A stretch of 64,000 bases of DNA from Oenococcus oeni DSM 20252 = AWRIB129 (lineage in GTDB: Bacteria; Bacillota; Bacilli; Lactobacillales; Lactobacillaceae): contig NZ_AQVA01000002.1 in NCBI RefSeq assembly GCF_000372485.1, forward strand, positions 85,655 to 149,654. Direction: 5' to 3'. The notes below the pieces were generated by a model. The model ran no database searches and had not been told where the DNA came from. It was given only the letters and a program-made list of their open reading frames with translations. The translations under genes were made by a program, and so were the position numbers. This document shows positions 1 through 64,000 of the stretch, one piece after another; positions within the stretch are counted from its first letter, which is position 1; every line of letters starts with the position of its first letter.

Positions 1-2114
1 ACCAGATAGAAAAAGTGCTTTTGCATGCCAATGACAAAGTCGATCAGCCGCTTGACAGCCAATTAATCAAAAATATCGTTGATCAAGTCATGACAAAAAT
101 ACCGCTTTCCGACAACTCTGTAGCAACTCGCCAGGATTTGAACACAGCTATTCTGCGTTCTTTAAAAGAGCAGGGCAATCCACAACTGGCACAAGTCGCG
201 AATAATCAATTATTGTCGGCCGAAATTAATTCCAGCAAAGCAACGGATATCAATTTTACGATTCAAAAACTGCTTAACAAAGACAAGACAGTCGTCAATG
301 AAAATGCGAACAAGGACAGCCATGTTTTTAATACTCAACGAGATTTGACGGCAGGCACCGTTGCGCGTTCAATTGGTTTGAAAATGCTTCCGCCAAGGGT
401 CGCCAAAGCACATATGAGTGGCGATATCCATTGGCATGATTTGGATTATCAACCATATAGCCCAATGACCAACTGCTGCTTAATCGATTTTAAAGAAATG
501 TTGACCAACGGTTTTAAAATCGGCAATGCCGAACTTGAATCTCCAAATTCAATTCAGACTGCCACTGCCCAAATGGCCCAGATCATTGCTAATGTAGCTT
601 CCAGCCAATATGGTGGTTGTTCTGCAGATCGGACTGACGAATTTCTAGCTCCCTTTGCTGAAAAAAATTATCATAAGAATCTAGCCGAAGCAAAGCAATG
701 GATTGAAGACGAAGACAAACAGGAAGCTTTTGCTCGTCAAAAAACCGAAAAAGACATTTACGACGCGATGCAGGGTTTGGAATATGAAATTAATACTTTG
801 TATTCTTCTCAAGGCCAGACGCCATTTACGACTGTCGGTTTTGGTTTAGGAACGAGTTGGATAGAACGGTCGATCCAAAAGGCGATTTTACAAGTTCGGA
901 TTAAGGGCTTGGGCAAGGAAAGGCGGACGGCGATTTTTCCAAAATTAGTCTTTACTATCAAACGTGGGCTCAATCTAAAACCTGAAGATCCTAACTATGA
1001 TATTAAGCAGTTGGCAATCGAATGTGCCACTAAGCGGATGTATCCTGATGTTTTGATGTATGACAAAATTGTTGAACTTACCGGTAGTTTCAAAGCCCCG
1101 ATGGGCTGTCGTTCATTTTTGCAAGGATGGTGGGATGAAAATGGCCGCGAAGTCAATGCCGGTCGCATGAATTTAGGGGTTGTTACAGTTAACCTTCCCA
1201 GAATAGCCATGGAGTCAAAAGGAGATCAGGCGAAGTTTTGGAAGATTTTCGAGGATCGTTTGAATGTTTGTAAAGAAGCGCTTGTTTTCAAGATCAACCG
1301 CGCCAAAGAAGCTAGTCCGGAGAATGCTCCGATTCTTTATGAATATGGAGCCTTCGGCAAGCGCTTGAAGCCGACTGATTCAATCGATCAGCTCTTTAAT
1401 AAATCCCGCTCGACTGTTTCTTTGGGATATATCGGTATTTATGAAGTGGGAACTGTCTTTTTTGGTCACGCTTGGGAACATAACCCGGAGGCCAAAGCAT
1501 TTTCTGTTAAGATTGTCAAAACCTTATGGGAACACTGCAAGGCTTGGGAAAAGGAATATGGCTACCATTTCAGTGTTTACAGTACTCCAAGTGAGAGCTT
1601 GACCGATACATTCTGCCGGCTTGATACAAAGAAGTTTGGCATTGTTAAAGACATTACCGATAAGGAATATTACACGAATAGTTTCCACTATGATGTTAGA
1701 AAGAAAATTACCCCCTTTGAAAAGATCGATTTTGAAAAAGATTATCCAAAATACTGTTCTGGCGGTTTTATTCATTATTGTGAATATCCAAATTTGAAAC
1801 AAAATCCAAAAGCATTGGAAGCAGTTTGGGACTACGCTTATGACAAAATCGGGTATTTAGGAACCAACACTCCTATCGACCAATGTTTTAAATGTGGTTT
1901 TAAGGGAGAATTTGAAGCCACAGCGCGTGGTTTTAAGTGCCCGAAGTGTGGTAATACCGATCCGGCAACCTGTGATGTTGTTAAAAGGACTTGTGGATAT
2001 CTTGGCAACCCATTGCAGCGGCCAATGATTCATGGACGTCACCAGGAAATTATTTCTCGTGTCAAGCACATGTCGCTCGGAAATGATAGTACAAGCAGTG
2101 CTCGTCAAGGATAG
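1..2114 (+). CDS. nrdD: Anaerobic ribonucleoside-triphosphate reductase, 5' end outside window
   Basis: Class III ribonucleotide reductase, which reduces NTPs to dNTPs without oxygen using a glycyl radical installed by NrdG. The reading frame is open to the left edge, so the N-terminus lies outside; the first visible residues are the end of an ATP-cone domain. Family marks are the paired cysteines in TNCCLIDF, MGCRSFL, a C-terminal zinc site of two CxxC pairs (CFKCG and CPKCG), and the glycyl-radical loop RTCGYLG about 40 residues from the end. nrdG follows after 9 nt. The family assignment is secure. Confidence 0.96.
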   Translation, partial: QIEKVLLHANDKVDQPLDSQLIKNIVDQVMTKIPLSDNSVATRQDLNTAILRSLKEQGNPQLAQVANNQLLSAEINSSKATDINFTIQKLLNKDKTVVNENANKDSHVFNTQRDLTAGTVARSIGLKMLPPRVAKAHMSGDIHWHDLDYQPYSPMTNCCLIDFKEMLTNGFKIGNAELESPNSIQTATAQMAQIIANVASSQYGGCSADRTDEFLAPFAEKNYHKNLAEAKQWIEDEDKQEAFARQKTEKDIYDAMQGLEYEINTLYSSQGQTPFTTVGFGLGTSWIERSIQKAILQVRIKGLGKERRTAIFPKLVFTIKRGLNLKPEDPNYDIKQLAIECATKRMYPDVLMYDKIVELTGSFKAPMGCRSFLQGWWDENGREVNAGRMNLGVVTVNLPRIAMESKGDQAKFWKIFEDRLNVCKEALVFKINRAKEASPENAPILYEYGAFGKRLKPTDSIDQLFNKSRSTVSLGYIGIYEVGTVFFGHAWEHNPEAKAFSVKIVKTLWEHCKAWEKEYGYHFSVYSTPSESLTDTFCRLDTKKFGIVKDITDKEYYTNSFHYDVRKKITPFEKIDFEKDYPKYCSGGFIHYCEYPNLKQNPKALEAVWDYAYDKIGYLGTNTPIDQCFKCGFKGEFEATARGFKCPKCGNTDPATCDVVKRTCGYLGNPLQRPMIHGRHQEIISRVKHMSLGNDSTSSARQG

Positions 2115-2123
2115 GAGATTTTA

Positions 2124-2744
2124 ATGACGGAAAAGGAAACAAAAGCCGTAGCAAAAAGGCAGCACCAACATCGGCAGCGTTTGCCAAAAAATCCAAAACC
2201 TAAAGAATGGTTGTCTAAAGATTTAAGTTTGGATTATGTGGCTAGTTATAAACCATTTAATTTTGTTGATGGCGAAGGAGTCCGCTGCAGCTTATATGTC
2301 AGCGGCTGCAAGTTTGCCTGTCCCGGCTGCTATAACAAGGTCGCTCAGAATTTTCATTATGGTCAGCCGTACACGAAAGATTTAGAAGATCAGATCATCG
2401 CCGATCTTGGTCAGTCTTATGTTCAGGGGCTGACTTTATTAGGCGGCGAACCATTTTTGAACACTCATGTATGTTTGCAATTGATCGATAGAATTCATAA
2501 AGAATATGGTCATAGTAAGGATATTTGGTCTTGGACCGGCTATACCTGGGATGAGCTGCAGCTGGAATCAGATGATAAAAAAGAAATGTTGAGTAAATTA
2601 GACATTCTGGTCGATGGCCGTTTTTTGGAAGCACAAAAAGATTTAACACTGCAATTTAGAGGCAGTTCGAATCAGAGAATCATTGATGTTCAGAAATCCT
2701 TGCAGCAATCCAAGGTAGTTATTTGGGACCGTTTGGTTAGATAG
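2124..2744 (+). CDS. nrdG: Anaerobic ribonucleotide reductase activating protein (radical SAM)
   Basis: Radical-SAM activase that uses a [4Fe-4S] cluster and S-adenosylmethionine to make the glycyl radical on NrdD. The cluster motif CKFACPGC (CxxxCxxC) lies near residue 67, preceded by the family motif DGEGVRCSLYVSGC, and GGEP follows. The start has the Shine-Dalgarno AGGAGA. The basic N-terminal extension of about 35 residues (Lys, Arg, Gln and His rich) makes it longer than the compact E. coli enzyme. It is cotranscribed with nrdD and only 17 nt from sufC, so the consumer of a 4Fe-4S cluster is adjacent to the cluster assembly genes. Confidence 0.95.
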   Translation: MTEKETKAVAKRQHQHRQRLPKNPKPKEWLSKDLSLDYVASYKPFNFVDGEGVRCSLYVSGCKFACPGCYNKVAQNFHYGQPYTKDLEDQIIADLGQSYVQGLTLLGGEPFLNTHVCLQLIDRIHKEYGHSKDIWSWTGYTWDELQLESDDKKEMLSKLDILVDGRFLEAQKDLTLQFRGSSNQRIIDVQKSLQQSKVVIWDRLVR

Positions 2745-2761
2745 GAAGGTAAGATTGACCA

Positions 2762-3532
2762 GTGACAACTTTAGAGATCAAAAATCTACACGTTCAAGCA
2801 GAGGGACAACATATTTTAAAGGGTGTTAATTTAACTGTATCCACTGGTGAGATTCACGCGATTATGGGTCCGAATGGGACCGGGAAATCGACTCTATCAG
2901 AAACAATTATGGGTAGAAGTGGTTATCAGGTGACTGAAGGCGATATTTTACTCGATGGCAAAAGTATCTTAAATTGGACTGTTGATGAGCGCGCTCGACA
3001 CGGCCTATTTCTTGCGATGCAATATCCTCAAGAAATACCCGGAATTACGAATATGGAATTCATTCGAGCAGCGGTTAATGCCGGCCGACCAAAGGAAAAA
3101 GCGATTAAAGTTCGCGATTTTCTCCAACAGTTGGATGAGAAAATGGCTCTATTAAAAATACCGGAAGAGATGGCGGAACGGTATTTAAACGAGGGATTTT
3201 CCGGCGGCGAAAAAAAACGTAACGAAATATTGCAGCTTTTGATGTTAAAACCCCGTTTTGCAATTCTAGACGAGATTGATTCCGGCCTTGATATCGATGC
3301 ATTAACAATTGTCGCTAAAGGTGTTAATTCTTTGCGTGGAGCTGAATTTGGTTCCTTAATTATTACTCACTATCAACGACTTTTGAAATATATTGTTCCT
3401 GACGTTGTTCATATTATGATGGGTGGACGGATTGTAAAGACTGGTGGTCCGGATTTGGCCGCTGAACTGGAAAAAACTGGATACGAGGGTCTTGCCAAGA
3501 CGCTTGGTTTAGAGACTGCAGACCATGATTAA
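2762..3532 (+). CDS. sufC: Fe-S cluster assembly ATPase SufC
   Basis: Soluble ABC-type ATPase that energises the SufBCD scaffold. Walker A is GPNGTGKST, the signature region is GFSGGEKKRNE and Walker B is AILDEIDSGLD. The extended SufC signature with KKRNE is diagnostic. The length of 256 residues is normal. The start is GTG, preceded by AGGAAGG. It is the first suf gene and overlaps sufD by 8 nt, so translation is coupled. It could be read through from nrdDG. Confidence 0.96.
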   Translation: MTTLEIKNLHVQAEGQHILKGVNLTVSTGEIHAIMGPNGTGKSTLSETIMGRSGYQVTEGDILLDGKSILNWTVDERARHGLFLAMQYPQEIPGITNMEFIRAAVNAGRPKEKAIKVRDFLQQLDEKMALLKIPEEMAERYLNEGFSGGEKKRNEILQLLMLKPRFAILDEIDSGLDIDALTIVAKGVNSLRGAEFGSLIITHYQRLLKYIVPDVVHIMMGGRIVKTGGPDLAAELEKTGYEGLAKTLGLETADHD

Positions 3533-4805
3533 GACAAGACGTTCCGATTTTTTTAAACGGCAATTGAATGTTTTAGCAGATCTTCATGAAGCTGAATGGT
3601 TGACCGAACATCGTAAAAAAGCTCTTTCGGTTAGCCGAGACTTGGATTGGCCGGATTACCCGCGAGTTTTAAAAACAACTTTCCAAGCGATTTCAGCACC
3701 TTCAAGTTGGTCGCTTCAAGAAGAAAAAACTTTTCTTACAGAAAAATCTCAAATTAGGATCGAACAAAGTAACTTATCAAGTTTGAAGATTTATCTTCCT
3801 CGGGAACTTCAAAAACTTGGTGTCGTCGTGATGAATCTTTTTGAGGCTGCCGAAAAAAGGCCTGATTTAGTCCAACAATATTTGCAAAAAGATCCGAATA
3901 ACCGCTTGCTGGCCATGCACCAGGCTTATTGGAATTGCGGTCTTTTAATTTATTTGCCAAACGATCTTCATTTGGAAAAACCAATTGAAATTTCTTTGAC
4001 TGTGGATAATTATGCTTCGGCAATTGAACAACATATTTTATTTATCACCGGTAGTGGCGTTACGGCTACAGTTGTTCAAACGACAAAGTCTTCGCCCGGT
4101 TTGGAAAAAGTGCAGCTCAATTCTGTCTTTGATTTGATTGCCGGTCCGGGAAGCCGGCTTGATTGTTTTGCCGTTGACCAATTAAATCATTCTAAGATCA
4201 GTTACTTCAATCGTTTCAGCCGCCTCGGAGTTGATGCAGAAGTTAATTGGCTCTTGGCGGAAATGAATTTGAATAATTTGGTTGGCGAGTGTTCGGCGAT
4301 CTTAAATGGCAATGGTTCAAAAGCCAACTTAAGGGTCGTTAGTTTGGCTGATCGAAAGCAGAAACAGGCCTTGATGACAAAACTGATTCACATTGGTCAA
4401 CATACAACCGGCAACATTAATCAACGCGGAGTGATTCTTCAAGATGGTCGTTTGATTTATAATGCGGTTGGCAAAATCGTTAAGGGCGCCCACGGTGCTA
4501 ATTCGGAACAAAGCAGCCGGATTTTATTATTGTCTCCCACTGCGACAGGAGATGCCAATCCAATTCTTTTAATTGATGAAAATGACGTTGAAGCTGGTCA
4601 CGCTGCCAGTATTGGTCGAGTGAGTCCGGAGCAGCTTTATTATTTAATGAGTCGCGGATTAACAGTCGATCGGGCCCGTCAATTACTTGTTAAAGGTTTT
4701 TTTGATGATCTTTTGGATCGTTTGCCAATCGAAAATTTAAGAGCCGAATTAGATCAGGCATTGGAAAGGAGACTGTTAACGAATGTCCAAAAATCAGTTT
4801 CGTGA
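3525..4805 (+). CDS. sufD: Fe-S cluster assembly protein SufD
   Basis: Beta-helical scaffold partner of SufB and SufC. The C-terminal half carries the SufBD core, including [21 protein letters not shown] near residue 365, the helix that also ends SufB. The length of 426 residues fits the family. It overlaps sufC by 8 nt and sufS by 23 nt. The N-terminal region is poorly conserved, as is usual for SufD. Confidence 0.93.
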   Translation: MIKTRRSDFFKRQLNVLADLHEAEWLTEHRKKALSVSRDLDWPDYPRVLKTTFQAISAPSSWSLQEEKTFLTEKSQIRIEQSNLSSLKIYLPRELQKLGVVVMNLFEAAEKRPDLVQQYLQKDPNNRLLAMHQAYWNCGLLIYLPNDLHLEKPIEISLTVDNYASAIEQHILFITGSGVTATVVQTTKSSPGLEKVQLNSVFDLIAGPGSRLDCFAVDQLNHSKISYFNRFSRLGVDAEVNWLLAEMNLNNLVGECSAILNGNGSKANLRVVSLADRKQKQALMTKLIHIGQHTTGNINQRGVILQDGRLIYNAVGKIVKGAHGANSEQSSRILLLSPTATGDANPILLIDENDVEAGHAASIGRVSPEQLYYLMSRGLTVDRARQLLVKGFFDDLLDRLPIENLRAELDQALERRLLTNVQKSVS

Positions 4806-6036
4806 CGATTTTCCTATTTTGAATAATGTGAAAATGAATGATGAACCCTTGGCTTATTTGGATAATGCGGCAACGAGCCAAAAACCCCAACTTGTTATCG
4901 ACAGAATTAGCAGGTATTACAGTTATGAGAATGCTAATATTCACCGAGCAACACATGCTTTGGCTTTAAAAGCGACTGACGATTACGAGCAGGTCCGTGA
5001 CCAGGTGCGGCATTTCATTAATGCAAAGTCCCGCGACGAGATAATTTTTACCCGCAGCACAACTGAAAGTTTAAATTGGGTGGCTCAGCGCTGGGGTGAA
5101 GCAAAACTTAAACCGGGAGACGAAATTGTTCTTTCGATTTTAGAACATCACAGTAATCTCGTACCTTGGCAGCAGGTGGCCAAAAAAACCGGAGCCCGTT
5201 TACGCTTTTTGGATTTTAATCAAGAAGGCGTGATTGATTTGAATGCTGCCAAAAAAACAATTAATGCAAAAACGAAAATTGTCAGCATTACTCAGGTTTC
5301 TAACGTACTTGGCAGTATTCAGCCGGTCAAAGAGTTGGCGCTTATGGCTCATCAGGTTAATGCAATTATGATTGTCGATGCTGCCCAAAGCGTTCCTCAT
5401 TTTAAGATTGATGTCCAAAATCTCGACTGTGATTTTTTGGCATTTTCTGCTCACAAGATGCTGGGGCCAACCGGAGTCGGTGTTTTATATGGTAAAAGTG
5501 AATTGCTTGAGAAAATTGATCCGGAGTTTTTCGGTGGCGAGATGATTGAAGAAGTTAGTAAAAATGAAGCGAGCTTCAAAAGCGGCGCATTGCGTTTTGA
5601 AGCCGGGACGCAAAATATTGCCGGTGTAATTGCTTTTGGCGCTGCCTTAACATATTTACAAAAAGTTGGTTTTGATAAAATTGCCGCACAAGATCGGTCC
5701 TTAATGGAATCCGCTATTTCTGCTTTACAAAATAGATCGCAGGTGAAGATTTATGGATCGGCCGATCCTGCTAATCACACCGGAATTATTTCTTTTAATG
5801 TTGGTGAAATTCATCCTCACGATGTATCGACAGTTTTCGATCTTGACGGAGTTGCGATTCGAGCCGGACATCATTGTGCCGAACCCTTAATGAACCGTTT
5901 GGGTGTTTCAGCAACCTGTCGGGCAAGCTTTTATTTTTATAATAATTTGGACGACGTCGAGAGATTTTTAATTGCTCTAAAGGATACGGAAGATTTTTTT
6001 AATCGTCACCCTTCAAAGGAGTCCTCAAATGGCTAA
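4783..6036 (+). CDS. sufS: Cysteine desulfurase SufS
   Basis: PLP-dependent cysteine desulfurase (type II) that supplies sulfur for cluster assembly. The Schiff-base lysine is in [10 protein letters not shown] (K225) and the persulfide cysteine is in RAGHHCAEP (C365), the SufS-type arrangement. The cofactor pocket includes DNAATSQKP near the N-terminus. The start follows AAAGGAGA and lies inside the end of sufD. Length 417 residues. Confidence 0.96.
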
Positions 6037-7417
6037 GACAGTACAAAGATCGGGCACAGAATTTCATGATCAGTTCAAACCGATATATTCTACTGGAATT
6101 GGTCTTGATGAAAAGGTTGTTCGCGAAATTTCGGCTGCTAAACACGAGCCCGATTGGATGCTTGATTATCGTTTAAAATCATTGGCGATTTATAATAAAA
6201 TGCCCATGCCTGATTTTGGTCCGGACTTGAGCGGCCTAGAGCTTGATCGCCTGCATTATTTTCAGCGCGCTACTGATAAAAAGTACCGCGACTGGAATGA
6301 TGTTCCTGCGACTATTAAAGAGACTTTTGATCGATTGGGGGTTCCTGAAGCAGAAAGACAGTATCTGGCCGGTTCGAGTGCCCAATACGAATCAGAAGTT
6401 GTTTACCACAACATCAAAGATCAATTTGCCAAACAGGGAATTATTTTTACCGATACGGACACAGCCTTACAAAAGTATCCGGAATTATTTAAAAAATGGT
6501 TCGGTAAATTAGTCAGTCCGGCTACGAACAAATTTTCAGCCCTAAACGGTGCAGTATGGTCTGGCGGAGCTTTCATTTATGTTCCAAAAGGCGTTCGCGT
6601 TAAGACACCGATGCAGTCTTATTTTCGTATTAACGAGATCAATACCGGGCAGTTTGAACGGACTTTGATTATTGTCGACGAAGGGGCCAGTGTGAACTAT
6701 GTCGAAGGTTGTACGGCGCCCCACTATGATTCCGATAGCCTTCATGCTGCCGTTGTAGAAGTAAACGTTCAGAGGGACGCATATTGCCGTTATACGACGA
6801 TTCAAAACTGGTCGACTAATGTTTACAGTATGGAGACAAAAAAAGCTTCAGCAGCTGAAAATGCGACGATGGAGTGGGTTGACGGGAACTTGGGTTCAAA
6901 AATTACGATGAAGTATCCGTCTGTTTATTTAAATGGTCCTGGAGCAAGGGGGACAATGTTGTCAATTGCCGTTGCCGGAGCACACATGGATCAGGATAAC
7001 GGAGCTCGGATGATTCACAATGCTCCCAATACGTCTTCCAGCATTATTTCAAAATCGATTTCCAAAGATGGTGGCGCGGTCGACTATCGTGGCGCGGTTC
7101 GTTTTGGCGAACATTCCCAAGGATCAAAAGCTCATGTTGAATGCGACACGATTATCATGGACGATAAATCATCTTCCGATACGATTCCGATCAATGAAAT
7201 TCATAATGGACAAGTCAGTATGGAACATGAAGCCCGTGTTTCCAAAATATCGGAAGAACAACTTTATTATTTAATGAGTCGCGGAATTTCTGAGGCGACA
7301 GCTACCCAAATGATTATTATGGGTTTTATTGAACCTTTTACAAAACAATTACCGATGGAATATGCAGTCGAACTTAATCGTTTGATCGAATTTCAAATGG
7401 CAGGTTCGATCGGTTAG
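6029..7417 (+). CDS. sufB: Fe-S cluster scaffold SufB
   Basis: Scaffold on which the nascent Fe-S cluster is built. It shows the SufB core [13 protein letters not shown], the segment EGCTAP, the conserved block [10 protein letters not shown] with DYRG, and a C-terminal helix [12 protein letters not shown] shared with SufD. The start follows AAAGGAG and overlaps sufS by 8 nt. The length of 462 residues is typical. In Bacillus the order is C-D-S-U-B; here sufB precedes sufU. Confidence 0.96.
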
Positions 7418-7426
7418 GATATTTTC

Positions 7427-7867
7427 GTGGGATTAGAAGGATTAAATCAGTTATATCGGCAGGTTGTTTTGGATGCTGCCGTTGACCAAAGATATCGGGG
7501 ACAATTACTGAACCCAACGGCAGTCCAGCTTGCCCACAATCCAAATTGCGGCGATGTTTTAGAGCTTCAGATCAAAGTTTCTGATCGGCATATCACTGCA
7601 ATTGCTTTTCAAGGGCAGGGTTGCACGATTAGTCAGGCTTCGGCAAGTATTCTTGCTGATTTGGCACTTCACCAATCGCTTGAAAGCATGCAAACGAGAA
7701 TTTCCCAATTTCAGAAGATGATTACTGGGAAAGAAAGTGTAGAAATCGATCAGCTTGGAGATGCTTCGGTCTTTTCTAAAATCAGTCAATTTCCAACCCG
7801 GGTGAAATGCGCCGGTTTGGCTTGGGATGCTTTGGAACAAATGCTAAAAAACAATCAATTTGATTAG
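7427..7867 (+). CDS. sufU: SufU zinc-dependent sulfurtransferase (IscU-like)
   Basis: Gram-positive SufU, which accepts persulfide sulfur from SufS at a zinc site. The three conserved cysteines are in NPNCGD, GQGCTIS and RVKCAGLAW, with the aspartate after the first cysteine. The 18-20 residue insertion between the second and third cysteines that separates SufU from IscU is present. The start is GTG with a weak AGGA 9 nt upstream. It is the last gene of the operon and is followed directly by a terminator. Confidence 0.93.
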   Translation: MGLEGLNQLYRQVVLDAAVDQRYRGQLLNPTAVQLAHNPNCGDVLELQIKVSDRHITAIAFQGQGCTISQASASILADLALHQSLESMQTRISQFQKMITGKESVEIDQLGDASVFSKISQFPTRVKCAGLAWDALEQMLKNNQFD

Positions 7868-7872
7868 TGGAC

Positions 7873-7903
7873 AAAAAGGAGGAATAATCGGCCTCCTTTT
7901 TGT
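7873..7903 (+). terminator. Rho-independent terminator after sufU
   Basis: AAAAAGGAGG and CCTCCTTTTT form a perfect 10-bp stem around a 9-nt loop, ending in T residues. It closes the nrdDG-suf transcription unit. The -10-like TATTAT of the next gene begins inside its trailing end. Confidence 0.9.
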
Positions 7904-7908
7904 ATTAT
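7903..7908 (+). promoter_or_regulatory. -10 box of a putative leaderless promoter (7915 gene)
   Basis: TATTAT ends 6 nt before the ATG at 7915. No Shine-Dalgarno sequence lies at usable spacing, since the nearest purine tract is inside the sufU terminator. No clear -35 is visible. Confidence 0.5.
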
Positions 7909-7914
7909 TAAGCT

Positions 7915-8226
7915 ATGTCTTTAAAAGACAGGATCAACAATTGGGTCGAAAAAAGAAACGCCAAGGACGAAGCTCAAGATCGTTTGAAAAAACGAAAAGC
8001 GATCGAAAAGCAATATGCCAAGGAACATCCAAAACAGGTAACTCCTGTCCAACCGGAATACGAACAAGAATTCAAATTAACTCACAATGGCAAGTTCGAG
8101 CTTGGTTCGGACGGAAAGCTGACAAGTAAAGGAAGAAGCCAAAGACTAAAATTTCGCTTGAATATTGCTATTTTGTCATTGGTAGTTCTGATTGTCCTTT
8201 TGTATCTATACTTTATTTTTTTATGA
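7915..8226 (+). CDS. Small C-terminally anchored membrane protein, unknown function
   Basis: I do not recognise a family. The protein has 103 residues: a highly charged N-terminal 75 residues (Lys, Glu, Arg and Gln rich, probably helical), then one hydrophobic segment at about residues 82-102 ending two residues before the stop, in the manner of a tail-anchored protein. It sits 12 nt upstream of mtnN and is probably cotranscribed with it. The start lacks a Shine-Dalgarno sequence and is preceded by TATTAT at leaderless distance. Confidence 0.75.
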   Translation: MSLKDRINNWVEKRNAKDEAQDRLKKRKAIEKQYAKEHPKQVTPVQPEYEQEFKLTHNGKFELGSDGKLTSKGRSQRLKFRLNIAILSLVVLIVLLYLYFIFL

Positions 8227-8238
8227 GGAGCTCTATAA

Positions 8239-8913
8239 ATGAAGATTGGAATCATTACACCGATGGAACAGGAAAAGCGTCAATTGCTGGATGCTTTGAG
8301 TAATATTCAAAGCAAAAAAATTGCCGGACAGAATTTCTCCGAAGGACAGATTTATGGTAAAGATGTTATTTTGACGGAATCCGGAATTGGCAAAGTTCAA
8401 GCCGCGATGGCAACCGGTGTTCTTTTGGATCGCTATAAACCGGATCTTGTTGTGAATACTGGGTCTGCCGGTGCTTTAGCTGCCGGTTTGCATATTGGCG
8501 ATCAGGTTATTGCCAGCAAATTGGCTCATCATGACGTTTACAACACCAAATTCGAAGGTTCTGTTGGCTACGTGCCGGAAAAACCGCGTTTCTTTGAATC
8601 TGATCCTCAGTTGGTAAAAGATTTTCAAGAGGTTAATCCGGAAGCAAAGACTGGTTTGATTGTTACAGGCGATTCCTTTGTGATGGGCGACATGAAAAAT
8701 ACAATTATTAAAAATTTTCCTGATGGATTGGCCGTTGAAATGGAAGGTGCGGCAGTTGCTCAAGTTGCCTACGATTTCCAAGTACCTTTTGTCATTCTAA
8801 GAGCGATTTCCGATGCTGCCGATGACCAAGCGGCGATTAGTTTCGATGAATTTCTCGTGCAGGCTGGCGAAAGATCGGCTAAATTGCTTTTAAACTTTAT
8901 TCAATCAATTTAA
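8239..8913 (+). CDS. mtnN: 5'-methylthioadenosine/S-adenosylhomocysteine nucleosidase
   Basis: Cleaves adenine from MTA and SAH in the activated-methyl cycle. Family features are MKIGIITPMEQE at the start, TGSAGAL, the substrate motif VEMEGAAVAQVA, and SDAADDQA with the catalytic aspartate. The length of 224 residues is normal. The start follows GAGGAG. The following DUF1831 gene and recD2 match the gene neighbourhood known from lactobacilli. Confidence 0.95.
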   Translation: MKIGIITPMEQEKRQLLDALSNIQSKKIAGQNFSEGQIYGKDVILTESGIGKVQAAMATGVLLDRYKPDLVVNTGSAGALAAGLHIGDQVIASKLAHHDVYNTKFEGSVGYVPEKPRFFESDPQLVKDFQEVNPEAKTGLIVTGDSFVMGDMKNTIIKNFPDGLAVEMEGAAVAQVAYDFQVPFVILRAISDAADDQAAISFDEFLVQAGERSAKLLLNFIQSI

Positions 8914-8915
8914 TT

Positions 8916-8945
8916 TTGATGCTTAAGGGTTTCGCTTGATATAAT
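8916..8945 (+). promoter_or_regulatory. Promoter of the DUF1831 gene, putative leaderless
   Basis: TTGATG (8916-8921), an 18-nt spacer and TATAAT (8940-8945). The -10 ends 6 nt before the ATG at 8952, so transcription should begin at or next to the start codon. Confidence 0.6.
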
Positions 8946-8951
8946 TTAAAC

Positions 8952-9293
8952 ATGGCATTTGAAAACACAGTTTTGGTAAAGGGCGATCAAGGATATCGAA
9001 TCAGCCCTGAAATAAAAGCTTTTACTCTTCGAGATCTTGGTTTTGTTTTAAATAATGCCGGTGCTTTTGTTCAAACAGACATGCTTGAACCGGAAAAGGG
9101 CTACTCTGCTTCGAGAAAATTAAAGATAACCTTTACGAAGGATTTGACTGCCTTTAAACTTTCATTGCTCAGTGGCAACGAAGCGATTAATATTGACATT
9201 TTTTCCAATCCTAAAGACAAAGCTTTGGTAGAACAGTATCGTTTTTTTATGAAGCAATTAATTGATCGAAAAGTTATCGAAACAATTAGTTGA
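8952..9293 (+). CDS. DUF1831 family protein
   Basis: A 113-residue soluble protein that I place in DUF1831 from its overall sequence and from its position. In lactobacilli this family sits between mtnN and a cysteine desulfurase, mnmA and recD2 block. Here the desulfurase and mnmA are absent and recD2 follows directly. Function is unknown; the usual company suggests tRNA thiolation or sulfur transfer, which is inference. There is no Shine-Dalgarno sequence; a TATAAT box lies at leaderless distance. Confidence 0.7.
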   Translation: MAFENTVLVKGDQGYRISPEIKAFTLRDLGFVLNNAGAFVQTDMLEPEKGYSASRKLKITFTKDLTAFKLSLLSGNEAINIDIFSNPKDKALVEQYRFFMKQLIDRKVIETIS

Positions 9294-9316
9294 TCTTTAA
9301 TATTCAAATCTTGCTT

Positions 9317-9341
9317 AAGCGCCGAATGACGCTATTTATTT
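9317..9341 (+). terminator. Weak terminator-like hairpin before recD2
   Basis: AGCG (9318-9321) pairs with CGCT (9330-9333), followed by an AT-rich tract. The sequence resembles a decayed copy of the strong AAGCGCC/GGCGCTT terminator after pepN at 62227. The stem is only 4 bp, so function is doubtful. Confidence 0.35.
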
Positions 9342-9346
9342 TGAGT

Positions 9347-9352
9347 TAAACT
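9347..9352 (+). promoter_or_regulatory. Possible -10 of recD2
   Basis: TAAACT ends 7 nt before the GTG start at 9360. No Shine-Dalgarno sequence and no good -35 are present. Confidence 0.35.
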
Positions 9353-9359
9353 GATTTAA

Positions 9360-11660
9360 GTGGCGCAATTAGTAGCAAGTATAAAAAAATCTTTTTTTAA
9401 AAACAGTGCTAATAATTATGCTGTTTTTTTGGCGAAAGTATCCAATGATGATTTTGATTGGGAAGAGACGGAAATCACTCTTACGGGCGAAATTGCCGAT
9501 TTAAAAATCGGCGAGTCTTATGAATTCTCCGGAAAATTAACGGTTCATCCGAAATATGGAAAACAGTTTAATGTTTTTGATTATCAGTCCGTTTTACCGG
9601 ATGATAACGATGGATTAATAGATTTTCTCAGTTCTGATCTTTTTGAGGGAGTCGGGAGAAAGACAGCCGAGAAGATCGTAGGTAATTTTGGCGGTGAATC
9701 GCTTGATATGATTGTTGATAAACCCGATCAGTTGAAGACACTCGGTTTGAAGAAAAAACAAATTGCAAATATGCGAGCCGTTCTTTTAAGCAATCAGGAA
9801 AAAACCAAAGCAATTGCTCAAAGCAGCCAGTATGGCCTTAGCCAGTCTTTGATCGAGCGATTGTTTGACCAATTTGGTTCCGATTTTACAAATCTTTTGT
9901 CGGAAAATCCCTATCAATTGATTGGCCAGGTTGATGGATTCACTTTTCAAGACGCTCAGCAGATTGCCCGATTCAATAATTTGAATAATCAAGAAGATCA
10001 GATCGATGGAGCAGTTATTTTCAGTTTATTGACGGCAGCCCAAGAAAGTGGGGATACTTACTTAAGCAAAGGCCAGCTCGTAAAGAATGTTTCAGAACTT
10101 TTGGAAAGCGGACTCGGGTTTTTCGATCAGGAAATTTTGACTGAAATCGAAAGTTTGCAAAGGAAAGGGCAATTGTTCATTTCCGATAGCCGCGTTTCTT
10201 TAGCTGAATATTATCGTTTGGAAGAATCGGTTATCGATGATTTAAAACGTGTTTCAAAAAACAAACAGCGTTCTTTCAACGGAAAACTGCAACTTTCCAA
10301 TAAGTCGTTACTTGACGATAAGCAAAAAAAGGCCGTAGAATCGGTTTTCAAGAATCAGATAACGATACTGACTGGTGGACCAGGGACTGGCAAAACTACT
10401 GTTATCAAGACTGTTATTCAGCAATGGGAAAGAGCGGCCGAGAAGTCTGATTCGGAAAATAAATTCAAACAAACGAAAAAATTGGTTTTGTTGGCTGCTC
10501 CAACCGGTCGTGCTGCAGCTCGTATTACAGAAGTAACCGGGCGTCAGGCTGTCACGATTCATCACCTGCTTGGGGCGACCTCTGATGGATATTTTGATTT
10601 CGATGAAAATAATCAGCTGCAGGCCGGATTGATTGTAATTGATGAAATGTCAATGGTTGATCTGCAACTCTTCCAGCATTTCTTGCGAGCGGTACCTAAT
10701 GGTTGCCGTTTACTATTGGTTGGCGATAAAGATCAACTTCCATCGGTTGGCGCCGGTCAAATTTTAACTGACTTAATTCTCAGCGATCAATTTAAAACAA
10801 TCGAATTACAGATCAATCATCGGCAGACGAAGGGCTCTGGAATCGACCTTTTATCACAGGATTTGAAACGGGGAATCGTCGATCAAAAAATGTTTGAAAA
10901 CGGTAATGATATCTCTTTCTTTTCTCTTGAAGAATACCAGTTGGAACAAGGGATCAGCCGAATTTTGTCCGCAGCAATGCGTTTTGGTATTAAAAAGGAA
11001 GATTTACAAATCATCACTCCGACGAATCGACTTGTCGAACTTCTAAACCAACTGGCACGTCCATATTTAATTGATCGAGATATCCGGATTGATGATTTAT
11101 CGACTGCTTTTCTGGCTGGGGATCGGGTTATGCAGCAAGAAAACAATCCGGAAAAAGGTGTCAATAACGGTGATATAGGATATGTGATTGCCACGCAATT
11201 GTCTGGTCCGCTTCGTTCACGCTTCATATCGGTTGATTTTCTTGGTAATACTGTCATGTATAAAGAGAATGAAATTAATCAACTACGGCTTAGCTATGCA
11301 TCGACAGTTCATAAGTCCCAAGGCAGTGAGTTTAGAAATGTTATTTTTGTTTTGACAAGTACCTTTAATAATTTTGTGACGAGAAATCTTGTCTACACCG
11401 GTGTTACGCGTGCCGAGAAATCATTGATTTTAATTGGCAGTCAAAGAGCTTTTACCGATGCAATCAACAATCCGACGCCTTTACGGCAGACAAATTTAGT
11501 AAAATTATTAAACGGTGTCGATAGGCCTGTAGTGCTAGCGACCAAAAAAGAGGCCAATGAGTCTCCTGACTATGTTTTAAGCAAAGAATTGATTGAAAAT
11601 AATCAAATCGATCCAATGATTGGTATGAACGGAATCAAACCAGGCGACTTTATTAAATAA
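9360..11660 (+). CDS. recD2: RecD2 helicase (SF1B 5'-3' DNA helicase)
   Basis: RecD-like helicase found in bacteria without RecBC; acts in DNA repair and replication fork maintenance. It has an N-terminal OB-like region, helix-hairpin-helix repeats at about residues 90-200, then the motor: Walker A GGPGTGKTT, APTGRAAAR, the Walker B region LIVIDEMSMVD, GDKDQLPSVGAGQ, and the C-terminal STVHKSQGSEF and YTGVTRAEKSL motifs. The length of 766 residues is typical. The start is GTG without a clear Shine-Dalgarno sequence; a TAAACT box lies 7 nt upstream. Confidence 0.95.
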   Translation: MAQLVASIKKSFFKNSANNYAVFLAKVSNDDFDWEETEITLTGEIADLKIGESYEFSGKLTVHPKYGKQFNVFDYQSVLPDDNDGLIDFLSSDLFEGVGRKTAEKIVGNFGGESLDMIVDKPDQLKTLGLKKKQIANMRAVLLSNQEKTKAIAQSSQYGLSQSLIERLFDQFGSDFTNLLSENPYQLIGQVDGFTFQDAQQIARFNNLNNQEDQIDGAVIFSLLTAAQESGDTYLSKGQLVKNVSELLESGLGFFDQEILTEIESLQRKGQLFISDSRVSLAEYYRLEESVIDDLKRVSKNKQRSFNGKLQLSNKSLLDDKQKKAVESVFKNQITILTGGPGTGKTTVIKTVIQQWERAAEKSDSENKFKQTKKLVLLAAPTGRAAARITEVTGRQAVTIHHLLGATSDGYFDFDENNQLQAGLIVIDEMSMVDLQLFQHFLRAVPNGCRLLLVGDKDQLPSVGAGQILTDLILSDQFKTIELQINHRQTKGSGIDLLSQDLKRGIVDQKMFENGNDISFFSLEEYQLEQGISRILSAAMRFGIKKEDLQIITPTNRLVELLNQLARPYLIDRDIRIDDLSTAFLAGDRVMQQENNPEKGVNNGDIGYVIATQLSGPLRSRFISVDFLGNTVMYKENEINQLRLSYASTVHKSQGSEFRNVIFVLTSTFNNFVTRNLVYTGVTRAEKSLILIGSQRAFTDAINNPTPLRQTNLVKLLNGVDRPVVLATKKEANESPDYVLSKELIENNQIDPMIGMNGIKPGDFIK

Positions 11661-11662
11661 TT

Positions 11663-12628
11663 ATGAATACTTTTCCTTTAACAATTAAATCAAATGCTTT
11701 TCTTGGAAGTTGGATCGAGGATTCGACCAACAAACAGATTTTTTCAACAAATCTTGGTGCAGAGATTTGGCTTAAAAGCAGTCATTGTTCAAAGATTATC
11801 TTTGATTGGCCAAATAGAACTTTAGCTGCGGATCAATCAAGAATTCTTATTTCAATTGATGGAGCCGATTTTTACTCGCAAATTTTGTCCGAACGTAATA
11901 TTCAGCTTGATTTGGATCCTGATTCAGATCATTTAATTCGGATTATGACTCAGGCGATAACTTTTGTGAAAGCACAAACCTGGAATCTTTCTGAATTTTT
12001 CCTTTTAAAAAAAATCAGTTTTAACGGTCAACTGACCGGTGCGGTTCCCTCTAGAAAAAACTTGGTTTTTATTGGTGATTCGATCATCAATGGCCAAAAA
12101 ATTTTACCGGACAGTTTTGATACTTCGGCTCATCGTCCCGATAAGAGTTGGGCTTATTTGCTTTCAGAGAAACTCGATTACAACAATCTTAGAATTGCTT
12201 ATGGCGGTACTGGAATCACTCAAAGAGCCAATATTTATCCACCGACGGCAATTGATTTTATCTGGAACTCGGCTTTAAATGTTTCTCGACCAATTGATTA
12301 TTCGCGGCCTTTAGCCGGAGTAATTGTTAATTTAGGGACGAATGACCGTTCTGCCAGTTCTGAGGAATTTTCTTTTTCTCTAAAGGCTTTGCTGCGTGAA
12401 TTAAAAAAACGTTTTCACGAAACGAAAATTATTGTTGTTGAACCTTTTAACGGTTGCTTCCGAGATGTTTTCCGCAAGGTCTTTAAGGACGAAAAACATA
12501 TTTCTTTGATTGAAAATAATCATTGGAATTTTGAAATAAGTGATCACGGTGTCCACTTGAGTGTTACTGGTCAACAACAGGCGGCCAAAACTCTTCTGCC
12601 ACTAATTGAGGAAAAATTGAATGCTTGA
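11663..12628 (+). CDS. SGNH/GDSL-family hydrolase with N-terminal accessory domain
   Basis: Probable esterase or acetylhydrolase. The catalytic domain begins at about residue 131 with FIGDSIING (the GDSL serine near residue 138), then NLGTNDRS (oxyanion Asn block) and DHGVHLSVTG with the Asp-His pair. Residues 1-125 resemble the beta-rich N-terminal domain of two-domain carbohydrate esterases. There is no signal peptide, so it is probably cytoplasmic. It starts 2 nt after the recD2 stop with no Shine-Dalgarno sequence (TAAATAATTATG), an arrangement also seen at rnz, and it overlaps the next gene. Confidence 0.85.
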   Translation: MNTFPLTIKSNAFLGSWIEDSTNKQIFSTNLGAEIWLKSSHCSKIIFDWPNRTLAADQSRILISIDGADFYSQILSERNIQLDLDPDSDHLIRIMTQAITFVKAQTWNLSEFFLLKKISFNGQLTGAVPSRKNLVFIGDSIINGQKILPDSFDTSAHRPDKSWAYLLSEKLDYNNLRIAYGGTGITQRANIYPPTAIDFIWNSALNVSRPIDYSRPLAGVIVNLGTNDRSASSEEFSFSLKALLRELKKRFHETKIIVVEPFNGCFRDVFRKVFKDEKHISLIENNHWNFEISDHGVHLSVTGQQQAAKTLLPLIEEKLNA

Positions 12629-13997
12629 GCTACCAAAGGAATTCATAGCGAAGTATCGGCGCCTACTTGGGAAGGAGGCGGATGATTTTTTGGCCAGTTT
12701 TCAAATGGAAGCCGATAATGGTTTTCGTTTGAATCCTTTAAAGGACCTTCGCCAATTTTCTTCTTTAAAAAGGCAAACCCCGATTCCTTGGAATCGGGAA
12801 AATGGCCGTTATGGGAAAATTTTTGGTGAATCAACAGCTTTTTTGAGTGGGGTTGCCTATTCACAGGAACCAAGTGCTCAGTTCGTTGCCCAGGTGGTTG
12901 ACGCACAGCCGGGAGAAAAGATCCTCGATCTGGCAGCCGCACCCGGTGGAAAAAGTACCCAAATTGCTGCTGATATGAATAATCAGGGCTTACTGATGGC
13001 GAATGAGATCAGTTTTTCCAGAGCAAAAATCCTTAGCGAAAACATTGAAAGATCCGGGATTACTAATTGTATCGTTACCAACCATCGCCCTGATGAATTG
13101 GCAGAACATTTTGAAAATTATTTCGACAAGATTCTTTTGGATGCTCCCTGCAGTGGCGAGGGCATGTTTCGAAAAGATCCTCAGGCAATCAAATATTGGC
13201 ATTCCGACTATAGTTCGGAGTGTGCCAACCGGCAAAAAGAAATTCTCAAATCAGTTTTGTCAATGCTCCGTCCAAACGGCCAGCTTATTTATTCAACTTG
13301 TACCTTTGCGCCGGAAGAAGACGAGCAGATTGTGGCCTGGCTTTTGGATAATTATTCCGAATTATCGCTATTAAAAATCAGGAAAAAGGATGGTATCGAA
13401 GATGGTCGTCCGCAGTGGGCCAATGGAAATCGCGAATTAAAAAATACGGCCCGTCTCTGGCCAAACAAAATTAAGGGTGAAGGACATTTTGTTGCCCGAT
13501 TAATTAAATCGAAAGGGAAGAACCAAAAAAACAAAGTTAATCAATTGCGGAGTAATTTAAGTCGTAACGATTCTCAAAATCTTCAGAATGCTTTTAAAGA
13601 GAATCAGTTCGATTTTCCAATTAAGCAAATTTATAGATTTGGCGATTATTTTTATTTATTTCCCGAAAATTGTCCTGAAATTTCCGGATTGAAGGTTCTT
13701 CGACTCGGACTGCAAATCGGTCGACTAAAAAATAAACGTTTTATTCCGGCTCACTCACTTGCGTTAAGCAGTTTGGGCAATAAAATTTCTCAAACCTACG
13801 ATCTTTCGGATTACGAATTCAGACAATTTATTCATGGTGATATAATCATAAATTTAAAGGGTAATTTTGTCAAAGGATGGGTCTTAATGACCAAACAATC
13901 TAACGGGATTGGCATTGGCCGCTATTCCGATAAGGTAATTAAAAACTTTTATCCAAAGGGATTAAGAAAGACAATTCACGATCAGCCAAGATCGTAG
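12621..13997 (+). CDS. RsmF/YebU-type rRNA cytosine-C5 methyltransferase
   Basis: NOL1/NOP2/Sun-family m5C RNA methyltransferase. It shows the SAM-binding motif LDLAAAPGGKSTQ, the catalytic motif LDAPCSGEGMFRK and the second cysteine motif STCTF, followed by a C-terminal RNA-recognition region typical of the RsmF group in Firmicutes. Length 458 residues. The start overlaps the SGNH gene by 8 nt and follows GAGGA. The 3' end overlaps the convergent fni by 16 nt. Confidence 0.9.
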   Translation: MLELPKEFIAKYRRLLGKEADDFLASFQMEADNGFRLNPLKDLRQFSSLKRQTPIPWNRENGRYGKIFGESTAFLSGVAYSQEPSAQFVAQVVDAQPGEKILDLAAAPGGKSTQIAADMNNQGLLMANEISFSRAKILSENIERSGITNCIVTNHRPDELAEHFENYFDKILLDAPCSGEGMFRKDPQAIKYWHSDYSSECANRQKEILKSVLSMLRPNGQLIYSTCTFAPEEDEQIVAWLLDNYSELSLLKIRKKDGIEDGRPQWANGNRELKNTARLWPNKIKGEGHFVARLIKSKGKNQKNKVNQLRSNLSRNDSQNLQNAFKENQFDFPIKQIYRFGDYFYLFPENCPEISGLKVLRLGLQIGRLKNKRFIPAHSLALSSLGNKISQTYDLSDYEFRQFIHGDIIINLKGNFVKGWVLMTKQSNGIGIGRYSDKVIKNFYPKGLRKTIHDQPRS

Positions 13998-15088
13998 GGA
14001 TCGATTTCTTTTAATTGACTGATTTCTTCACTATTGGTGACTCCATAAATCGCATATAGCAAAGGTAGTTGTTTTTGCCAATTTTCAATTGTTTTTTCGA
14101 GTTTATTTTGACTAAGCTGAAATAAGAAATAACCAGCAATCCCGGCCATTTTTGCACCAAGGGCTAGGGAATTAAAAACTTCCAAAGAATTTGTAATTCC
14201 ACCATTTGCGATAATCGGTAATCCAGTATTGGCCTGTTTGGCAAAACGAAGGGAATCGCTTGTTATAATGCCAAGATTTGTATTGCTGGTTAGAATGCTT
14301 TGAAACTCGGGATCATCAAATTCTTCTTCTTCTTGTTCCTGTTCATTTTGTTCGTCTTGATCGGCTGTTTCCCAAAAAGATTGACGATTTCTTGTTTCTT
14401 CGATTCTGCCAAAGTCTGTTCCACCCGCACCGGCTATATTTATGGCGGCGGGGTGTAAAGAGGCTAAATCAGAGACTGATTTTTTTGACATACCAAAACC
14501 GACTTCTTTAAGGACGACCGGAACATCGACTTGCTCGATAATATTGCTTATATTCCTTTTCCAAGAAGCAAAGCTTCGGTCTCCTTCACTCATTGACAGC
14601 TCTTGGACAGCGTTTAAATGAATTTCCAATGCATTTGCATCGACAATTCGAATAGCTTCTTTAGCATCCTCTACAGAATGGCCGGCGCCAATATTGGCAA
14701 AAATGAAACCATCAGGATTTTCTTCTCGAACGACCGAAAAGCTTTTGATTGTTTCTTTTTCGCTGATAGATATAGACTCTGATCCAACAGCCATTGCAAG
14801 ATGATACTTTTTGGCAATAGCAGCTAATTTTTGATTAATAACGCCGGTTCTAAAGCTTCCGCCGGTCATTGCTTCGATATAAAAAGGCCACTGGAAATGA
14901 TTTCCAAAAAGTTTTACCGAATGATCAACATCAGTAACGTTGACATTTGGTAAAACCGGTCGATCGAGATGAACAAATTGCAGCCCACTTAAAGGTAGTT
15001 TATGACGCCATTGCCAAATAACCAGGCTGAGGTGTTCGTCTTTTCGATGGGCATGAGCGGATTCAATTTTTTTTGGATTTTCTGTCAC
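13982..15088 (-). CDS. fni: Type 2 isopentenyl-diphosphate delta-isomerase (FMN)
   Basis: Interconverts IPP and DMAPP, the last step of the mevalonate block encoded here. Features are HRKDEHLSL at the N-terminus, EAMTGGS for FMN binding, HLNAVQE, VLKEVGFGMS, NIAGAGGTDFGRIE and the phosphate loop IIANGGI. An unusual Glu/Gln/Asp-rich insertion of about 25 residues follows the GGTDFGRIE segment (14290-14400), where the family normally has a short loop. It overlaps mvaK2 by 4 nt and is the last gene of the operon mvaK1-mvaD-mvaK2-fni. Confidence 0.94.
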   Translation of the reverse strand: MTENPKKIESAHAHRKDEHLSLVIWQWRHKLPLSGLQFVHLDRPVLPNVNVTDVDHSVKLFGNHFQWPFYIEAMTGGSFRTGVINQKLAAIAKKYHLAMAVGSESISISEKETIKSFSVVREENPDGFIFANIGAGHSVEDAKEAIRIVDANALEIHLNAVQELSMSEGDRSFASWKRNISNIIEQVDVPVVLKEVGFGMSKKSVSDLASLHPAAINIAGAGGTDFGRIEETRNRQSFWETADQDEQNEQEQEEEEFDDPEFQSILTSNTNLGIITSDSLRFAKQANTGLPIIANGGITNSLEVFNSLALGAKMAGIAGYFLFQLSQNKLEKTIENWQKQLPLLYAIYGVTNSEEISQLKEIDPYDLG

Positions 15089-15834
15089 TTTTTATAGTAT
15101 ACGTGCAAATCAAGCGGAATAATTCCAGCTTCCTGCCAATTATTTTTAATTTGTTGACTAATTTTCGGATCTCTTGTAAAAGCAATTACGTTATCGCCAC
15201 CGCCTGCGCCGGAAATTTTGGCCTCGATGCCGAAATTTTTCGCGATTTCGATTGCCTTGGCCAATTCGTCTGTTAAAACACCGCTCAGTTTTTCAAGATT
15301 TTTTTCAGCCAGAAAAATTTCCTGGTTAAATTTTTCAAAATCTTTTGCTTTAATAAAATCAACCATTTTCCTGACAATCATATCGGATTCTTTTACAAAA
15401 GAGGATGACAATTGATTTTTTTTAACCAATTCACTGGTAATGGCCGGTTTTCCAGTCCAACCGACAATTAGATTCCAGTTTTCAGGAAAAAAGATTCTCT
15501 CAGGAAAACTACCGTTTTTATAAAGCAGTAAGCCTGAATAGGTTGAAGCGGCTATATCGGCACCGGAGTTTTGTGGCTGTGTTTGTCGAGACAAAATTAA
15601 CGCCTGCCGAAAAATATCTTTATCCGAAAGTGAAGAATTTTCCATTTTAGTCATTAAAACAGCGTAGGCGCCTGAGGATCCAAGTCCGTATTTGACTCCC
15701 TTTTCGTTTACTAGTTGTGAATAATTTTTTGAAATAAATCGGTCAATTGAGAAAACAAGAGCCAGATGGTTTGCCAGTGTAACGGCATACTCTCCCGCCA
15801 ACATCAATTTCCCCGGTATTTTTAGTTCAGACAT
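15085..15834 (-). CDS. mvaK2: Phosphomevalonate kinase, unusually short
   Basis: GHMP kinase that phosphorylates phosphomevalonate. The N-terminus KIPGKLMLAGEYAV, the ATP loop KYGLGSSGAYAVL, GWTGKPA and the C-terminal SGAGGGDNVIAF are all present. At 249 residues it is about 110 shorter than characterised Gram-positive enzymes (near 360). About 70 residues that normally lie between the first strands (ending IDRF) and the GLGSS loop are missing, with smaller losses elsewhere. The frame is intact and the neighbours are coupled, so I read it as a compact functional enzyme rather than a pseudogene. Confidence 0.88.
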   Translation of the reverse strand: MSELKIPGKLMLAGEYAVTLANHLALVFSIDRFISKNYSQLVNEKGVKYGLGSSGAYAVLMTKMENSSLSDKDIFRQALILSRQTQPQNSGADIAASTYSGLLLYKNGSFPERIFFPENWNLIVGWTGKPAITSELVKKNQLSSSFVKESDMIVRKMVDFIKAKDFEKFNQEIFLAEKNLEKLSGVLTDELAKAIEIAKNFGIEAKISGAGGGDNVIAFTRDPKISQQIKNNWQEAGIIPLDLHVYYKK

Positions 15835-16771
15835 TGGCTACACCCCGACCTGGTTTTTGAACCAATATTTCGCCGTATTCTTTGAGTACATTGATAATTT
15901 TTTCCTGATATTCCGAATTGGTAATAACTTTTACGTTGGGACCGGCATCCACTGTTGCAAAGGCTAGGATTCCTTTTTTGTAAAGTTGGTCGACTTCGGC
16001 AATAATTTCTCGAGTATTTTCCGTGAAGTAATCGAAGGGGACTTTTGCAGTTCGATTCAGTTCATGCATCGATGCCGAATTTGTTTCGGCAATCAAACCG
16101 ATTTTTTCAAGATCGTGATCTGAAATTGCTTTTAACATTTCATCGATCTGACGATCATTTTTTTTAAGCCAACTGTCATAATTTGGAGAAGTTTGAGCCA
16201 GCTGCATTCCTTGACTCGAAGATATTTTTTTTACACGTTTGTCGGCTAAAATGTCGATAACCCGGATATCAAAATCGACTGGATCCAAAATTGATTCGGC
16301 AAAAGAATCATCCTTGTTTTGCCCTTTATGCCAGATGGAAAAACCACCAAAAATCGACCGGCTGGCCGAGCCGGATCCAATTCTGGCAATCTTTGAAAGT
16401 TCTCGATTATCCAATTCGAGACCGAAAGCCTGACTGGCTGCTTTTGTCAAAGCTGCAAAAGCAGAAGCCGAAGAAGCCAATCCAGCCGATGTCGGTACAT
16501 GATTTTCACTGATAACTTTTACAAAATTTTTATTACCGCACGAATTTCGGATAAAATTGATGATTTTACTGATTTTTGGCCCTTCGATTTGTTGCCCGTT
16601 TAATTGAAAAAAATCTTTTTTTGAAAACTGATCAATTTCCACGCTCGTGTCGGTGTAAAAACGATCCAAAGTTAGACCAATCGAACTACTGGTCGGTAAA
16701 TTCCAGTTTAGATCGCTTTTTCCCCAGTACTTTATCAGGGCGATATTTGTATATGCACGGACTTTAGCCAT
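15827..16771 (-). CDS. mvaD: Diphosphomevalonate decarboxylase
   Basis: ATP-dependent decarboxylation of mevalonate diphosphate to IPP. Diagnostic motifs are TNIALIKYWGK at the N-terminus, the GHMP loop TSAGLASSASAFAALT, and GSGSASRSIFGGF. The C-terminal region has the catalytic-aspartate segment ATVDAGPNVKV. Length 314 residues. It overlaps both neighbours (1 nt with mvaK1, 8 nt with mvaK2). Confidence 0.96.
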   Translation of the reverse strand: MAKVRAYTNIALIKYWGKSDLNWNLPTSSSIGLTLDRFYTDTSVEIDQFSKKDFFQLNGQQIEGPKISKIINFIRNSCGNKNFVKVISENHVPTSAGLASSASAFAALTKAASQAFGLELDNRELSKIARIGSGSASRSIFGGFSIWHKGQNKDDSFAESILDPVDFDIRVIDILADKRVKKISSSQGMQLAQTSPNYDSWLKKNDRQIDEMLKAISDHDLEKIGLIAETNSASMHELNRTAKVPFDYFTENTREIIAEVDQLYKKGILAFATVDAGPNVKVITNSEYQEKIINVLKEYGEILVQKPGRGVANV

Positions 16772-17691
16772 CAGATTTTCGAGATCCAGCTTTCCGATGC
16801 TCCTGATTTGCTGAGAGCACTTTTTATTTCTTTTGCGGTTTCCGATTTATCAGTTAAAGCGACAATACTTCCGCCGAGCCCGCCACCGGTCAATTTAGCA
16901 CCCAGTGCGCCGTGTTTTAGGGCAATTTTTATTAAACGTTCCAAGTAGGGTGTTGAAACGCCTAATTTTGACAATAAAAGTTGATTTTCGTTCATTAACT
17001 GGCCAAAGTCTTTTAAGTCGTCTGCGATAATTTCTTCTCGGCCTTTATCGGCAATTTCTCCCATTCTTTTCAAGTAACCGCCATAGACAGTTGGATTCTT
17101 TTCATAATTGTCCGCAACCAATTGAACGGATTGAGAGGTCAAACCGGCTGTTCCGGAATCGGCAATTATAATATAAGCCTGTGTGTCGAGTTTTAGAATC
17201 GTCGCATCTTTGTTGCTGTCGAAAAAAATCGGACCTTCGGCCATAACGGCATAGGTATCTCCACCGGAAGATTTACCGTGATTTTTATTTTCGGCTATTT
17301 GAGCGAATTTGAAAACTTCTTCATCGGTGTACTGATAGTCAAAATAATCGCAAAAAGCCTTTACAATTGAGACAGCATATGCTGCCGATGATCCAAGGCC
17401 CTTTTTCGAGGGTATATTTGATTTAACGTGCAGTTTGAAAGTCAGATCGGGGCTTTCAAAGAAATTGAGCAATTCGACCAGGAGATTATAAATTCCGCTG
17501 AAACGATAATTAAGTTGGTACATCGATCCGGAAAAGTTGTCTGTTTCGATAACTATTGTATCGGAATCGATAATCTCGGCTTTATTCGTGAGACTCAATA
17601 AAGGCGCGATAATTGCCGGATATCCGTATACAACCGAATGTTCTCCAAGAAGATGTGCTTTAGCATGTGCTTGTCCAAAACCGAAATTCAT
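16771..17691 (-). CDS. mvaK1: Mevalonate kinase
   Basis: First kinase of the mevalonate pathway and first gene of the isoprenoid operon. It has the N-terminal GQAHAKAHLLGEHSVVYG, the GHMP ATP loop KKGLGSSAAYAVS, SSGGDTYAVM and the C-terminal KLTGGGLGGS. Length 306 residues. No Shine-Dalgarno sequence precedes the ATG; a minus-strand TACAAT ends 7 nt before it, back to back with the dinG promoter. Confidence 0.95.
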   Translation of the reverse strand: MNFGFGQAHAKAHLLGEHSVVYGYPAIIAPLLSLTNKAEIIDSDTIVIETDNFSGSMYQLNYRFSGIYNLLVELLNFFESPDLTFKLHVKSNIPSKKGLGSSAAYAVSIVKAFCDYFDYQYTDEEVFKFAQIAENKNHGKSSGGDTYAVMAEGPIFFDSNKDATILKLDTQAYIIIADSGTAGLTSQSVQLVADNYEKNPTVYGGYLKRMGEIADKGREEIIADDLKDFGQLMNENQLLLSKLGVSTPYLERLIKIALKHGALGAKLTGGGLGGSIVALTDKSETAKEIKSALSKSGASESWISKI

Positions 17692-17698
17692 AATACTA

Positions 17699-17704
17699 AT
17701 TGTA
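17699..17704 (-). promoter_or_regulatory. -10 of mvaK1, putative leaderless
   Basis: On the minus strand TACAAT ends 7 nt before the mvaK1 ATG. A -35-like TCTACA lies about 18 nt further upstream (4 of 6 consensus positions). It is divergent from the dinG -10 at 17715. Confidence 0.5.
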
Positions 17705-17714
17705 GTAAAAAAGG

Positions 17715-17720
17715 TAAAAT
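17715..17720 (+). promoter_or_regulatory. -10 of dinG, putative leaderless
   Basis: TAAAAT ends 7 nt before the ATG at 17728, and no Shine-Dalgarno sequence is present. It divides a 36-bp divergent intergenic region with the mvaK1 promoter. Confidence 0.45.
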
Positions 17721-17727
17721 TTTGTAG

Positions 17728-19197
17728 ATGGATGAAAATTCAACTTTTTCAATTGTGGATTTAGAAACAACTGCTCCATTCAAAGAGGGCGGCCATATTA
17801 TTCAGATTGGAATTAGTTTTGTTAAAAATTGGAAAATAATTAATAATTTTCAGACGATGGTTAATCCTGGCGTTAAAATACCTGAACAAATTGTAGATTT
17901 AACCGGGATAAAAAACGAAGATGTCGAGAATGCACCATATTTTGAAGATTTGGCTCGAATGATTCATGACCAACTGTCAGGAACTGTTTTTGTTGCGCAC
18001 AACGTTCGTTACGACTTTCCGTATTTAAACGGGGAATTCGCTCGGATAAAAATGCGCCGCTTACGTTTGGAATACGTTGATACGGTTCAATTGGCCCAAA
18101 TTGTTTTTCCAACAATGAACAGTTATAAATTAGATGAGCTTGTTTCAAAACTCGGTATTAATCTACCAAGGCATCATCGAGCGGATCAGGATGCTTCGGC
18201 AACTGCACAGCTTTTTTTGAAAATTCATGAACATTTGCAGGAATTTCCGCAGAATACTTTAAATAATTTGATTAATCATTCGAAAAGTTTGCTTGGAAAT
18301 ACGGAAACAATTTTTCAATTGTCGAAAGGAAAAAGAACTTTTCCCGGTGATCGATATGGTCCTTTCGACATCGCAAGACTGAAAAAAATAGATAAGGGGC
18401 AGCTTATTAAATGGATAGAAGCAAAGAAACAGTCTTCGCTTTCCAAACCGCTCCCGGCAACTGTTTTAAGACCACGTCAAGAATCTTTTGCCAATATTCT
18501 TCAATCGAAAATTACTGGCAAAAATAATAAGATTTTTTCTGTTTTTTCCCGACCGCGTTTTGGAAAAACAAATGCTTATTTGGATTTGGCTGTGAAAATT
18601 GCCGCCAAAGGATATAAAATTTTAATCATTGAGGAAAATTATTTAAGAAGACGTTCGACTTTTCAAAAATCTCAATCCCTATTTCCCGAAAATAAGGATT
18701 TGTTTCAAATCCCGATTACAAGAAAAGATTTCGTTAGTTTGGATAAATTGGCTGATGCTTTTTTGACCGAAGACAATCCCAGCCGTCAATTGGCGAAGTT
18801 AAGAGTTATTAGTTGGCTACTTAAAAGCAGGACGGGAAACTTGAATGAATTCGTTAATGGCTTTCCCGAACCGCTCTTTAATTTTTTCAGTGATCAGGAT
18901 TCGCCAAATAAATTCGATTATTTTGAACGATCGATCTCCAGTTATACTTTCCCCTCAATCGCTATTACCGATCTTGACAGTTTCTTGAGAACTAAAAATG
19001 AATTTTCCCGGGAATATAATTTGTTTATTTTCGATGTCGACAAAGGAGTATCCAATTTGATCGATATGCTTCCATTTTTTTCCAAAAAAATTATTTTGTT
19101 TACTCAGGCCCAGAGCTATATAAAGAATTGGTACTCAATCAGGGATTTTTCTGATATGAATTCCGTAATTTTGTCTTTAGGTAGTGAATTAAAATAG
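17728..19197 (+). CDS. dinG: DinG-related exonuclease with a truncated, degenerate helicase part
   Basis: Residues 1-175 form a DnaQ-like DEDDh 3'-5' exonuclease: FSIVDLETTAP (DxE), VFVAHNVRYDF and HHRADQDA. Full DinG proteins run to about 900 residues with an XPD-like helicase; this one stops at 489. The expected Walker A is replaced by RPRFGKTNA and the DEAH box seems reduced to FDVDK, so helicase activity is unlikely. No continuation exists in any frame downstream. It is syntenic with the Bacillus dinG-ypmA-ypmB-aspB-asnS-dnaD region. The start has a TAAAAT box 7 nt upstream and no Shine-Dalgarno sequence. Confidence 0.82.
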   Translation: MDENSTFSIVDLETTAPFKEGGHIIQIGISFVKNWKIINNFQTMVNPGVKIPEQIVDLTGIKNEDVENAPYFEDLARMIHDQLSGTVFVAHNVRYDFPYLNGEFARIKMRRLRLEYVDTVQLAQIVFPTMNSYKLDELVSKLGINLPRHHRADQDASATAQLFLKIHEHLQEFPQNTLNNLINHSKSLLGNTETIFQLSKGKRTFPGDRYGPFDIARLKKIDKGQLIKWIEAKKQSSLSKPLPATVLRPRQESFANILQSKITGKNNKIFSVFSRPRFGKTNAYLDLAVKIAAKGYKILIIEENYLRRRSTFQKSQSLFPENKDLFQIPITRKDFVSLDKLADAFLTEDNPSRQLAKLRVISWLLKSRTGNLNEFVNGFPEPLFNFFSDQDSPNKFDYFERSISSYTFPSIAITDLDSFLRTKNEFSREYNLFIFDVDKGVSNLIDMLPFFSKKIILFTQAQSYIKNWYSIRDFSDMNSVILSLGSELK

Positions 19198-19206
19198 CCG
19201 TTTTTA

Positions 19207-19212
19207 TATAAT
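19207..19212 (+). promoter_or_regulatory. -10 box upstream of the ypmB-like gene
   Basis: TATAAT followed by a 25-nt leader holding AGTGAGGA, a Shine-Dalgarno sequence spaced correctly for the TTG start. This is an ordinary leadered gene and a useful contrast to the leaderless starts in the window. Confidence 0.5.
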
Positions 19213-19237
19213 TTATAGTCGTAGTAAGTGAGGATAT

Positions 19238-19750
19238 TTGGACAACTATTCAAGAATACAATATCAAGAGAAATCTAATAAGGCTCATCGGCGTTTAATT
19301 TATGTCGGACTGATGATTCTTGTACTGCTTTTAGTTTCACTCTATCTTTTTTTCGTTTTACTACCGATCAATAGTTCCGCAGGTAAATTTTCAAGTTTGG
19401 CGGAAACAAAAGCTGGTATTAAGAAAGTCAAGACTTTCAAAGAGAGTGATCGTAATGGAAACTATTATTCAATTTATGGCACAAACAGCAAAGGCAAAGA
19501 ATATTTGGTCATTTTCAATGCCAAGAAAAAAATAGTCGATAAAATTCCGGTTTCCGAACAGCTTTCGGATAGCAAACTCGATAAAATTTATGAAAAGTAC
19601 AAGGTTAAGAATGTTTATTCCTTTGCTCCATCGATTTATAAGGGTCGGGCTGTTTTCGAATTAAGTTATGCAGGAAAAAAGAATTCGGTTAGTTTTCTAA
19701 CGGTTGATTTAAAGAGCGGCAAAGTTTATCGCCTAATTGAAGGATTATAG
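19238..19750 (+). CDS. YpmB-like (DUF5590) membrane-anchored protein
   Basis: 170 residues with one N-terminal membrane anchor (about residues 20-43) and an extracytoplasmic domain of alternating beta segments, resembling the PepSY-like fold of YpmB/DUF5590. The start is TTG after AGTGAGGA. Its position between dinG and asnS matches Bacillus ypmB. The function of the family is not established; the assignment rests on synteny plus topology. Confidence 0.7.
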   Translation: MDNYSRIQYQEKSNKAHRRLIYVGLMILVLLLVSLYLFFVLLPINSSAGKFSSLAETKAGIKKVKTFKESDRNGNYYSIYGTNSKGKEYLVIFNAKKKIVDKIPVSEQLSDSKLDKIYEKYKVKNVYSFAPSIYKGRAVFELSYAGKKNSVSFLTVDLKSGKVYRLIEGL

Positions 19751-19772
19751 TAATTTAAGGAGTTTTGAATAA

Positions 19773-21077
19773 ATGGGAGAAACTAAAGTAATTAGAATCG
19801 AAGATGTTTCTGAATTTGTCGGTCAAACAGTCAAGATTGGTGTTTGGCTCAGGCAAAAAAGAGGAAGTGGAAAAATTGCCTTTTTGCAGTTGCGTGATGG
19901 GACCGGTTTTATGCAGGGGGTTGTTTCGGTCGGCGATGTCGACGAAGCTACTTTTAAGTTAGCCGAACATTTAAAACAGGAAAGCAGTTTTTATGTAACC
20001 GGCGAAATTCATCGAGATTCACGAAGCGAGTTTGGTTTTGAAATGGCCGTCTCCAATATTGAAATTGTTGGTGAATCGGAAGATTATCCAATTACGCCAA
20101 AGGAACATGGCACAGATTTTCTGTTTGATGAAAGACATCTATATTTGCGCCATCAAAAACCATTCGCCACGATGAAAATTCGCGACGAAATTATTCGTGC
20201 GATTTATGATTTTTTTCACAAAGATGGTTTTTTAAAATTGGATTCGCCAATTATTACAGATTCGGCCCCGGAAGGAACCACTGAACTGTTTCCAGTAAAA
20301 TATTTCGATAAAGATGCTTATTTATCGCAAACCGGTCAGCTTTATGCTGAAGCCGGGGCGATGGCTTTTGGAAAAGTCTATGATTTTGGTCCAACATTTC
20401 GTGCGGAAAAGTCCTCGACCCGCCGGCATCTGACTGAATTTTGGATGATTGATGCCGAGATGGCTTGGATGCATCAAGAAGATTCCCTAAAGGTCCAAGA
20501 ACGATTTATAGCTTATTTGATTGAAAGAGTTGTTGATAACTGCCAAGTTGAATTAAAAATGCTTGGTCGGGATGTCGAAAAGCTACGCGCCTACACTAAA
20601 CTTCCCTATCCAAGAATCAGTTACGATGATGCGGTTAAATTATTACAGGATAATGATTTTAAAATCGAATGGGGTGTTGATTTTGGTTCGCCGGAGGAAA
20701 CTTTTCTGGCAAAACGTTTTAATTCACCTTTTTTCGTTGTTAATTTCCCTAAAGCGATTAAAGCTTTTTATATGAAACGTCACCCAAGCCGCGATGATGT
20801 GGTAATTTCGGCTGATATGCTGGCTCCGGAGGGTTACGGGGAAATAATCGGCGGTTCCGAACGTGATACCGACTATGATTATTTGAAACAGCAGATTATC
20901 TCCCAACATCTCGACCTTTCCGAATACAGCTGGTATCTTGATCTTCGTAAATACGGTACCGTACCGCATTCCGGTTTTGGCCTTGGTTTGGAACGCTTGA
21001 TTCGCTTTATAGCTGGCGAAGATCATATCCGCGAAACGATTCCATTCCCAAGGACTCTTAATCGATTGCACCCCTGA
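19773..21077 (+). CDS. asnS: Asparaginyl-tRNA synthetase
   Basis: Class II aminoacyl-tRNA synthetase that charges tRNA-Asn. An N-terminal OB-fold anticodon domain (residues 1-110) precedes the catalytic core with motif 2 ([17 protein letters not shown]) and motif 3 ([12 protein letters not shown]). The length of 434 residues is normal. The start follows AAGGAG. Its stop overlaps the dnaD start by 1 nt. Confidence 0.96.
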
Positions 21078-21805
21078 TGGACGAAGACGAAAAACAATTT
21101 TTTGCCGAAGGAAATGTCGATATTCCGACGCGGCTCTTAAGAAATTATCATCAAATTGGATTGAGCAACGAGGATTTAATTGTCGTTATTCAACTTTTTG
21201 CGTTTTCAAGAGAAGGGATTAAATTACCGAGTTCTGAATTAATTTCTGCCCGGACTAATTTTTCTCAGAATTCGATTCAAAGAATTCTTGAAAAACTGCT
21301 GAAGCATAAATTCATTTCCTTTTCAATGAATAACGATGCATATGACTTAAGCGGTTTAATCGAAAAACTTGTCGGAGGAGGCCGGGTTGATCCGAATTCT
21401 CTATCTGCCGACAAAAGTCTTAGCCAGCTTGGTACTCAAAAACGTCTCTATCAGACCTTTCAAAGGGAATTTGGTCGAATGTTAACACCGATGGAATTGC
21501 AGACGATTTCCGAATGGCTTAAAAAGGACCAATTTAGCCCTGATTTGGTCGTTACAGCACTTAACCAGGCAGTTAATGCTCAAATCTTAAATCTTCGTTA
21601 CATCGAAAAAATACTGCTTAATTGGAAACATAACAATGTCCAAACTAAAGAACAGGCTGAAGCCGATAATTTACAGCACCGGCAGAGGTATTCGGGCGAT
21701 TCTTTTGAGGGTAAACAGGAATTTAAAAGAAAACCTTCATCTTCTTCCGGATCGGAAAATATCAAGATACCTTTAAAAAAAATCGGTGAAGAAAAGAATT
21801 TATAA
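21077..21805 (+). CDS. dnaD: DnaD replication initiation protein
   Basis: Primosomal protein that acts with DnaA and DnaB at the origin and at restart in Firmicutes. An N-terminal winged-helix region with LSNEDLIVVIQLF is followed by a DnaD C-terminal domain (about residues 130-190) with the hallmark YIEKILLNW. The charged tail, residues 195-242, is low complexity. It is translationally coupled to asnS (TGATG overlap), as in the Bacillus asnS-dnaD pair, and is followed by a terminator. Confidence 0.93.
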   Translation: MDEDEKQFFAEGNVDIPTRLLRNYHQIGLSNEDLIVVIQLFAFSREGIKLPSSELISARTNFSQNSIQRILEKLLKHKFISFSMNNDAYDLSGLIEKLVGGGRVDPNSLSADKSLSQLGTQKRLYQTFQREFGRMLTPMELQTISEWLKKDQFSPDLVVTALNQAVNAQILNLRYIEKILLNWKHNNVQTKEQAEADNLQHRQRYSGDSFEGKQEFKRKPSSSSGSENIKIPLKKIGEEKNL

Positions 21806-21813
21806 TTTTGCAA

Positions 21814-21847
21814 ACAAAAAAACGGATGTCAGAATCCGTTTTTTTGT
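21814..21847. terminator. Bidirectional terminator between dnaD and PBP1A
   Basis: ACAAAAAAACGGAT (21814 on) pairs with ATCCGTTTTTTTGT, a 13-14 bp stem with A and T tracts on both sides, serving the convergent dnaD and PBP1A genes. Confidence 0.92.
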
Positions 21848-21870
21848 TTTCTATTTTGTTGGAGTAATTA

Positions 21871-24516
21871 TTATGGACTATTCGAATCAGTATTGGCTGA
21901 CGATTCAGTATTGGCTGACGATGATGTCTGTGTATCATTGCTAGAACTGGAACTTGCAGCCGCAGAACTTGATGACGAGCTGCTGCTTTGAACAACAACG
22001 CTGCTTGACGAACTTGATGTGCTGGCAGTCGAAGCGGAAGCAGGCGGATCAACAACAACCGTCTGTGTACTGGAGGAAGACGACGAGTAAACGCTTGGCA
22101 GACCGCCGTTACTCCATTTTGCTCCTTTGACTTCGTATTCGGTAACTCCATTTTTAACAACTTTTTCAACCGTACTTGGCGCGGTCCAGTTGGTGTTTTC
22201 ATATCCTTGAATGGCACTTATCATGAAATCGCGGTAGGCACGCTCAGGCATGGAAGACTCTGACGAATAAGGAATGTAGTTTCCGGTTTTATTCGGTTCG
22301 TCGTAGCCAACCCAGAAAGAGGCAGCCAAGTACTTTGTATAGCCTGTAAGCCAAACATCCGATTCTGCTCCATCAGGCTGTCCGACTGACGAGGCATAAC
22401 CAACGATTCCGGGCTTTACCGCTTGATAGAGGCCGGATATTTTTGCTCCGGGAGCAGATCCATTTGATTGAGGAACGCCTTCGAGCATGTTTGTCATCAT
22501 AAAGGCGGTTGATTTTTTCATAGCTCGTGTCCCGCTTGGCTTATAACTATGAGTTACACCATCCGAGGTGACGATTTTTTCGACATACTCGGGTTTGTAA
22601 TAAGTACCACCATTAGCGAAAGCAGAGTATGCTGTCGCTTCTTGTTCTGTGGAAACATTAATACCAATTGCTGAAGAAGCGGTTAATTGGCTTGCTTTGA
22701 TCGCTATGCCGAGTTTATTTAAGAATTCGGAGGATCTCGTTGTTCCCACATCCATCAGGGTTTTAACCGCCGGAATGTTTCTGGAAACCACGATTGCTTT
22801 ACGCATAGTCATGTTTCCTTGATATTCGTCATCGAAATCATGAACACTGGTATTTGTTCCCGGATATTTATATGCAGTATCCTGTACCGTTCGATAAGTT
22901 GGCCAGTTTAGATATTCGATCGCTGGTCCATAATCAACCAAAGGTTTTGCCGTCGATCCCGAGGATCGATTGGTTTGTACTGCTCGATTAAGACCAAACA
23001 TTGTCGTAACATTCCGACCGCCGACTTGGGCTAGTATTCGTCCGTTTTTTGGATTAGCGACTGTTGCCGCCGCTTGAATACCATTTTGCCATGGCACTCC
23101 CGTTCCGCCGTTTAGAACTTTATAAAGACGCTTTTGCATCTTCATATTCATGGCTGTATATATTTTCAAACCGTCCTTGTTGGGATTATATCCAAGTTTC
23201 TTGACTTCTTTTAGGGCAGACTGAACATAAGCATTCACAGTAAGGTTTGTACTTACAGAATTCGCAGTGTGTTTGCTTTTTGAAATAAGTCCTTTTGTGA
23301 CTGACTCGGCTTTCGCCTTGTTGGCTTGAGCTTGAGTAATATAGCCCATTTTAACTTCGCCAGCCAGTACCTGATCGCGACGAATTTTTAGATTTTTCGG
23401 ATAGACATACGGATCGTAATAAACCGGGGATTGGGGAATTCCTGCCAAAATGGCAGTTTGAGAAACGTCTAATTGTTTTAAAGTCTTTCCGAAATAATAT
23501 TTGGCGGCTGTTTCCATTCCATAAACGCCGTTTCCCATATTAACTTTGTTGATATAAAAAGTGAGAATTTGGTTTTTACTGAAATTTCTCTCGACTTTTA
23601 GAGCCAACCAGGCTTCTTGAGCTTTTACTTTTAGCGTTTGATCCGATGTCTTGGTTGAAAATACGGATAATTTAACCAATTGCTGGGTTAAAGTCGACCC
23701 CCCTTGAAGCCCTGCGGTACTGCCGGTTATTTTTCCTTTGATATCCGAAACAAGTGCTCCGAGAGTTCGATAAACATCAACACCATGATGTTTATAAAAA
23801 CGACGATCTTCGATTGCAACGACCGCATGCATCATACTTTTGGGTATTTCCGACTGGTCTGCATAATCTCGTTGCTGTTGGGAAACTGAGTAAATCAAAT
23901 TCCCTTGTGAATCATAAATTTGTGTCGAATTTTCAGAAGCCAATTCCGATTCGGTAATTTTCGGTGCACTAGCCGCGTAGGTAAAAAAAACTGCCATTCC
24001 AGCCAACAGGACCAAGGCAAAAATTGTTGTAAACCAAGCAATAATTTTACCGAAAAGCCTTAATTTGCTCTTTTTTTTATTTTTAGGTCGATTTGAACCA
24101 TTATTTGATTTTCTTCGACTTTTTTTCAAATTATTGGATGAATCCCTTCGCTTTTCATTAGGAGCTTTGTTTGCATCGTTATTGTAGTTATCATAATTCT
24201 CATACGAGAAATTTCGCGTATTGAAATCACTATTTTGGTTGAAATCGTTACTTTGATTAAAATCCTGGTTTTGTCCGTACGAACTCTGGTTTCCATCAAA
24301 ATTTTTGTTTATGTTTTTATTTTTATTTTTATTTTTATTCCGACCGAAATGGATAGGACGCCGTCCATTTGTCTCGGGAAACATATTATTCGGATCTTTG
24401 TAATTCGATGGGGCTGAATCAAAATTCGAGTTGGCTTGATTAGCGGAATCGCTGCTATGATTTTGGCCGTCGTAATTACTTCCGAAATTATTTGGATTGT
24501 AAGAATTGTCAGACAT
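21871..24516 (-). CDS. Class A penicillin-binding protein 1A with an altered KTG motif
   Basis: Bifunctional glycosyltransferase/transpeptidase. The cytoplasmic tail of about 145 residues is Asn rich; a membrane segment at about 155-180 follows. The GT51 domain has AIEDRRFYKHHGVD and GGSTLTQQLVK. The transpeptidase has SGSTAKPL (catalytic SxxK) and SRN (SxN). The third motif, normally KTGT, reads KPGI (K701), two substitutions in the box that lines the active site. The last 75 residues are almost all Ser, Thr, Ala and Asn. It follows recU with no gap (TAAATG), as in the recU-ponA operon of Bacillus. Confidence 0.93.
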   Translation of the reverse strand: MSDNSYNPNNFGSNYDGQNHSSDSANQANSNFDSAPSNYKDPNNMFPETNGRRPIHFGRNKNKNKNKNINKNFDGNQSSYGQNQDFNQSNDFNQNSDFNTRNFSYENYDNYNNDANKAPNEKRRDSSNNLKKSRRKSNNGSNRPKNKKKSKLRLFGKIIAWFTTIFALVLLAGMAVFFTYAASAPKITESELASENSTQIYDSQGNLIYSVSQQQRDYADQSEIPKSMMHAVVAIEDRRFYKHHGVDVYRTLGALVSDIKGKITGSTAGLQGGSTLTQQLVKLSVFSTKTSDQTLKVKAQEAWLALKVERNFSKNQILTFYINKVNMGNGVYGMETAAKYYFGKTLKQLDVSQTAILAGIPQSPVYYDPYVYPKNLKIRRDQVLAGEVKMGYITQAQANKAKAESVTKGLISKSKHTANSVSTNLTVNAYVQSALKEVKKLGYNPNKDGLKIYTAMNMKMQKRLYKVLNGGTGVPWQNGIQAAATVANPKNGRILAQVGGRNVTTMFGLNRAVQTNRSSGSTAKPLVDYGPAIEYLNWPTYRTVQDTAYKYPGTNTSVHDFDDEYQGNMTMRKAIVVSRNIPAVKTLMDVGTTRSSEFLNKLGIAIKASQLTASSAIGINVSTEQEATAYSAFANGGTYYKPEYVEKIVTSDGVTHSYKPSGTRAMKKSTAFMMTNMLEGVPQSNGSAPGAKISGLYQAVKPGIVGYASSVGQPDGAESDVWLTGYTKYLAASFWVGYDEPNKTGNYIPYSSESSMPERAYRDFMISAIQGYENTNWTAPSTVEKVVKNGVTEYEVKGAKWSNGGLPSVYSSSSSSTQTVVVDPPASASTASTSSSSSSVVVQSSSSSSSSAAASSSSSNDTQTSSSANTESSANTDSNSP
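21888..21921. repeat. Short tandem repeat in the PBP1A tail coding region
   Basis: About two copies of a 17-nt unit containing CAGTATTGGCTGACGATT encode the repeated serine-, asparagine- and alanine-rich end of PBP1A. The unit length is not a multiple of 3, so copy-number change would shift the frame close to the C-terminus only. Confidence 0.5.
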
Positions 24517-25110
24517 TTAGATATTAAAAAGTTTTTTCAAAGCTGGTAAATAATCCAGGCTAGGTATCATTTTACTGTTTATTTTAATTCCTTGCTTGGA
24601 AACGATTTTATAGGGCAAAGATTTCTCTCCGCCAGCCTTTGCTTTATCCCAAATTTTGATTAAAAGTGAGGCTGGAAAAATATAATACTCCGATAAAGTC
24701 GTAAAGCCAAGGACCAAAAAACCAATCCCTCCATTTTCAAGCACGTTTTTTAAATGGGTAATTTGGTGTTGATGAAAATTTTTTAAGGGCATATTGGTCT
24801 TGTTTTTTGTTTCCTTGGCATCGAAATCAATGTATTTGCCGTTAACGACCCCATTATAATCGGTTGTTGACGGTTGAACATAATAAGCCTCGGTAATCTT
24901 GGCCATGCTCCGATCGGGATAGTCGACATGGACAACAGTAATCGGAGTTGGTTTTTTATGAATGACTGCTTGATGATTCACTAAGTAGTAGTCGTTAGCC
25001 TGATTGATCATTTCTTCAAGACCCATCCCACGTTTGCCGTAACGGATGTTCTGATTTTTCTTTTTTTGTGGATAACCGCCTGCTCTTACTCCACTTGGAT
25101 AATTTACCAT
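24517..25110 (-). CDS. recU: Holliday junction resolvase RecU
   Basis: Resolves Holliday junctions in Firmicutes. The chosen start MVNYPSGVRAGG gives 197 residues and matches the usual RecU N-terminus; upstream in-frame codons lack support. Active-site features include YDGVVNGKYIDFDAKETKNK-like residues (visible as GKYIDFDAKET), the Asp and Glu-x-Lys of the nuclease fold, then NFHQHQI and GIGFLVLGF. No Shine-Dalgarno sequence is present; minus-strand TACAAT ends 7 nt before the ATG. The PBP1A gene follows immediately. Confidence 0.93.
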   Translation of the reverse strand: MVNYPSGVRAGGYPQKKKNQNIRYGKRGMGLEEMINQANDYYLVNHQAVIHKKPTPITVVHVDYPDRSMAKITEAYYVQPSTTDYNGVVNGKYIDFDAKETKNKTNMPLKNFHQHQITHLKNVLENGGIGFLVLGFTTLSEYYIFPASLLIKIWDKAKAGGEKSLPYKIVSKQGIKINSKMIPSLDYLPALKKLFNI

Positions 25111-25117
25111 AACAACA

Positions 25118-25127
25118 ATTGTAGAAT
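25118..25127. promoter_or_regulatory. Overlapping divergent -10 boxes of recU and ypsA
   Basis: ATTGTAGAAT reads as TACAAT on the minus strand (25123-25118, 7 nt before the recU ATG) and TAGAAT on the plus strand (25122-25127, 6 nt before the ypsA ATG). The two hexamers share two base pairs. Both genes lack a Shine-Dalgarno sequence. Confidence 0.5.
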
Positions 25128-25133
25128 AAAGAC

Positions 25134-25700
25134 ATGCAAACACGTCTTTGGGTTACAGGATACCGAAGTTTTGAGTTAGGTGCTTTCAATGATAAAGATC
25201 CGAAGATCGAAGTCATTAAACGTGCTTTGAAGGAAAATCTGATTGATCAGTTGGAAAATAACGGACTCGAATGGATAATTACCGGGGGACAAATGGGCAC
25301 TGAACAGTGGACTTGTGAAACCGCGATTGGGCTTAAAAAAGATTTCCCACAGCTTAAAATAGCACTTATGCTTCCTTTTTCTAATTTCGCTGCAAATTGG
25401 AATCAGGAACACCAAGTGAAGTTAACTGATTTGAGGACTCGGGTCGATTTTTCGGAGGCCCTTTCAAAAGAGAACTATAAAAGTCCAATTCAATTACGCA
25501 ACTTTCAGGCCTTTATGCTTAAGCACACGGATGGGGCATTGATGGTTTATGACCCTGATAATCCTGGAAAAGCGGAGTTTGAATACAAAGCAATTCAAGC
25601 ATATCAACTGGAACACCCCGACTATTCTTTAAAAACAATTGATTTTGATATGCTGACAGATATTTCCAATGAAATCGAAGAAGAAAAACGACCCTGGTAA
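25134..25700 (+). CDS. ypsA: YpsA family protein (DUF1273)
   Basis: Rossmann-like protein of the SLOG superfamily; Bacillus YpsA has been linked to cell division. Family features are the start RLWVTGYRSFELG, then WIITGGQMGTEQW (the glycine-rich nucleotide-binding region) and MLPFSNF. The length of 188 residues is normal. Neighbour recU/PBP1A is the usual context. gpsB, often next to ypsA, is not present here. The start is leaderless-like, with TAGAAT 6 nt upstream. Confidence 0.9.
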   Translation: MQTRLWVTGYRSFELGAFNDKDPKIEVIKRALKENLIDQLENNGLEWIITGGQMGTEQWTCETAIGLKKDFPQLKIALMLPFSNFAANWNQEHQVKLTDLRTRVDFSEALSKENYKSPIQLRNFQAFMLKHTDGALMVYDPDNPGKAEFEYKAIQAYQLEHPDYSLKTIDFDMLTDISNEIEEEKRPW

Positions 25701-25712
25701 GGATCGTTTTTT
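25685..25712. terminator. Terminator between ypsA and pepF
   Basis: AAAACGA (25685-25691) pairs with TCGTTTT (25704-25710), extended inward by a CC/GG pair with one bulge. It overlaps the last codons of ypsA and could serve the convergent pepF. Confidence 0.75.
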
Positions 25713-25761
25713 AATAAAAATCTTAAAATAATTTTTTTAAGGTTGAAGGATTATTTTTAAT

Positions 25762-27564
25762 TTATTTCTCAATTTGTTTCGTGTAAGCGATTATTTTATC
25801 AACTGTATCAGATAAAAATTGAATTGTATTTTTCAATGGTTGATCACTTGTTACATCGACGCCGGCAGTTTTAGCGGCCGCAATCGGTGCTTTGGAACCG
25901 CCAAGTTTTAGGAAATCCAACCAAGATTTGCGACCGTTTTCAGGATTGTTTTTTAAATTAATAAATCCCTGGGTTGAAATCGTTAAACCAGCTGAGTATG
26001 TATAAGAATAAAGACCCATATAGTAGTGCGCCTGCCGCATCCAGGTTAAAGCGGCATCATCATCTATTTCGACTGCATCGCCCCAAAAACTTGAAAGAAC
26101 CTTCTTCATAATTTGATTCAGTTTTTCTGCATTAAAGGAAGCCCCTTGATCGATGATTGTGTAAACTTCTCGTTGAAAAGCCGCCTCGGTCAAATGAGTA
26201 ATAAAATTATGAAAATAAGTATCACTTAGACGGTGAGAAAGAGCGAAACGCTTCGTTCTTGGATCATCGGACCGGTTTTCCAGATAGTCCGACAGGAGCA
26301 GTTCGTTAAAAGTTGAGGGAGCTTCGACATAATAGGTTGAAGGTTCATAGTTGTAATAGCTTTGATTTTTAGCCGACAAAGCACCTTGACCGGCATGACC
26401 GATTTCATGAATTAGAGTATAAACATCCGACAAGCGCCCAGTCCAGCTCATCAGGATGAAGGGATGGACCCCATATGGAAATGTTGTATATCCGCCAGAA
26501 TCTTTGCCAGTATTTGCCGGGAAATCGACCCAACGATCTTTTAAGAAAGGCTCGATTGTTTTTGTATATTCATCCCCAAGTTTGGCAGTGGCCTTCATCA
26601 CATAGCTGTAACCGTCTTCAATTGAAGCCTCCGGATTCAATTCGGAGTCCAAATCAAGTTTCCAATCGGCAAAAGTCATTTTCGACAACCCATTGACCTT
26701 GGCAACGTGTTTTAAATATTTTTGCGCAACCGGGGCAAAATCGTTCATGATCAAATCAATTTGCCGATCAAACATTGTCCGATCGACTTCTTGGGGAGCC
26801 AACAGATAGTCAAAAACTGAATCGTAACCGTGCATTGTTGCCAGTACTTTTTCGTTTGTCACCTGATTAAGATAAGCCGCCGCTGCAGCGTTTTGGTTTT
26901 CTCTTAAACCAGTTGAGAAAGAACGGAAAGATTTTTCTCGAATCTCGGCATTTTCGTCGTTTTGGTAGAAATTTTCGTATGCGACAAATGAATTTTTGTA
27001 TATTTTTCCATCGACTTGAAAATCCTGCATATGATAGTCGCCGGCCCGAAGCTTTGTATAAACATCGTAAGGAGTGTTTAAAGCACTTTGTAAATTCGCG
27101 ATTGTTTTTTCGACGGTATTTCCTAAATAACTTTTTTTGTCGAGTCTTGTTTTGCGAACCAATTCCGCATAATTGGGATTTTTATTTATTTCTTTAAGAA
27201 TTTGATCATCGGCGTTAATCAAGGCATCTTTCCAAAAACTTAAAGCAACATCGCTTTTGGTGACAAAGTCCTGAGCGGCATGAGCTATTTCACCAAATTT
27301 TTCATCGGAAAAATCCGATGTTTGAGGCATAAAACCATAATTTGCAATTTGATCTATCTCTATTCCCAACTGTTCATAAACCTTCAAGGCTCTTTGAAAA
27401 TCTTCAAGGCTATGTAAATGCCCATCAAAATTTTTTTGAAAAGCTTTAATCTGGTCCAAGCTATCGCTAATAGCTCTTAGAAATGCATTTTCATCGGCAA
27501 AAAGAGGACTCAGATCCCACTTATACCTTTCTTCGAATTCTGAACGTGCTTTTAACTCTGTCAT
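25762..27564 (-). CDS. pepF: Oligoendopeptidase F
   Basis: Cytoplasmic M3B zinc peptidase that cleaves oligopeptides. The zinc motif is LIHEIGHAGQG (HExxH), with the downstream glutamate in the NELLLSDYL region. The length of 600 residues is typical for PepF. The start follows a strong AGGAGG. A leadered promoter (27603-27630) with an extended -10 is visible. Confidence 0.96.
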   Translation of the reverse strand: MTELKARSEFEERYKWDLSPLFADENAFLRAISDSLDQIKAFQKNFDGHLHSLEDFQRALKVYEQLGIEIDQIANYGFMPQTSDFSDEKFGEIAHAAQDFVTKSDVALSFWKDALINADDQILKEINKNPNYAELVRKTRLDKKSYLGNTVEKTIANLQSALNTPYDVYTKLRAGDYHMQDFQVDGKIYKNSFVAYENFYQNDENAEIREKSFRSFSTGLRENQNAAAAAYLNQVTNEKVLATMHGYDSVFDYLLAPQEVDRTMFDRQIDLIMNDFAPVAQKYLKHVAKVNGLSKMTFADWKLDLDSELNPEASIEDGYSYVMKATAKLGDEYTKTIEPFLKDRWVDFPANTGKDSGGYTTFPYGVHPFILMSWTGRLSDVYTLIHEIGHAGQGALSAKNQSYYNYEPSTYYVEAPSTFNELLLSDYLENRSDDPRTKRFALSHRLSDTYFHNFITHLTEAAFQREVYTIIDQGASFNAEKLNQIMKKVLSSFWGDAVEIDDDAALTWMRQAHYYMGLYSYTYSAGLTISTQGFINLKNNPENGRKSWLDFLKLGGSKAPIAAAKTAGVDVTSDQPLKNTIQFLSDTVDKIIAYTKQIEK

Positions 27565-27602
27565 AATTTCCTCCTAAATTTCCAAGTTACGAGTTAATAA
27601 AA

Positions 27603-27630
27603 AGTCTAGCACGGTAAAGCATTTGTAGAA
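27603..27630 (-). promoter_or_regulatory. pepF promoter
   Basis: On the minus strand: TTCTAC, 16-nt spacer, TAGACT preceded by TGC (extended -10). It leaves a leader of about 40 nt with AGGAGG before the pepF ATG. Confidence 0.6.
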
Positions 27631-27682
27631 ATTCTTACTAAAAAATGTTTCTTTTTTATTTTTTTGAAAAAGTCGCCATGTG

Positions 27683-27688
27683 TATAAT
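27683..27688 (+). promoter_or_regulatory. rnpB -10 box
   Basis: TATAAT ends 7 nt before the first base of the RNase P P1 helix at 27696. Because the RNA begins there, this gives an internal measure of the -10 to transcription-start distance in this genome. Confidence 0.7.
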
Positions 27689-27695
27689 AGTTAAA

Positions 27696-28063
27696 GGCAA
27701 ATCGGATGATCGCGCGATGAAAGACTCGTGAGGAAGGTCCATGCCCGCCCAATCTGAGATGATTGGAGTGTTTGTACTGAGCCCAATAAGCGAAGGCAGT
27801 ATTTAACTGACGGCTAGCGAAAGGACTAAAGCTTAGCCATGTCTGATTAACTTATAAAAGTGCTATAGCGACGAATAACCGGGAAACCGGGGAAGTGAGA
27901 CGACGTAAACCCTGCAAGCGGGCAACCCAAACTTTTTGGTAGGGGCGGTCAATTTGGCTAAATGAAGTAAAAATTGACACCGGTTTTATCCGGTAGATAG
28001 ATGATCGTCGAAGAACGTGATCGCCAATCTCGTTTGGAACATAACATGGCCTATAGATTTGCC
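27696..28063 (+). ncRNA. rnpB: RNase P RNA, Bacillus (B) type
   Basis: Catalytic RNA that matures tRNA 5' ends. The ends pair as P1: GGCAAATC (27696-27703) with GATTTGCC (28056-28063). Conserved core segments are GAGGAAGGTCCATGC (P3-P4 region), AGTGCTATAGCGACG, GTAAACCC, the GGTAGGGG block and the terminal GATAGATGATCG and AACATGGCCTATAGA. The layout matches B-type molecules of Firmicutes. A TATAAT box lies 7 nt upstream, and a terminator follows. Confidence 0.95.
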
Positions 28064-28068
28064 AAGGC

Positions 28069-28092
28069 AACCGCAGAGATGCGGTTTTTTTG
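28069..28092 (+). terminator. rnpB terminator
   Basis: AACCGCA (28069-28075), a GAGA loop and TGCGGTT (28080-28086), followed by a T run. Confidence 0.92.
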
Positions 28093-28110
28093 TGCAATTG
28101 TGAAATTTAT

Positions 28111-28124
28111 TGAAAGCGTTTCCA
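28111..28124. promoter_or_regulatory. Probable CcpA-binding cre site
   Basis: TGAAAGCGTTTCCA matches the cre consensus TGWAANCGNTNWCA at all but one defined position. It lies about 50 bp upstream of the likely transcription start of the FMN-binding protein gene (candidate -35 TTGTTA at 28131), a position associated with CcpA activation rather than repression. The assignment is by pattern only. Confidence 0.6.
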
Positions 28125-28210
28125 AGTCCCTTGTTAAAGTAGTAAAATGAATTTTGTAATATGGTTCACAAGTAGCGCGAAATCATAGTTTACAAGGGGA
28201 AGGTTTTATT

Positions 28211-28750
28211 ATGAAAACAAGTAAGACACTAAAAAGCATCGCTTTAACGAGCGCTGCGTTTATGAGTTTGGGTTCTTTTACAGTTGCTGCTCCCGCTGTT
28301 TTTCCAAATACTTCGGTTACGGCCAGCGCAGCAAAAACTGCGAAGCAGACCGCTGGTAAGAAGCTTAAAAATGGGACTTACAAATTGGCAGAGCAGGATT
28401 ACTATAATGGATATCGTGTTGTAATGTCGATGAAAGTCAAAAACAACAAAATTGTTTCCAATAAATATGATTATGTCAACAAAAAAGGCAAGTCGAAGAC
28501 TGATGACGCAGCCTATGAAAAAGCAATGAAAAAGGCCAACGGGGTTGGACCTAAGGAATATATTCCAAAGTTAAACGAGGAATTAATTAAAGCTTACGGT
28601 TCCAAAGAACCTTCGGCCGTTGTTGACACGGTTTCCGGGGCAACCGAGTCTTCGAATCTTTTCGTTATTTATGCTCAACAGCTCATCAATCGTGCTCAAG
28701 CGGGCAACCATAAGACCGTTAAAATTTCTAATATCATTTACTCGGATTGA
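28211..28750 (+). CDS. Secreted FMN-binding domain protein (PplA-like)
   Basis: 179-residue exported protein with a Sec signal peptide (charged MKTSKTLK, hydrophobic core, signal-peptidase-I-like TASA ending at residue 40). The mature part is one FMN-binding domain whose flavinylation motif DTVSGATESS carries the acceptor Thr145 (SGAT). Listeria PplA, the extracellular electron carrier, is a lipoprotein with two such domains. This protein contains no cysteine, so it cannot be lipid anchored, and it has a single domain. The Shine-Dalgarno sequence is GGGGAAGG. A cre site lies upstream and a strong terminator downstream; menA follows. Covalent FMN attachment would need an ApbE-type transferase, and none is encoded in the window. 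Confidence 0.85.
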   Translation: MKTSKTLKSIALTSAAFMSLGSFTVAAPAVFPNTSVTASAAKTAKQTAGKKLKNGTYKLAEQDYYNGYRVVMSMKVKNNKIVSNKYDYVNKKGKSKTDDAAYEKAMKKANGVGPKEYIPKLNEELIKAYGSKEPSAVVDTVSGATESSNLFVIYAQQLINRAQAGNHKTVKISNIIYSD

Positions 28751-28779
28751 GCAACATAAATTTTCAACAATCTGAATCA

Positions 28780-28820
28780 AAAACACTTGTAATTCGAGGG
28801 TTCGGCTTACATGTGTTTTT
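28780..28820 (+). terminator. Terminator after the FMN-binding protein gene
   Basis: AAAACACTTGTAA (28780-28792) pairs with TTACATGTGTTTT (28807-28819) with one internal mismatch, followed by T residues. It separates the FMN-binding gene from menA. Confidence 0.85.
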
Positions 28821-28859
28821 ATGTTCCTTAATACGTAAAATTTAAATGAGAGGTTAAAA

Positions 28860-29825
28860 ATGACAAAAAAGGATTATGCGAAAATCACCTGGCCAATTTT
28901 CTTTCAATTGATCAGTCTCCCACAGAAACTCACTGGTTTGATGCCCCTTTTATTCGGTTTTGCCTATGCTCAGTATGCTTTTGGCAGAATTGACTGGATA
29001 AATACGCTGCTTTATTTCCTTGCCCAATTCTGTGTTGCTCTCTTTGTATCGGGTTTTAATCATGTACAGGATTTTAAAAAAGCCAAAGATTCAAAATACT
29101 TGGAAACGACAAATATTATCAGTTATCGGCATTTGAATCCGAAACACGTTCTTTATTTAATGTTTTCCTTTTTATTAATTGCTTGTTCAATTGGAATTAT
29201 ATTAGTTTTTCGGACAAATTTAATCCTTCTTTTCATCGGTGGGGCAGCGATCTTTGTTGCAATTTTTTACACAGCCGGCCCAATCCCTCTGTCGAGACTT
29301 CCTTTAGGAGAGATGTTGTCCGGACCGGTCGAAGGTTTTGGAACCGTTTTTATCGCTTCCTTCATCAACATGCCATATTTGCCGATTTTTTTGTCTTTTC
29401 ATTCCGAATGGATTGTTAATCTGACGGTCAATCTTGCTGTTCTGTTCCAACTTTTACTTGTCGGTCTGCCATTCGCAATTCTCGATAGTACGGTTATGTT
29501 CGCTGATAATATATGCGACTTAAAACAAGATATAAAAAATGAACGTTATACTCTGCCTTTCTATCTGGGAAAAAAGAAAGCCGTCCAAATTTATCCATTT
29601 TGGCCATCGACGGCGCTTTTGTTCATCTTAATTTCAGTTATTTTTAATTATTTGCCAATCTGGAGTCTACTGGTTCTTCTTTTATTACCCTGGATAATCA
29701 AAAATACCCATGCCTTTATGCAATTTCAGGATAAGGCAACAACTTTTAAAAGCGCTATAAATAACTTGTTGATGATAGGCGCAGCGCAAGTATTGATTAT
29801 CGTTGCTTTTCTTTTATTTTCTTAA
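28860..29825 (+). CDS. menA: UbiA-family prenyltransferase (MenA/DmkA-like)
   Basis: Integral membrane enzyme predicted to prenylate 1,4-dihydroxy-2-naphthoate toward demethylmenaquinone. About eight membrane segments. The first aspartate-rich motif reads NHVQDFKKAKD (His in place of the usual second-position Asp of NDxxD); the second is DNICDLKQD. The start follows GAGAGG. No other menaquinone genes are in the window, so the naphthoate substrate would have to be made elsewhere or taken up. The position next to the FMN-binding protein, hepT, eetA, eetB and ndh2 identifies it as the dmkA of a FLEET-like locus. Its 3' end overlaps the convergent ecfT by 12 nt. Confidence 0.85.
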   Translation: MTKKDYAKITWPIFFQLISLPQKLTGLMPLLFGFAYAQYAFGRIDWINTLLYFLAQFCVALFVSGFNHVQDFKKAKDSKYLETTNIISYRHLNPKHVLYLMFSFLLIACSIGIILVFRTNLILLFIGGAAIFVAIFYTAGPIPLSRLPLGEMLSGPVEGFGTVFIASFINMPYLPIFLSFHSEWIVNLTVNLAVLFQLLLVGLPFAILDSTVMFADNICDLKQDIKNERYTLPFYLGKKKAVQIYPFWPSTALLFILISVIFNYLPIWSLLVLLLLPWIIKNTHAFMQFQDKATTFKSAINNLLMIGAAQVLIIVAFLLFS

Positions 29826-30614
29826 AAAATATATTGCGAAAATCAGAAAAACAAATATTAAGCATGCTATCCAGTCATTCACTTTAAATTTTAATCGATT
29901 AAATTTTGTTCTTTTAGCAGCTCCGCGATAACCGCGTGATTCCATTGCCGTTGCCAATTCATCGGCTCGATTAAAACTGGCGATAAATTGGGGAATAAAA
30001 ATCGGTACAAGCGATCTCATTTGTTGGAAAATATTTCCTTCGCCGAAATCAACTCCGCGAGCTCGTTGGGCATTCATAATTTTACCTGTTTCATCCATTA
30101 GAGTTGGTACAAATCTGAGGGAGAGGGCAAGCATTAGCGATATTTCATCGATGGGGAGATGGAAAAATTTTAATGGTTTTAAAAGACTGGATAATCCGTT
30201 TGCCAAATTTGTTGGCGAGGTTGTCAAAGTCAATAATGTTGAAATAAAAATAATTAAAACGAAGCGCAAAAAAACGATTATTCCAGAATTGATACCGTAC
30301 TGTGATATTGTCAACCACCCCCAATGCCAGTAAAGGTGTCCGCCGGTTAGGAAAAGAACCTGCATCATAACTGTGAAAATGATCAGCCAGAGCATCGGCC
30401 GTAAACCGTTTAAAAAAAAGCCAAAGCGAATTTTTGCAATCAAAACACAAAAAAAGATGAAGGCAAACAGTAATAGATTGGATTGCCAATTATCAGCGAA
30501 AAAAGTTAGAAAAATAAAGGCCAGTGTGATCACTAATTTTACCCGTGGATCAAGTCGATGAATCAGTGTTTTTCCAGGCAAATATCGGCCAATTAATAAG
30601 CGGTCAACATTCAT
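29814..30614 (-). CDS. ecfT: ECF transporter transmembrane component EcfT
   Basis: Membrane coupling subunit of an energy-coupling-factor vitamin transporter, 266 residues with several hydrophobic segments. The two Ala-Arg-Gly type coupling motifs appear as NAQRARGVD and MESRGYRG in the cytoplasmic region, where they contact the ATPases. The start overlaps the ecfA2 stop (ATGA). No substrate-binding S component is encoded nearby, as is usual for group II ECF systems. Confidence 0.93.
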   Translation of the reverse strand: MNVDRLLIGRYLPGKTLIHRLDPRVKLVITLAFIFLTFFADNWQSNLLLFAFIFFCVLIAKIRFGFFLNGLRPMLWLIIFTVMMQVLFLTGGHLYWHWGWLTISQYGINSGIIVFLRFVLIIFISTLLTLTTSPTNLANGLSSLLKPLKFFHLPIDEISLMLALSLRFVPTLMDETGKIMNAQRARGVDFGEGNIFQQMRSLVPIFIPQFIASFNRADELATAMESRGYRGAAKRTKFNRLKFKVNDWIACLIFVFLIFAIYFLRK

Positions 30615-31477
30615 TTTTTATCCTTCTCAATTTCAAACTGCTTTTTAATTTCTCTTAACAGCTCTCGCTTATTTTTGATTGAAACATTAATTGGAAAACC
30701 AACTTTTTTCAATTGCTTGGCAAAATCGATTGCCGAGGGTAAACGCAATTTTTCTTTGCGTAAATAACTTTCATCGGAAAATATTTCTTCCGGACTACCG
30801 ACTTTTGAAATCCTGCCAGCGTTTAAAACGATTATTTGATCGGAATAATCGGCGACATCATCCATTTCGTGACTTACCATTACAATCGTTTTTCCCTGCT
30901 GGTTGAGTCTGCTAAAAAGATTCATTATTTCATCCTTGCTGCCCGGATCCAAACCAATGACCGGTTCGTCAAGCAAAAGCAGCTGCGGATCGGAAATTAG
31001 AATCGATGCAATCGCGACCCGTCTCCTTTGGCCGCCGGAAAGGTCTAGTGGTGATTTTTGCAAAAATGATTCCGGTAAATTAACAATTTTAAGAACTTTC
31101 CGCGCTTTTTCTTTGGCGATTTTTTCTTCGACGCCAAAATTTTTTGGTCCGAAAATCAAATCTTTTTCAACCGTTTCCTCAAATAGTTGATTTTCGGAAA
31201 ACTGAAAAATAAAACCGACATTTTTCCGGAATTTCTTTAAATGCTTTGCATTGCTGCCGGAATTCATTTGAAAGCTTCCAGCTTGTATGTGACCTTTTTC
31301 TGGGATTAGAAGTCCATCGATAAGTTGAAGAACTGTCGATTTGCCACTACCCGTATGTCCGACAATAGAGGTGAAGGATCCATCTGGTATATCGAAACTG
31401 ACATCTTTTAAGGCAGCAGTCGAAAATGGCGTATTTAATTGGTAACTAAAACTTACGTTCCTGAAATTGATTTCCAT
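30611..31477 (-). CDS. ecfA2: ECF transporter ATPase EcfA2
   Basis: ABC ATPase of the ECF module. Walker A is GHTGSGKST, signature LSGGQRRRVAIAS, Walker B LLLLDEPVIGLD, and the switch histidine is in MVSHEMDD. The N-terminus (EINFRNVSFSYQLNTPF) is of the EcfA2 type. Length 288 residues. The start lies 25 nt inside ecfA1, so the two are coupled. Confidence 0.93.
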   Translation of the reverse strand: MEINFRNVSFSYQLNTPFSTAALKDVSFDIPDGSFTSIVGHTGSGKSTVLQLIDGLLIPEKGHIQAGSFQMNSGSNAKHLKKFRKNVGFIFQFSENQLFEETVEKDLIFGPKNFGVEEKIAKEKARKVLKIVNLPESFLQKSPLDLSGGQRRRVAIASILISDPQLLLLDEPVIGLDPGSKDEIMNLFSRLNQQGKTIVMVSHEMDDVADYSDQIIVLNAGRISKVGSPEEIFSDESYLRKEKLRLPSAIDFAKQLKKVGFPINVSIKNKRELLREIKKQFEIEKDKK

Positions 31478-32286
31478 AGAAAATTAACCAGCTCCCTTTG
31501 ATGATTGTATTCTTGTGTAAAATTGATTCCACTTTCACGCAAATCTTTTTGCAGTTGTTGCAAAAAAGGAAGTTTAAGATCGTTTTTTGATAGAAGCTCA
31601 CTATCAGAAAAGAGTTGGTTAATTTTTGTATCAGCGGCAATTTTTCCATCATTTAACAAAATTACTCGATCGGATAAATTAAGTTCATTCAAATCATGGT
31701 TAACTGATATGACGGTCAAATTTTGCTGTTCTTTTAATTTTTTGATTGTCTGCCAGACTTCATCGCGTCCATCCGGATCAAGCATACTGGCCGCTTCGTC
31801 CAAAATTAAAATTTTCGGCTGAATTGCCAAAACACCGGCGATTGCTACTCGCTGTTTTTGTCCACCTGACAGGCGAACTGGCGATTTTTCGGCAAAATCG
31901 ATCATTCCGACAGTTTTTAAAGCCTGTTGAGCACGTACCAACATTTCTTCTTGTGGAATTTGATAATTCTCCATTCCAAAGGCAACATCTTCTATCACGC
32001 TACCGGACACAAATTGATTATCGGGATTTTGAAAAACGATTCCAATTTTTTTGCGAATTTCCCAGAGAGTTTTTTCTGAAAGGGTTAGTCCATCGATGAT
32101 TATCTTTCCTGAATCAGCTTTAAGCAAGCCGTCTAAAAGGCGAATCAAGGTACTTTTACCGGAACCGTTTTTCCCGACTATCGTTATCCATTCACCATCT
32201 AAGACAGAAAAATTAACATTCTCGATACTTCTTATCGATGACTGAGTGTAACTATAATTTAAATTTTTTGTTTCGATTATTTTCAT
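31453..32286 (-). CDS. ecfA1: ECF transporter ATPase EcfA1
   Basis: Partner ABC ATPase. Walker A GKNGSGKST, Q-loop FQNPDNQFVSG, signature [13 protein letters not shown], Walker B ILILDEAASMLD. Length 277 residues. It starts 1 nt after the hepT stop with no Shine-Dalgarno sequence, implying translational coupling to the quinone and electron-transfer genes upstream in the operon. Confidence 0.93.
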   Translation of the reverse strand: MKIIETKNLNYSYTQSSIRSIENVNFSVLDGEWITIVGKNGSGKSTLIRLLDGLLKADSGKIIIDGLTLSEKTLWEIRKKIGIVFQNPDNQFVSGSVIEDVAFGMENYQIPQEEMLVRAQQALKTVGMIDFAEKSPVRLSGGQKQRVAIAGVLAIQPKILILDEAASMLDPDGRDEVWQTIKKLKEQQNLTVISVNHDLNELNLSDRVILLNDGKIAADTKINQLFSDSELLSKNDLKLPFLQQLQKDLRESGINFTQEYNHQRELVNFLWKSISGT

Positions 32287-32287
32287 T

Positions 32288-33265
32288 TCAGGATTGCCGA
32301 TCCAATAATTCCCTCGTGATATCGATTAAAGCTTTCTTTGCAGGTTTGTCAGGAAGATCATTAATTTGTATAAGTGCTTTTTTTGTATAGGTTTCAGCAT
32401 ATTTTTTGGCCTTTTTAATCCCATCGAATTCGATAACCAGCTTAGCAATTTCTTCAGTATCATGATCAGTCATTTTGTTCTTCTTTTTCAAAAAAGGGAA
32501 AAAAAGATCTTTATGTTGAGCCATCGCCAGAATCAAAGGGGCTGAATAAACACCTTCACGCATGTCGTTATGAACCGGCTTGCCGATCTGTTGGCTATTA
32601 TCGGTATAATCCAAAATATCATCCATTAATTGAAAAGATACGCCGATATTCAGGCCGATTTTTTCGGCATTTTTCGCGAATTTAATTTTATTTCCGCTTT
32701 CGTAGGCACCGAGAAAAGTTGCTAGGGAAAATAATTGCCCGGTTTTTCCGGAGATTTGTTTAAAATACTGGTCAATGGAAATGTTTAGATCATAACGCTC
32801 GACCATCTGTGTCATTTCACCATTTAAAATCGCATTCATATGGTGACCGTATTGCTGAATTCCACGGAAATCGCTGGCGTATTCGGCTAACAAGTTAAAA
32901 CATACAACAAACAAATAATCACCGGAATAGACAGCTGTACTTTGTCCGAACTGTTTTTGAATCGATGACATTCCCCGTCGAGTTGGCGACTCATCGATTA
33001 CGTCATCGTGAATCAAAGTCGCCATATGGAGAATTTCAATCGCTGCTGCCAAGGCAATAATTTTATTGCGATCGGTTTTTTGGAACATTGAAAACAACAA
33101 TAAATAAGCTGGCCGGAGCAATTTTCCGCCGGAATTAATCATCTCCAAAATCGCTTTTGAAACGGGCTCGTTGTCAGTTTTAATATTTTTTTGCATCAAA
33201 GCTAAAGTAAGCCCCAACTCATGTTTGATAAGCGGATACTTATCCCACATCGGATTTATTTTCAT
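32288..33265 (-). CDS. Polyprenyl diphosphate synthase (HepT/DmkB-like)
   Basis: Trans-prenyltransferase that elongates the isoprenoid chain for a quinone. Both aspartate-rich motifs are intact: HDDVIDESPTRRG (DDxxD) and QLMDDILDYTD (second DDxxD). The length of 325 residues fits heptaprenyl/octaprenyl synthases. It lies between eetB and ecfA1, so it probably makes the side chain used by the menA product; this is the dmkB position of FLEET loci. The precursors come from the mevalonate operon at 14-17.7 kb. Confidence 0.9.
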   Translation of the reverse strand: MKINPMWDKYPLIKHELGLTLALMQKNIKTDNEPVSKAILEMINSGGKLLRPAYLLLFSMFQKTDRNKIIALAAAIEILHMATLIHDDVIDESPTRRGMSSIQKQFGQSTAVYSGDYLFVVCFNLLAEYASDFRGIQQYGHHMNAILNGEMTQMVERYDLNISIDQYFKQISGKTGQLFSLATFLGAYESGNKIKFAKNAEKIGLNIGVSFQLMDDILDYTDNSQQIGKPVHNDMREGVYSAPLILAMAQHKDLFFPFLKKKNKMTDHDTEEIAKLVIEFDGIKKAKKYAETYTKKALIQINDLPDKPAKKALIDITRELLDRQS

Positions 33266-33276
33266 ATTTTTACTCG

Positions 33277-33831
33277 TTAAATCCTTTCTTTGACATTTGA
33301 ATACTCAAAACGCAGACGAGACAGTGTACGGACATGTTCGAAGAGAAAATTAGCTGCGATGCCAACGGCAATTCCGGCTAAAATTCCAATGAAGGAAAGA
33401 ATCGGCATATACAGCATTACAGTCCAAGAGCCGGCAATCCAACTTGCAACACTTAATTGGCCAATATTAAACAGTATTCCTCCAGCAGCTGAAATCCCAA
33501 TCATAGAAACGTGTTTTTCTCCAAGCTGTTTGATTAAGAGCATCCCAAGCCAAGAAAGAAAAGAACCGGCAACAGAATACATAAAAGTCGACATTGTTCC
33601 ACCAAGCAGCGTCGTTAGAACCAAACGCATCAGCATCAATAAGAAACTTTCCGAAACTGGGAGGGTATAAATCGATACGATTGTAATAATGTTGGCCAAG
33701 CCTAATTTTGCTCCTGGCGCGAAGGCGAAGGGAAAAGGAATCATTCGTTCAATGAGGCCGATGATAACTCCTTGAGCACAAAGCAGGGAAATATAGACAT
33801 ATTGTCGTGTCTTTTCCGAAGAATAATTCAA
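33277..33831 (-). CDS. eetB: Gx transporter family membrane protein (EetB-like)
   Basis: Five or so membrane segments in 184 residues, Gly rich (GAKLGLANI, GGTMSTFMYS, SAAGGILFN), matching the Gx-transporter/HepA family that is paired with NusG-II proteins in FLEET loci. The start is TTG, overlapping the eetA stop by 4 nt and preceded by GGAGGA. In Listeria EetB is required for extracellular electron transfer; its biochemical role is not settled. Confidence 0.85.
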   Translation of the reverse strand: MNYSSEKTRQYVYISLLCAQGVIIGLIERMIPFPFAFAPGAKLGLANIITIVSIYTLPVSESFLLMLMRLVLTTLLGGTMSTFMYSVAGSFLSWLGMLLIKQLGEKHVSMIGISAAGGILFNIGQLSVASWIAGSWTVMLYMPILSFIGILAGIAVGIAANFLFEHVRTLSRLRFEYSNVKERI

Positions 33832-34262
33832 TTAACAATTCCTCCGAAGGTACGCCCATCACTGGATTTTATTTCGACGATTAATTTATGTGGCAGGCAA
33901 ACGATCGATTGTCCTGCTTTGCCAATTGCCGCATGCTGAACGCAAATCTGATCCGGACAGTTAGCTTCGACGATTTTAACTTTTTTTCCTGTTGCAACTA
34001 CCACGTTGTATGCTTTTCCATTCGTAAAACGATACTTTGTTGTTCCAGTATGTCCTGTTAATTTGATTTTGTGGACAACTTTTCCTTTATGAGTGATCAC
34101 GGCAGTTAATATTTCCTGGGCCCCCGCTGATTGTTCTTTTTGTTCTTGAAGCGAGAAAACTCTCAAGGGTGCAAAGGAAAGTAAGATCAAAAGAACCACA
34201 ATCATCAGATCAAGAGGTTTGATCATCTTCAAATATTTTTTTGCAGCAGCAGAAAGTCTCAT
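33828..34262 (-). CDS. eetA: NusG domain II-containing membrane protein (EetA-like)
   Basis: 144 residues: a membrane anchor at about 14-36, then an extracytoplasmic NusG-II domain with ANCPDQICVQHAAIG and SIVCLPHKLIVEI. The cysteines fall at the positions usual for this family. It is coupled to eetB by a 4-nt overlap and lies 16 nt downstream of ndh2, as in the Listeria and Lactiplantibacillus FLEET clusters. Confidence 0.87.
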   Translation of the reverse strand: MRLSAAAKKYLKMIKPLDLMIVVLLILLSFAPLRVFSLQEQKEQSAGAQEILTAVITHKGKVVHKIKLTGHTGTTKYRFTNGKAYNVVVATGKKVKIVEANCPDQICVQHAAIGKAGQSIVCLPHKLIVEIKSSDGRTFGGIVN

Positions 34263-34278
34263 CTTTTATAATTTCCAA

Positions 34279-36145
34279 TTATTTGTAAATTGATTTTTCT
34301 TTTCCATACCACCAATTTACAAAATGTTCTCTAATCCATGGAATTATATATTTGTCAAGGCCGAAAATTCTGCCAGCACCGTTCATGGCTGCAATCGCCA
34401 TTGGGATCATCCATATATTTGTCCAGTAAAACATCGAGCTCAAAGAAAATATTGCAACGAAGGCAACCGAGGCAGCGGATGCCAGCCAGGTGAATAGGCC
34501 GAAGACAAGCGCCAATCCGATTAATAATTCAAAAATAGTCATTGCTTTTTGCATGAAAAAAGCAACATCGGTATTTGGAATCATGAATTTAGTTATATTG
34601 TAATACCATTTCGGCATGTGTTTGAAGATCAACATCGGCTGGTTGCCATATTCATAGGAGAGAGAAAAAGTCGCTTTGGCTGTTGTTGCAGTCGAAGAAG
34701 TTGCATCGCTTCCGGCTGCCGAAGCTCCGGACGTCGTATTGGCTACCAACCAGTCAAAGCTCGTCAGCCGCAGCTTGTTTGCAAACCAGGAACCTTTTCC
34801 ACTAATTTTTTGGGAAACATCGACAAGCCAGGTTGTGCCAAGGAAGAGGCGGGCCGGAAGCGACCACAGTACGTTTCCTTGCCTGCTTATATAACCGTGG
34901 AACATGTTTCGTTCATTTCGAGTATTGAAGAATTCATGTCGTAGATACCTAAGGAAATAATAAGCGTTTGTAATCTGGAAAAAATACATGAAATTGATCA
35001 TGTGTTTAACTGCTTGAGCAAAAAAACCACTTAAATGAGTATTTTTGCCGAGATGGGCAACGGCGTATTTCGAACCAATCGATACAACAAAACCGGAATA
35101 TTTTCCTTCGAATTCAGCTGTTGTCTTTTGCCCGGAAATTGCGAGGGCAATATTTTTCGCTGCAACTTTCGAACCGGCCTCGGCTCCTTGAACTGTTTGT
35201 GGTTGGCCTTTTCCTGAACCGTCTTCATCAGTTAACGAGACGTCGCCAAGAACATAGATTTTTTCGTCATCGAGAGACTGGCCTTGTTTGTTGACTAAAA
35301 TCCTTCCGCCGCGTCCCTGTTGTAAACCAAATTTGTTTACTTGATCCGGCGCTTTGATCCCGGCTGTCCAGATCAAAGTCGAAGTTGAAAATTTACTGCC
35401 GTCTTTGAAATCGATTGAATCATCCCCGATACTAACCACGCTGGTATTCTTAAGGATTTCCACACCGTGCTTTATTAGATATTTTTCTCCTTTATCGGCG
35501 TCTTTTCGATCGAGCATATTCATCAAAGTTGGAGCCATTTCGATTAAGGTTAATTTAATTTCCGATGGATCGATCTTGTTTTTTTGCAAGAATTTTCTTC
35601 CAATCGATTAATTCACCGATCATTTCAATTCCGGTAAAACCGGATCCAACAACTGCTAGAGTCAACAGGCTTTTGCGTTTACTTGAATCTGTTTCGACAG
35701 CGCCAAGGCGAATATGCTCTTCGATTGCATGCTTCAATTTAATAGCTTGTTCCAGTGAACCAAGGGTATAACCATATTTTTCGACTCCCGGTGTTGAAAA
35801 ACTGTTTGGTTCTGATCCGGCACTTAAAACCAGATAATCATAAGGGTAGCTACCGTTTTTTGTAATAACTTGCTTGTTTTTGCGATCAATATTCCTTACT
35901 TCGTCGGTCACGATATTGACATTTTTTCTATGACAAAACAGTTTTTGCAAATCGTATTGAATGGCATCGGCATCCACGCGATCGGCAGCGACTTCATATA
36001 ATTCAGTCATATAAGTCATATATGAATTCTTATCGATTAAAGTAATTTTTACGCCGGAATTCTTTTTGAATTTCTTTGCGAGGTTCTTAACGGTATAAAT
36101 TCCCCCGAAACCACCTCCGACAACGACAATGTTGCTATCTGACAT
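34279..36145 (-). pseudogene. ndh: NDH-2 (type II NADH dehydrogenase) with C-terminal membrane domain, frameshifted
   Basis: Flavin-dependent NADH:quinone oxidoreductase of the FLEET type. The N-terminal part (36145 to about 35585) has the FAD motif VVVGGGFGGIY and the NADH motif VVGSGFTGIEMIGEL. A run of seven A on the coding strand (plus 35579-35585) then shifts the frame. With six A the reading LAKKNKIDPSEIKLTLIE continues to 34279, giving about 622 residues. The remainder has the second FAD segment VLGDVSLTDEDG and about four membrane helices resembling DoxX. The first product would be only 196 residues. The upstream Shine-Dalgarno sequence GGAGGAG is strong. It may be a strain mutation, slippage-based phase variation or a sequencing error. 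Confidence 0.88.
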
Positions 36146-36343
36146 TTTGGCAACTCCTCCAAATTGTTATGAATTTAACTAACTTCCTAATTGTAAGCCT
36201 TTTCATGTAAGCTTGTCTAGCTATTTTTTTGAAGACGAAATAATTCTTTGTAAAAAAATATTGTATTTTCCGGTCTTTTTAAAAGATAAAAAATTGCTTA
36301 TTTTATAGTTTGTATCAATTTACTCATAAAAAAAATGAACAAG

Positions 36344-36349
36344 TAGAAT
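36344..36349 (+). promoter_or_regulatory. -10 of the rlmL-like gene, putative leaderless
   Basis: TAGAAT ends 6 nt before the ATG at 36356; TTTACT lies 19 nt upstream as a possible -35. The GGAG between the box and the ATG is only 2 nt from the start, too close for a normal Shine-Dalgarno sequence. The rest of 36146-36355 is AT-rich divergent promoter sequence for ndh2, with nothing else recognised. Confidence 0.5.
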
Positions 36350-36355
36350 GGAGTA

Positions 36356-37486
36356 ATGAAGCAATTTAATTTAATCGCAACTTCCGGACAGGGAATCGAA
36401 GCACTCGTTGCCAAAGAACTGAATAATTTAGGTTATCAAACACGAACCGAAAATGGGTTTGTCCGCTTTTCCGGTAATCAAAGAGATATCTTGAAAACCA
36501 ATATTTGGCTGAGAACAGCCGATCGGATCAAAATTCTTGTTGGAGAATTTCATACCTTGCGTTTCGACGATCTTTTTGAATCGGTTAAAGCGCTCCCTTG
36601 GAGTGAACTCATTAACTGGGATGATCAGTTCCCGGTAATGGAAGCTCATAGTCGCGATTCGCAGTTGTTTAGTGTACCTGATATTCAACGAATTACTAAA
36701 AAAGCGATTGTCGAGGCTTTGAGATCGCAGACTGGCCACGAAGATCTTCCTGAAACCGGAAAGCATGTCGGTATTGACATACGAATTGATAAAAATAACG
36801 TCCGAATTATGATCGATACAAGCGGCGAATCACTTTTTAAACGCGGCTATCGTACGGAACACGGTGGGGCTCCATTGAAGGAAAATTTTGCTGCCGCTTT
36901 GGTTTTATTGACGAACTGGTTTACAGATAATCCCTTCGTTGATCCGGTCTGTGGATCGGGAACGATTCCGATTGAAGCGGCTCTGATTGGAAAAAATATT
37001 GCACCAGGGATTAATCGAACTTTTGAAATCGAGTCATGGGCTTGGTTTGACAAAAAACTCAGTCAGGATGTTAGAGAAGAAGCTGATATTCTGGCAAAAT
37101 ACGATCAACCTTTGGATATTAGCGGCTATGACATTGATGGTAATATGATCAGAATTTCCAAAGAAAATGCAAAAAAGGCCGGACTTTATAATGACATTGC
37201 CTTTAAACAGTTGGCAGTCAAAGATTGGCAAACTGATAAAATTAATGGAATTTTGGTAGCTAATCCGCCCTATGGCCAAAGACTTGGCGAAATCGAGGAT
37301 GCACGACAGATTTATCAACAAATGGGTTCGATATATAATCAAATGTCGACCTGGAGCAAATATATTTTGACCAGCGATGAGAAATTCGAACAATTTTATG
37401 GTAAGAAAGCGACGAAGAAAAGGAAATTATACAATGGTCCGATTCGAACAGATTTATATCAATATTGGGGTAAGAAGGTTCGCTGA
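36356..37486 (+). CDS. THUMP-domain RNA N2-guanine methyltransferase (RlmL/YpsC-like)
   Basis: An N-terminal THUMP RNA-binding domain (about residues 45-155) precedes a SAM methyltransferase with DPVCGSGTIPIEAA and the catalytic NPPYGQRLG (NPPY). The length of 376 residues matches the Gram-positive YpsC group rather than the fused E. coli RlmKL. Expected role: N2-methylation of a 23S rRNA guanine. The neighbourhood near rnpB is usual in lactobacilli. Confidence 0.9.
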   Translation: MKQFNLIATSGQGIEALVAKELNNLGYQTRTENGFVRFSGNQRDILKTNIWLRTADRIKILVGEFHTLRFDDLFESVKALPWSELINWDDQFPVMEAHSRDSQLFSVPDIQRITKKAIVEALRSQTGHEDLPETGKHVGIDIRIDKNNVRIMIDTSGESLFKRGYRTEHGGAPLKENFAAALVLLTNWFTDNPFVDPVCGSGTIPIEAALIGKNIAPGINRTFEIESWAWFDKKLSQDVREEADILAKYDQPLDISGYDIDGNMIRISKENAKKAGLYNDIAFKQLAVKDWQTDKINGILVANPPYGQRLGEIEDARQIYQQMGSIYNQMSTWSKYILTSDEKFEQFYGKKATKKRKLYNGPIRTDLYQYWGKKVR

Positions 37487-37488
37487 TT

Positions 37489-37494
37489 TATAAT
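37489..37494 (+). promoter_or_regulatory. -10 of the 37502 gene, putative leaderless
   Basis: TATAAT ends 7 nt before the ATG at 37502; TTGGGG lies 18 nt upstream (37465-37470). No Shine-Dalgarno sequence. Confidence 0.5.
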
Positions 37495-37501
37495 AGATGA
37501 A

Positions 37502-37903
37502 ATGAGAAGTAAACACTTAATAACTTATTATCAGGACTTAACTTTTAAAGGACAAATTACCTTGATTTGGTTGGCGATCTTTGGGCTTTTTGCTTTGGTT
37601 GTTCAGCTGGAGTTCTCACGCCTGGCTCTTGGTGCCTTCATTGTTTGGGGCCTGTTTTTGTTTACAGTTGTTTTTTATGTCTTTCGTTTACGTTTGTTAT
37701 TGGATGACGACCGTATTCTTTTTCAGGGAGTTTTTTTTGGCAGCGATCTGGATATTGAGATAAAAGACATCAAAATCGTTAAAATATTTCCAAAAAAACG
37801 GTTTGTCGAGTTTACTTTCGATAATCGAAATTATCGAATACTTACAAGCAAAAAAGCAGTTAAGTATTTCCAAAAGATAAATGACGGTTCAAATGAAAAA
37901 TAA
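37502..37903 (+). CDS. Small two-helix membrane protein, possibly EbsA family
   Basis: 133 residues: two membrane segments (about 18-37 and 41-62), then a C-terminal beta-rich part (LLLDDDRILFQGVFFGSDL onward) like a PH or bacterial EbsA-type domain. The EbsA link is tentative. It overlaps the pseudouridine synthase gene by 23 nt, so the two are coupled. Leaderless-like start. Confidence 0.7.
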   Translation: MRSKHLITYYQDLTFKGQITLIWLAIFGLFALVVQLEFSRLALGAFIVWGLFLFTVVFYVFRLRLLLDDDRILFQGVFFGSDLDIEIKDIKIVKIFPKKRFVEFTFDNRNYRILTSKKAVKYFQKINDGSNEK

Positions 37904-38807
37904 GCAAATTTTAGAAAGTACAATCGTCAATCAAAGTGGAAGGTTAGACAAAATTTTAGCAACCGATTTTTCTGCTTTTTCTCGAAATCAGATCAAAAAA
38001 TTAATTGATCAGGATAGAGTGATTGTCAACGGAAAGCCTGTTCTTGCAAAGTATCTTGTTCAAGATGGAGATCATGTCGTTATCAAAGTTCCACCTGTTA
38101 AAAAAACCGAATTGTTGCCTGAAAAAATTCCACTCGATATTGTCTATGAAGACGACGACCTTATTGTTGTAAATAAGCCTCAGGGAATGGTCGTCCATCC
38201 GAGTGCCGGCCATTCGGAACATACACTTGTTAATGCTCTGCTTAGCCATGCCCCCTTATCGACCATCAATGGCGAGTTCCGTCCTGGAATTGTCCACCGA
38301 ATCGATAAAGATACCAGCGGATTGTTAATGGTAGCTAAAAATAATTTTGCTCATGAACATCTGTCGCTTGATTTGAAATCTCACAAAACGGGACGAAAAT
38401 ACTTAGCAATTGTTCATGGGAATTTTTCTGAGAAAAGAGGCACGATTAAAGCACCAATCGATCGTGATCCAAAAAATCGTCAAAAGCAGGCCGTCGTCGC
38501 TAACGGCCGGGAAGCAATAACGCACTTTAAGGTTTTGGAAAGTTTTTCAAATTATTCGTTAATCGAAGCTGTTTTGGAAACCGGTCGTACCCATCAAATT
38601 CGAGTCCATATGGCTTATATTGGCCATCCGGTCGCTGGCGATCCTTTATACGGACCCCGAAAAACTTTGCCCGGCAGGGGACAGTATCTTTTTGCAAGCA
38701 GCTTATCTTTGACACAGCCGCATACCGGAAAAGAATTAAGTTTTAGTGCGCCTTTACCTGATTATTTTCAAAAAATGCTTTTAAAATTGCGGAATCTAAA
38801 TGAGTAA
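37881..38807 (+). CDS. RluD/RluA-family pseudouridine synthase
   Basis: Converts uridine to pseudouridine in rRNA. An N-terminal S4 domain (residues 15-75) is followed by the catalytic domain with VVHPSAGH and HRIDKDTSGLLMVAKN (catalytic Asp in HRIDKDTSG), then TGRTHQIRVHMAYIGHP. The length of 308 residues is normal. It overlaps both neighbours. Confidence 0.94.
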   Translation: MTVQMKNKQILESTIVNQSGRLDKILATDFSAFSRNQIKKLIDQDRVIVNGKPVLAKYLVQDGDHVVIKVPPVKKTELLPEKIPLDIVYEDDDLIVVNKPQGMVVHPSAGHSEHTLVNALLSHAPLSTINGEFRPGIVHRIDKDTSGLLMVAKNNFAHEHLSLDLKSHKTGRKYLAIVHGNFSEKRGTIKAPIDRDPKNRQKQAVVANGREAITHFKVLESFSNYSLIEAVLETGRTHQIRVHMAYIGHPVAGDPLYGPRKTLPGRGQYLFASSLSLTQPHTGKELSFSAPLPDYFQKMLLKLRNLNE

Positions 38808-39405
38808 AAATTACGAAAAACTTAGCCGAAATTACTATGACAAAATTGCCGGTCACTTCGATTTCTCGATCTCGGGCTTTTTTTCCTATCCATTTAAACG
38901 TTTAATAAATCACAACTTAAAATTAAAAGATAACGATCGTTTGTTGGATATCGGTTGTGCCAATGGCCGTTTACTAGGATTACTTGGAAAACAAGCCAAT
39001 ATTATTGGTGAAGGGATTGATATATCGGGAAAAATGGTTTCTGTCGCCAAACAAAAATATCCTGATTATCGTTTTGTCTGTGCTTCTTCAGAATCAATTC
39101 CATTCAAAAATGAAAAGTTTGATTACATTATTTGTTCTGCATCTTTTCATCATTTTTCAGATCCAGACCATTTTTTGAATTCGATCAAACATTTTCTAAA
39201 AGCAGACGGCCGTTTAATAATAGCCGAAATTAATATTCCGTTTTTCCATAATCTTTATAATAATCTGATCGTATCCCAATCCAAAGAGGGAGATGTCAAA
39301 GCCTATAAAACGAGTGAATTAATAAATTTATTTCAGGAAAACTCTTTTAAAATTTTAAAAAAAGAAATTATTTTCCAAATTCAATATTACGAACTAAGCC
39401 TTTAA
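38800..39405 (+). CDS. Class I SAM-dependent methyltransferase, substrate unknown
   Basis: Methyltransferase type 11 fold: glycine-rich motif LLDIGCANGRLL, acidic residue in GIDISGKMV, CASSESIPF, and FDYIICSASFHHF before the target site. Length 201 residues. Overlaps the pseudouridine synthase by 8 nt and the convergent rqcH by 12 nt. The substrate cannot be told from sequence. Confidence 0.85.
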   Translation: MSKNYEKLSRNYYDKIAGHFDFSISGFFSYPFKRLINHNLKLKDNDRLLDIGCANGRLLGLLGKQANIIGEGIDISGKMVSVAKQKYPDYRFVCASSESIPFKNEKFDYIICSASFHHFSDPDHFLNSIKHFLKADGRLIIAEINIPFFHNLYNNLIVSQSKEGDVKAYKTSELINLFQENSFKILKKEIIFQIQYYELSL

Positions 39406-41037
39406 TTCTTCAACTAATTTTCGGTTCGGAGTAACGTAAATTGTTTGCTGACCTTCAAAAACGACAAAACCAGGTTTCGACCCGTTTGGTTTTCTTAATC
39501 TGCCAACGGGAAGATAATCGACAGCGACATTGGCCGAATTTTTCGCTTTGCTGAAATAAGCTGCTAATTTGGCGGCTTCAATGAGGGTCTTATCACTTGG
39601 GTTATTGGAATGAATAATGACATGAGAGCCTGGAATCTTTTGTACATGAAGCCAAATATCATCCTTTTTAGGATTTTTCATACTTAGTTGATCATTTTGA
39701 AAATTATTTTTGCCGACCTCAATTAAAGTACCATCATTAGCAATAAAACGATCAGGTTTGGCAACTTTAGATCTTTTTTTGGCAGGTTTTTTATCGCTTT
39801 TTTTATCTTTTAAATATCCTTCTTTGAGCAATTCGATTTTAATTTGATCAAGATCTTTAGGCGAGGCATTTTTTAATTGCTCTTCGATATTTTCAAAGTA
39901 ATCCAGCTCTTTACTTGCCAGCCTAATTTGTTCATCGAGATATTTAACTGATTTTTTTAGTTTTTGATATTTTGTAAAATATTTTTGAGCATTGGCATTT
40001 GCCGATATTTTTGGGTCTAAAGTAATTTCGATTGCTTTCCCATCGTAATAATTATTCAAGCTAATCGAGTTGTTGCCGCGAATTACTTTGTTTTGAAAAG
40101 TTGTTAACAATTCGCCCTTGATCCGATAATTATCGGCTCCTTTTGTTTTGATCAAATCATTATTTAAGTTTTGTAATTTTCGGCGGTTCCTATGTAATTC
40201 GTTTTTCACAATTTGATCAATTTGCGATGAAAGTTCGTGGACTCGCGACTGATTAGCCGATTGAGCATAATAGGCATCCAAAAGATCTGATAGTAAAGGG
40301 AAGAATGTTTTTTCGCCTATAACGCTTTTATAAGGAAAAGCCGTGAATTCGGATTTTTTTTCATTGATTTTTGTCAGCGTTGCCTGAGGTTGATCGAATT
40401 TCTTGAACCAATCTGTCAAATATTCGGCGTCAGCAGCTTCTCTTGCCGACACCATTGACATTCCTTGATAATGGTCCGCCAGTATCCGTGGATCATTTGA
40501 AGTAAATTCGCTTGATTCGAAAGGATTAATTAAATCCTGCTTTGGCGGTCTTTGGTATTGAGCGCCGGGAAGCAGGATGCGAACGCGATTCTCAAAGGCC
40601 GGAACATGTTTTATCAGCTCGATGATTTTATTTTCCGAATCAAGGAAAAATATATTTGAATGGCGGCCCATGATTTCAAGTACGATCTTATATGAAACTG
40701 CGTCGCCAATTTCATTTGCATTGGCAACTAAAATTTCCAGAATTCGATCATTTGCAATTTGTCTGAAGGCTAATATCTTGCCGCCTTGAAGATAACGTCT
40801 CAGTACCATGACAAAGTTTGGTGCTGTAATAGGGTTTTCGAAATCAACTTTTGTAATTTGTGCACGAGCCATAACGGGATGAGCTGAAAGTAAAAGTTTT
40901 CGGTTTTTTCGAAAAGAGCGAACTGTCAAAATAATTTCGTGTGGAAAAGGGAAGGCGATTTTTGTGATTCTGCCTCCGGCCAATTCCTTATTTAATTCTT
41001 TTGTCATTGAATGGAGAAAAAGTCCGTCGAAAGCCAT
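39394..41037 (-). CDS. rqcH: RqcH ribosome quality control factor (NEMF/FbpA family)
   Basis: Binds obstructed 50S subunits and directs alanine tailing of stalled chains; older annotations call it fibronectin-binding protein. The N-terminal NFACT-N domain starts MAFDGLFLHSM and includes GRITKIAFP and ILEIMGRHSN; a long charged coiled coil runs about 250-420; the NFACT-R domain has WLHVQKIPGSHVII. Length 547 residues. No Shine-Dalgarno sequence; minus-strand TAGACT ends 6 nt before the ATG. Confidence 0.93.
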   Translation of the reverse strand: MAFDGLFLHSMTKELNKELAGGRITKIAFPFPHEIILTVRSFRKNRKLLLSAHPVMARAQITKVDFENPITAPNFVMVLRRYLQGGKILAFRQIANDRILEILVANANEIGDAVSYKIVLEIMGRHSNIFFLDSENKIIELIKHVPAFENRVRILLPGAQYQRPPKQDLINPFESSEFTSNDPRILADHYQGMSMVSAREAADAEYLTDWFKKFDQPQATLTKINEKKSEFTAFPYKSVIGEKTFFPLLSDLLDAYYAQSANQSRVHELSSQIDQIVKNELHRNRRKLQNLNNDLIKTKGADNYRIKGELLTTFQNKVIRGNNSISLNNYYDGKAIEITLDPKISANANAQKYFTKYQKLKKSVKYLDEQIRLASKELDYFENIEEQLKNASPKDLDQIKIELLKEGYLKDKKSDKKPAKKRSKVAKPDRFIANDGTLIEVGKNNFQNDQLSMKNPKKDDIWLHVQKIPGSHVIIHSNNPSDKTLIEAAKLAAYFSKAKNSANVAVDYLPVGRLRKPNGSKPGFVVFEGQQTIYVTPNRKLVEELKA

Positions 41038-41043
41038 AAATCC

Positions 41044-41049
41044 AGTCTA
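41044..41049 (-). promoter_or_regulatory. -10 of rqcH, putative leaderless
   Basis: Minus-strand TAGACT ends 6 nt before the rqcH ATG. No good -35 is visible. Confidence 0.4.
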
Positions 41050-41092
41050 GAACAAATTTAGAAGATTTTCTGAAAAGAATTTTTTTGCTCTC

Positions 41093-41105
41093 TTGTATAG
41101 TACAA
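41093..41105. promoter_or_regulatory. Operator-like palindrome 1 over the marR -35
   Basis: TTGTATAGTACAA is a 13-bp near-palindrome (TTGTA/TACAA arms) whose left half is the -35 (TTGTAT) of the marR promoter. The reverse complement matches site 2 at 11 of 13 positions. Centre to centre distance to site 2 is 32 bp, three helical turns. Confidence 0.6.
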
Positions 41106-41115
41106 TTACTTTGTT

Positions 41116-41121
41116 TATAAT
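41116..41121 (+). promoter_or_regulatory. marR promoter -10
   Basis: TATAAT with TTGTAT (41093-41098) 17 nt upstream. The hexamers lie between two operator-like repeats, so repressor binding would block the promoter. Confidence 0.65.
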
Positions 41122-41124
41122 TTA

Positions 41125-41137
41125 TTGCAGTATACAA
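41125..41137. promoter_or_regulatory. Operator-like palindrome 2 at the marR transcription start
   Basis: TTGCAGTATACAA resembles the inverted copy of site 1. Together the outer arms CTCTTGTATA (41090-41099) and TATACAAGAG (41131-41140) are a perfect 10-bp inverted repeat. Confidence 0.6.
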
Positions 41138-41147
41138 GAGTTTATTT

Positions 41148-41552
41148 ATGAAGACAGCATTGGAAAGTTTAAGAAACGCGAGCGCGCTATATAACGAAAA
41201 ACTCGTCAAATTGATGAAGTCTTTTGGTATGACAATTGCCGAGCATCGCCTTCTTTTATTGATTGAGTCCGGTCTTGACACTCAAGAAAAAATATCTCTG
41301 GCAACAAAACTTGATACTTCGACTCTTAGCCGGCAACTTAAATCTGCAGTAAGAAAAGAACTTTTAGACAAAGTAGCGACTGGTCGTGATAAACGTCAAT
41401 TGATTTATTCCGTTACCGAAAAAGGTCAAAGCGATTTAAAAGGAATTGCAGCCGAACTTGCCAGGATCGACGCGAATGTCTTTTCCGATTGGAACCAAAA
41501 CGATCGAGCACTTCTGGACCAACTGCTTGATAAATTGGAAAAATCAATCTAG
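41148..41552 (+). CDS. MarR-family transcriptional regulator
   Basis: 134-residue dimeric winged-helix regulator. The DNA-binding part is LATKLDTSTLSRQLKSAV followed by the wing with GRDKRQLIYSVTEKG, and alpha-helical dimerisation regions flank it. The ligand and targets are unknown. Its promoter is bracketed by two similar operator-like palindromes, so it is probably autorepressed; the divergent rqcH start is about 56 bp from the first site. It ends next to the stop of the convergent small gene. Confidence 0.88.
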   Translation: MKTALESLRNASALYNEKLVKLMKSFGMTIAEHRLLLLIESGLDTQEKISLATKLDTSTLSRQLKSAVRKELLDKVATGRDKRQLIYSVTEKGQSDLKGIAAELARIDANVFSDWNQNDRALLDQLLDKLEKSI

Positions 41553-41714
41553 CTATTTTTTCTCCTTATTGGTGACAGTTTTATTTTTATTTTTCGGATC
41601 TTTTTGGCCAAGAGCTTTTTTCCTCGAGTTTTTTGTCTGTTCGTCCTCGGGCATAATGAAGAGATCGTCTAATTTTTTATATGGATCATTTTCCATTTTT
41701 TGAATTTTTGCCAT
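41553..41714 (-). CDS. 53-residue charged small protein downstream of the DUF1361 gene
   Basis: ATG at 41714 follows a double Shine-Dalgarno tract (GAGGAAAAAGAGG), and the frame ends in TAG at 41553-41555, next to the marR stop. The protein begins MAKIQKMENDPYKKLDD, has a short acidic middle (FIMPEDEQ) and a Lys/Asn-rich basic tail. It lies 23 nt after the DUF1361 stop on the same strand, so an operon is likely. No family is recognised. The strong ribosome-binding site and clean reading frame support a real gene. Confidence 0.65.
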   Translation of the reverse strand: MAKIQKMENDPYKKLDDLFIMPEDEQTKNSRKKALGQKDPKNKNKTVTNKEKK

Positions 41715-41737
41715 TTTTTCCTCTTTTTCCTCGTTAG

Positions 41738-42421
41738 TTAAATTTTATCGGATTTTGCCGAAACATCAAAGATTAGATAAAAGAGCCAGTATAAAGCGAA
41801 AGTCATTGTTGAAAAGAGAACAACAAAACCCAAGGTATGGGAATTGATCTGATCCAATGCAATTTTGAATAAATAGTCCGGACGCCTGATAATATCCCAT
41901 GAATTAAATCTTGGGAAACGTCCGAGGAAGACACCGAATCCTGACAGAAGGCTTACAATCATCGAGAAAATCCAGGCCGTTATAGTACCAGATTTTTTTC
42001 TAATTATTTGAGAAACCAGGTAAAAAGAGAGCATACCCATTAAAACGCCGGTGATAATCGAAAAGGTTGCAAAAAGAACACCTAACCAAGCCGAATGGAA
42101 GGTTGAAATATCGAGTCCATAAGAAACATGATATAAATTCAAATGGGCCAAATCAGTCACCATATAGGGTGAATTGGGAAAAAGAATCAACCAAATTATT
42201 CCGATCAAAAGAGAAAGAAACTGATTTTCTTTTTTATAGAATAAAAAGTCAATTAAAAGAGCACATAAGAGAGGCAATAGAGCAAGGAAAATATTCCAGA
42301 TGTAACCGTTGGCCAATGGTATATATCTATGGAAAATTATCGAAACGACAACCAGAATGGTATAGGTGAAAATCAGACCGATTGTCAGGCGATATATTCG
42401 ATTGTTATTCATGTCGGACAC
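41738..42421 (-). CDS. DUF1361 membrane protein
   Basis: 227 residues with about six membrane segments; the conserved block LILFPNSPYMVTDLAHL and the C-terminal half with FGVFLGRFPRFNSWDI identify DUF1361, a family of unknown function. The start could be GTG at 42421, where minus-strand TAAAAT ends 8 nt upstream, or the ATG three codons later. It is divergent from uvrC and followed by the small gene at 41714. Confidence 0.85.
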   Translation of the reverse strand: MSDMNNNRIYRLTIGLIFTYTILVVVSIIFHRYIPLANGYIWNIFLALLPLLCALLIDFLFYKKENQFLSLLIGIIWLILFPNSPYMVTDLAHLNLYHVSYGLDISTFHSAWLGVLFATFSIITGVLMGMLSFYLVSQIIRKKSGTITAWIFSMIVSLLSGFGVFLGRFPRFNSWDIIRRPDYLFKIALDQINSHTLGFVVLFSTMTFALYWLFYLIFDVSAKSDKI

Positions 42422-42448
42422 TAAAACTCATTTTAACTTAGATTCGTT

Positions 42449-42454
42449 TATAAT
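42449..42454 (+). promoter_or_regulatory. -10 of uvrC, putative leaderless
   Basis: TATAAT ends 6 nt before the GTG start at 42461; no Shine-Dalgarno sequence. Confidence 0.5.
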
Positions 42455-42460
42455 TTTATC

Positions 42461-44284
42461 GTGGCATCAGAGTTAATTGAACAAAAATTGGCTTTATTGC
42501 CTTCCCAACCTGGTTCTTACCAAATGAAAGACAAAAACGGCAAGATCATTTATGTTGGTAAAGCAAAAAATCTGAAAAATCGCGTTCGTTCGTATTTCAA
42601 AGCCGAGCATACCGGAAAGACAGCCGAATTGGTTGCAAATATTCATGATTTCGAATTTATTGTGACTAATTCCGATAAAGAAGCTTTTCTTTTGGAAAAT
42701 ACTTTGATTAAACGTTATCGGCCTTATTTTAATATTCGTTTAAAATTTTCCGGTTCTTACCCCTATATCGAGATTACGAATGAACGTGATCCGCGTTTAA
42801 TATTGGCAAATACTTTAAAACACGATCACGGAACTTATTTTGGACCGTATCCGAATGTATACGCCGCTTCGGAAACTCTGCATTTTTTGGAAATGACTTA
42901 TCCTTTGCGTCGATGCAACGGTTATCAGGGACGTCCTTGTTTGTATTATTCGATGGGTCAATGTTTGGGAGCCTGCTGGCGAACCGTTCCACAAGAGGAA
43001 TATCAAAAAAACATTGATGCAATTACTCGTTTCTTAAATGGTGAAACCGGAAAAGCGATTTCCGATATTAAAAAGAAGATGAAAAGAGCTTCTGATTCGA
43101 CGGAATATGAATTAGCAGCCGATTTCCGCGATCGTTTAAAATTCATCGATCAAACGGTGGAAAGTCAACGTGTTTTGCAAAACGACCATACTCCAAGGGA
43201 TTTGTTTAATTTCTATATGGATAAAGGTTGGATGACTATTGAAATATTTTTCCTGCGTCAAGGTCGGCTCTTGCGCCAACAAAAGGAGACACTTGCTTTA
43301 GCGGATTCCGTTAAAGAAGAGCTGGAATCATATATTCAACAATTCTATAGCCAGAAGAATGCTCAGAAACCTAAAGAAGTATTGGTGCCCAAGAATGTCG
43401 ATACAAAGCTGCTTGCGGAGACACTTGAAATCCCAGTCAGAACTCCGGTTCGAGGTGAAAAAAGAGATTTGCTGAAACTGGCTGCCAAAAACGCTCGAAT
43501 TACATTGGAAGACAAATTCCGCTTGATGGAATTAAACGAAGAGAAGACGACGGGTGCCATGAAGGAAATAACCGATGCTTTAAAAATCCCTCATGGATAT
43601 CGTTTTGAGGCTTTTGATCATTCCAATACACAAGGAAGCAATTATGTCTCTGCTTTGGTTGTTTTTGAGGATGGGCTGCCGAATAAAAATCTTTACAGGC
43701 GATACAAACTGAGGACGCCGACAGGACAGGACGAAGCGAAAGCTACTTTCGAAGTAATCACTCGGCGCTATACTCGTTTAAGAGATGAAGGTCAGATGTA
43801 TCCTGATTTAATTTTAATGGATGGTGGAGAGATTCAGTTGCATTCTGCTGAGGCAGCTTTGAGGAAATTAGATATCGATATTCCAGTAGCTGCGATGGTA
43901 AAAAACGACAAACATCAAACAGCCGATTTACTTAATTCAAGAGGTGAGAATCTTTTCTTAGATCCCCATTCTCAGGGATTTTATCTACTGCAAAGAATTC
44001 AGGATGAAGTTCATCGTTTTGTAATTACTTTTCATCGGCAACTGAGAACGAAAACTAATTTATCATCTAGATTGGACGAAATTGCCGGAATCGGGCCTAA
44101 ATCCAGAGTGAAATTGATGCGCCGTTTTGGATCGCTGCCAAAAATTGCCGATGCCTCGATTGAGGATATTGAGGCCTTGGGAATTGGCGAGAAAGTTGCA
44201 ACGCTCGTTAAAGTATCTGTTTCGGCAATGGTAAAATCCGAGAATAAAAAAATAATCGCCAAGCGAAAATTTGAAAAAGAATAG
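42461..44284 (+). CDS. uvrC: Excinuclease ABC subunit C
   Basis: Dual-incision nuclease of nucleotide excision repair. The GIY-YIG domain is at the N-terminus (PGSYQMKDKNGKIIYVGKAKNLKNR); CLYYSMGQCLGAC follows; a UvrB-binding UVR helix lies at about 200-235; the RNase H-like second nuclease has AFDHSNTQGSNYVSALV and LILMDGGEIQLH; C-terminal helix-hairpin-helix repeats end the protein. 607 residues. GTG start, leaderless-like. Confidence 0.96.
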   Translation: MASELIEQKLALLPSQPGSYQMKDKNGKIIYVGKAKNLKNRVRSYFKAEHTGKTAELVANIHDFEFIVTNSDKEAFLLENTLIKRYRPYFNIRLKFSGSYPYIEITNERDPRLILANTLKHDHGTYFGPYPNVYAASETLHFLEMTYPLRRCNGYQGRPCLYYSMGQCLGACWRTVPQEEYQKNIDAITRFLNGETGKAISDIKKKMKRASDSTEYELAADFRDRLKFIDQTVESQRVLQNDHTPRDLFNFYMDKGWMTIEIFFLRQGRLLRQQKETLALADSVKEELESYIQQFYSQKNAQKPKEVLVPKNVDTKLLAETLEIPVRTPVRGEKRDLLKLAAKNARITLEDKFRLMELNEEKTTGAMKEITDALKIPHGYRFEAFDHSNTQGSNYVSALVVFEDGLPNKNLYRRYKLRTPTGQDEAKATFEVITRRYTRLRDEGQMYPDLILMDGGEIQLHSAEAALRKLDIDIPVAAMVKNDKHQTADLLNSRGENLFLDPHSQGFYLLQRIQDEVHRFVITFHRQLRTKTNLSSRLDEIAGIGPKSRVKLMRRFGSLPKIADASIEDIEALGIGEKVATLVKVSVSAMVKSENKKIIAKRKFEKE

Positions 44285-44289
44285 ACCTG

Positions 44290-44295
44290 TATAAT
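44290..44295 (+). promoter_or_regulatory. -10 of obg, putative leaderless
   Basis: TATAAT, starting 5 nt after the uvrC stop and ending 7 nt before the obg ATG. No Shine-Dalgarno sequence. Confidence 0.5.
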
Positions 44296-44302
44296 AGATT
44301 GG

Positions 44303-45613
44303 ATGGCATTTGTAGATCAAGCGACAATTGAAATGAAAGCCGGTAATGGCGGTGATGGGATAATTTCTTTTCGGCATGAAAAGTTTGTTCCTTTAGGTGG
44401 ACCCTTTGGCGGCGATGGCGGAAAAGGCGGCGATATTTATTTTATTGTCGATGAAGGTTTAAGGACATTAATGGATTTCCGTTATAATCGTCATTTTCGT
44501 GCCAAACATGGTGAAAAGGGTGGTACAAAGGGGATGACTGGTGCCTCGGCCGACGATCTTTATGTCAAAGTTCCGGCTGGCACGATTATTTCAAATGCAG
44601 ATACCAATCAGCAGATTGTTGATCTGACTGAAAATGGTAAAAAGTTTTTGATTGCTCATGGCGGTCGCGGTGGCCGCGGCAATATGCGTTTTGCCACACC
44701 TTCGAATCCGGCTCCGGAAATATCGGAAAACGGCGAGCCCGGAGAAACTTTGAAGGTTAAATTAGAGTTGAGAGTTTTGGCGGATGTCGGCTTAGTTGGT
44801 TTTCCGTCAGCTGGAAAATCTACCTTTTTGTCGGTAGTAACGGCTGCCCGTCCAAAAATTGCTGCTTATCATTTTACAACGATTGACCCAAATTTGGGAA
44901 TGGTTCAATTACCAGACGGTCGCGATTTTACGATTGCTGATTTACCTGGTTTGATTAAGGGTGCGTCAAAGGGCGTTGGGCTTGGTTTTGAGTTTTTGCG
45001 TCACGTTGAGAGAACTCGGGTTCTCCTCCATATGATTGACATGAGTGAAGAGTCTGGTCTGGGCATTAAGCCATTTGAAGCTTATTTGCAGATTAATCAG
45101 GAACTGAAAAGCTATGATCCTCGTTTACTTGACCGACCGATGATTATTGTTGCTACGAAGATGGATTTACCGAGTTCAAAGGCAAATCTTGAAGATTTCA
45201 AACAAGAACTTGCCAATCGCCAGATCAATATGCCAATTGTGGAAATTTCCTCGGTGACACAGACCGGCACGAAGCAGTTGTTATTAAAGGTTGCCGATTT
45301 ATTGGACAAGACTCCGCGAATGATTGAAAGAAAAGAAGAACAATCCACGGATGACCGACTTTATGAATTTAAAGATGATCATCAATCGACAGATTTTCAA
45401 ATTGAGCATGAAGGCGATGACTGGATTATTGTTAGTGAGCGCATTTCTAAATTGGCAAAAATGACAAATAAGACGACTGATGAGTCTTTGCGTCGTTTTG
45501 CTCGTCAGCTTCGTTCTTTTGGCGTTGATGACAAGTTAAGAGAAGCCGGTGCCAAAGACGGCGATATGGTCTATATAGATGGTGCTGATTTTGCTTTCGA
45601 GTTTGAAGAATAA
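44303..45613 (+). CDS. obg: Obg-family GTPase
   Basis: Essential GTPase of 50S assembly and the stringent response. The N-terminal glycine-rich Obg domain has AGNGGDGIISFRHEK and GGPFGGDGGKGGD; the G domain has G1 GFPSAGKST, G2 TTIDPNLG, G3 DLPGLIKGA, G4 TKMDL and G5 SSVT; the C-terminal OCT domain completes 436 residues. Full length and intact. Confidence 0.97.
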   Translation: MAFVDQATIEMKAGNGGDGIISFRHEKFVPLGGPFGGDGGKGGDIYFIVDEGLRTLMDFRYNRHFRAKHGEKGGTKGMTGASADDLYVKVPAGTIISNADTNQQIVDLTENGKKFLIAHGGRGGRGNMRFATPSNPAPEISENGEPGETLKVKLELRVLADVGLVGFPSAGKSTFLSVVTAARPKIAAYHFTTIDPNLGMVQLPDGRDFTIADLPGLIKGASKGVGLGFEFLRHVERTRVLLHMIDMSEESGLGIKPFEAYLQINQELKSYDPRLLDRPMIIVATKMDLPSSKANLEDFKQELANRQINMPIVEISSVTQTGTKQLLLKVADLLDKTPRMIERKEEQSTDDRLYEFKDDHQSTDFQIEHEGDDWIIVSERISKLAKMTNKTTDESLRRFARQLRSFGVDDKLREAGAKDGDMVYIDGADFAFEFEE

Positions 45614-45619
45614 ATAATT

Positions 45620-46597
45620 ATGGAATTAGAATTTTTAGGAACTGGTGCCGGCCAACCCAGCAAACAGCGTAATGTTACTTCAATTGCTCTGCGGCTTTTG
45701 GATGAGAGAAACGAAGTGTGGCTGTTTGATGTCGGAGAAGCTACTCAACATCAATTATTAAAATCGAATACAAGGTCCAGAAAAGTTACGAAGATCTTTA
45801 TTACACATATGCATGGAGACCATATTTTTGGCTTACCTGGTTTTCTGACTTCTCGAAATTTTCAAGGTTCCGAGTTAATTGATGGTGGTAAACCGACTGA
45901 TGTAACAATTTATGGACCTGCTGGTTTGCAGCAATATGTTTTTTCTGTTTTGCGTGCAGCTCAAGTTCGCTTGCAGTATCGAATTAATTTTATTCAAGTT
46001 CGACCAGGGATCATTTTTGAAGATCAACAATTCGCTGTTTCGGCATTTCCTATGAATCACGGAATTGAAGATTATGCCTATCGAGTAGTCGAAAAAGATA
46101 CTGTCGGGCAACTACAGGTTGAAAAACTGCTTAAATTGGGTCTGAAGTCCGGCCCATTATTTGGAAAAATAAAGGCTGGTGAAATTGTTAAGCTCGAAAA
46201 TGGTTTAACAATTAATGGGAAAGACTTTCTCGGCCCGGATCGTCCGGGACGAATTATTGCGATTGTTCTGGACACCAAAGATACACCGGAAATCATTAAA
46301 GCCGCTGAACAGGCCGACGTCCTTGTTCATGAAGCTACTTATGGGGCGGAAAATTCTATTATGGCTAAGAGGCATGGACATTCGACTTCCTTGCAAGCGG
46401 CTGAACATGCTAGAGCGGCCCATGCTCATCAACTAATCCTAACCCATATTTCTGCTCGTTATCTTGGAAAAATGGCTGATCAGTTAGTTAAACAAGCCAA
46501 AAATGTTTTTCGTCGTACCTATATTGCACATGATTTGGAAATTTTTGATATCCCAGCAAAGAAAAGTGAAAGGAAAGACAAAATCGATGTTGGATAA
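45620..46597 (+). CDS. rnz: Ribonuclease Z
   Basis: tRNA 3'-processing endonuclease of the metallo-beta-lactamase fold. Metal ligands are in THMHGDHIFGLPG (HxHxDH), the GHSTSLQAAEHA segment and LTHISARY; the family start LEFLGTGAGQPSKQRNVTS is present. Length 325 residues. It starts 6 nt after obg with no Shine-Dalgarno sequence (TAAATAATTATG context, as at 11663) and overlaps recJ by 11 nt. Confidence 0.95.
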   Translation: MELEFLGTGAGQPSKQRNVTSIALRLLDERNEVWLFDVGEATQHQLLKSNTRSRKVTKIFITHMHGDHIFGLPGFLTSRNFQGSELIDGGKPTDVTIYGPAGLQQYVFSVLRAAQVRLQYRINFIQVRPGIIFEDQQFAVSAFPMNHGIEDYAYRVVEKDTVGQLQVEKLLKLGLKSGPLFGKIKAGEIVKLENGLTINGKDFLGPDRPGRIIAIVLDTKDTPEIIKAAEQADVLVHEATYGAENSIMAKRHGHSTSLQAAEHARAAHAHQLILTHISARYLGKMADQLVKQAKNVFRRTYIAHDLEIFDIPAKKSERKDKIDVG

Positions 46598-48455
46598 TCA
46601 ATATTTTTGGTTTAAAAGAAAGACTGATAAGCAATTTATCCAGAAAATCGAACAGCATTTTTCGCTTGACAGACTGACGAGTACGGTCCTTGCCGGGCGG
46701 TTTTCTTCGGTTCCGCTGATTGAGGATTTTTTTAGTTCGGATTTGAATAAATTAGTTGATCCGAGTCGTTTGGACCAGATAGAACTTTTAAAAAAACGCT
46801 TGATTAGCGCAATTGATAATCAGGAGAAAATCACGATATACGGCGATTATGATGCTGACGGGATTACAAGTACTTCGATTTTATTAAAGACTTTGCAAAT
46901 ACTTGGGGCTCGGGTGGATTATTTTATTCCGAATCGTTTTCGCGATGGTTATGGACCGAATAAGTTTGTTTATCAGCAGCTAATCGATACGGGAACAAAA
47001 TTGATTTTTGCGGTCGATAATGGCATTTCCGGTTTTGACGCGGTCGATTTGGCAAATCGAAACCAAGTCGATGTCCTGATTGCCGATCATCATCAGTTGC
47101 CGAAAAAATTGCCAAACGCCAAAGCGATTATCCATCCTGATTTATCGGATGATTATCCTTTTAAAAACTTGTCTGCTGCCGGTATCGCTTTTAAAGTGTC
47201 CAAATATTTGTTGGGAACTCAAAAGGCGCGCCAATTCTTTCCCTTGGTTGCAATTGGTGAAATTGCCGACGTAATGCCCTTAATCAATGAAAATAGAATT
47301 CTGATTCAAACTGGTATCGATTTAATAAAGAGTGGCGAAAATAAGGGCCTTCAGGAAGTGATTAAAAGAGCTGATTTGAAGCTCGAAAGTCTTACAGCCC
47401 AGGATATTGCCTTTAAAATAGCTCCGCGTCTTAATTCTTTGGGAAGAATGGCTGATGCCGGAATCGGTGTTGAATTGCTTACCACTGATGATTCCGATAA
47501 GGTATCTGAGATTGCCAAGCAGGTTGAACACTTAAACAAACAGCGGCAAAAAGAAGCCGATAAAATTTATCGTATTGCCTCAAGGCAGGTTTCTCCTCAA
47601 GAAAATAATATTATTATTGTTTCTGGTGAAAATTGGCATGAAGGAATTATCGGAATCATTGCCGGCCGTTTGTCGGCATATTTTGGCCGTCCGGCGGTTG
47701 TTTTCTCGGTCAAAAACGGTATCGCCAAAGGATCTGCCCGTAGTACCGGAGATTTTGATCTCTATAAGGTTTTAGATCGAGCTCGTGATCTTTATATTTC
47801 TTTTGGTGGGCATAAACAAGCGGCCGGTTTAAGTCTCAAGGCCAGTGATTTGGATCGTTTGGACAAAATATTGAATGCAGACGACTACCATTTTTCGGTT
47901 GGGAGACTTGCGATCGATGCGGTTATAAAAGCAGGGGATTTATCAATCGATTCTTTTAAACAATTGTCAAAACTTGCTCCTTTTGGTGAGGGAAATCCAG
48001 AACCGATTTTTGATTTGGATGATGTCGAATTAGTCAATTTGCGGATTTTGGGATCGGATAAGAAACATTTCAAGTTAAAAGTAAATGGTTTTTCGGGTGA
48101 TATTTTGTTTTTCAATCGTCCTGATTTAATTGGAAAACTTCAATTAGGTGAAAGGTTGTCGATTGTTGGAACTCTTTCTCTAAATGAGTGGAAGCACAGA
48201 CAGTCTCTGCAAATTATCGGCAAAGATATCAGAAGCGAGAATCGAATTCCCGACCGAAATTCCTTCTCTCGGATTTATCACTATTATTGTGCGAAAAATG
48301 TTTTATACTCTCCAAATGATTTCTTCCAAAAAGTTTTTTTGGAATTAGGATTTGTTAGAATTGTAAATGGTGTTGTTTTTGTCGTTCCTGAAGCAAAGCA
48401 TGCTGAATTATCTCAATCGTATACATATCGAAAGCGAGCGGAAAATGGATATTGA
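46587..48455 (+). CDS. recJ: Single-stranded-DNA exonuclease RecJ
   Basis: 5'-3' exonuclease in recombination and repair. DHH phosphoesterase motifs include [30 protein letters not shown] (DHH) and GEIADVMPL; the DHHA1 part has [13 protein letters not shown] chose ATG 46587 ([12 protein letters not shown]) because it follows AAAGGAAAG and matches the family N-terminus; the open frame extends 84 nt further up inside rnz. 622 residues, on the short side for Firmicutes RecJ. Confidence 0.93.
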
Positions 48456-48972
48456 TTTACATGATTATATTGCGACTACTCCTGATTTTCCTGAAAAAGG
48501 AGTAATGTTTCGAGACATTAATCCTTTGATAGGTAATGGCCCCGCCTATCGACAGGCAATTAATGAATTGATTGATTTCGCTCGTCCGTTAAAACCTGAT
48601 ATTATCGCAGGTCCGGAAGCCCGTGGTTTCGTCGTTGGATCACCGATGGCCTATGCATTGGGAATCGGTTTTGTTCCGGCACGCAAATACGGAAAACTTC
48701 CTCGAAAGTCTGTTAGTTCCAGTTACAGCTTGGAGTACGGAAAAAATGAATTGCAGATGCATGTTGATTCTATCAAACCGGGTCAGCGGGTCTTTATTGT
48801 CGATGATTTGCTGGCAACTGGAGGAACGATCACAGCGACAATGGATTTGGTTCGCCAATTGGGTGGCCAAGTTGTCGGAACAGGCTTCTTTATCGAGTTG
48901 GCGGATCTTCAGGGCCGAAAAAAGATAATGGAAGTTGAAAATGTTCCTTTTAAGTCTTTGTTGGAATATTAA
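48445..48972 (+). CDS. apt: Adenine phosphoribosyltransferase
   Basis: Salvages adenine to AMP with PRPP. The PRPP loop is [13 protein letters not shown], and [18 protein letters not shown] is the family core. The start [16 protein letters not shown] (ATG 48445) gives 175 residues, the normal length, and overlaps recJ by 11 nt. The recJ-apt pair is conserved in Firmicutes. Confidence 0.95.
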
Positions 48973-48978
48973 TTAAAA

Positions 48979-49001
48979 CCAGTCATTCGGCTGTTTTTTT
49001 A
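48979..49001 (+). terminator. Terminator after apt
   Basis: CAGTC, loop ATTC and GGCTG form a 5-bp stem (one G-T pair) with an A-rich 5' flank and a run of seven or more T. Confidence 0.7.
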
Positions 49002-49002
49002 G

Positions 49003-49008
49003 TAGGCT
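49003..49008 (+). promoter_or_regulatory. Possible -10 of the epimerase operon, putative leaderless
   Basis: TAGGCT ends 7 nt before the ATG at 49016. TAGATT (49008-49013) is an alternative but too close. No Shine-Dalgarno sequence. Confidence 0.35.
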
Positions 49009-49015
49009 AGATTAT

Positions 49016-50104
49016 ATGAAGATTGTTGACTGCAAATTAGCTCACTATTCAGTTTCTCTGAAAACGACTTTTAAAACCGCCTTGCATGCACAAAATTTTG
49101 CAAATGGGTGGATCGTTCGCTTAAAATCAGAAATGGGTAATTATGGTTATGGCGAAGCGATTCCTTCCTTAAGAGTCACGGGCGATAGTGATGCTAGTAT
49201 TTTTGGAAGCTTAAAAGAGATTATTTTTCCGGCAATTATTGGTAAAAACTTCGAAAATATTGGAAAATTCGATGATTTTGTTTCCAAACTGATTACGCAA
49301 AATTCAGCTGCTAGAAATGCTGTTAGCGAAGGAACTTTGGATTTGTTTATTAAAGATAAAGGAACGAATTTGGAGAGTTTTTTTAATCTAGGCAAGGGGA
49401 AGAAAGTTGAGACAGACTATACCTTGAGCATTAATAACGAATTGAATATGCTGAATGAAGCAAAAAAACTCAGTAAAAAAGGCTTTTCGACATTAAAAAT
49501 AAAACTTGGATATGATCTAATTGAAAAAGAAGTTCAAAAATTAGTCTATTTGAACAATCATTTGGAGAACATTTCTTTTCGGATCGATGCAAATCAAGCT
49601 TGGAATCTTCGCGGAAGTTTACGATTTGATCAACTGGCCTTTGAAAATAGATTGCCGATCGAAACAATCGAACAACCGTTACCTATCGGTTTTGAAGATG
49701 AATATTCATATTTAATCGGAAAATTTCATTTTCCGATTATTTTGGATGAGTCGGTTCATGAATTTAATGATGCACGCAAATTGAATCCGGGGGTCGATTT
49801 TAATGGTTATAATGTAAAACTTGAAAAAAGTGGTGGCATTTCTCAAGCTAAGGCCCTGCTCGATTATTCGGAATCGCTTGATAAAAATACCATGATCGGC
49901 TGCATGATTGAATCGAACATTGGCATTGCTTTTGCAGCTGCTTTAGCAAAGGCATATCCAATTGTTAAATTTATTGATTTGGATTCTCCTTTAATGTTTA
50001 CAGATGAAATTTTCAAAGGTTGGCTTAATGACGAACAGACAGGATTCTCTTTTAATTCGCAATTCGTTGAAACAGATGCTTTAAGAGGTCTTTCATGGCA
50101 ATAA
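49016..50104 (+). CDS. Dipeptide epimerase (L-Ala-D/L-Glu epimerase type)
   Basis: Enolase-superfamily enzyme of the muconate lactonising subgroup. The catalytic lysines are in TLKIKLGYD (KxK), metal ligands in RIDANQAW (Asp), ETIEQPL (Glu) and LDESVH (Asp), and the second-side lysine in NVKLEKSGG. The length of 362 residues matches YkfB/YcjG. It epimerises L-Ala-D-Glu from cell-wall peptides so that ordinary dipeptidases can use it. First gene of a six-gene overlapping operon and without a signal peptide, so it acts in the cytoplasm. Confidence 0.9.
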   Translation: MKIVDCKLAHYSVSLKTTFKTALHAQNFANGWIVRLKSEMGNYGYGEAIPSLRVTGDSDASIFGSLKEIIFPAIIGKNFENIGKFDDFVSKLITQNSAARNAVSEGTLDLFIKDKGTNLESFFNLGKGKKVETDYTLSINNELNMLNEAKKLSKKGFSTLKIKLGYDLIEKEVQKLVYLNNHLENISFRIDANQAWNLRGSLRFDQLAFENRLPIETIEQPLPIGFEDEYSYLIGKFHFPIILDESVHEFNDARKLNPGVDFNGYNVKLEKSGGISQAKALLDYSESLDKNTMIGCMIESNIGIAFAAALAKAYPIVKFIDLDSPLMFTDEIFKGWLNDEQTGFSFNSQFVETDALRGLSWQ

Positions 50105-50856
50105 GTTTTAACGAAGTGAGCCAGGAAATCGAGGACATTTTAAAAAGCCTGGACAAACAGCTGCAATTGTCTTTTTATCTATCAAACAGTGAAAACTGTT
50201 TTAGCTTTCACGGTAATCGAGTTATGCCAAGTGCCAGTTTAATCAAACTTATGATTGCTGACTATTATTGTTCTAATTTTTCGCTTGCCGATTTACAAAA
50301 ACAAACGCAAAAAATTAGTCAGGGTGTCGGCGGATCGGGTGTGATCCAAATTTTGGATCAAAAAGTTCTTTCACTTTCCGATTTGATTTCGATGATGCTA
50401 AGTCTTTCCGATAATACTGCAGCAAATACATTGATCGATATAGTTGGATTAAATAGTTTGTCTGTTTGGATAAAGGGGCACTATTCTGCAACGAGTCTTT
50501 CCAGAAAATTTATGGATTTCAGCCAAAAAAAAGATAATCTGACTGACGCTAACGATGCTGCCTATGCTTTGAGAAGGCTGATTGAATTTCCTTTGACAAA
50601 AAGAGCTCTTCTTAAGCAACAATCAACGAATAAATTCGAATTGAATTTCGTTGAATCGAATAATCAAAAAATATATTTTTATAATAAAACAGGTGAAGGT
50701 AGTGGTATAGATCATGATGCTATCATTTTTCGTTATCAAAATCGGCAGATTTTGGCCGTTTTGATGACGAAATACGATCCTGCAATCGAAAGTCGTTTGG
50801 AAATTATTAATTTGTTCAGTGAAATTGGGGATCTGTTAAAGGAGTCTATTTTATGA
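50095..50856 (+). CDS. Class A beta-lactamase-fold serine hydrolase, cytoplasmic
   Basis: 253 residues with an intact triad of motifs: SxxK at S48-L-I-K51, SDN at 105-107 and KTG at 198-200. There is no signal peptide or membrane anchor, and no clear ExxLN omega-loop, so drug hydrolysis is unlikely. Within an operon of murein-peptide enzymes it is more plausibly a cytoplasmic peptidase or amidase on muropeptides (inference). It overlaps both neighbours (10 and 4 nt). Its neighbour at 50853 appears to be a paralogue that has lost these residues. Confidence 0.82.
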   Translation: MAISFNEVSQEIEDILKSLDKQLQLSFYLSNSENCFSFHGNRVMPSASLIKLMIADYYCSNFSLADLQKQTQKISQGVGGSGVIQILDQKVLSLSDLISMMLSLSDNTAANTLIDIVGLNSLSVWIKGHYSATSLSRKFMDFSQKKDNLTDANDAAYALRRLIEFPLTKRALLKQQSTNKFELNFVESNNQKIYFYNKTGEGSGIDHDAIIFRYQNRQILAVLMTKYDPAIESRLEIINLFSEIGDLLKESIL

Positions 50857-51647
50857 TTAAATTATCGGCAGTCGCCCAGTCATCGCTTTTTGCTGAACTA
50901 AACGGAAAAATTATATCCAAAAAGAACGTTCGAAAAACATTTCCGATTTCGGACTTAAGTCGCCTGGTGCTTATCTATGAAGTTTTATCGGCAATTAGAT
51001 CTAAAAAGATTTCATTGGATACCCCACTAATTGTTTCGGAAAAAATTAGTCTTTTTTCAAAAAAAGACCGATCGGCGGCAATGCATTTCCAAATTGGCGA
51101 ATTTTTCACCGTTAAACAAGCAATTGAAATCCTTCTGATAATGTCTGAAAAATCTGCTGCTTACTTGTTGATTGAAAAAATTTTTGGCAATTTGGAAAAG
51201 TGGCGAAGCGAAACGGCCCGTTTCTTGAAACAAGAAAAGATCGATGGCCTTATTTATGAACCGGTCGGATTAATGAGTGGGGAGGGTCGAGAAAACTTGC
51301 TAAGCGCCATTTCGATTTTGAAAGTCATTAATAAATTAGTGAATGATTTTCCAAAAATACTCGCAATGACACAAAAAAAGCAATTTATTTTTCAATCAGA
51401 CCGACAAGTACAGTTTTATAGAAATCCAAGTTTTAAACAGCGAATAAATAATCTTCAAATATCAGCTTTTTTTGCGGAAAAATATCAAAAAAGCAGTAAT
51501 TTTATCTCCGTTTTCAAAATAAAAGATAAGCTATACCTATCAGAATTGTTGGCGGTTGATAACACTTTTTTTAATCGTGAAGAAACGGCTGATGCGCTCA
51601 TAGATAATCAATTTTTAGAGGTCGAAAAACAATTATGGCAAGAATAA
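50853..51647 (+). CDS. Serine-hydrolase-like protein lacking catalytic residues
   Basis: 264 residues with the overall pattern of the preceding protein and of S11 carboxypeptidases (KISLDTPLIVSEKI, GEFFTVKQAIEILLIMSEKSAAYLL). Aligned to its neighbour, the nucleophile Ser is Asp34 and the Lys is Arg37 (PISDLSRL against PSASLIKL), the SDN box is SEK, and no KTG is visible. It is probably a catalytically dead relative, perhaps a subunit or binding protein. The frame is intact and overlaps both neighbours, arguing for retained function. Confidence 0.75.
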   Translation: MIKLSAVAQSSLFAELNGKIISKKNVRKTFPISDLSRLVLIYEVLSAIRSKKISLDTPLIVSEKISLFSKKDRSAAMHFQIGEFFTVKQAIEILLIMSEKSAAYLLIEKIFGNLEKWRSETARFLKQEKIDGLIYEPVGLMSGEGRENLLSAISILKVINKLVNDFPKILAMTQKKQFIFQSDRQVQFYRNPSFKQRINNLQISAFFAEKYQKSSNFISVFKIKDKLYLSELLAVDNTFFNREETADALIDNQFLEVEKQLWQE

Positions 51648-52294
51648 AACATAATCTACCTAACAGTGCTTATTTGGATAATCCATTATTAAGGCTTGTT
51701 AATCGAAAACATAAATTACGTGCGGAGATTGATTTTAAAAAATTCAAAATCGGGCGAGAATCTTTCGACATTATCATTCTCGATAATTTGTTGAGATTTT
51801 TATCGGATGCTGAGAAGAGAATGTTTAAACTGACGCTTGTTTCCGGTTATCGTTCGATTGACTATCAAAAAAAGCTTTTTAACCGTGCTTTGAAAAAATA
51901 TCAAAAGAAGGGTCTGACAGAAAAAGAAGCCAGAGAAAAGGTTCTTGAATATCTTCAGGCCCCAGGTGCTTCTGAACATCATACAGGTCTAGCTGTCGAC
52001 ATTATTGATAGCAGCTTTCTCAAAGAGAAAGGCGATCTATATCCTGAAGTCGATCAATTACAATCACAGGAATGGTTAATCAACAACGCACCCAAGTATG
52101 GTTTTATTTTGCGTTTTCCAAAAGATAAAGAAGCAGAAACCGGGGTTAAATACGAGTCATGGCATTTTCGCTATGTTGGCGTTGAGAATGCAAAATTTAT
52201 TCATAGCGAAAGAATCTCTTTGGAAGAGTATATTAAGTTATTAAAAAAGGAAAAGCGCAATAAGATTTTTATTCGAACGCAATATAACGCATGA
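51635..52294 (+). CDS. VanY-type M15 D,D-/L,D-carboxypeptidase, cytoplasmic
   Basis: Zinc carboxypeptidase family M15B. Motifs are VSGYRSIDYQKKLFN, SEHHTGLAVDI (zinc His and Asp, SxHxxGxAxD) and SWHFRYVG (catalytic region with the third ligand His). 219 residues. Most VanY-like proteins have a signal or anchor; none is visible here, so it should act on imported muropeptides. Coupled at both ends by short overlaps (13 and 4 nt). Confidence 0.9.
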   Translation: MARIKHNLPNSAYLDNPLLRLVNRKHKLRAEIDFKKFKIGRESFDIIILDNLLRFLSDAEKRMFKLTLVSGYRSIDYQKKLFNRALKKYQKKGLTEKEAREKVLEYLQAPGASEHHTGLAVDIIDSSFLKEKGDLYPEVDQLQSQEWLINNAPKYGFILRFPKDKEAETGVKYESWHFRYVGVENAKFIHSERISLEEYIKLLKKEKRNKIFIRTQYNA

Positions 52295-53211
52295 AACATA
52301 AAACGAAAATTTTACATTTGAAAAATGGTTATGATCTTTGGGGAGCCAGTTTTGGTGATCCGAATTCACCAATTAAAATTTTGGCTCTCCATGGTGGTCC
52401 TGGCGATGACGCAGATGAGTTTATCGTTTGGGCCGATCAGTTGAAGAAATTCGCTCGAATCGATGCAGAGGTTTTTGTCTATGAACAACTTGGGTCTTTT
52501 CACAGCGAATCGCCTGATTTTTCCAAAAAGGAAAATGTCGACAATTATTTAAATTATAACTACTACATAAATGAAGTTGAGGAAGTTCGTCAACTCTTTG
52601 ACTTGGACAACTTTTATTTGGCTGGCCATTCATGGGGTGGGATTCTGGCATACGAGTATATGCTTCGTTCGGAATATCGGCAACATCTGAAAGCTGGAAT
52701 CGTTTTCTCGATGAACGATAATATTGACGATTATGTAAAACAAATTAATAAAGAATTACTGGATATGTTTGGCGAGCAAGAATTCAAATATATGAAAAGA
52801 ATAGAAACTTCCGGGGATTTTTCTCAAAAGCATTACCATCAGAATTTGATCGAATTATACAAAGAACATCTAAATAGAGACCCAAATTACAATCCCGATG
52901 ATGGAATGAAAATGATGGCAGAAGATGTTTATCATCATTTTCAGGGAAATAACGAATTTGTGGTCACTGGAGAAATGAAAAATTGGAACGTATCCAGCCG
53001 CTTACCAGAAATTGATATTCCTGTTTTAGAAACAGTGGGAGAGTTTGATACGATGTCGGTCGAATCTGCAAAAAGATCAGCTCGAAAATTGCCGCGAGGT
53101 CGTTTTGCTCTAACTGAGAACGGTGGACATTCTCATGCTCAAGACCACCCTAAAGAATTTTTTGAACATTTGGGAAGTTTTATTAAAGATGTTGAGGCAG
53201 GAAATGTCTGA
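52291..53211 (+). CDS. Proline iminopeptidase-like alpha/beta hydrolase
   Basis: Peptidase S33 family. The oxyanion motif is HGGPGDDADEF, the nucleophile elbow AGHSWGGIL (Ser114), the acid in VGEFDTMS and the histidine in NGGHSHAQD. 306 residues, typical for prolyl aminopeptidases of lactic acid bacteria. It removes N-terminal residues from peptides; the exact preference cannot be told. It overlaps pepV by 8 nt. Confidence 0.88.
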   Translation: MKHKTKILHLKNGYDLWGASFGDPNSPIKILALHGGPGDDADEFIVWADQLKKFARIDAEVFVYEQLGSFHSESPDFSKKENVDNYLNYNYYINEVEEVRQLFDLDNFYLAGHSWGGILAYEYMLRSEYRQHLKAGIVFSMNDNIDDYVKQINKELLDMFGEQEFKYMKRIETSGDFSQKHYHQNLIELYKEHLNRDPNYNPDDGMKMMAEDVYHHFQGNNEFVVTGEMKNWNVSSRLPEIDIPVLETVGEFDTMSVESAKRSARKLPRGRFALTENGGHSHAQDHPKEFFEHLGSFIKDVEAGNV

Positions 53212-54616
53212 AGATGAATTCATTGAAAAAAACTACAATCAATGGCTAACTGATTTTCAAGAATTATTGTCGATTAATTCGGTTCGCGATGATCATTTGG
53301 CCGATACAGTCCATCCCTATGGTCCGGGACCAAAAGCTGCTTTAAAGAAAATGATTTCCTTTGCAATACGTGATGGTTTTACAAGGTTCGGTGTCATAGA
53401 TAATCGGGCAGGTTACATCGAAATTGGTCCAAAAGATGCCCGGCAGACTGTAGGAATTTTAATCCATGTGGATGTCGTTCCGGTTGATAAGGAATTATGG
53501 AATTATGAGCCTTTTGCCGGTACGATTGTCGATGATCGTTTGTATGGTCGCGGATCCGAGGATATGAAAGGCTCCGACATGCTCAGTTATTATGCTTTGA
53601 AAGCTCTAAAGGATCGATCTTCTACTTTTAAAAATAAAGTTAGGCTCATAATTGGTACTGATGAAGAAAATGATTGGCAGGATATGGAAGCTTATTTTAC
53701 TGCCGAGGGTCGACCAGATTTGGGATTTTCTCCTGACGGCGATTTTATTGTTGAGAATGCCGAAAAGGGAATTGCTCATCTGGATTTAATATCCGATAGT
53801 AAAATTTTAAATCCTTCAAATGGACAATTGCTTTTTTTACGGGCCGGAAAGGCCTCTAACGTTGTTCCCGGTGTCGCTCGAGCAGCGGTGAAAAATGTTG
53901 CTTTTAATCGGGCACAAGAAATTTTTCAAGACTTTTTAAAGAAAGAACAGTTGACTGGTCAAATAGAAGAAGATAGTGATGGTTTTAAAATCATTTTGAA
54001 TGGTTTTTCAGTTCACGGATCAACACCCGACGAAGGAAGAAACGCTGCGACTTATCTAGCTCTTTTCTTGTTGAATTTCGATTTTGATGAGCGAACAAAC
54101 CGTTGGCTGAATTTTCTTGCCAAAACTATTCATCAGGATTATTTTGCAGAAAAACTGGGTATTGGTATCACTACTCCGGAAATGGGAAAAACGACTCTTA
54201 ATGCCGGAATCGTGGACTTGGAGATTAATAAAACTGCAAAAATTAATTTGAATTTGCGCTATCCGATCGGTTTTAGCGGTCTAAAGGCGGTAGAAATTAT
54301 TGAAAATAATTTTCCTTGGATCAAGGCTTATCTCCGAGATGATGGTCTAAAACCACATTTAGTTCCTGCAGACGATCCGGTAGTTACTAATCTGCTATCG
54401 ATCTACAAACAAGTAACCGGAAAAGAAACTCATTTGAATGTATCCGCCGGTGCTTCTTTTGGTCGATTAATGCCGCGGGGTGTTTGTTACGGAACCCGTT
54501 TTATTGGCCAGCAGTCGACTGCTCATCAAATCGATGAATATTTTAATTTACAAAATTATCAGCCGGCAATGAGGATTTTAATTAAATCAATTGAAGCCCT
54601 GGCTAATTTGGATTGA
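53204..54616 (+). CDS. pepV: Dipeptidase PepV-like (M20 metallopeptidase)
   Basis: Two-zinc M20 dipeptidase. Metal and catalytic motifs are LIHVDVVPVD, GRGSEDMKGSD (bridging Asp in EDMKG), GTDEENDW (catalytic Glu pair) and the C-terminal STAHQIDEY histidine. The chosen start ATG 53204 (MSEDEF) is preceded by GAGGCAGG and gives 470 residues, the PepV length; the open frame extends upstream inside the previous gene. Last gene of the salvage operon; it could hydrolyse L-Ala-L-Glu made by the epimerase. Confidence 0.92.
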   Translation: MSEDEFIEKNYNQWLTDFQELLSINSVRDDHLADTVHPYGPGPKAALKKMISFAIRDGFTRFGVIDNRAGYIEIGPKDARQTVGILIHVDVVPVDKELWNYEPFAGTIVDDRLYGRGSEDMKGSDMLSYYALKALKDRSSTFKNKVRLIIGTDEENDWQDMEAYFTAEGRPDLGFSPDGDFIVENAEKGIAHLDLISDSKILNPSNGQLLFLRAGKASNVVPGVARAAVKNVAFNRAQEIFQDFLKKEQLTGQIEEDSDGFKIILNGFSVHGSTPDEGRNAATYLALFLLNFDFDERTNRWLNFLAKTIHQDYFAEKLGIGITTPEMGKTTLNAGIVDLEINKTAKINLNLRYPIGFSGLKAVEIIENNFPWIKAYLRDDGLKPHLVPADDPVVTNLLSIYKQVTGKETHLNVSAGASFGRLMPRGVCYGTRFIGQQSTAHQIDEYFNLQNYQPAMRILIKSIEALANLD

Positions 54617-54662
54617 GGATAGTTTATTTTCGATGACGAAATATTAGAAACGGATTGGACCA

Positions 54663-56380
54663 ATGTACGGACGACTTTTTACTTATGGACGTAAAAAACT
54701 TAAATACGGATTAATTGAGGCTTTTTTCACTTGGCTTGAAAGTCTGGAAGTTTTATTATTCCTTTGGGCTTTGGCCGATTATTACAATAGCCATCGACTT
54801 GGATTTTTTTCTATCTGATTATCCCAGTTATTTTTCTGTCGATTATCGTTTATAGATTTCTTTTTTTCGAAAAAATTGTTCAAGTATGGTCAAATTCGGC
54901 TATCAAAGAGATTCAAAAAGACTTTTTAAATGTTTATTTAAGAAAAAATAATTTTAATCAAAAGATCTCTGCTTTAATTCAGCGTGATTTAAAAGCGATT
55001 ACCGATTTAAATTCTTTTTACGCTTTAATTGTGCCGACACTTATTAAACTGTCTTTGACCGGTTTGCTGCTGATAATTTTTATTATAATCTGGCAGCCTC
55101 TTGCTATATTTATTCCTTTTTTGTCAATTATATTGATAGGTCTCGGCATGATGGCTTTAGCTAAACATGGCGATAAAGAAAATGCGCGTTATATAAATAG
55201 TTTTGTCCATATGGGTGAACGTTTTCTAGATGATTTTTTTGAAATGAACGCAATTATTATGTATCGAAGGGACAGAGCTTTCTCTGCTGATTTTCATCGT
55301 GATTCGGAAAATTTCAGGAAAAGAACAATGGCTGTTCTGGCCTATCAATTACAAACGCTGAATATTTTGGATTTTGCTATATATGGCGGCATTGGTGCTT
55401 TTGCTTTATTTTTGTCTTTTGGAACGGCGCAGGGCAATTTATCGGTTGTGCAAGCAATAATTTTATTCGTATTAGATGCTGATTGGTTCATTGAATTTCG
55501 AAAGTCTGGCTATTTCATTCATGTAATGAAACAATTAAGTCCGACTTTAAAACATATTTTTGCTCAAATAGATGATAAGAATTCTTTTTCGCCTCAGAAA
55601 AAACAAAGAACGATTGCGAATGATATTCCAAAAATTTTGGAAATAACGATCAATAATCTCTCAATTGGTTATGATAAACCATTAATAACACAATTATCAT
55701 GGTCTTTAAAAATCGGCCATCTTTATGCTTTATCTGGTCAAAGCGGTTCAGGTAAAAGTACTTTGGCAAAAACTTTAATGGCTCAGCAAAAATCTCTGGC
55801 AGGAGAAATTTCTTTTTCCGATAAAAAATTAAGATTTGACGCGAATTTTCGACATGATTGGCTTAAAAGAGCGATTTATTTAGGCAGCGAACCTTATTTG
55901 TTTAGCGGTTCGATTATTGATAATTTATTGTTTGCCAGCAAATATAATCGAAAAGAGCTAATAAAAATTTTTGATAAATTTGGTTTGTGTTCTTTTGTTT
56001 CTAGCTTGCCTGGCCAATATGATAGTCAGGTTGGTGAAAATGGAAAATGGCTATCGCCTGGCCAACGCCAGCAAATCGCCTTTGGGCGAGCTGTTGCAGC
56101 CGACAAAAATTTTTATATTTTTGACGAAGTCACTTCAAATATTGATCATGAGAACGCAGGGATTATTCTCCGGGCTATGAAACGTTTGGCTAAAGAGAAA
56201 ATCGTTTTAATAATTACGCACAAAATAGAAGACTTGAAACAAAGCGATCAAATTGCTTTCATCACTGAAAAAAAGGCCGTAATCGGTCCTTATGAATCAT
56301 TATTAAAAAATTCGCCTTCCTTCAAGAACCTTATCAATCAACAATTTCTTTTGTTGAAAGGAAATAAGCAAGATGCTTAA
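54663..56380 (+). pseudogene. ABC exporter half-transporter (CydD/CydC-like), frameshifted
   Basis: Membrane-ATPase fusion of the heterodimeric thiol-exporter type. From ATG 54663 the frame reads MYGRLFTYGRKK and about 48 more codons, then stops soon after a run of seven T (54804-54810). One extra T joins it to the long frame that runs to 56380 and restores about 572 residues, the normal size. The downstream part has membrane segments, Walker A SGQSGSGKST, signature LSPGQRQQ and Walker B IFDEVTSNID. An internal GTG at 55031 could express only a partial membrane domain with the ATPase. Overlaps the partner gene by 8 nt. Confidence 0.85.
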
Positions 56381-57995
56381 ACGACTACTTATTCAAACAC
56401 ATCGATTAAATAATTTACTTCTAGCAAGTATTTTTTGTGGTGCGATTTCCACCTTACTTCAGATTTTTATTATTGCAGCGGCTTTTTACTTAATTATTCA
56501 ACATCAATTCAGTTGGACTTATGCGCTAATTTTACTTTTTGTGGCTTTGGCTTTGGGTTTTTCGCGATTTGGTGAACAATATTTGGGACATTTTATTGCT
56601 TTTCATTTGCTGGCAGATTTAAGAACGCAATTATATGATCATTTATTGTCGTTGGCTCCAGCCAAATTGGATGACAAAGAATCCGGTAAGATATTAAAGT
56701 TACTGGTTAAGGATATTGAACAAATCGAGGTTTTTTACGCACATACAATCGCACCAGTTGTGATTGCTGTTCTTCTTTCATTTTTACAAAGTTTCCTGAT
56801 TTTTTTGTTTTCGCCATTGATGGGGACCTTGGCATTACTGTCTTATTTTTGGATTGGGTTTGTCCTTCCTCTTTTCAGAAAGAAGAAGATTGAAAATACG
56901 AGTTCATCTTTATCAAAATATGAAACTGAAAATGATCAGTTATTGAGTGAGACTGTTAACGGAAAAAGCCTTTTGCAACAATTTCAAAAAATCGAACAAC
57001 GAATCTCTCTTTTAGATAAACAGCGGGATTTAATAGGTAATACAATCAAAAAAGGGACTTTTAGCGATTCAGCCGCTGCCACGGCAACTCAATTAAGTTT
57101 ATTATTTTTCTCGATTGCAATGGGATATTTGGCTTTTAATTTCTCTGTTGGGAATACTTTATGTTGGGTAATTGCTTTTACTTTTCCATTTTCTTTTGGC
57201 AGAGTTCTCGCCTTAGCCAATCTTCCAAGTTCTCTAGGCAATGCTTTACTATCTGCTAAGAATATTTTTAAAATTCTCGATGAAAAAGCAGTATCCAATT
57301 TATCTGAAAATCAAGAAATTTCTTTGATCAAACAAAGTCGTTTTGTAGATGTGAATTTTTCATATCCTTTGCGTCCTAATAAAACCGTTTTGAAAGATGC
57401 TTCTTTGATTGGAAAAAAATCGGAAGTCATCGGAATTATTGGCGAAAGTGGAGAGAGGAAGAGCACTTTGATGAAGCTTTTGATGAAATGGTATCAACCA
57501 AAGAAAGGCTTAATAGAAGTATATAGTCATGATTTGCGGAAAATAAAAAAATCCGGCCTTCGCAAACAAATTAATTATGTTGCCCAAAATCCTTTAATTC
57601 TTTCCGGTACGATCCGAGAAAACATAACTTTAAAAAATAATAGTTTTTCTGATTCAAAAATTTGGGAGTCTTTAAAGAAAGTTGAATTGGATAAAACCGT
57701 CAAAAAAATGCCCAAAGAGCTTGATACAAAAATCAGTCGTTTAGAGCAGCGTTTTTCTTCCGGCGAATTGCAAAGACTGGAAATTGCCAGAGCATTGCTG
57801 TACCCGAGTTCAATATTGATTTTAGACGAACCGACAAGCAACTTGGACACCCTTAATGAAGCAATTATAATTAATAGTCTGCAGAATTATTATCGGGGAC
57901 TAATATTTATTGTGATTCACAGGCCAAGTTCACTTTCCTTCACTGAACGGGTTTATCGTTTAGCTGGTGGAGAGTTAGCCGAAATTAAGCAATAA
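56373..57995 (+). CDS. ABC exporter half-transporter (CydC-like) with damaged Walker A
   Basis: 540 residues: a membrane domain with about six helices (1-310), then an ATPase domain. The Walker A loop reads GESGERKST; the glycine before the lysine is Arg (codon AGG at 57456-57458, one base from GGG). The signature is FSSGELQR and Walker B is LILDEPTSNLD. Loss of that glycine normally abolishes ATP binding. With the frameshift in its partner this suggests a decaying exporter, although asymmetric exporters can keep one inactive site. A strong terminator follows. Confidence 0.87.
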   Translation: MLKRLLIQTHRLNNLLLASIFCGAISTLLQIFIIAAAFYLIIQHQFSWTYALILLFVALALGFSRFGEQYLGHFIAFHLLADLRTQLYDHLLSLAPAKLDDKESGKILKLLVKDIEQIEVFYAHTIAPVVIAVLLSFLQSFLIFLFSPLMGTLALLSYFWIGFVLPLFRKKKIENTSSSLSKYETENDQLLSETVNGKSLLQQFQKIEQRISLLDKQRDLIGNTIKKGTFSDSAAATATQLSLLFFSIAMGYLAFNFSVGNTLCWVIAFTFPFSFGRVLALANLPSSLGNALLSAKNIFKILDEKAVSNLSENQEISLIKQSRFVDVNFSYPLRPNKTVLKDASLIGKKSEVIGIIGESGERKSTLMKLLMKWYQPKKGLIEVYSHDLRKIKKSGLRKQINYVAQNPLILSGTIRENITLKNNSFSDSKIWESLKKVELDKTVKKMPKELDTKISRLEQRFSSGELQRLEIARALLYPSSILILDEPTSNLDTLNEAIIINSLQNYYRGLIFIVIHRPSSLSFTERVYRLAGGELAEIKQ

Positions 57996-58029
57996 AAAAG
58001 TTACTATTTTCGAGTAACTTTTTTATTGC
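57989..58029. terminator. Strong bidirectional terminator
   Basis: GCAATAAAAAAGTTACT and AGTAACTTTTTTATTGC form a perfect 17-bp stem with a 7-nt loop, between the convergent ABC exporter and SPFH genes. Confidence 0.95.
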
Positions 58030-58860
58030 TTATTTTTTTATTTTTTGCGTTCCTGAATTCAGCAATTGACCAACGACTGGAAGCTGACCGAAACTGCCGA
58101 CTTGATCGTTTGAAACAACAATTGTATTGGTATCCGATTTTGCCAATTCGGTAAAGGCATTGATGCTTTGGTTTTGAAAGTATTTGTTATCGGCATTTTT
58201 CAATCCAGTTTGAACAGTATCAATTCGATATTTCTCAGCTTCAGCCCGTGTTTTTGTGGCATCAGCTTGAGCTTTGGCTGTTGCCACAATTGCATCGTTT
58301 TTAGCTTTGGTTGTTAACTCAATCGACTTTGCTTCCCCTTCGGCTTGAGCAATTGTTGCAACACGTTCTCGATCAGCTGTTAACTGTTTGTCCATTGCTT
58401 CTTGGATAGCTCGTGACGGAGTTAACTCATCAATATTGATTCGATCAACGTTAATCCCGTAAGTATTAGTTAAATCACCAATAGCCGAAGCTAATTCCTG
58501 GTTTATTCTGGCTGTCGCGCCTAAGGCTTCATTTAAATCCAAACGACCTATAATATCACGTAAGTGACCACGAACTAATTGAGCCATTGATTCTACCGAG
58601 TCGGTGTTTTCGTATTCGTATTTTACAGCATCAGTTACATGATAATTTAAAGTAACGCTGGCAGATACATCCGCGTTATCCTTCGTTATGACTGAATAGT
58701 TCGGCAACTTCAAAGGGCTCATTGCCAAGGTGACTTTCTTTATTCCTTGAAAAAAGGGAATGTAAAAATGAATTCCCGGATCAACACTTTTTCGATATTT
58801 TCCTAATACTTCGACTAATCCTTTATTGTTTTGTGGAACGATCTTAAAAAATAGTGCCAT
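58030..58860 (-). CDS. SPFH/stomatin-like protein without N-terminal membrane anchor
   Basis: 276 residues. The SPFH domain starts at once (KIVPQNNKGLVEVLGKY and DPGIHFYIPFFQ), continues through LVRGHLRDIIGRLDLNEAL and DELTPSRAIQEAMDKQ, then a coiled-coil rich in Ala, Glu and Lys (ERVATIAQAEGEAKS), as in the QmcA/stomatin group. Family members usually open with a hydrophobic anchor; here only MALFF precedes the domain. The gene 8 nt upstream encodes an NfeD-type OB domain, the usual partner of stomatins, but joined to a DNA-binding domain. A normal Shine-Dalgarno sequence (AGGAGA) precedes the ATG. Confidence 0.9.
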   Translation of the reverse strand: MALFFKIVPQNNKGLVEVLGKYRKSVDPGIHFYIPFFQGIKKVTLAMSPLKLPNYSVITKDNADVSASVTLNYHVTDAVKYEYENTDSVESMAQLVRGHLRDIIGRLDLNEALGATARINQELASAIGDLTNTYGINVDRINIDELTPSRAIQEAMDKQLTADRERVATIAQAEGEAKSIELTTKAKNDAIVATAKAQADATKTRAEAEKYRIDTVQTGLKNADNKYFQNQSINAFTELAKSDTNTIVVSNDQVGSFGQLPVVGQLLNSGTQKIKK

Positions 58861-58868
58861 TTTCTCTC

Positions 58869-59246
58869 CTAATTTGCCATTTCCATTTTTCTCAGCGTTA
58901 AGACATTGCCATTGGCTTCAAGAATAACGTAATTAGCTGTTTTATCGACTTTTTGGTTATCTTCAATTAAATAGCGGTAATAGATTCCCGAAACTTCAAC
59001 GAGACCATTCTTGTCGTTAATTCTTTTTCCGGGTATCAGTGTACCAACGAACTGTCGATCCTCGAAAGAATTATTTTTAACATCTTTTTCAAGAATTTTT
59101 GTGATATAAGAATTTACACTTCGATTGTCAGCGGCAGCTAAGCGCGTGATTTTTTCGTGTAATTCAGGATCAATTCGTAATGCTATATTTCCGGATTTTT
59201 TCGTGCTCGTAAGTTGCCCCCAATTTCTATAACTCCATCTGGACAA
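58869..59246 (-). CDS. Ribbon-helix-helix domain fused to NfeD-like OB fold
   Basis: 125 residues in two parts. Residues about 18-55 (SGNIALRIDPELHEKITRL and NRSVNSYITKILEKD) match the Arc/HicB-type ribbon-helix-helix DNA-binding fold. Residues about 65-122 (GTLIPGKRINDKNGLVEVSG through EANGNVLTLRKM) match the soluble OB-fold at the C-terminus of NfeD. No membrane segment is present. The start is TTG, because an in-frame stop lies just upstream and no earlier start exists; minus-strand TATCAT ends 5 nt before it. The pairing with a stomatin gene is typical of NfeD, but the DNA-binding fusion is not known to me. Confidence 0.75.
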   Translation of the reverse strand: MSRWSYRNWGQLTSTKKSGNIALRIDPELHEKITRLAAADNRSVNSYITKILEKDVKNNSFEDRQFVGTLIPGKRINDKNGLVEVSGIYYRYLIEDNQKVDKTANYVILEANGNVLTLRKMEMAN

Positions 59247-59265
59247 TGATCATGATATCACATTG
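59244..59265. promoter_or_regulatory. Palindrome cluster over the RHH-NfeD start
   Basis: CAATG and CATTG arms enclose two short palindromes, TGATCA (59247-59252) and TGATATCA (59253-59260). The cluster covers the putative -10 and the TTG start. Paired short palindromes suit ribbon-helix-helix repressors, so autoregulation is a reasonable guess. Confidence 0.45.
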
Positions 59266-59386
59266 ATATATTTTTTATATTAAAGTTTCTTTAATGTTTA
59301 AATGCTCAAGCATAAATTACTAAGGGTTTTTAATCGTGAAAGGCCGCTCTGTTTAATTCCAGCGTATAATATGTCTTGCGTAGATT

Positions 59387-59421
59387 GAAATATTATTGAA
59401 ACTTATTCAAATAATATTTTC
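59387..59421. repeat. AT-rich imperfect inverted repeat
   Basis: GAAATATTATTGAA pairs with TTCAAATAATATTTTC (two single-base bulges) around a 5-nt loop. No T run follows, so it is not a standard terminator. Confidence 0.6.
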
Positions 59422-59538
59422 AGTTACTTGTAGCTTTAATCAACTGACTATTATTCAACCGGATGGATAAGTAAGAGAGGAATTTTTATTAAATTGAATT
59501 ACACTAAATAATATGAAAGCTGAGAATTTGTAATTTAG

Positions 59539-59574
59539 AGACAAGCAACACAGAAGAATAATTTGTCTTTTTTT
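59539..59574 (+). terminator. Terminator-like stem in the pepN upstream region
   Basis: AGACAA (59539-59544) and TTGTCT (59563-59568) form a 6-bp stem with an 18-nt loop and a trailing T run. It could end a short transcript from 59365, which would act as an attenuated leader. Confidence 0.45.
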
Positions 59575-59653
59575 AATGAGTTACGAATAAATGATTTTGA
59601 ATTGACGCGCCGGATTTTTAATTTAGACGTACTGAACTTAGAAGGGATGAAAG

Positions 59654-62188
59654 ATGACTGAATTTAAACATTTTTTTGAAACATTTCAACCGGAACATTA
59701 TGAAATTTTTTTGGATATCAATCGAGAAAACAAAAAGTTTTCTGGTAAAACAACAATTAGCGGCAATGCAAAAAACACTAAAATTGCCATCCATGAAAAG
59801 GATTTAACAATTAAATCTGTTCAATCTGATGGACATGACTTGTCATTTAATATTGATCCCGAATTAGATGCGATTAAGATTGAATTACCTCAGACCGGTA
59901 AAACAAGTTTGACGATAAGTTACACAGCAACTTTAACCGATAGTATGATGGGAATTTATCCTTCATATTACGAAGTTAATGGCGAGAAAAAACAAATTAT
60001 TGGTACACAATTTGAAACGACCTTCGCTCGGCAGGCTTTCCCTTGTATTGATGAACCGGAAGCTAAAGCAACTTTTGATTTGGCAATTAAATTCGACGAA
60101 AAGCCGGGTGAAACGATTTTAGCAAACATGCCGGAAGTACGCGAAAAAGATGGCGTGCATTATTTTGATACGACAATGCGCATGTCGACTTACCTGGTTG
60201 CGTTCGCTTTTGGGGATTTACAAAGTAAAAAAACATCAACCAAGAGTGGTGTTGAAGTTAGTGTATATAGTACTAAAGCCCATCCAATTAAGCAACTTGA
60301 TTTTGCCTTGGACATTGCCAAACGTTCAATTGAGTTTTATGAAGAATTTTATCAAACCCCCTATCCGTTACCGCAGTCCAATCAGTTGGCTTTGCCTGAT
60401 TTTTCAGCCGGGGCTATGGAAAACTGGGGACTTGTGACTTACCGTGAAGCTTATTTGCTGCTTGATCCGGATAACACAGCCCTTAATACGAAACAGCTTG
60501 TTGCTACAGTGATTGCGCATGAATTGGCGCATCAGTGGTTTGGCGATTTGGTTACGATGAAATGGTGGGATGATTTGTGGCTAAATGAAAGTTTTGCCAA
60601 TATGATGGAGTATGTTGCCGTAGATGCCATTGAGCCAAGCTGGAATATTTGGGAAACCTTCCAGACTTCTGATGTACCATCTGCTTTGCAACGTGATGCA
60701 ACCGACGGTGTACAATCTGTTCATGTGCAGGTTGAACATCCGGCAGAAATCGATGCTTTATTCGATGGTGCAATTGTTTACGCGAAGGGCGCTCGTATGT
60801 TGGTTATGGTGCGAGCATTGATTGGCGATGACGCCCTGCGTAAGGGCCTGAAAAATTATTTCGCCGCACATCATTACGGCAACGCAACAGGACATGATTT
60901 ATGGTCCGCTTTGGGCGATGCTTCCGGTATAGATGTCAGTGCTGTTATGAATTCATGGCTTGAACAGCCAGGCTATCCAGCTGTAGCGGCTGCTGTTGTA
61001 AATGGTAAATTGACTATCTCGCAACAGCAATTCTTCATTGGCGAAAATCAGGAAGCAGGACGTCTTTGGCAAATTCCTCTGAATAGTAATTATGATTCAG
61101 TACCTGCTATTTTTGCTGATAAGAATTTAACAATTGGTGATTATTCCGAATTACGCAAAGCAGCCGGTGAGCCTTTTCGATTGAATATTGGCAATAATTC
61201 GCATTTCATTGTCAAATACGATAAAACTTTGCTGTCAGATATTTTAGATGATATTAATTCATTTGATTCCGTTTCCCAACTTCAAATTTTGCAGGACTTA
61301 CGTTTATTGGCAGAGGGTCGACAAGTCCTGTACGCCGATATCGTTCCTTTGTTAATGCGTTTTTCAAGTAGCAGGTCGATGCTTGTTAATGCTGCTCTTT
61401 ATCGTGTTGCCAACAACCTGAAAAAGTTTGTGACGCCAAAATCTGATGAAGAGAAGGCGCTGAAAGTACTCTTTGAAAAATTGAGTTCTAAACAGTTTAT
61501 ACGTTTAGGTTGGAAGCCTAAACCATCTGAATCAAACGATGATCAATTGACTCGTCCATATGTTTTAAATGCGGCACTGTATGCCGAGAATGACGATGCG
61601 ATTTCATCGGCGCATGATTTATTCGTCGATAATGCTGACAAATTGTTGAGTTTGCCGGCAGGCGTCCGCGTGTATGTCTTGGCGAACGAAATGAAAAACT
61701 TTGCTAATACAGCACTATTCGATAAATTATTAACTGCTTATCATGATTCTTCGGATGCCAGTTTTAAAGAAGACCTGCGTGTAGCTATCACTAGTGTAAC
61801 GGACAGCTCTCTTATTGCACACTTAATTGAAAAATTCGAGGATGCCGATGTGATCAAACCCCAAGATCTGCGCGGCTGGTTCTATAGTCTTTTGGCCAAT
61901 AATAATGCTCAGCAAGCAGCTTGGGATTGGATTCGTAAGGATTGGGATTGGTTGGAAGATACTGTTGGCGGCGACATGGAGTTTGCAACTTATATTACAG
62001 TTATTTCGATGGTTTTTCGTACACCGGAGCGTTTAACAGAATTTAAAGAATTCTTCGAACCGAAATTGAATACACCTGGTTTAACCCGTGAAATCAGTAT
62101 GGATATCAAGGTAATTGCAAACCGTGTTGATTTGGTTGAAGCAGAAAAAACTTCTGTCATTGCAGCTATTTTGGAAGCAGGTAGATAA
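59654..62188 (+). CDS. pepN: Aminopeptidase N (M1 family, lysyl/alanyl aminopeptidase)
   Basis: Cytoplasmic zinc aminopeptidase central to peptide use in lactic acid bacteria. The exopeptidase motif is SAGAMENWGLVTY; the zinc site is VIAHELAHQWFGD with the third ligand Glu in LNESFANMMEY. 844 residues, the usual PepN length. The Shine-Dalgarno AGAAGGG fits this ATG; an ATG 7 nt earlier starts a 4-codon frame that overlaps the pepN start. Confidence 0.97.
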   Translation: MTEFKHFFETFQPEHYEIFLDINRENKKFSGKTTISGNAKNTKIAIHEKDLTIKSVQSDGHDLSFNIDPELDAIKIELPQTGKTSLTISYTATLTDSMMGIYPSYYEVNGEKKQIIGTQFETTFARQAFPCIDEPEAKATFDLAIKFDEKPGETILANMPEVREKDGVHYFDTTMRMSTYLVAFAFGDLQSKKTSTKSGVEVSVYSTKAHPIKQLDFALDIAKRSIEFYEEFYQTPYPLPQSNQLALPDFSAGAMENWGLVTYREAYLLLDPDNTALNTKQLVATVIAHELAHQWFGDLVTMKWWDDLWLNESFANMMEYVAVDAIEPSWNIWETFQTSDVPSALQRDATDGVQSVHVQVEHPAEIDALFDGAIVYAKGARMLVMVRALIGDDALRKGLKNYFAAHHYGNATGHDLWSALGDASGIDVSAVMNSWLEQPGYPAVAAAVVNGKLTISQQQFFIGENQEAGRLWQIPLNSNYDSVPAIFADKNLTIGDYSELRKAAGEPFRLNIGNNSHFIVKYDKTLLSDILDDINSFDSVSQLQILQDLRLLAEGRQVLYADIVPLLMRFSSSRSMLVNAALYRVANNLKKFVTPKSDEEKALKVLFEKLSSKQFIRLGWKPKPSESNDDQLTRPYVLNAALYAENDDAISSAHDLFVDNADKLLSLPAGVRVYVLANEMKNFANTALFDKLLTAYHDSSDASFKEDLRVAITSVTDSSLIAHLIEKFEDADVIKPQDLRGWFYSLLANNNAQQAAWDWIRKDWDWLEDTVGGDMEFATYITVISMVFRTPERLTEFKEFFEPKLNTPGLTREISMDIKVIANRVDLVEAEKTSVIAAILEAGR

Positions 62189-62226
62189 AACTTATTCTCA
62201 AGCAGGAGGATTTATTTCTTTTTACT

Positions 62227-62249
62227 AAGCGCCTTGATGGCGCTTTTTG
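62227..62249 (+). terminator. pepN terminator
   Basis: AAGCGCC (62227-62233), loop TTGAT, GGCGCTT (62239-62245) and a T run. Confidence 0.92.
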
Positions 62250-62360
62250 TTTCGAACCGTGATATAAAAAATATTAAGGATTGATATTTGTTTATCTAGC
62301 ATCATTAAATATGAAATTTCGATTAATTATTTATTAATCTCAATTTTATTTTGTTTAAAG

Positions 62361-62388
62361 TTGACATACTTTTAACAAGTGTTATATT
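62361..62388 (+). promoter_or_regulatory. Promoter of the T-box leader
   Basis: A perfect TTGACA (62361-62366), 16-nt spacer and TATATT (62383-62388). It is the closest match to the vegetative consensus in the window. Confidence 0.75.
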
Positions 62389-62394
62389 TTAGTG

Positions 62395-62687
62395 CATAGA
62401 TTTCAAACGAATTGATCTGGAAAGTACTTTTCCAGTAATGTCTAGAGAGTCGGTACTAGCTGTAAGCCGATCTTTACTAAGAAAAGGAAAATGGCCGGTG
62501 ATTGGTTGATACGAACGGTTTACCGAAAGTATCAAACGGAATGGTCCTCGTTATCGGACACGCCATTGCTGTTAGCCCATCTGCTAACAAAGATGGTTAG
62601 TAAGGTTTATTTGTGCAAGCAAAGAAACAAATCAGGATGGTAACGCGACAAGTCGCTTCTGTATTAATTTACAGGAGCGATTTTTTT
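62395..62687 (+). promoter_or_regulatory. T-box riboswitch, probably tRNA-Met
   Basis: Leader RNA that senses uncharged tRNA. The distal Stem I element AGAGAGTCGG with GCTGTAAGCC is present near 62443-62470; the specifier context GAAAATGGCC places ATG (Met) at 62491-62493. The T-box sequence AGGATGGTAACGCG (62634-62647) has the TGGT bulge that pairs with tRNA NCCA ends. The terminator follows: TCGCT (62653 on) pairs with AGCGA (to 62680), then seven T. The downstream methionine sulfoxide reductase and metN support methionine control. The specifier choice is inferred from context. Confidence 0.88.
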
Positions 62688-62705
62688 GTCGGGAAAAGGA
62701 AATAT

Positions 62706-63161
62706 ATGGAAACAAAACAAACAAGATATTCATTGCTTAATGATCAGGCGCAGTCTTTGTTGGACGGTGAACATGACTTAATTGCCAACATGAGCAATTT
62801 AGTTTCGTTGATTTTTAATTCTGACCAAAATATTAATGGAACAACTTATTATCGTCTAAAAAATGGAGAACTTATATTAGGACCTTTTCAAGGCAAACCA
62901 GCTTGTGTGCATATACCTTTAGGAAGAGGAGTTTGCGGTACAGCAGCTGCTCTTAAAAAAACAGTGATCGTTTCGAACGTTCATAAATTCGAGGGTCATA
63001 TTGCTTGTGACAAGGATTCAAATTCTGAAATTGTGGTTCCGATTTTTTCAAAAAATGAATTTTGGGGTGTTCTCGATCTGGATAGTACAAAATTCAACTA
63101 TTTTGATAAAAATGATCAAGAATATTTGGAAAAAATCGGGAATTATATATTTGGTATTTAA
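62706..63161 (+). CDS. msrC: Free methionine (R)-S-oxide reductase (GAF type)
   Basis: Reduces free Met-(R)-sulfoxide with a GAF fold. The family core GPFQGKPACVHIPLGRGVCG, followed by GHIACDKDSNSEIVVP, carries the three redox cysteines (PAC, GVC and IAC). The start ATG 62706 follows AAAAGGAA and gives 151 residues; the frame extends upstream only into the T-box terminator. It lies 30 nt before metN under a methionine-type T-box, so repair of oxidised methionine is controlled together with uptake. Confidence 0.92.
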   Translation: METKQTRYSLLNDQAQSLLDGEHDLIANMSNLVSLIFNSDQNINGTTYYRLKNGELILGPFQGKPACVHIPLGRGVCGTAAALKKTVIVSNVHKFEGHIACDKDSNSEIVVPIFSKNEFWGVLDLDSTKFNYFDKNDQEYLEKIGNYIFGI

Positions 63162-63191
63162 CCATTTGAAATATAAAAGGAAGGAGAACTT

Positions 63192-63707
63192 ATGGCTGCC
63201 TTTATTAATAGCAAAACCAATATCATTGACCTAAAAAACATCACCGTTCTGTTTAAAAATCAAAGAAAAGAAGTTAGAGCAGTCGATAACGTAAATTTGG
63301 CTGTAGAGCGAGGCGACATTTTCGGAATTATAGGTTATTCCGGAGCCGGCAAGAGTACTCTTGTGCGAACAATAAACTTGTTACAAAAACCGACAAATGG
63401 ATCTGTAATTGTTAATGGCATCGACATTAAAAAAATAGATGAAAAAAAATTACGTGTGGTAAGGCATAAAATTGGTATGATTTTCCAACATTTTAATTTA
63501 ATGAGTTCGCGTTCGGTTCTTGGCAATATCGAATATCCATTATTAGATCAAAAAATTAATCGGAAAAAACGTCAGCAACGTGCACTGGAACTATTGAAGC
63601 TGGTTGGACTTCAAGAATATGTTTCAGCATATCCCTCGCAATTGTCCGGCGGGCAGAAACAACGAGTCGCAATTGCAAGAGCTTTGGCCAACCGTCATCA
63701 GTTTTGA
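63192..63707 (+). pseudogene. metN: MetN methionine ABC transporter ATPase, truncated at a junction
   Basis: N-terminal half of the D/L-methionine importer ATPase. Walker A is GYSGAGKST, the Q-loop [10 protein letters not shown] and the signature [17 protein letters not shown]. The sequence then departs from the family: the expected Walker B block is missing and the frame ends after five foreign residues at 63707. 171 residues instead of about 345; the C-terminal ACT-like domain and the permease gene are absent. From about 63695 onward the DNA belongs to a LysR gene on the other strand. The start follows AAGGAGA. Confidence 0.88.
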
Positions 63708-64000
63708 TTACTGTTTTGAGTGGACCACAAAGATATTGAAGGTGCTCAAAAATGCGATCATTGTAGGGATCATTAAAAAGAGCAAATCTTTGTTTTTGAA
63801 GATCTTCAATATTAATTTTTTGTTTTTTAACAAGCTGATTATCTGGAGAAAGGAACAACTTCAGGTGCCCAACATGAACTGGCTTAAATTCCAAACCATG
63901 AATTTCCGCTTTATTCGAATCGTTGATAGCGATAAATCCTAAATTTATTCGATGACTACGAATTCCATCAATAATCTGGGTTACAGTCTCTTGAGAAATT
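63695..64000 (-). pseudogene. LysR-type regulator fragment, substrate-binding domain
   Basis: The minus-strand frame enters from the right edge and reads through IDGIRSHRINLGFIAIND, VGHLKLFLSPDNQLVKKQ and QRFALFNDPYNDRIF to IKTDDGW, the pattern of a LysR effector-binding domain. It then runs into antisense metN sequence and stops at 63556, so the final part of the domain is lost. The DNA-binding N-terminus lies beyond the window. Regulated genes are unknown. Confidence 0.7.

Follow-up and report, generated by a model that had tools for sequence, protein, structure and literature searches.

Introduction

Cage-forming scaffolds of the SPFH class, which include stomatin, prohibitin, flotillin and HflK/C, are found widely, and little is understood about how they are regulated and about their NfeD partners. 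The closest described systems are QmcA-YbbJ of E. coli (8z5g), in which the SPFH protein and its OB-containing partner are both membrane proteins, and PH1511 with 1510-C of Pyrococcus horikoshii (3wwv, 3bk6), where 1510 is built of a ClpP-type protease, a membrane part and an NfeD domain. On the side of gene regulation, ribbon-helix-helix (RHH) folds are dimers, and toxins act as co-repressors with RHH antitoxins. According to the portion of PMC2636767 at hand, ten of 12 prokaryotic SPFH subfamilies have an N-terminal membrane anchor and two are predicted soluble; the same portion describes NfeD partners of SPFH proteins and a ClpP-NfeD fusion (ClpP-NfeD1b family), and contains neither "DNA-binding" nor "Lactobacill".

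Here we analyse a two-gene operon found in a window of 64,000 nucleotides (the whole stretch of DNA considered) from Oenococcus oeni, formed by an SPFH gene and a gene for an RHH domain fused to an OB domain that is probably of NfeD type (RHH-OB). With QmcA-YbbJ it shares an SPFH protein and an OB-containing partner, and the models of both its proteins match chains of that complex (ranks 1 and 2), but its SPFH protein has no anchor, its partner has an RHH domain instead of a transmembrane part, and it carries a candidate operator. The P. horikoshii pair provides the top fold match for the partner OB domain and a matched stomatin core, although the domain make-up of 1510 is unlike that of RHH-OB. 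With Arc/HicB/NikR-type autoregulators the locus shares the RHH fold, a strand arginine and palindromic sites near its own promoter (candidates in the present case), whereas an NfeD-type OB as second domain and an SPFH neighbour gene set it apart. We know of no RHH family with an NfeD-type OB domain beside an SPFH gene, and a literature search that reached few subscription papers found no report of an RHH-OB protein or of its site; the single paper found to name SPFH, NfeD and ribbon-helix-helix together is a study of Agrobacterium membranes.

Results

Layout of the operon

The RHH-OB ORF lies upstream of the SPFH ORF on the minus strand, and the 8 nt that separate them are as the earlier note on this DNA had it (Table 1). 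A frameshift concealing an anchor or a longer NfeD protein was considered and is ruled out, because of this 8-nt gap and because close relatives share the identical layout. Translation of the RHH-OB ORF probably does not begin at the listed TTG: the start homologous to the ATG or GTG of sister loci is 59210, which reads ACG and gives a protein of 113 aa. Of the same-genus loci, two (the window's own and its sister L003) have ACG at this position and three others ATG or GTG; a G-rich stretch lies just 5' of the ACG, and an ACG start is possible. It should be noted that start codons in the locus comparisons were assigned mechanically. A hairpin from the terminator consensus scan (2 found vs 1.2 expected) is the probable terminator, shared by the SPFH operon and a convergent ABC-transporter-like ORF.

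Table 1. Features of the operon, in window positions.
Feature	Position	Strand	Basis
SPFH (stomatin/QmcA-like) ORF, 276 aa, without N-terminal anchor	58030..58860	-	Band_7, model, fold match
RHH + NfeD-type OB ORF, 125 aa as listed from TTG	58869..59246	-	Pfam, model, fold matches
Ribbon-helix-helix domain, residues ~19-59 of listed ORF	59070..59192	-	Pfam HicB residues 11-52; Arc/NikA fold matches
RHH strand GNIALRID, with R24	R24 at 59175-59177	-	part of RHH domain
NfeD-type OB domain, residues ~60-125	58872..59069	-	fold matches 3wwv, 8z5g_AA, 2exd; hhalign via stand-alone OB
Candidate operator ATATCA-ATG-TGATATCA	59253..59269	-	kept in 5/5 fetched same-genus loci and family-wide
Extra TGATCA beside candidate operator	59247-59252	-	sequence
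Expected translation start: GGGGG, 6 nt, ACG	59208..59221	-	DNA alignment, 5 same-genus loci
Hairpin, 20 pairs and T tracts (probable terminator)	57986..58032	.	consensus scan

The SPFH protein

The SPFH protein matches Pfam Band_7 with 5.6e-34 (118.2 bits, cut-off 23.6) and, in a profile search, is the sole Band_7 match of the O. oeni genome. Its AlphaFold2 model, from an alignment of 45 sequences (mean pLDDT 75.6), finds chain A of QmcA-YbbJ (8z5g_A) at rank 1 of a PDB fold search (E 3.6e-15), followed by HflK/C and human stomatin, with the P. horikoshii stomatin core (3bk6) also among the matches. No N-terminal helix was found in this model, whose first strand starts at residue 4, and a 17-residue window with mean hydropathy of at least 2 near the N-terminus was found in 0 of the 117 SPFH proteins, the window's included, that are encoded beside an RHH domain with the strand arginine described below. 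The absence of an N-terminal anchor, which had been claimed from the sequence, is thus confirmed by both the hydropathy scan and the model.

The SPFH8 and SPFH9 subfamilies are likewise predicted soluble but, compared by description and in the portion of PMC2636767 at hand, have no NfeD or DNA-binding partner described for them, unlike the window protein. As for lactic acid bacteria, the accessible part of PMC13209313 lists an O. oeni SPFH protein under ethanol stress, judging from where the list stands among the proteins that mscL overexpression lowers, and that of PMC8010061 deals with a Lactobacillus crispatus SPFH protein that is anchored and 293 aa long. Two further observations concern the reading frame itself. 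In some Pediococcus loci, namely L039, L043, L044, L046 and L239, the SPFH frame is open for ~75 more, hydrophilic, N-terminal residues, and in L147 (G042) a stop (one TAG) interrupts it, no partner ORF being found there.

The RHH-OB protein

The partner matches a HicB-type RHH domain in Pfam with 7.7e-10 (39 bits vs a cut-off of 21), and Arc at its cut-off (20.4 vs 20.4). PF01957 (NfeD) gave no match in it at E<=1; relatives match that family with 2.3e-5 to 0.011, all under the cut-off and the best of them (2.3e-5) in one bare OB, and the O. oeni genome has no other PF01957 match at E<=0.001. The AlphaFold2 model of RHH-OB (64-sequence alignment, mean pLDDT 86, pTM 0.56) displays an RHH and a beta-barrel. 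Its RHH half finds Arc (1bdv/1par), NikA (2ba3) and other RHH proteins in Foldseek with probability 0.99, and against the PDB the whole model has 3wwv at rank 1, 8z5g chain AA at rank 2 and 2exd, an NfeD homologue, at rank 4, these three together with 3cp0 and 2k14 being among the first nine matches (E 0.03-0.4). None of its 249 Foldseek matches reaches E<=0.001, the named ones having E of 0.03-0.6 with probabilities of 0.92-1.00, perhaps because each match spans half of the model. No transmembrane part was found in the partner (113-125 residues), the only elements of the predicted structure being the barrel, the helices of the RHH and one further short helix.

The link to NfeD comes in two steps. 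In profile comparison (hhalign), RHH-OB matches the OB proteins that stand alone in other Lactobacillaceae (99.1%, E 1.5e-18), and these match canonical NfeD of the order's other families (91%, E 1.1e-6; L199, which had been read in a wrong frame, left out of the NfeD alignment). The direct comparison of RHH-OB with NfeD is weak (5.6%), hence the kinship rests on the intermediates and the fold, and the OB half would be akin to NfeD by this indirect route of sequence and modelled structure. The architecture put forward in the earlier note, an RHH plus an OB fold of NfeD type, therefore stands: Pfam gives the RHH above its cut-off, and the model of RHH-OB, predicted singly, contains both folds with Arc/NikA and NfeD-type matches. 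Of the two domains sought by HMM in the 125-residue protein, the RHH was found above cut-off and NfeD was not, at E<=1, so that the NfeD identity of the OB is sustained by fold matches and intermediate profiles and not by a direct one.

Distribution and neighbourhood

A first survey of 100 genomes found the homologue in 31 (own included), all of them Lactobacillaceae, and in 0 of the 39 genomes of other families; one genome (G032) yielded no locus. Searching named genomes with the SPFH alignment gave 199 loci, the best 80 of which were retained; all 80 are titled Lactobacillaceae, and an Oenococcus kitaharae locus is among them with 90% identity. In these best 80 the RHH-OB gene is upstream of the SPFH gene on the same strand in 80 of 80, one of them (L055) broken by a contig end, and the gap between the genes reaches up to ~460 nt. 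The 80 loci span 20 genus labels, and the next commonest neighbour family (ORFs of at least 110 aa) occurs under 4 of these 20; hence the pair seems to form a unit of its own. A conserved third operon gene was sought among the same neighbour ORFs of the 80 loci, and none was found.

In a search for RHH-OB beyond the family, at the level of the class, 81 of 250 genomes match the RHH-OB profile at E<=0.001, and the matches listed, the window's own apart, end before position 65 of the 109 in the profile, i.e. they are generic RHH. The first gene of the pair also matches 19 Ligilactobacillus plasmid records, 10 of which, those listed, are from L. salivarius and annotated as hypothetical protein; in one of them (L266, Ligilactobacillus salivarius plasmid NZ_CP137609.1, 1498-2685) the next gene is annotated as an SPFH domain-containing protein. 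This plasmid pair adjoins an S8 serine peptidase gene. A phage origin of the pair was considered as well and is ruled out, as there was no match among phage records.

The idea that the locus is a new arrangement holds in that the RHH-OB/SPFH pair is real, but it is no single case, the operon being spread through the Lactobacillaceae; RHH-NfeD fusions beside SPFH genes, which the earlier note had proposed to look for in other genomes, are present in all of the best 80 named loci.

A candidate operator that co-varies with the RHH-strand arginine

Upstream of the RHH-OB gene, ATATCA-NNN-TGATATCA is conserved in an alignment of five same-genus loci, and a similar site is present in many genera, where TGATATCA-like copies are often paired, 11 bp apart. 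In the protein, R24 of the RHH strand occupies what we take to be the position of Arg13 in Arc, and, going by Arc structures, this strand arginine presumably contacts DNA. Counting 108 loci (without L055, L026 and L001, the last being the same place as L002), 95 have the arginine, all of which have TGATATCA with at most one mismatch within 150 nt (89 exact), and 0 of the 13 non-arginine loci have it within one mismatch. Among representatives at 75% identity (n=46), the exact site is found in 32 of 37 arginine members, with a mean of 0.4 and a maximum of 3 in dinucleotide shuffles of these 37; none of the 9 non-arginine representatives has it within one mismatch, and 15 of 492 other upstream regions of the representative loci contain it exactly.

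A larger set was obtained by adding 99 loci (60 + 39), hand-picked among the matches listed for spread of genus and distance and not at random. There, duplicates included (e.g. the overlapping L005/L036) and L001 excluded, the site is exact in 107 of the 117 arginine loci and has one mismatch in 9 more (116/117, L243 being the sole member without it), is absent within one mismatch from all 20 RHH-OB loci lacking the arginine (0/20), and occurs with one mismatch in 3 of 55 loci with a bare OB partner, a class in which L055 was wrongly counted. When distinct protein pairs are counted once (188 of 209), the figures become 91 exact plus 7 of 99 for arginine loci, 0/17 for non-arginine RHH and 3/55 for bare OB. 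On a tree of the SPFH proteins (107 rows, after excluding L055, L222, L227, L147 and L039 and then near-copies, i.e. >90% SPFH identity within the same class), the best tree has 12 changes of the arginine, of which 7 are forced by supported branches; in 7 independent pairs the site follows the arginine in 6.6 on average and goes the opposite way in 0 (sign test p 0.016-0.06, from a quick tree with several long branches). The role as a regulator that had been suggested for RHH-OB is borne out to this extent, by a conserved upstream candidate operator that co-varies with the RHH arginine.

Concerning the reach of the putative regulator, the exact 17-mer is found in 11 of 61 family genomes, at no more than one place in each; in 8 this place is the SPFH operon, and in G029, G036 and G013 it lies elsewhere. 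The RHH-OB protein therefore looks more like an autorepressor acting locally than like a general tether to DNA. Allowing one mismatch, the 15-mer is matched at 13 places in the O. oeni genome, vs 3 for a reversed control pattern, and two of these places are exact, one of which is the SPFH operon promoter. These near-matches make further targets possible, and a small regulon wider than the own operon may exist. The second exact ATATCANNNTGATAT site of this genome is at G000:C5:58051-58065.

Other partner states in the family

Many distant Lactobacillaceae loci have an SPFH protein with an N-terminal hydrophobic segment, preceded by a bare OB of ~65 residues or by no partner. None of the 117 arginine loci was counted as having an anchored SPFH protein; such proteins were counted in 3 of the 20 RHH loci that lack the arginine, 47 of the 55 with a bare OB (2 of the 8 exceptions being reading errors, namely L055, and L222, where the SPFH start was miscalled and the anchor missed) and 10 of 12 partnerless ones. 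On the tree rows, 2 of the 57 with an RHH are anchored, and 44 of the 50 without. We also considered whether re-anchoring of SPFH goes together with RHH loss; these counts are suggestive of it, but with four independent pairs the association is not significant.

Domains other than RHH occur on the same OB type. In G131 it is a MazE-type domain (Pfam 4.9e-10), and the gene is preceded by a perfect 27-bp palindrome (-52 to -26 nt relative to its start), which 0 of 500 shuffles equalled; the genome has one 21-bp site of this palindrome, and among 15 genomes of the genus one has the fusion. In G049 and G145 an HTH-like domain sits on the OB, with HTH_59 values of 0.066 and 0.0013, under the cut-off, and a weak palindrome with 8-bp arms in one of the two genomes (p 0.034) and none in the other. 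Both kinds of gene lie beside an anchored SPFH. The case for a separate recruitment is strong for MazE-OB, in its single occurrence, and moderate for HTH-like-OB; given these fusions, DNA-binding heads on NfeD-type OB domains beside SPFH probably arose more than once. Further variants were seen: in L151 and L211, beside an anchored SPFH, ~58-65 unrelated residues precede the OB of the partner (those of L151 without Pfam match), and L230 and L231 have tandem OB genes ahead of one SPFH gene.

The 20 RHH-OB loci without arginine and motif, together with the many bare OB partners, indicate that the partner function needs no DNA binding; and since arginine and site are absent together while the OB remains, docking on SPFH is likely the older function, to which, as we infer, DNA binding was added as a regulatory one. 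The same loci could also speak for an RHH that is a dimerisation module, which would pair OB domains in order to bridge or order the soluble SPFH, TGATATCA being unrelated to it: RHH folds are indeed dimers, 20 loci have kept the domain while lacking both arginine and motif, and the OB is found bare in other members of the family. We nevertheless consider this rather unlikely, as the motif follows the changes of the arginine in independent lineages and other DNA-binding domains sit on the same OB type.

Site versus promoter

The sequence of the site itself invites a second interpretation, as the extended -10 consensus is TGnTATNNT and TGATATCAT fits it, so that TGATATCA might be merely an extended -10 element (TGnTATCAT) and not an operator. 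A promoter that departs from consensus at no more than 2 of 12 positions is present in 31 of the 116 arginine loci with site; its -10 overlaps the exact site in 11, a degenerate second copy in 10 and neither in 10, although for four of these last (L022, L043, L112 and L126) the true promoter may be another than the one that scores best. Examples with the -10 clear of the palindrome are TTGACA-17-TATATT with the site 11 nt on (L049), TTGACT-17-TACAAT (L039, L239) and TTGACA-17-TACACT (L016, L048). Since the -10 is often overlapped by the site, part of the conservation of the latter may be promoter sequence. However, the exact palindrome is not the -10 in 20 of the 31, the site occurs in just 15 of the 492 other upstream regions, and no non-arginine RHH locus (0/20) has it even with one mismatch, hence a mere promoter element seems to us quite improbable. 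A palindrome that is the -10 in about one third and stands beside it in the rest is what is expected for an operator laid over a promoter.

In L007, L012, L052 and other Leuconostoc and Companilactobacillus loci an ATG is located ~6 nt past the TATCAT of the palindrome, which would give a leaderless mRNA if TATCAT were the -10.

Proposed mechanism

The explanation that we favour, and regard as likely on the basis of sequence comparisons and structural models, is that an NfeD-type SPFH partner was converted to an autorepressor of its own operon. The RHH domain would stand where an NfeD-type partner has its membrane part; as a dimer, it would repress the two-gene operon by binding, at the operon's own promoter, the candidate TGATATCA sites, of which there are often two at a spacing of 11 bp. 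The OB domain may dock on a cytosolic SPFH assembly, by analogy with QmcA-YbbJ, and docking would alter either the amount of free repressor or its binding, such that expression tracks the level of SPFH assembly. The sign could go either way, docked SPFH titrating the repressor or serving as a co-repressor, as toxins do with RHH antitoxins.

That the pair is instead a toxin-antitoxin-like module, with RHH-OB as antitoxin and SPFH as toxin, is suggested by the HicB/Arc-type RHH, the regulator gene coming first in a two-gene unit and the presence of the pair on Ligilactobacillus plasmids, but is scarcely credible for a neighbour gene that is an SPFH without known toxin fold, an OB that matches NfeD domains and a pair spread under 20 genus labels.

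The autorepressor could be one instance of something broader. As a tentative proposal, which may well turn out to reach too far, the cytosolic SPFH assembly might be the sensor of a transcription factor, where NfeD-type arms with repeatedly recruited DNA-binding heads (RHH, MazE-like, HTH-like) report the state of cage assembly or cargo to their own promoter.

If true, an SPFH partner that doubles as repressor of the operon would be a direct genetic read-out of the SPFH state, and the SPFH-NfeD pair would be able to operate away from the membrane. The system sits in easily handled food bacteria, offers a testable candidate operator and comes with a natural series of mutants in which arginine and operator are lost, and it provides a reading for genes annotated as hypothetical protein, as in the 10 plasmid records listed. 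A scaffold usually studied at membranes is thereby, apparently, tied to gene control in lactic acid bacteria.
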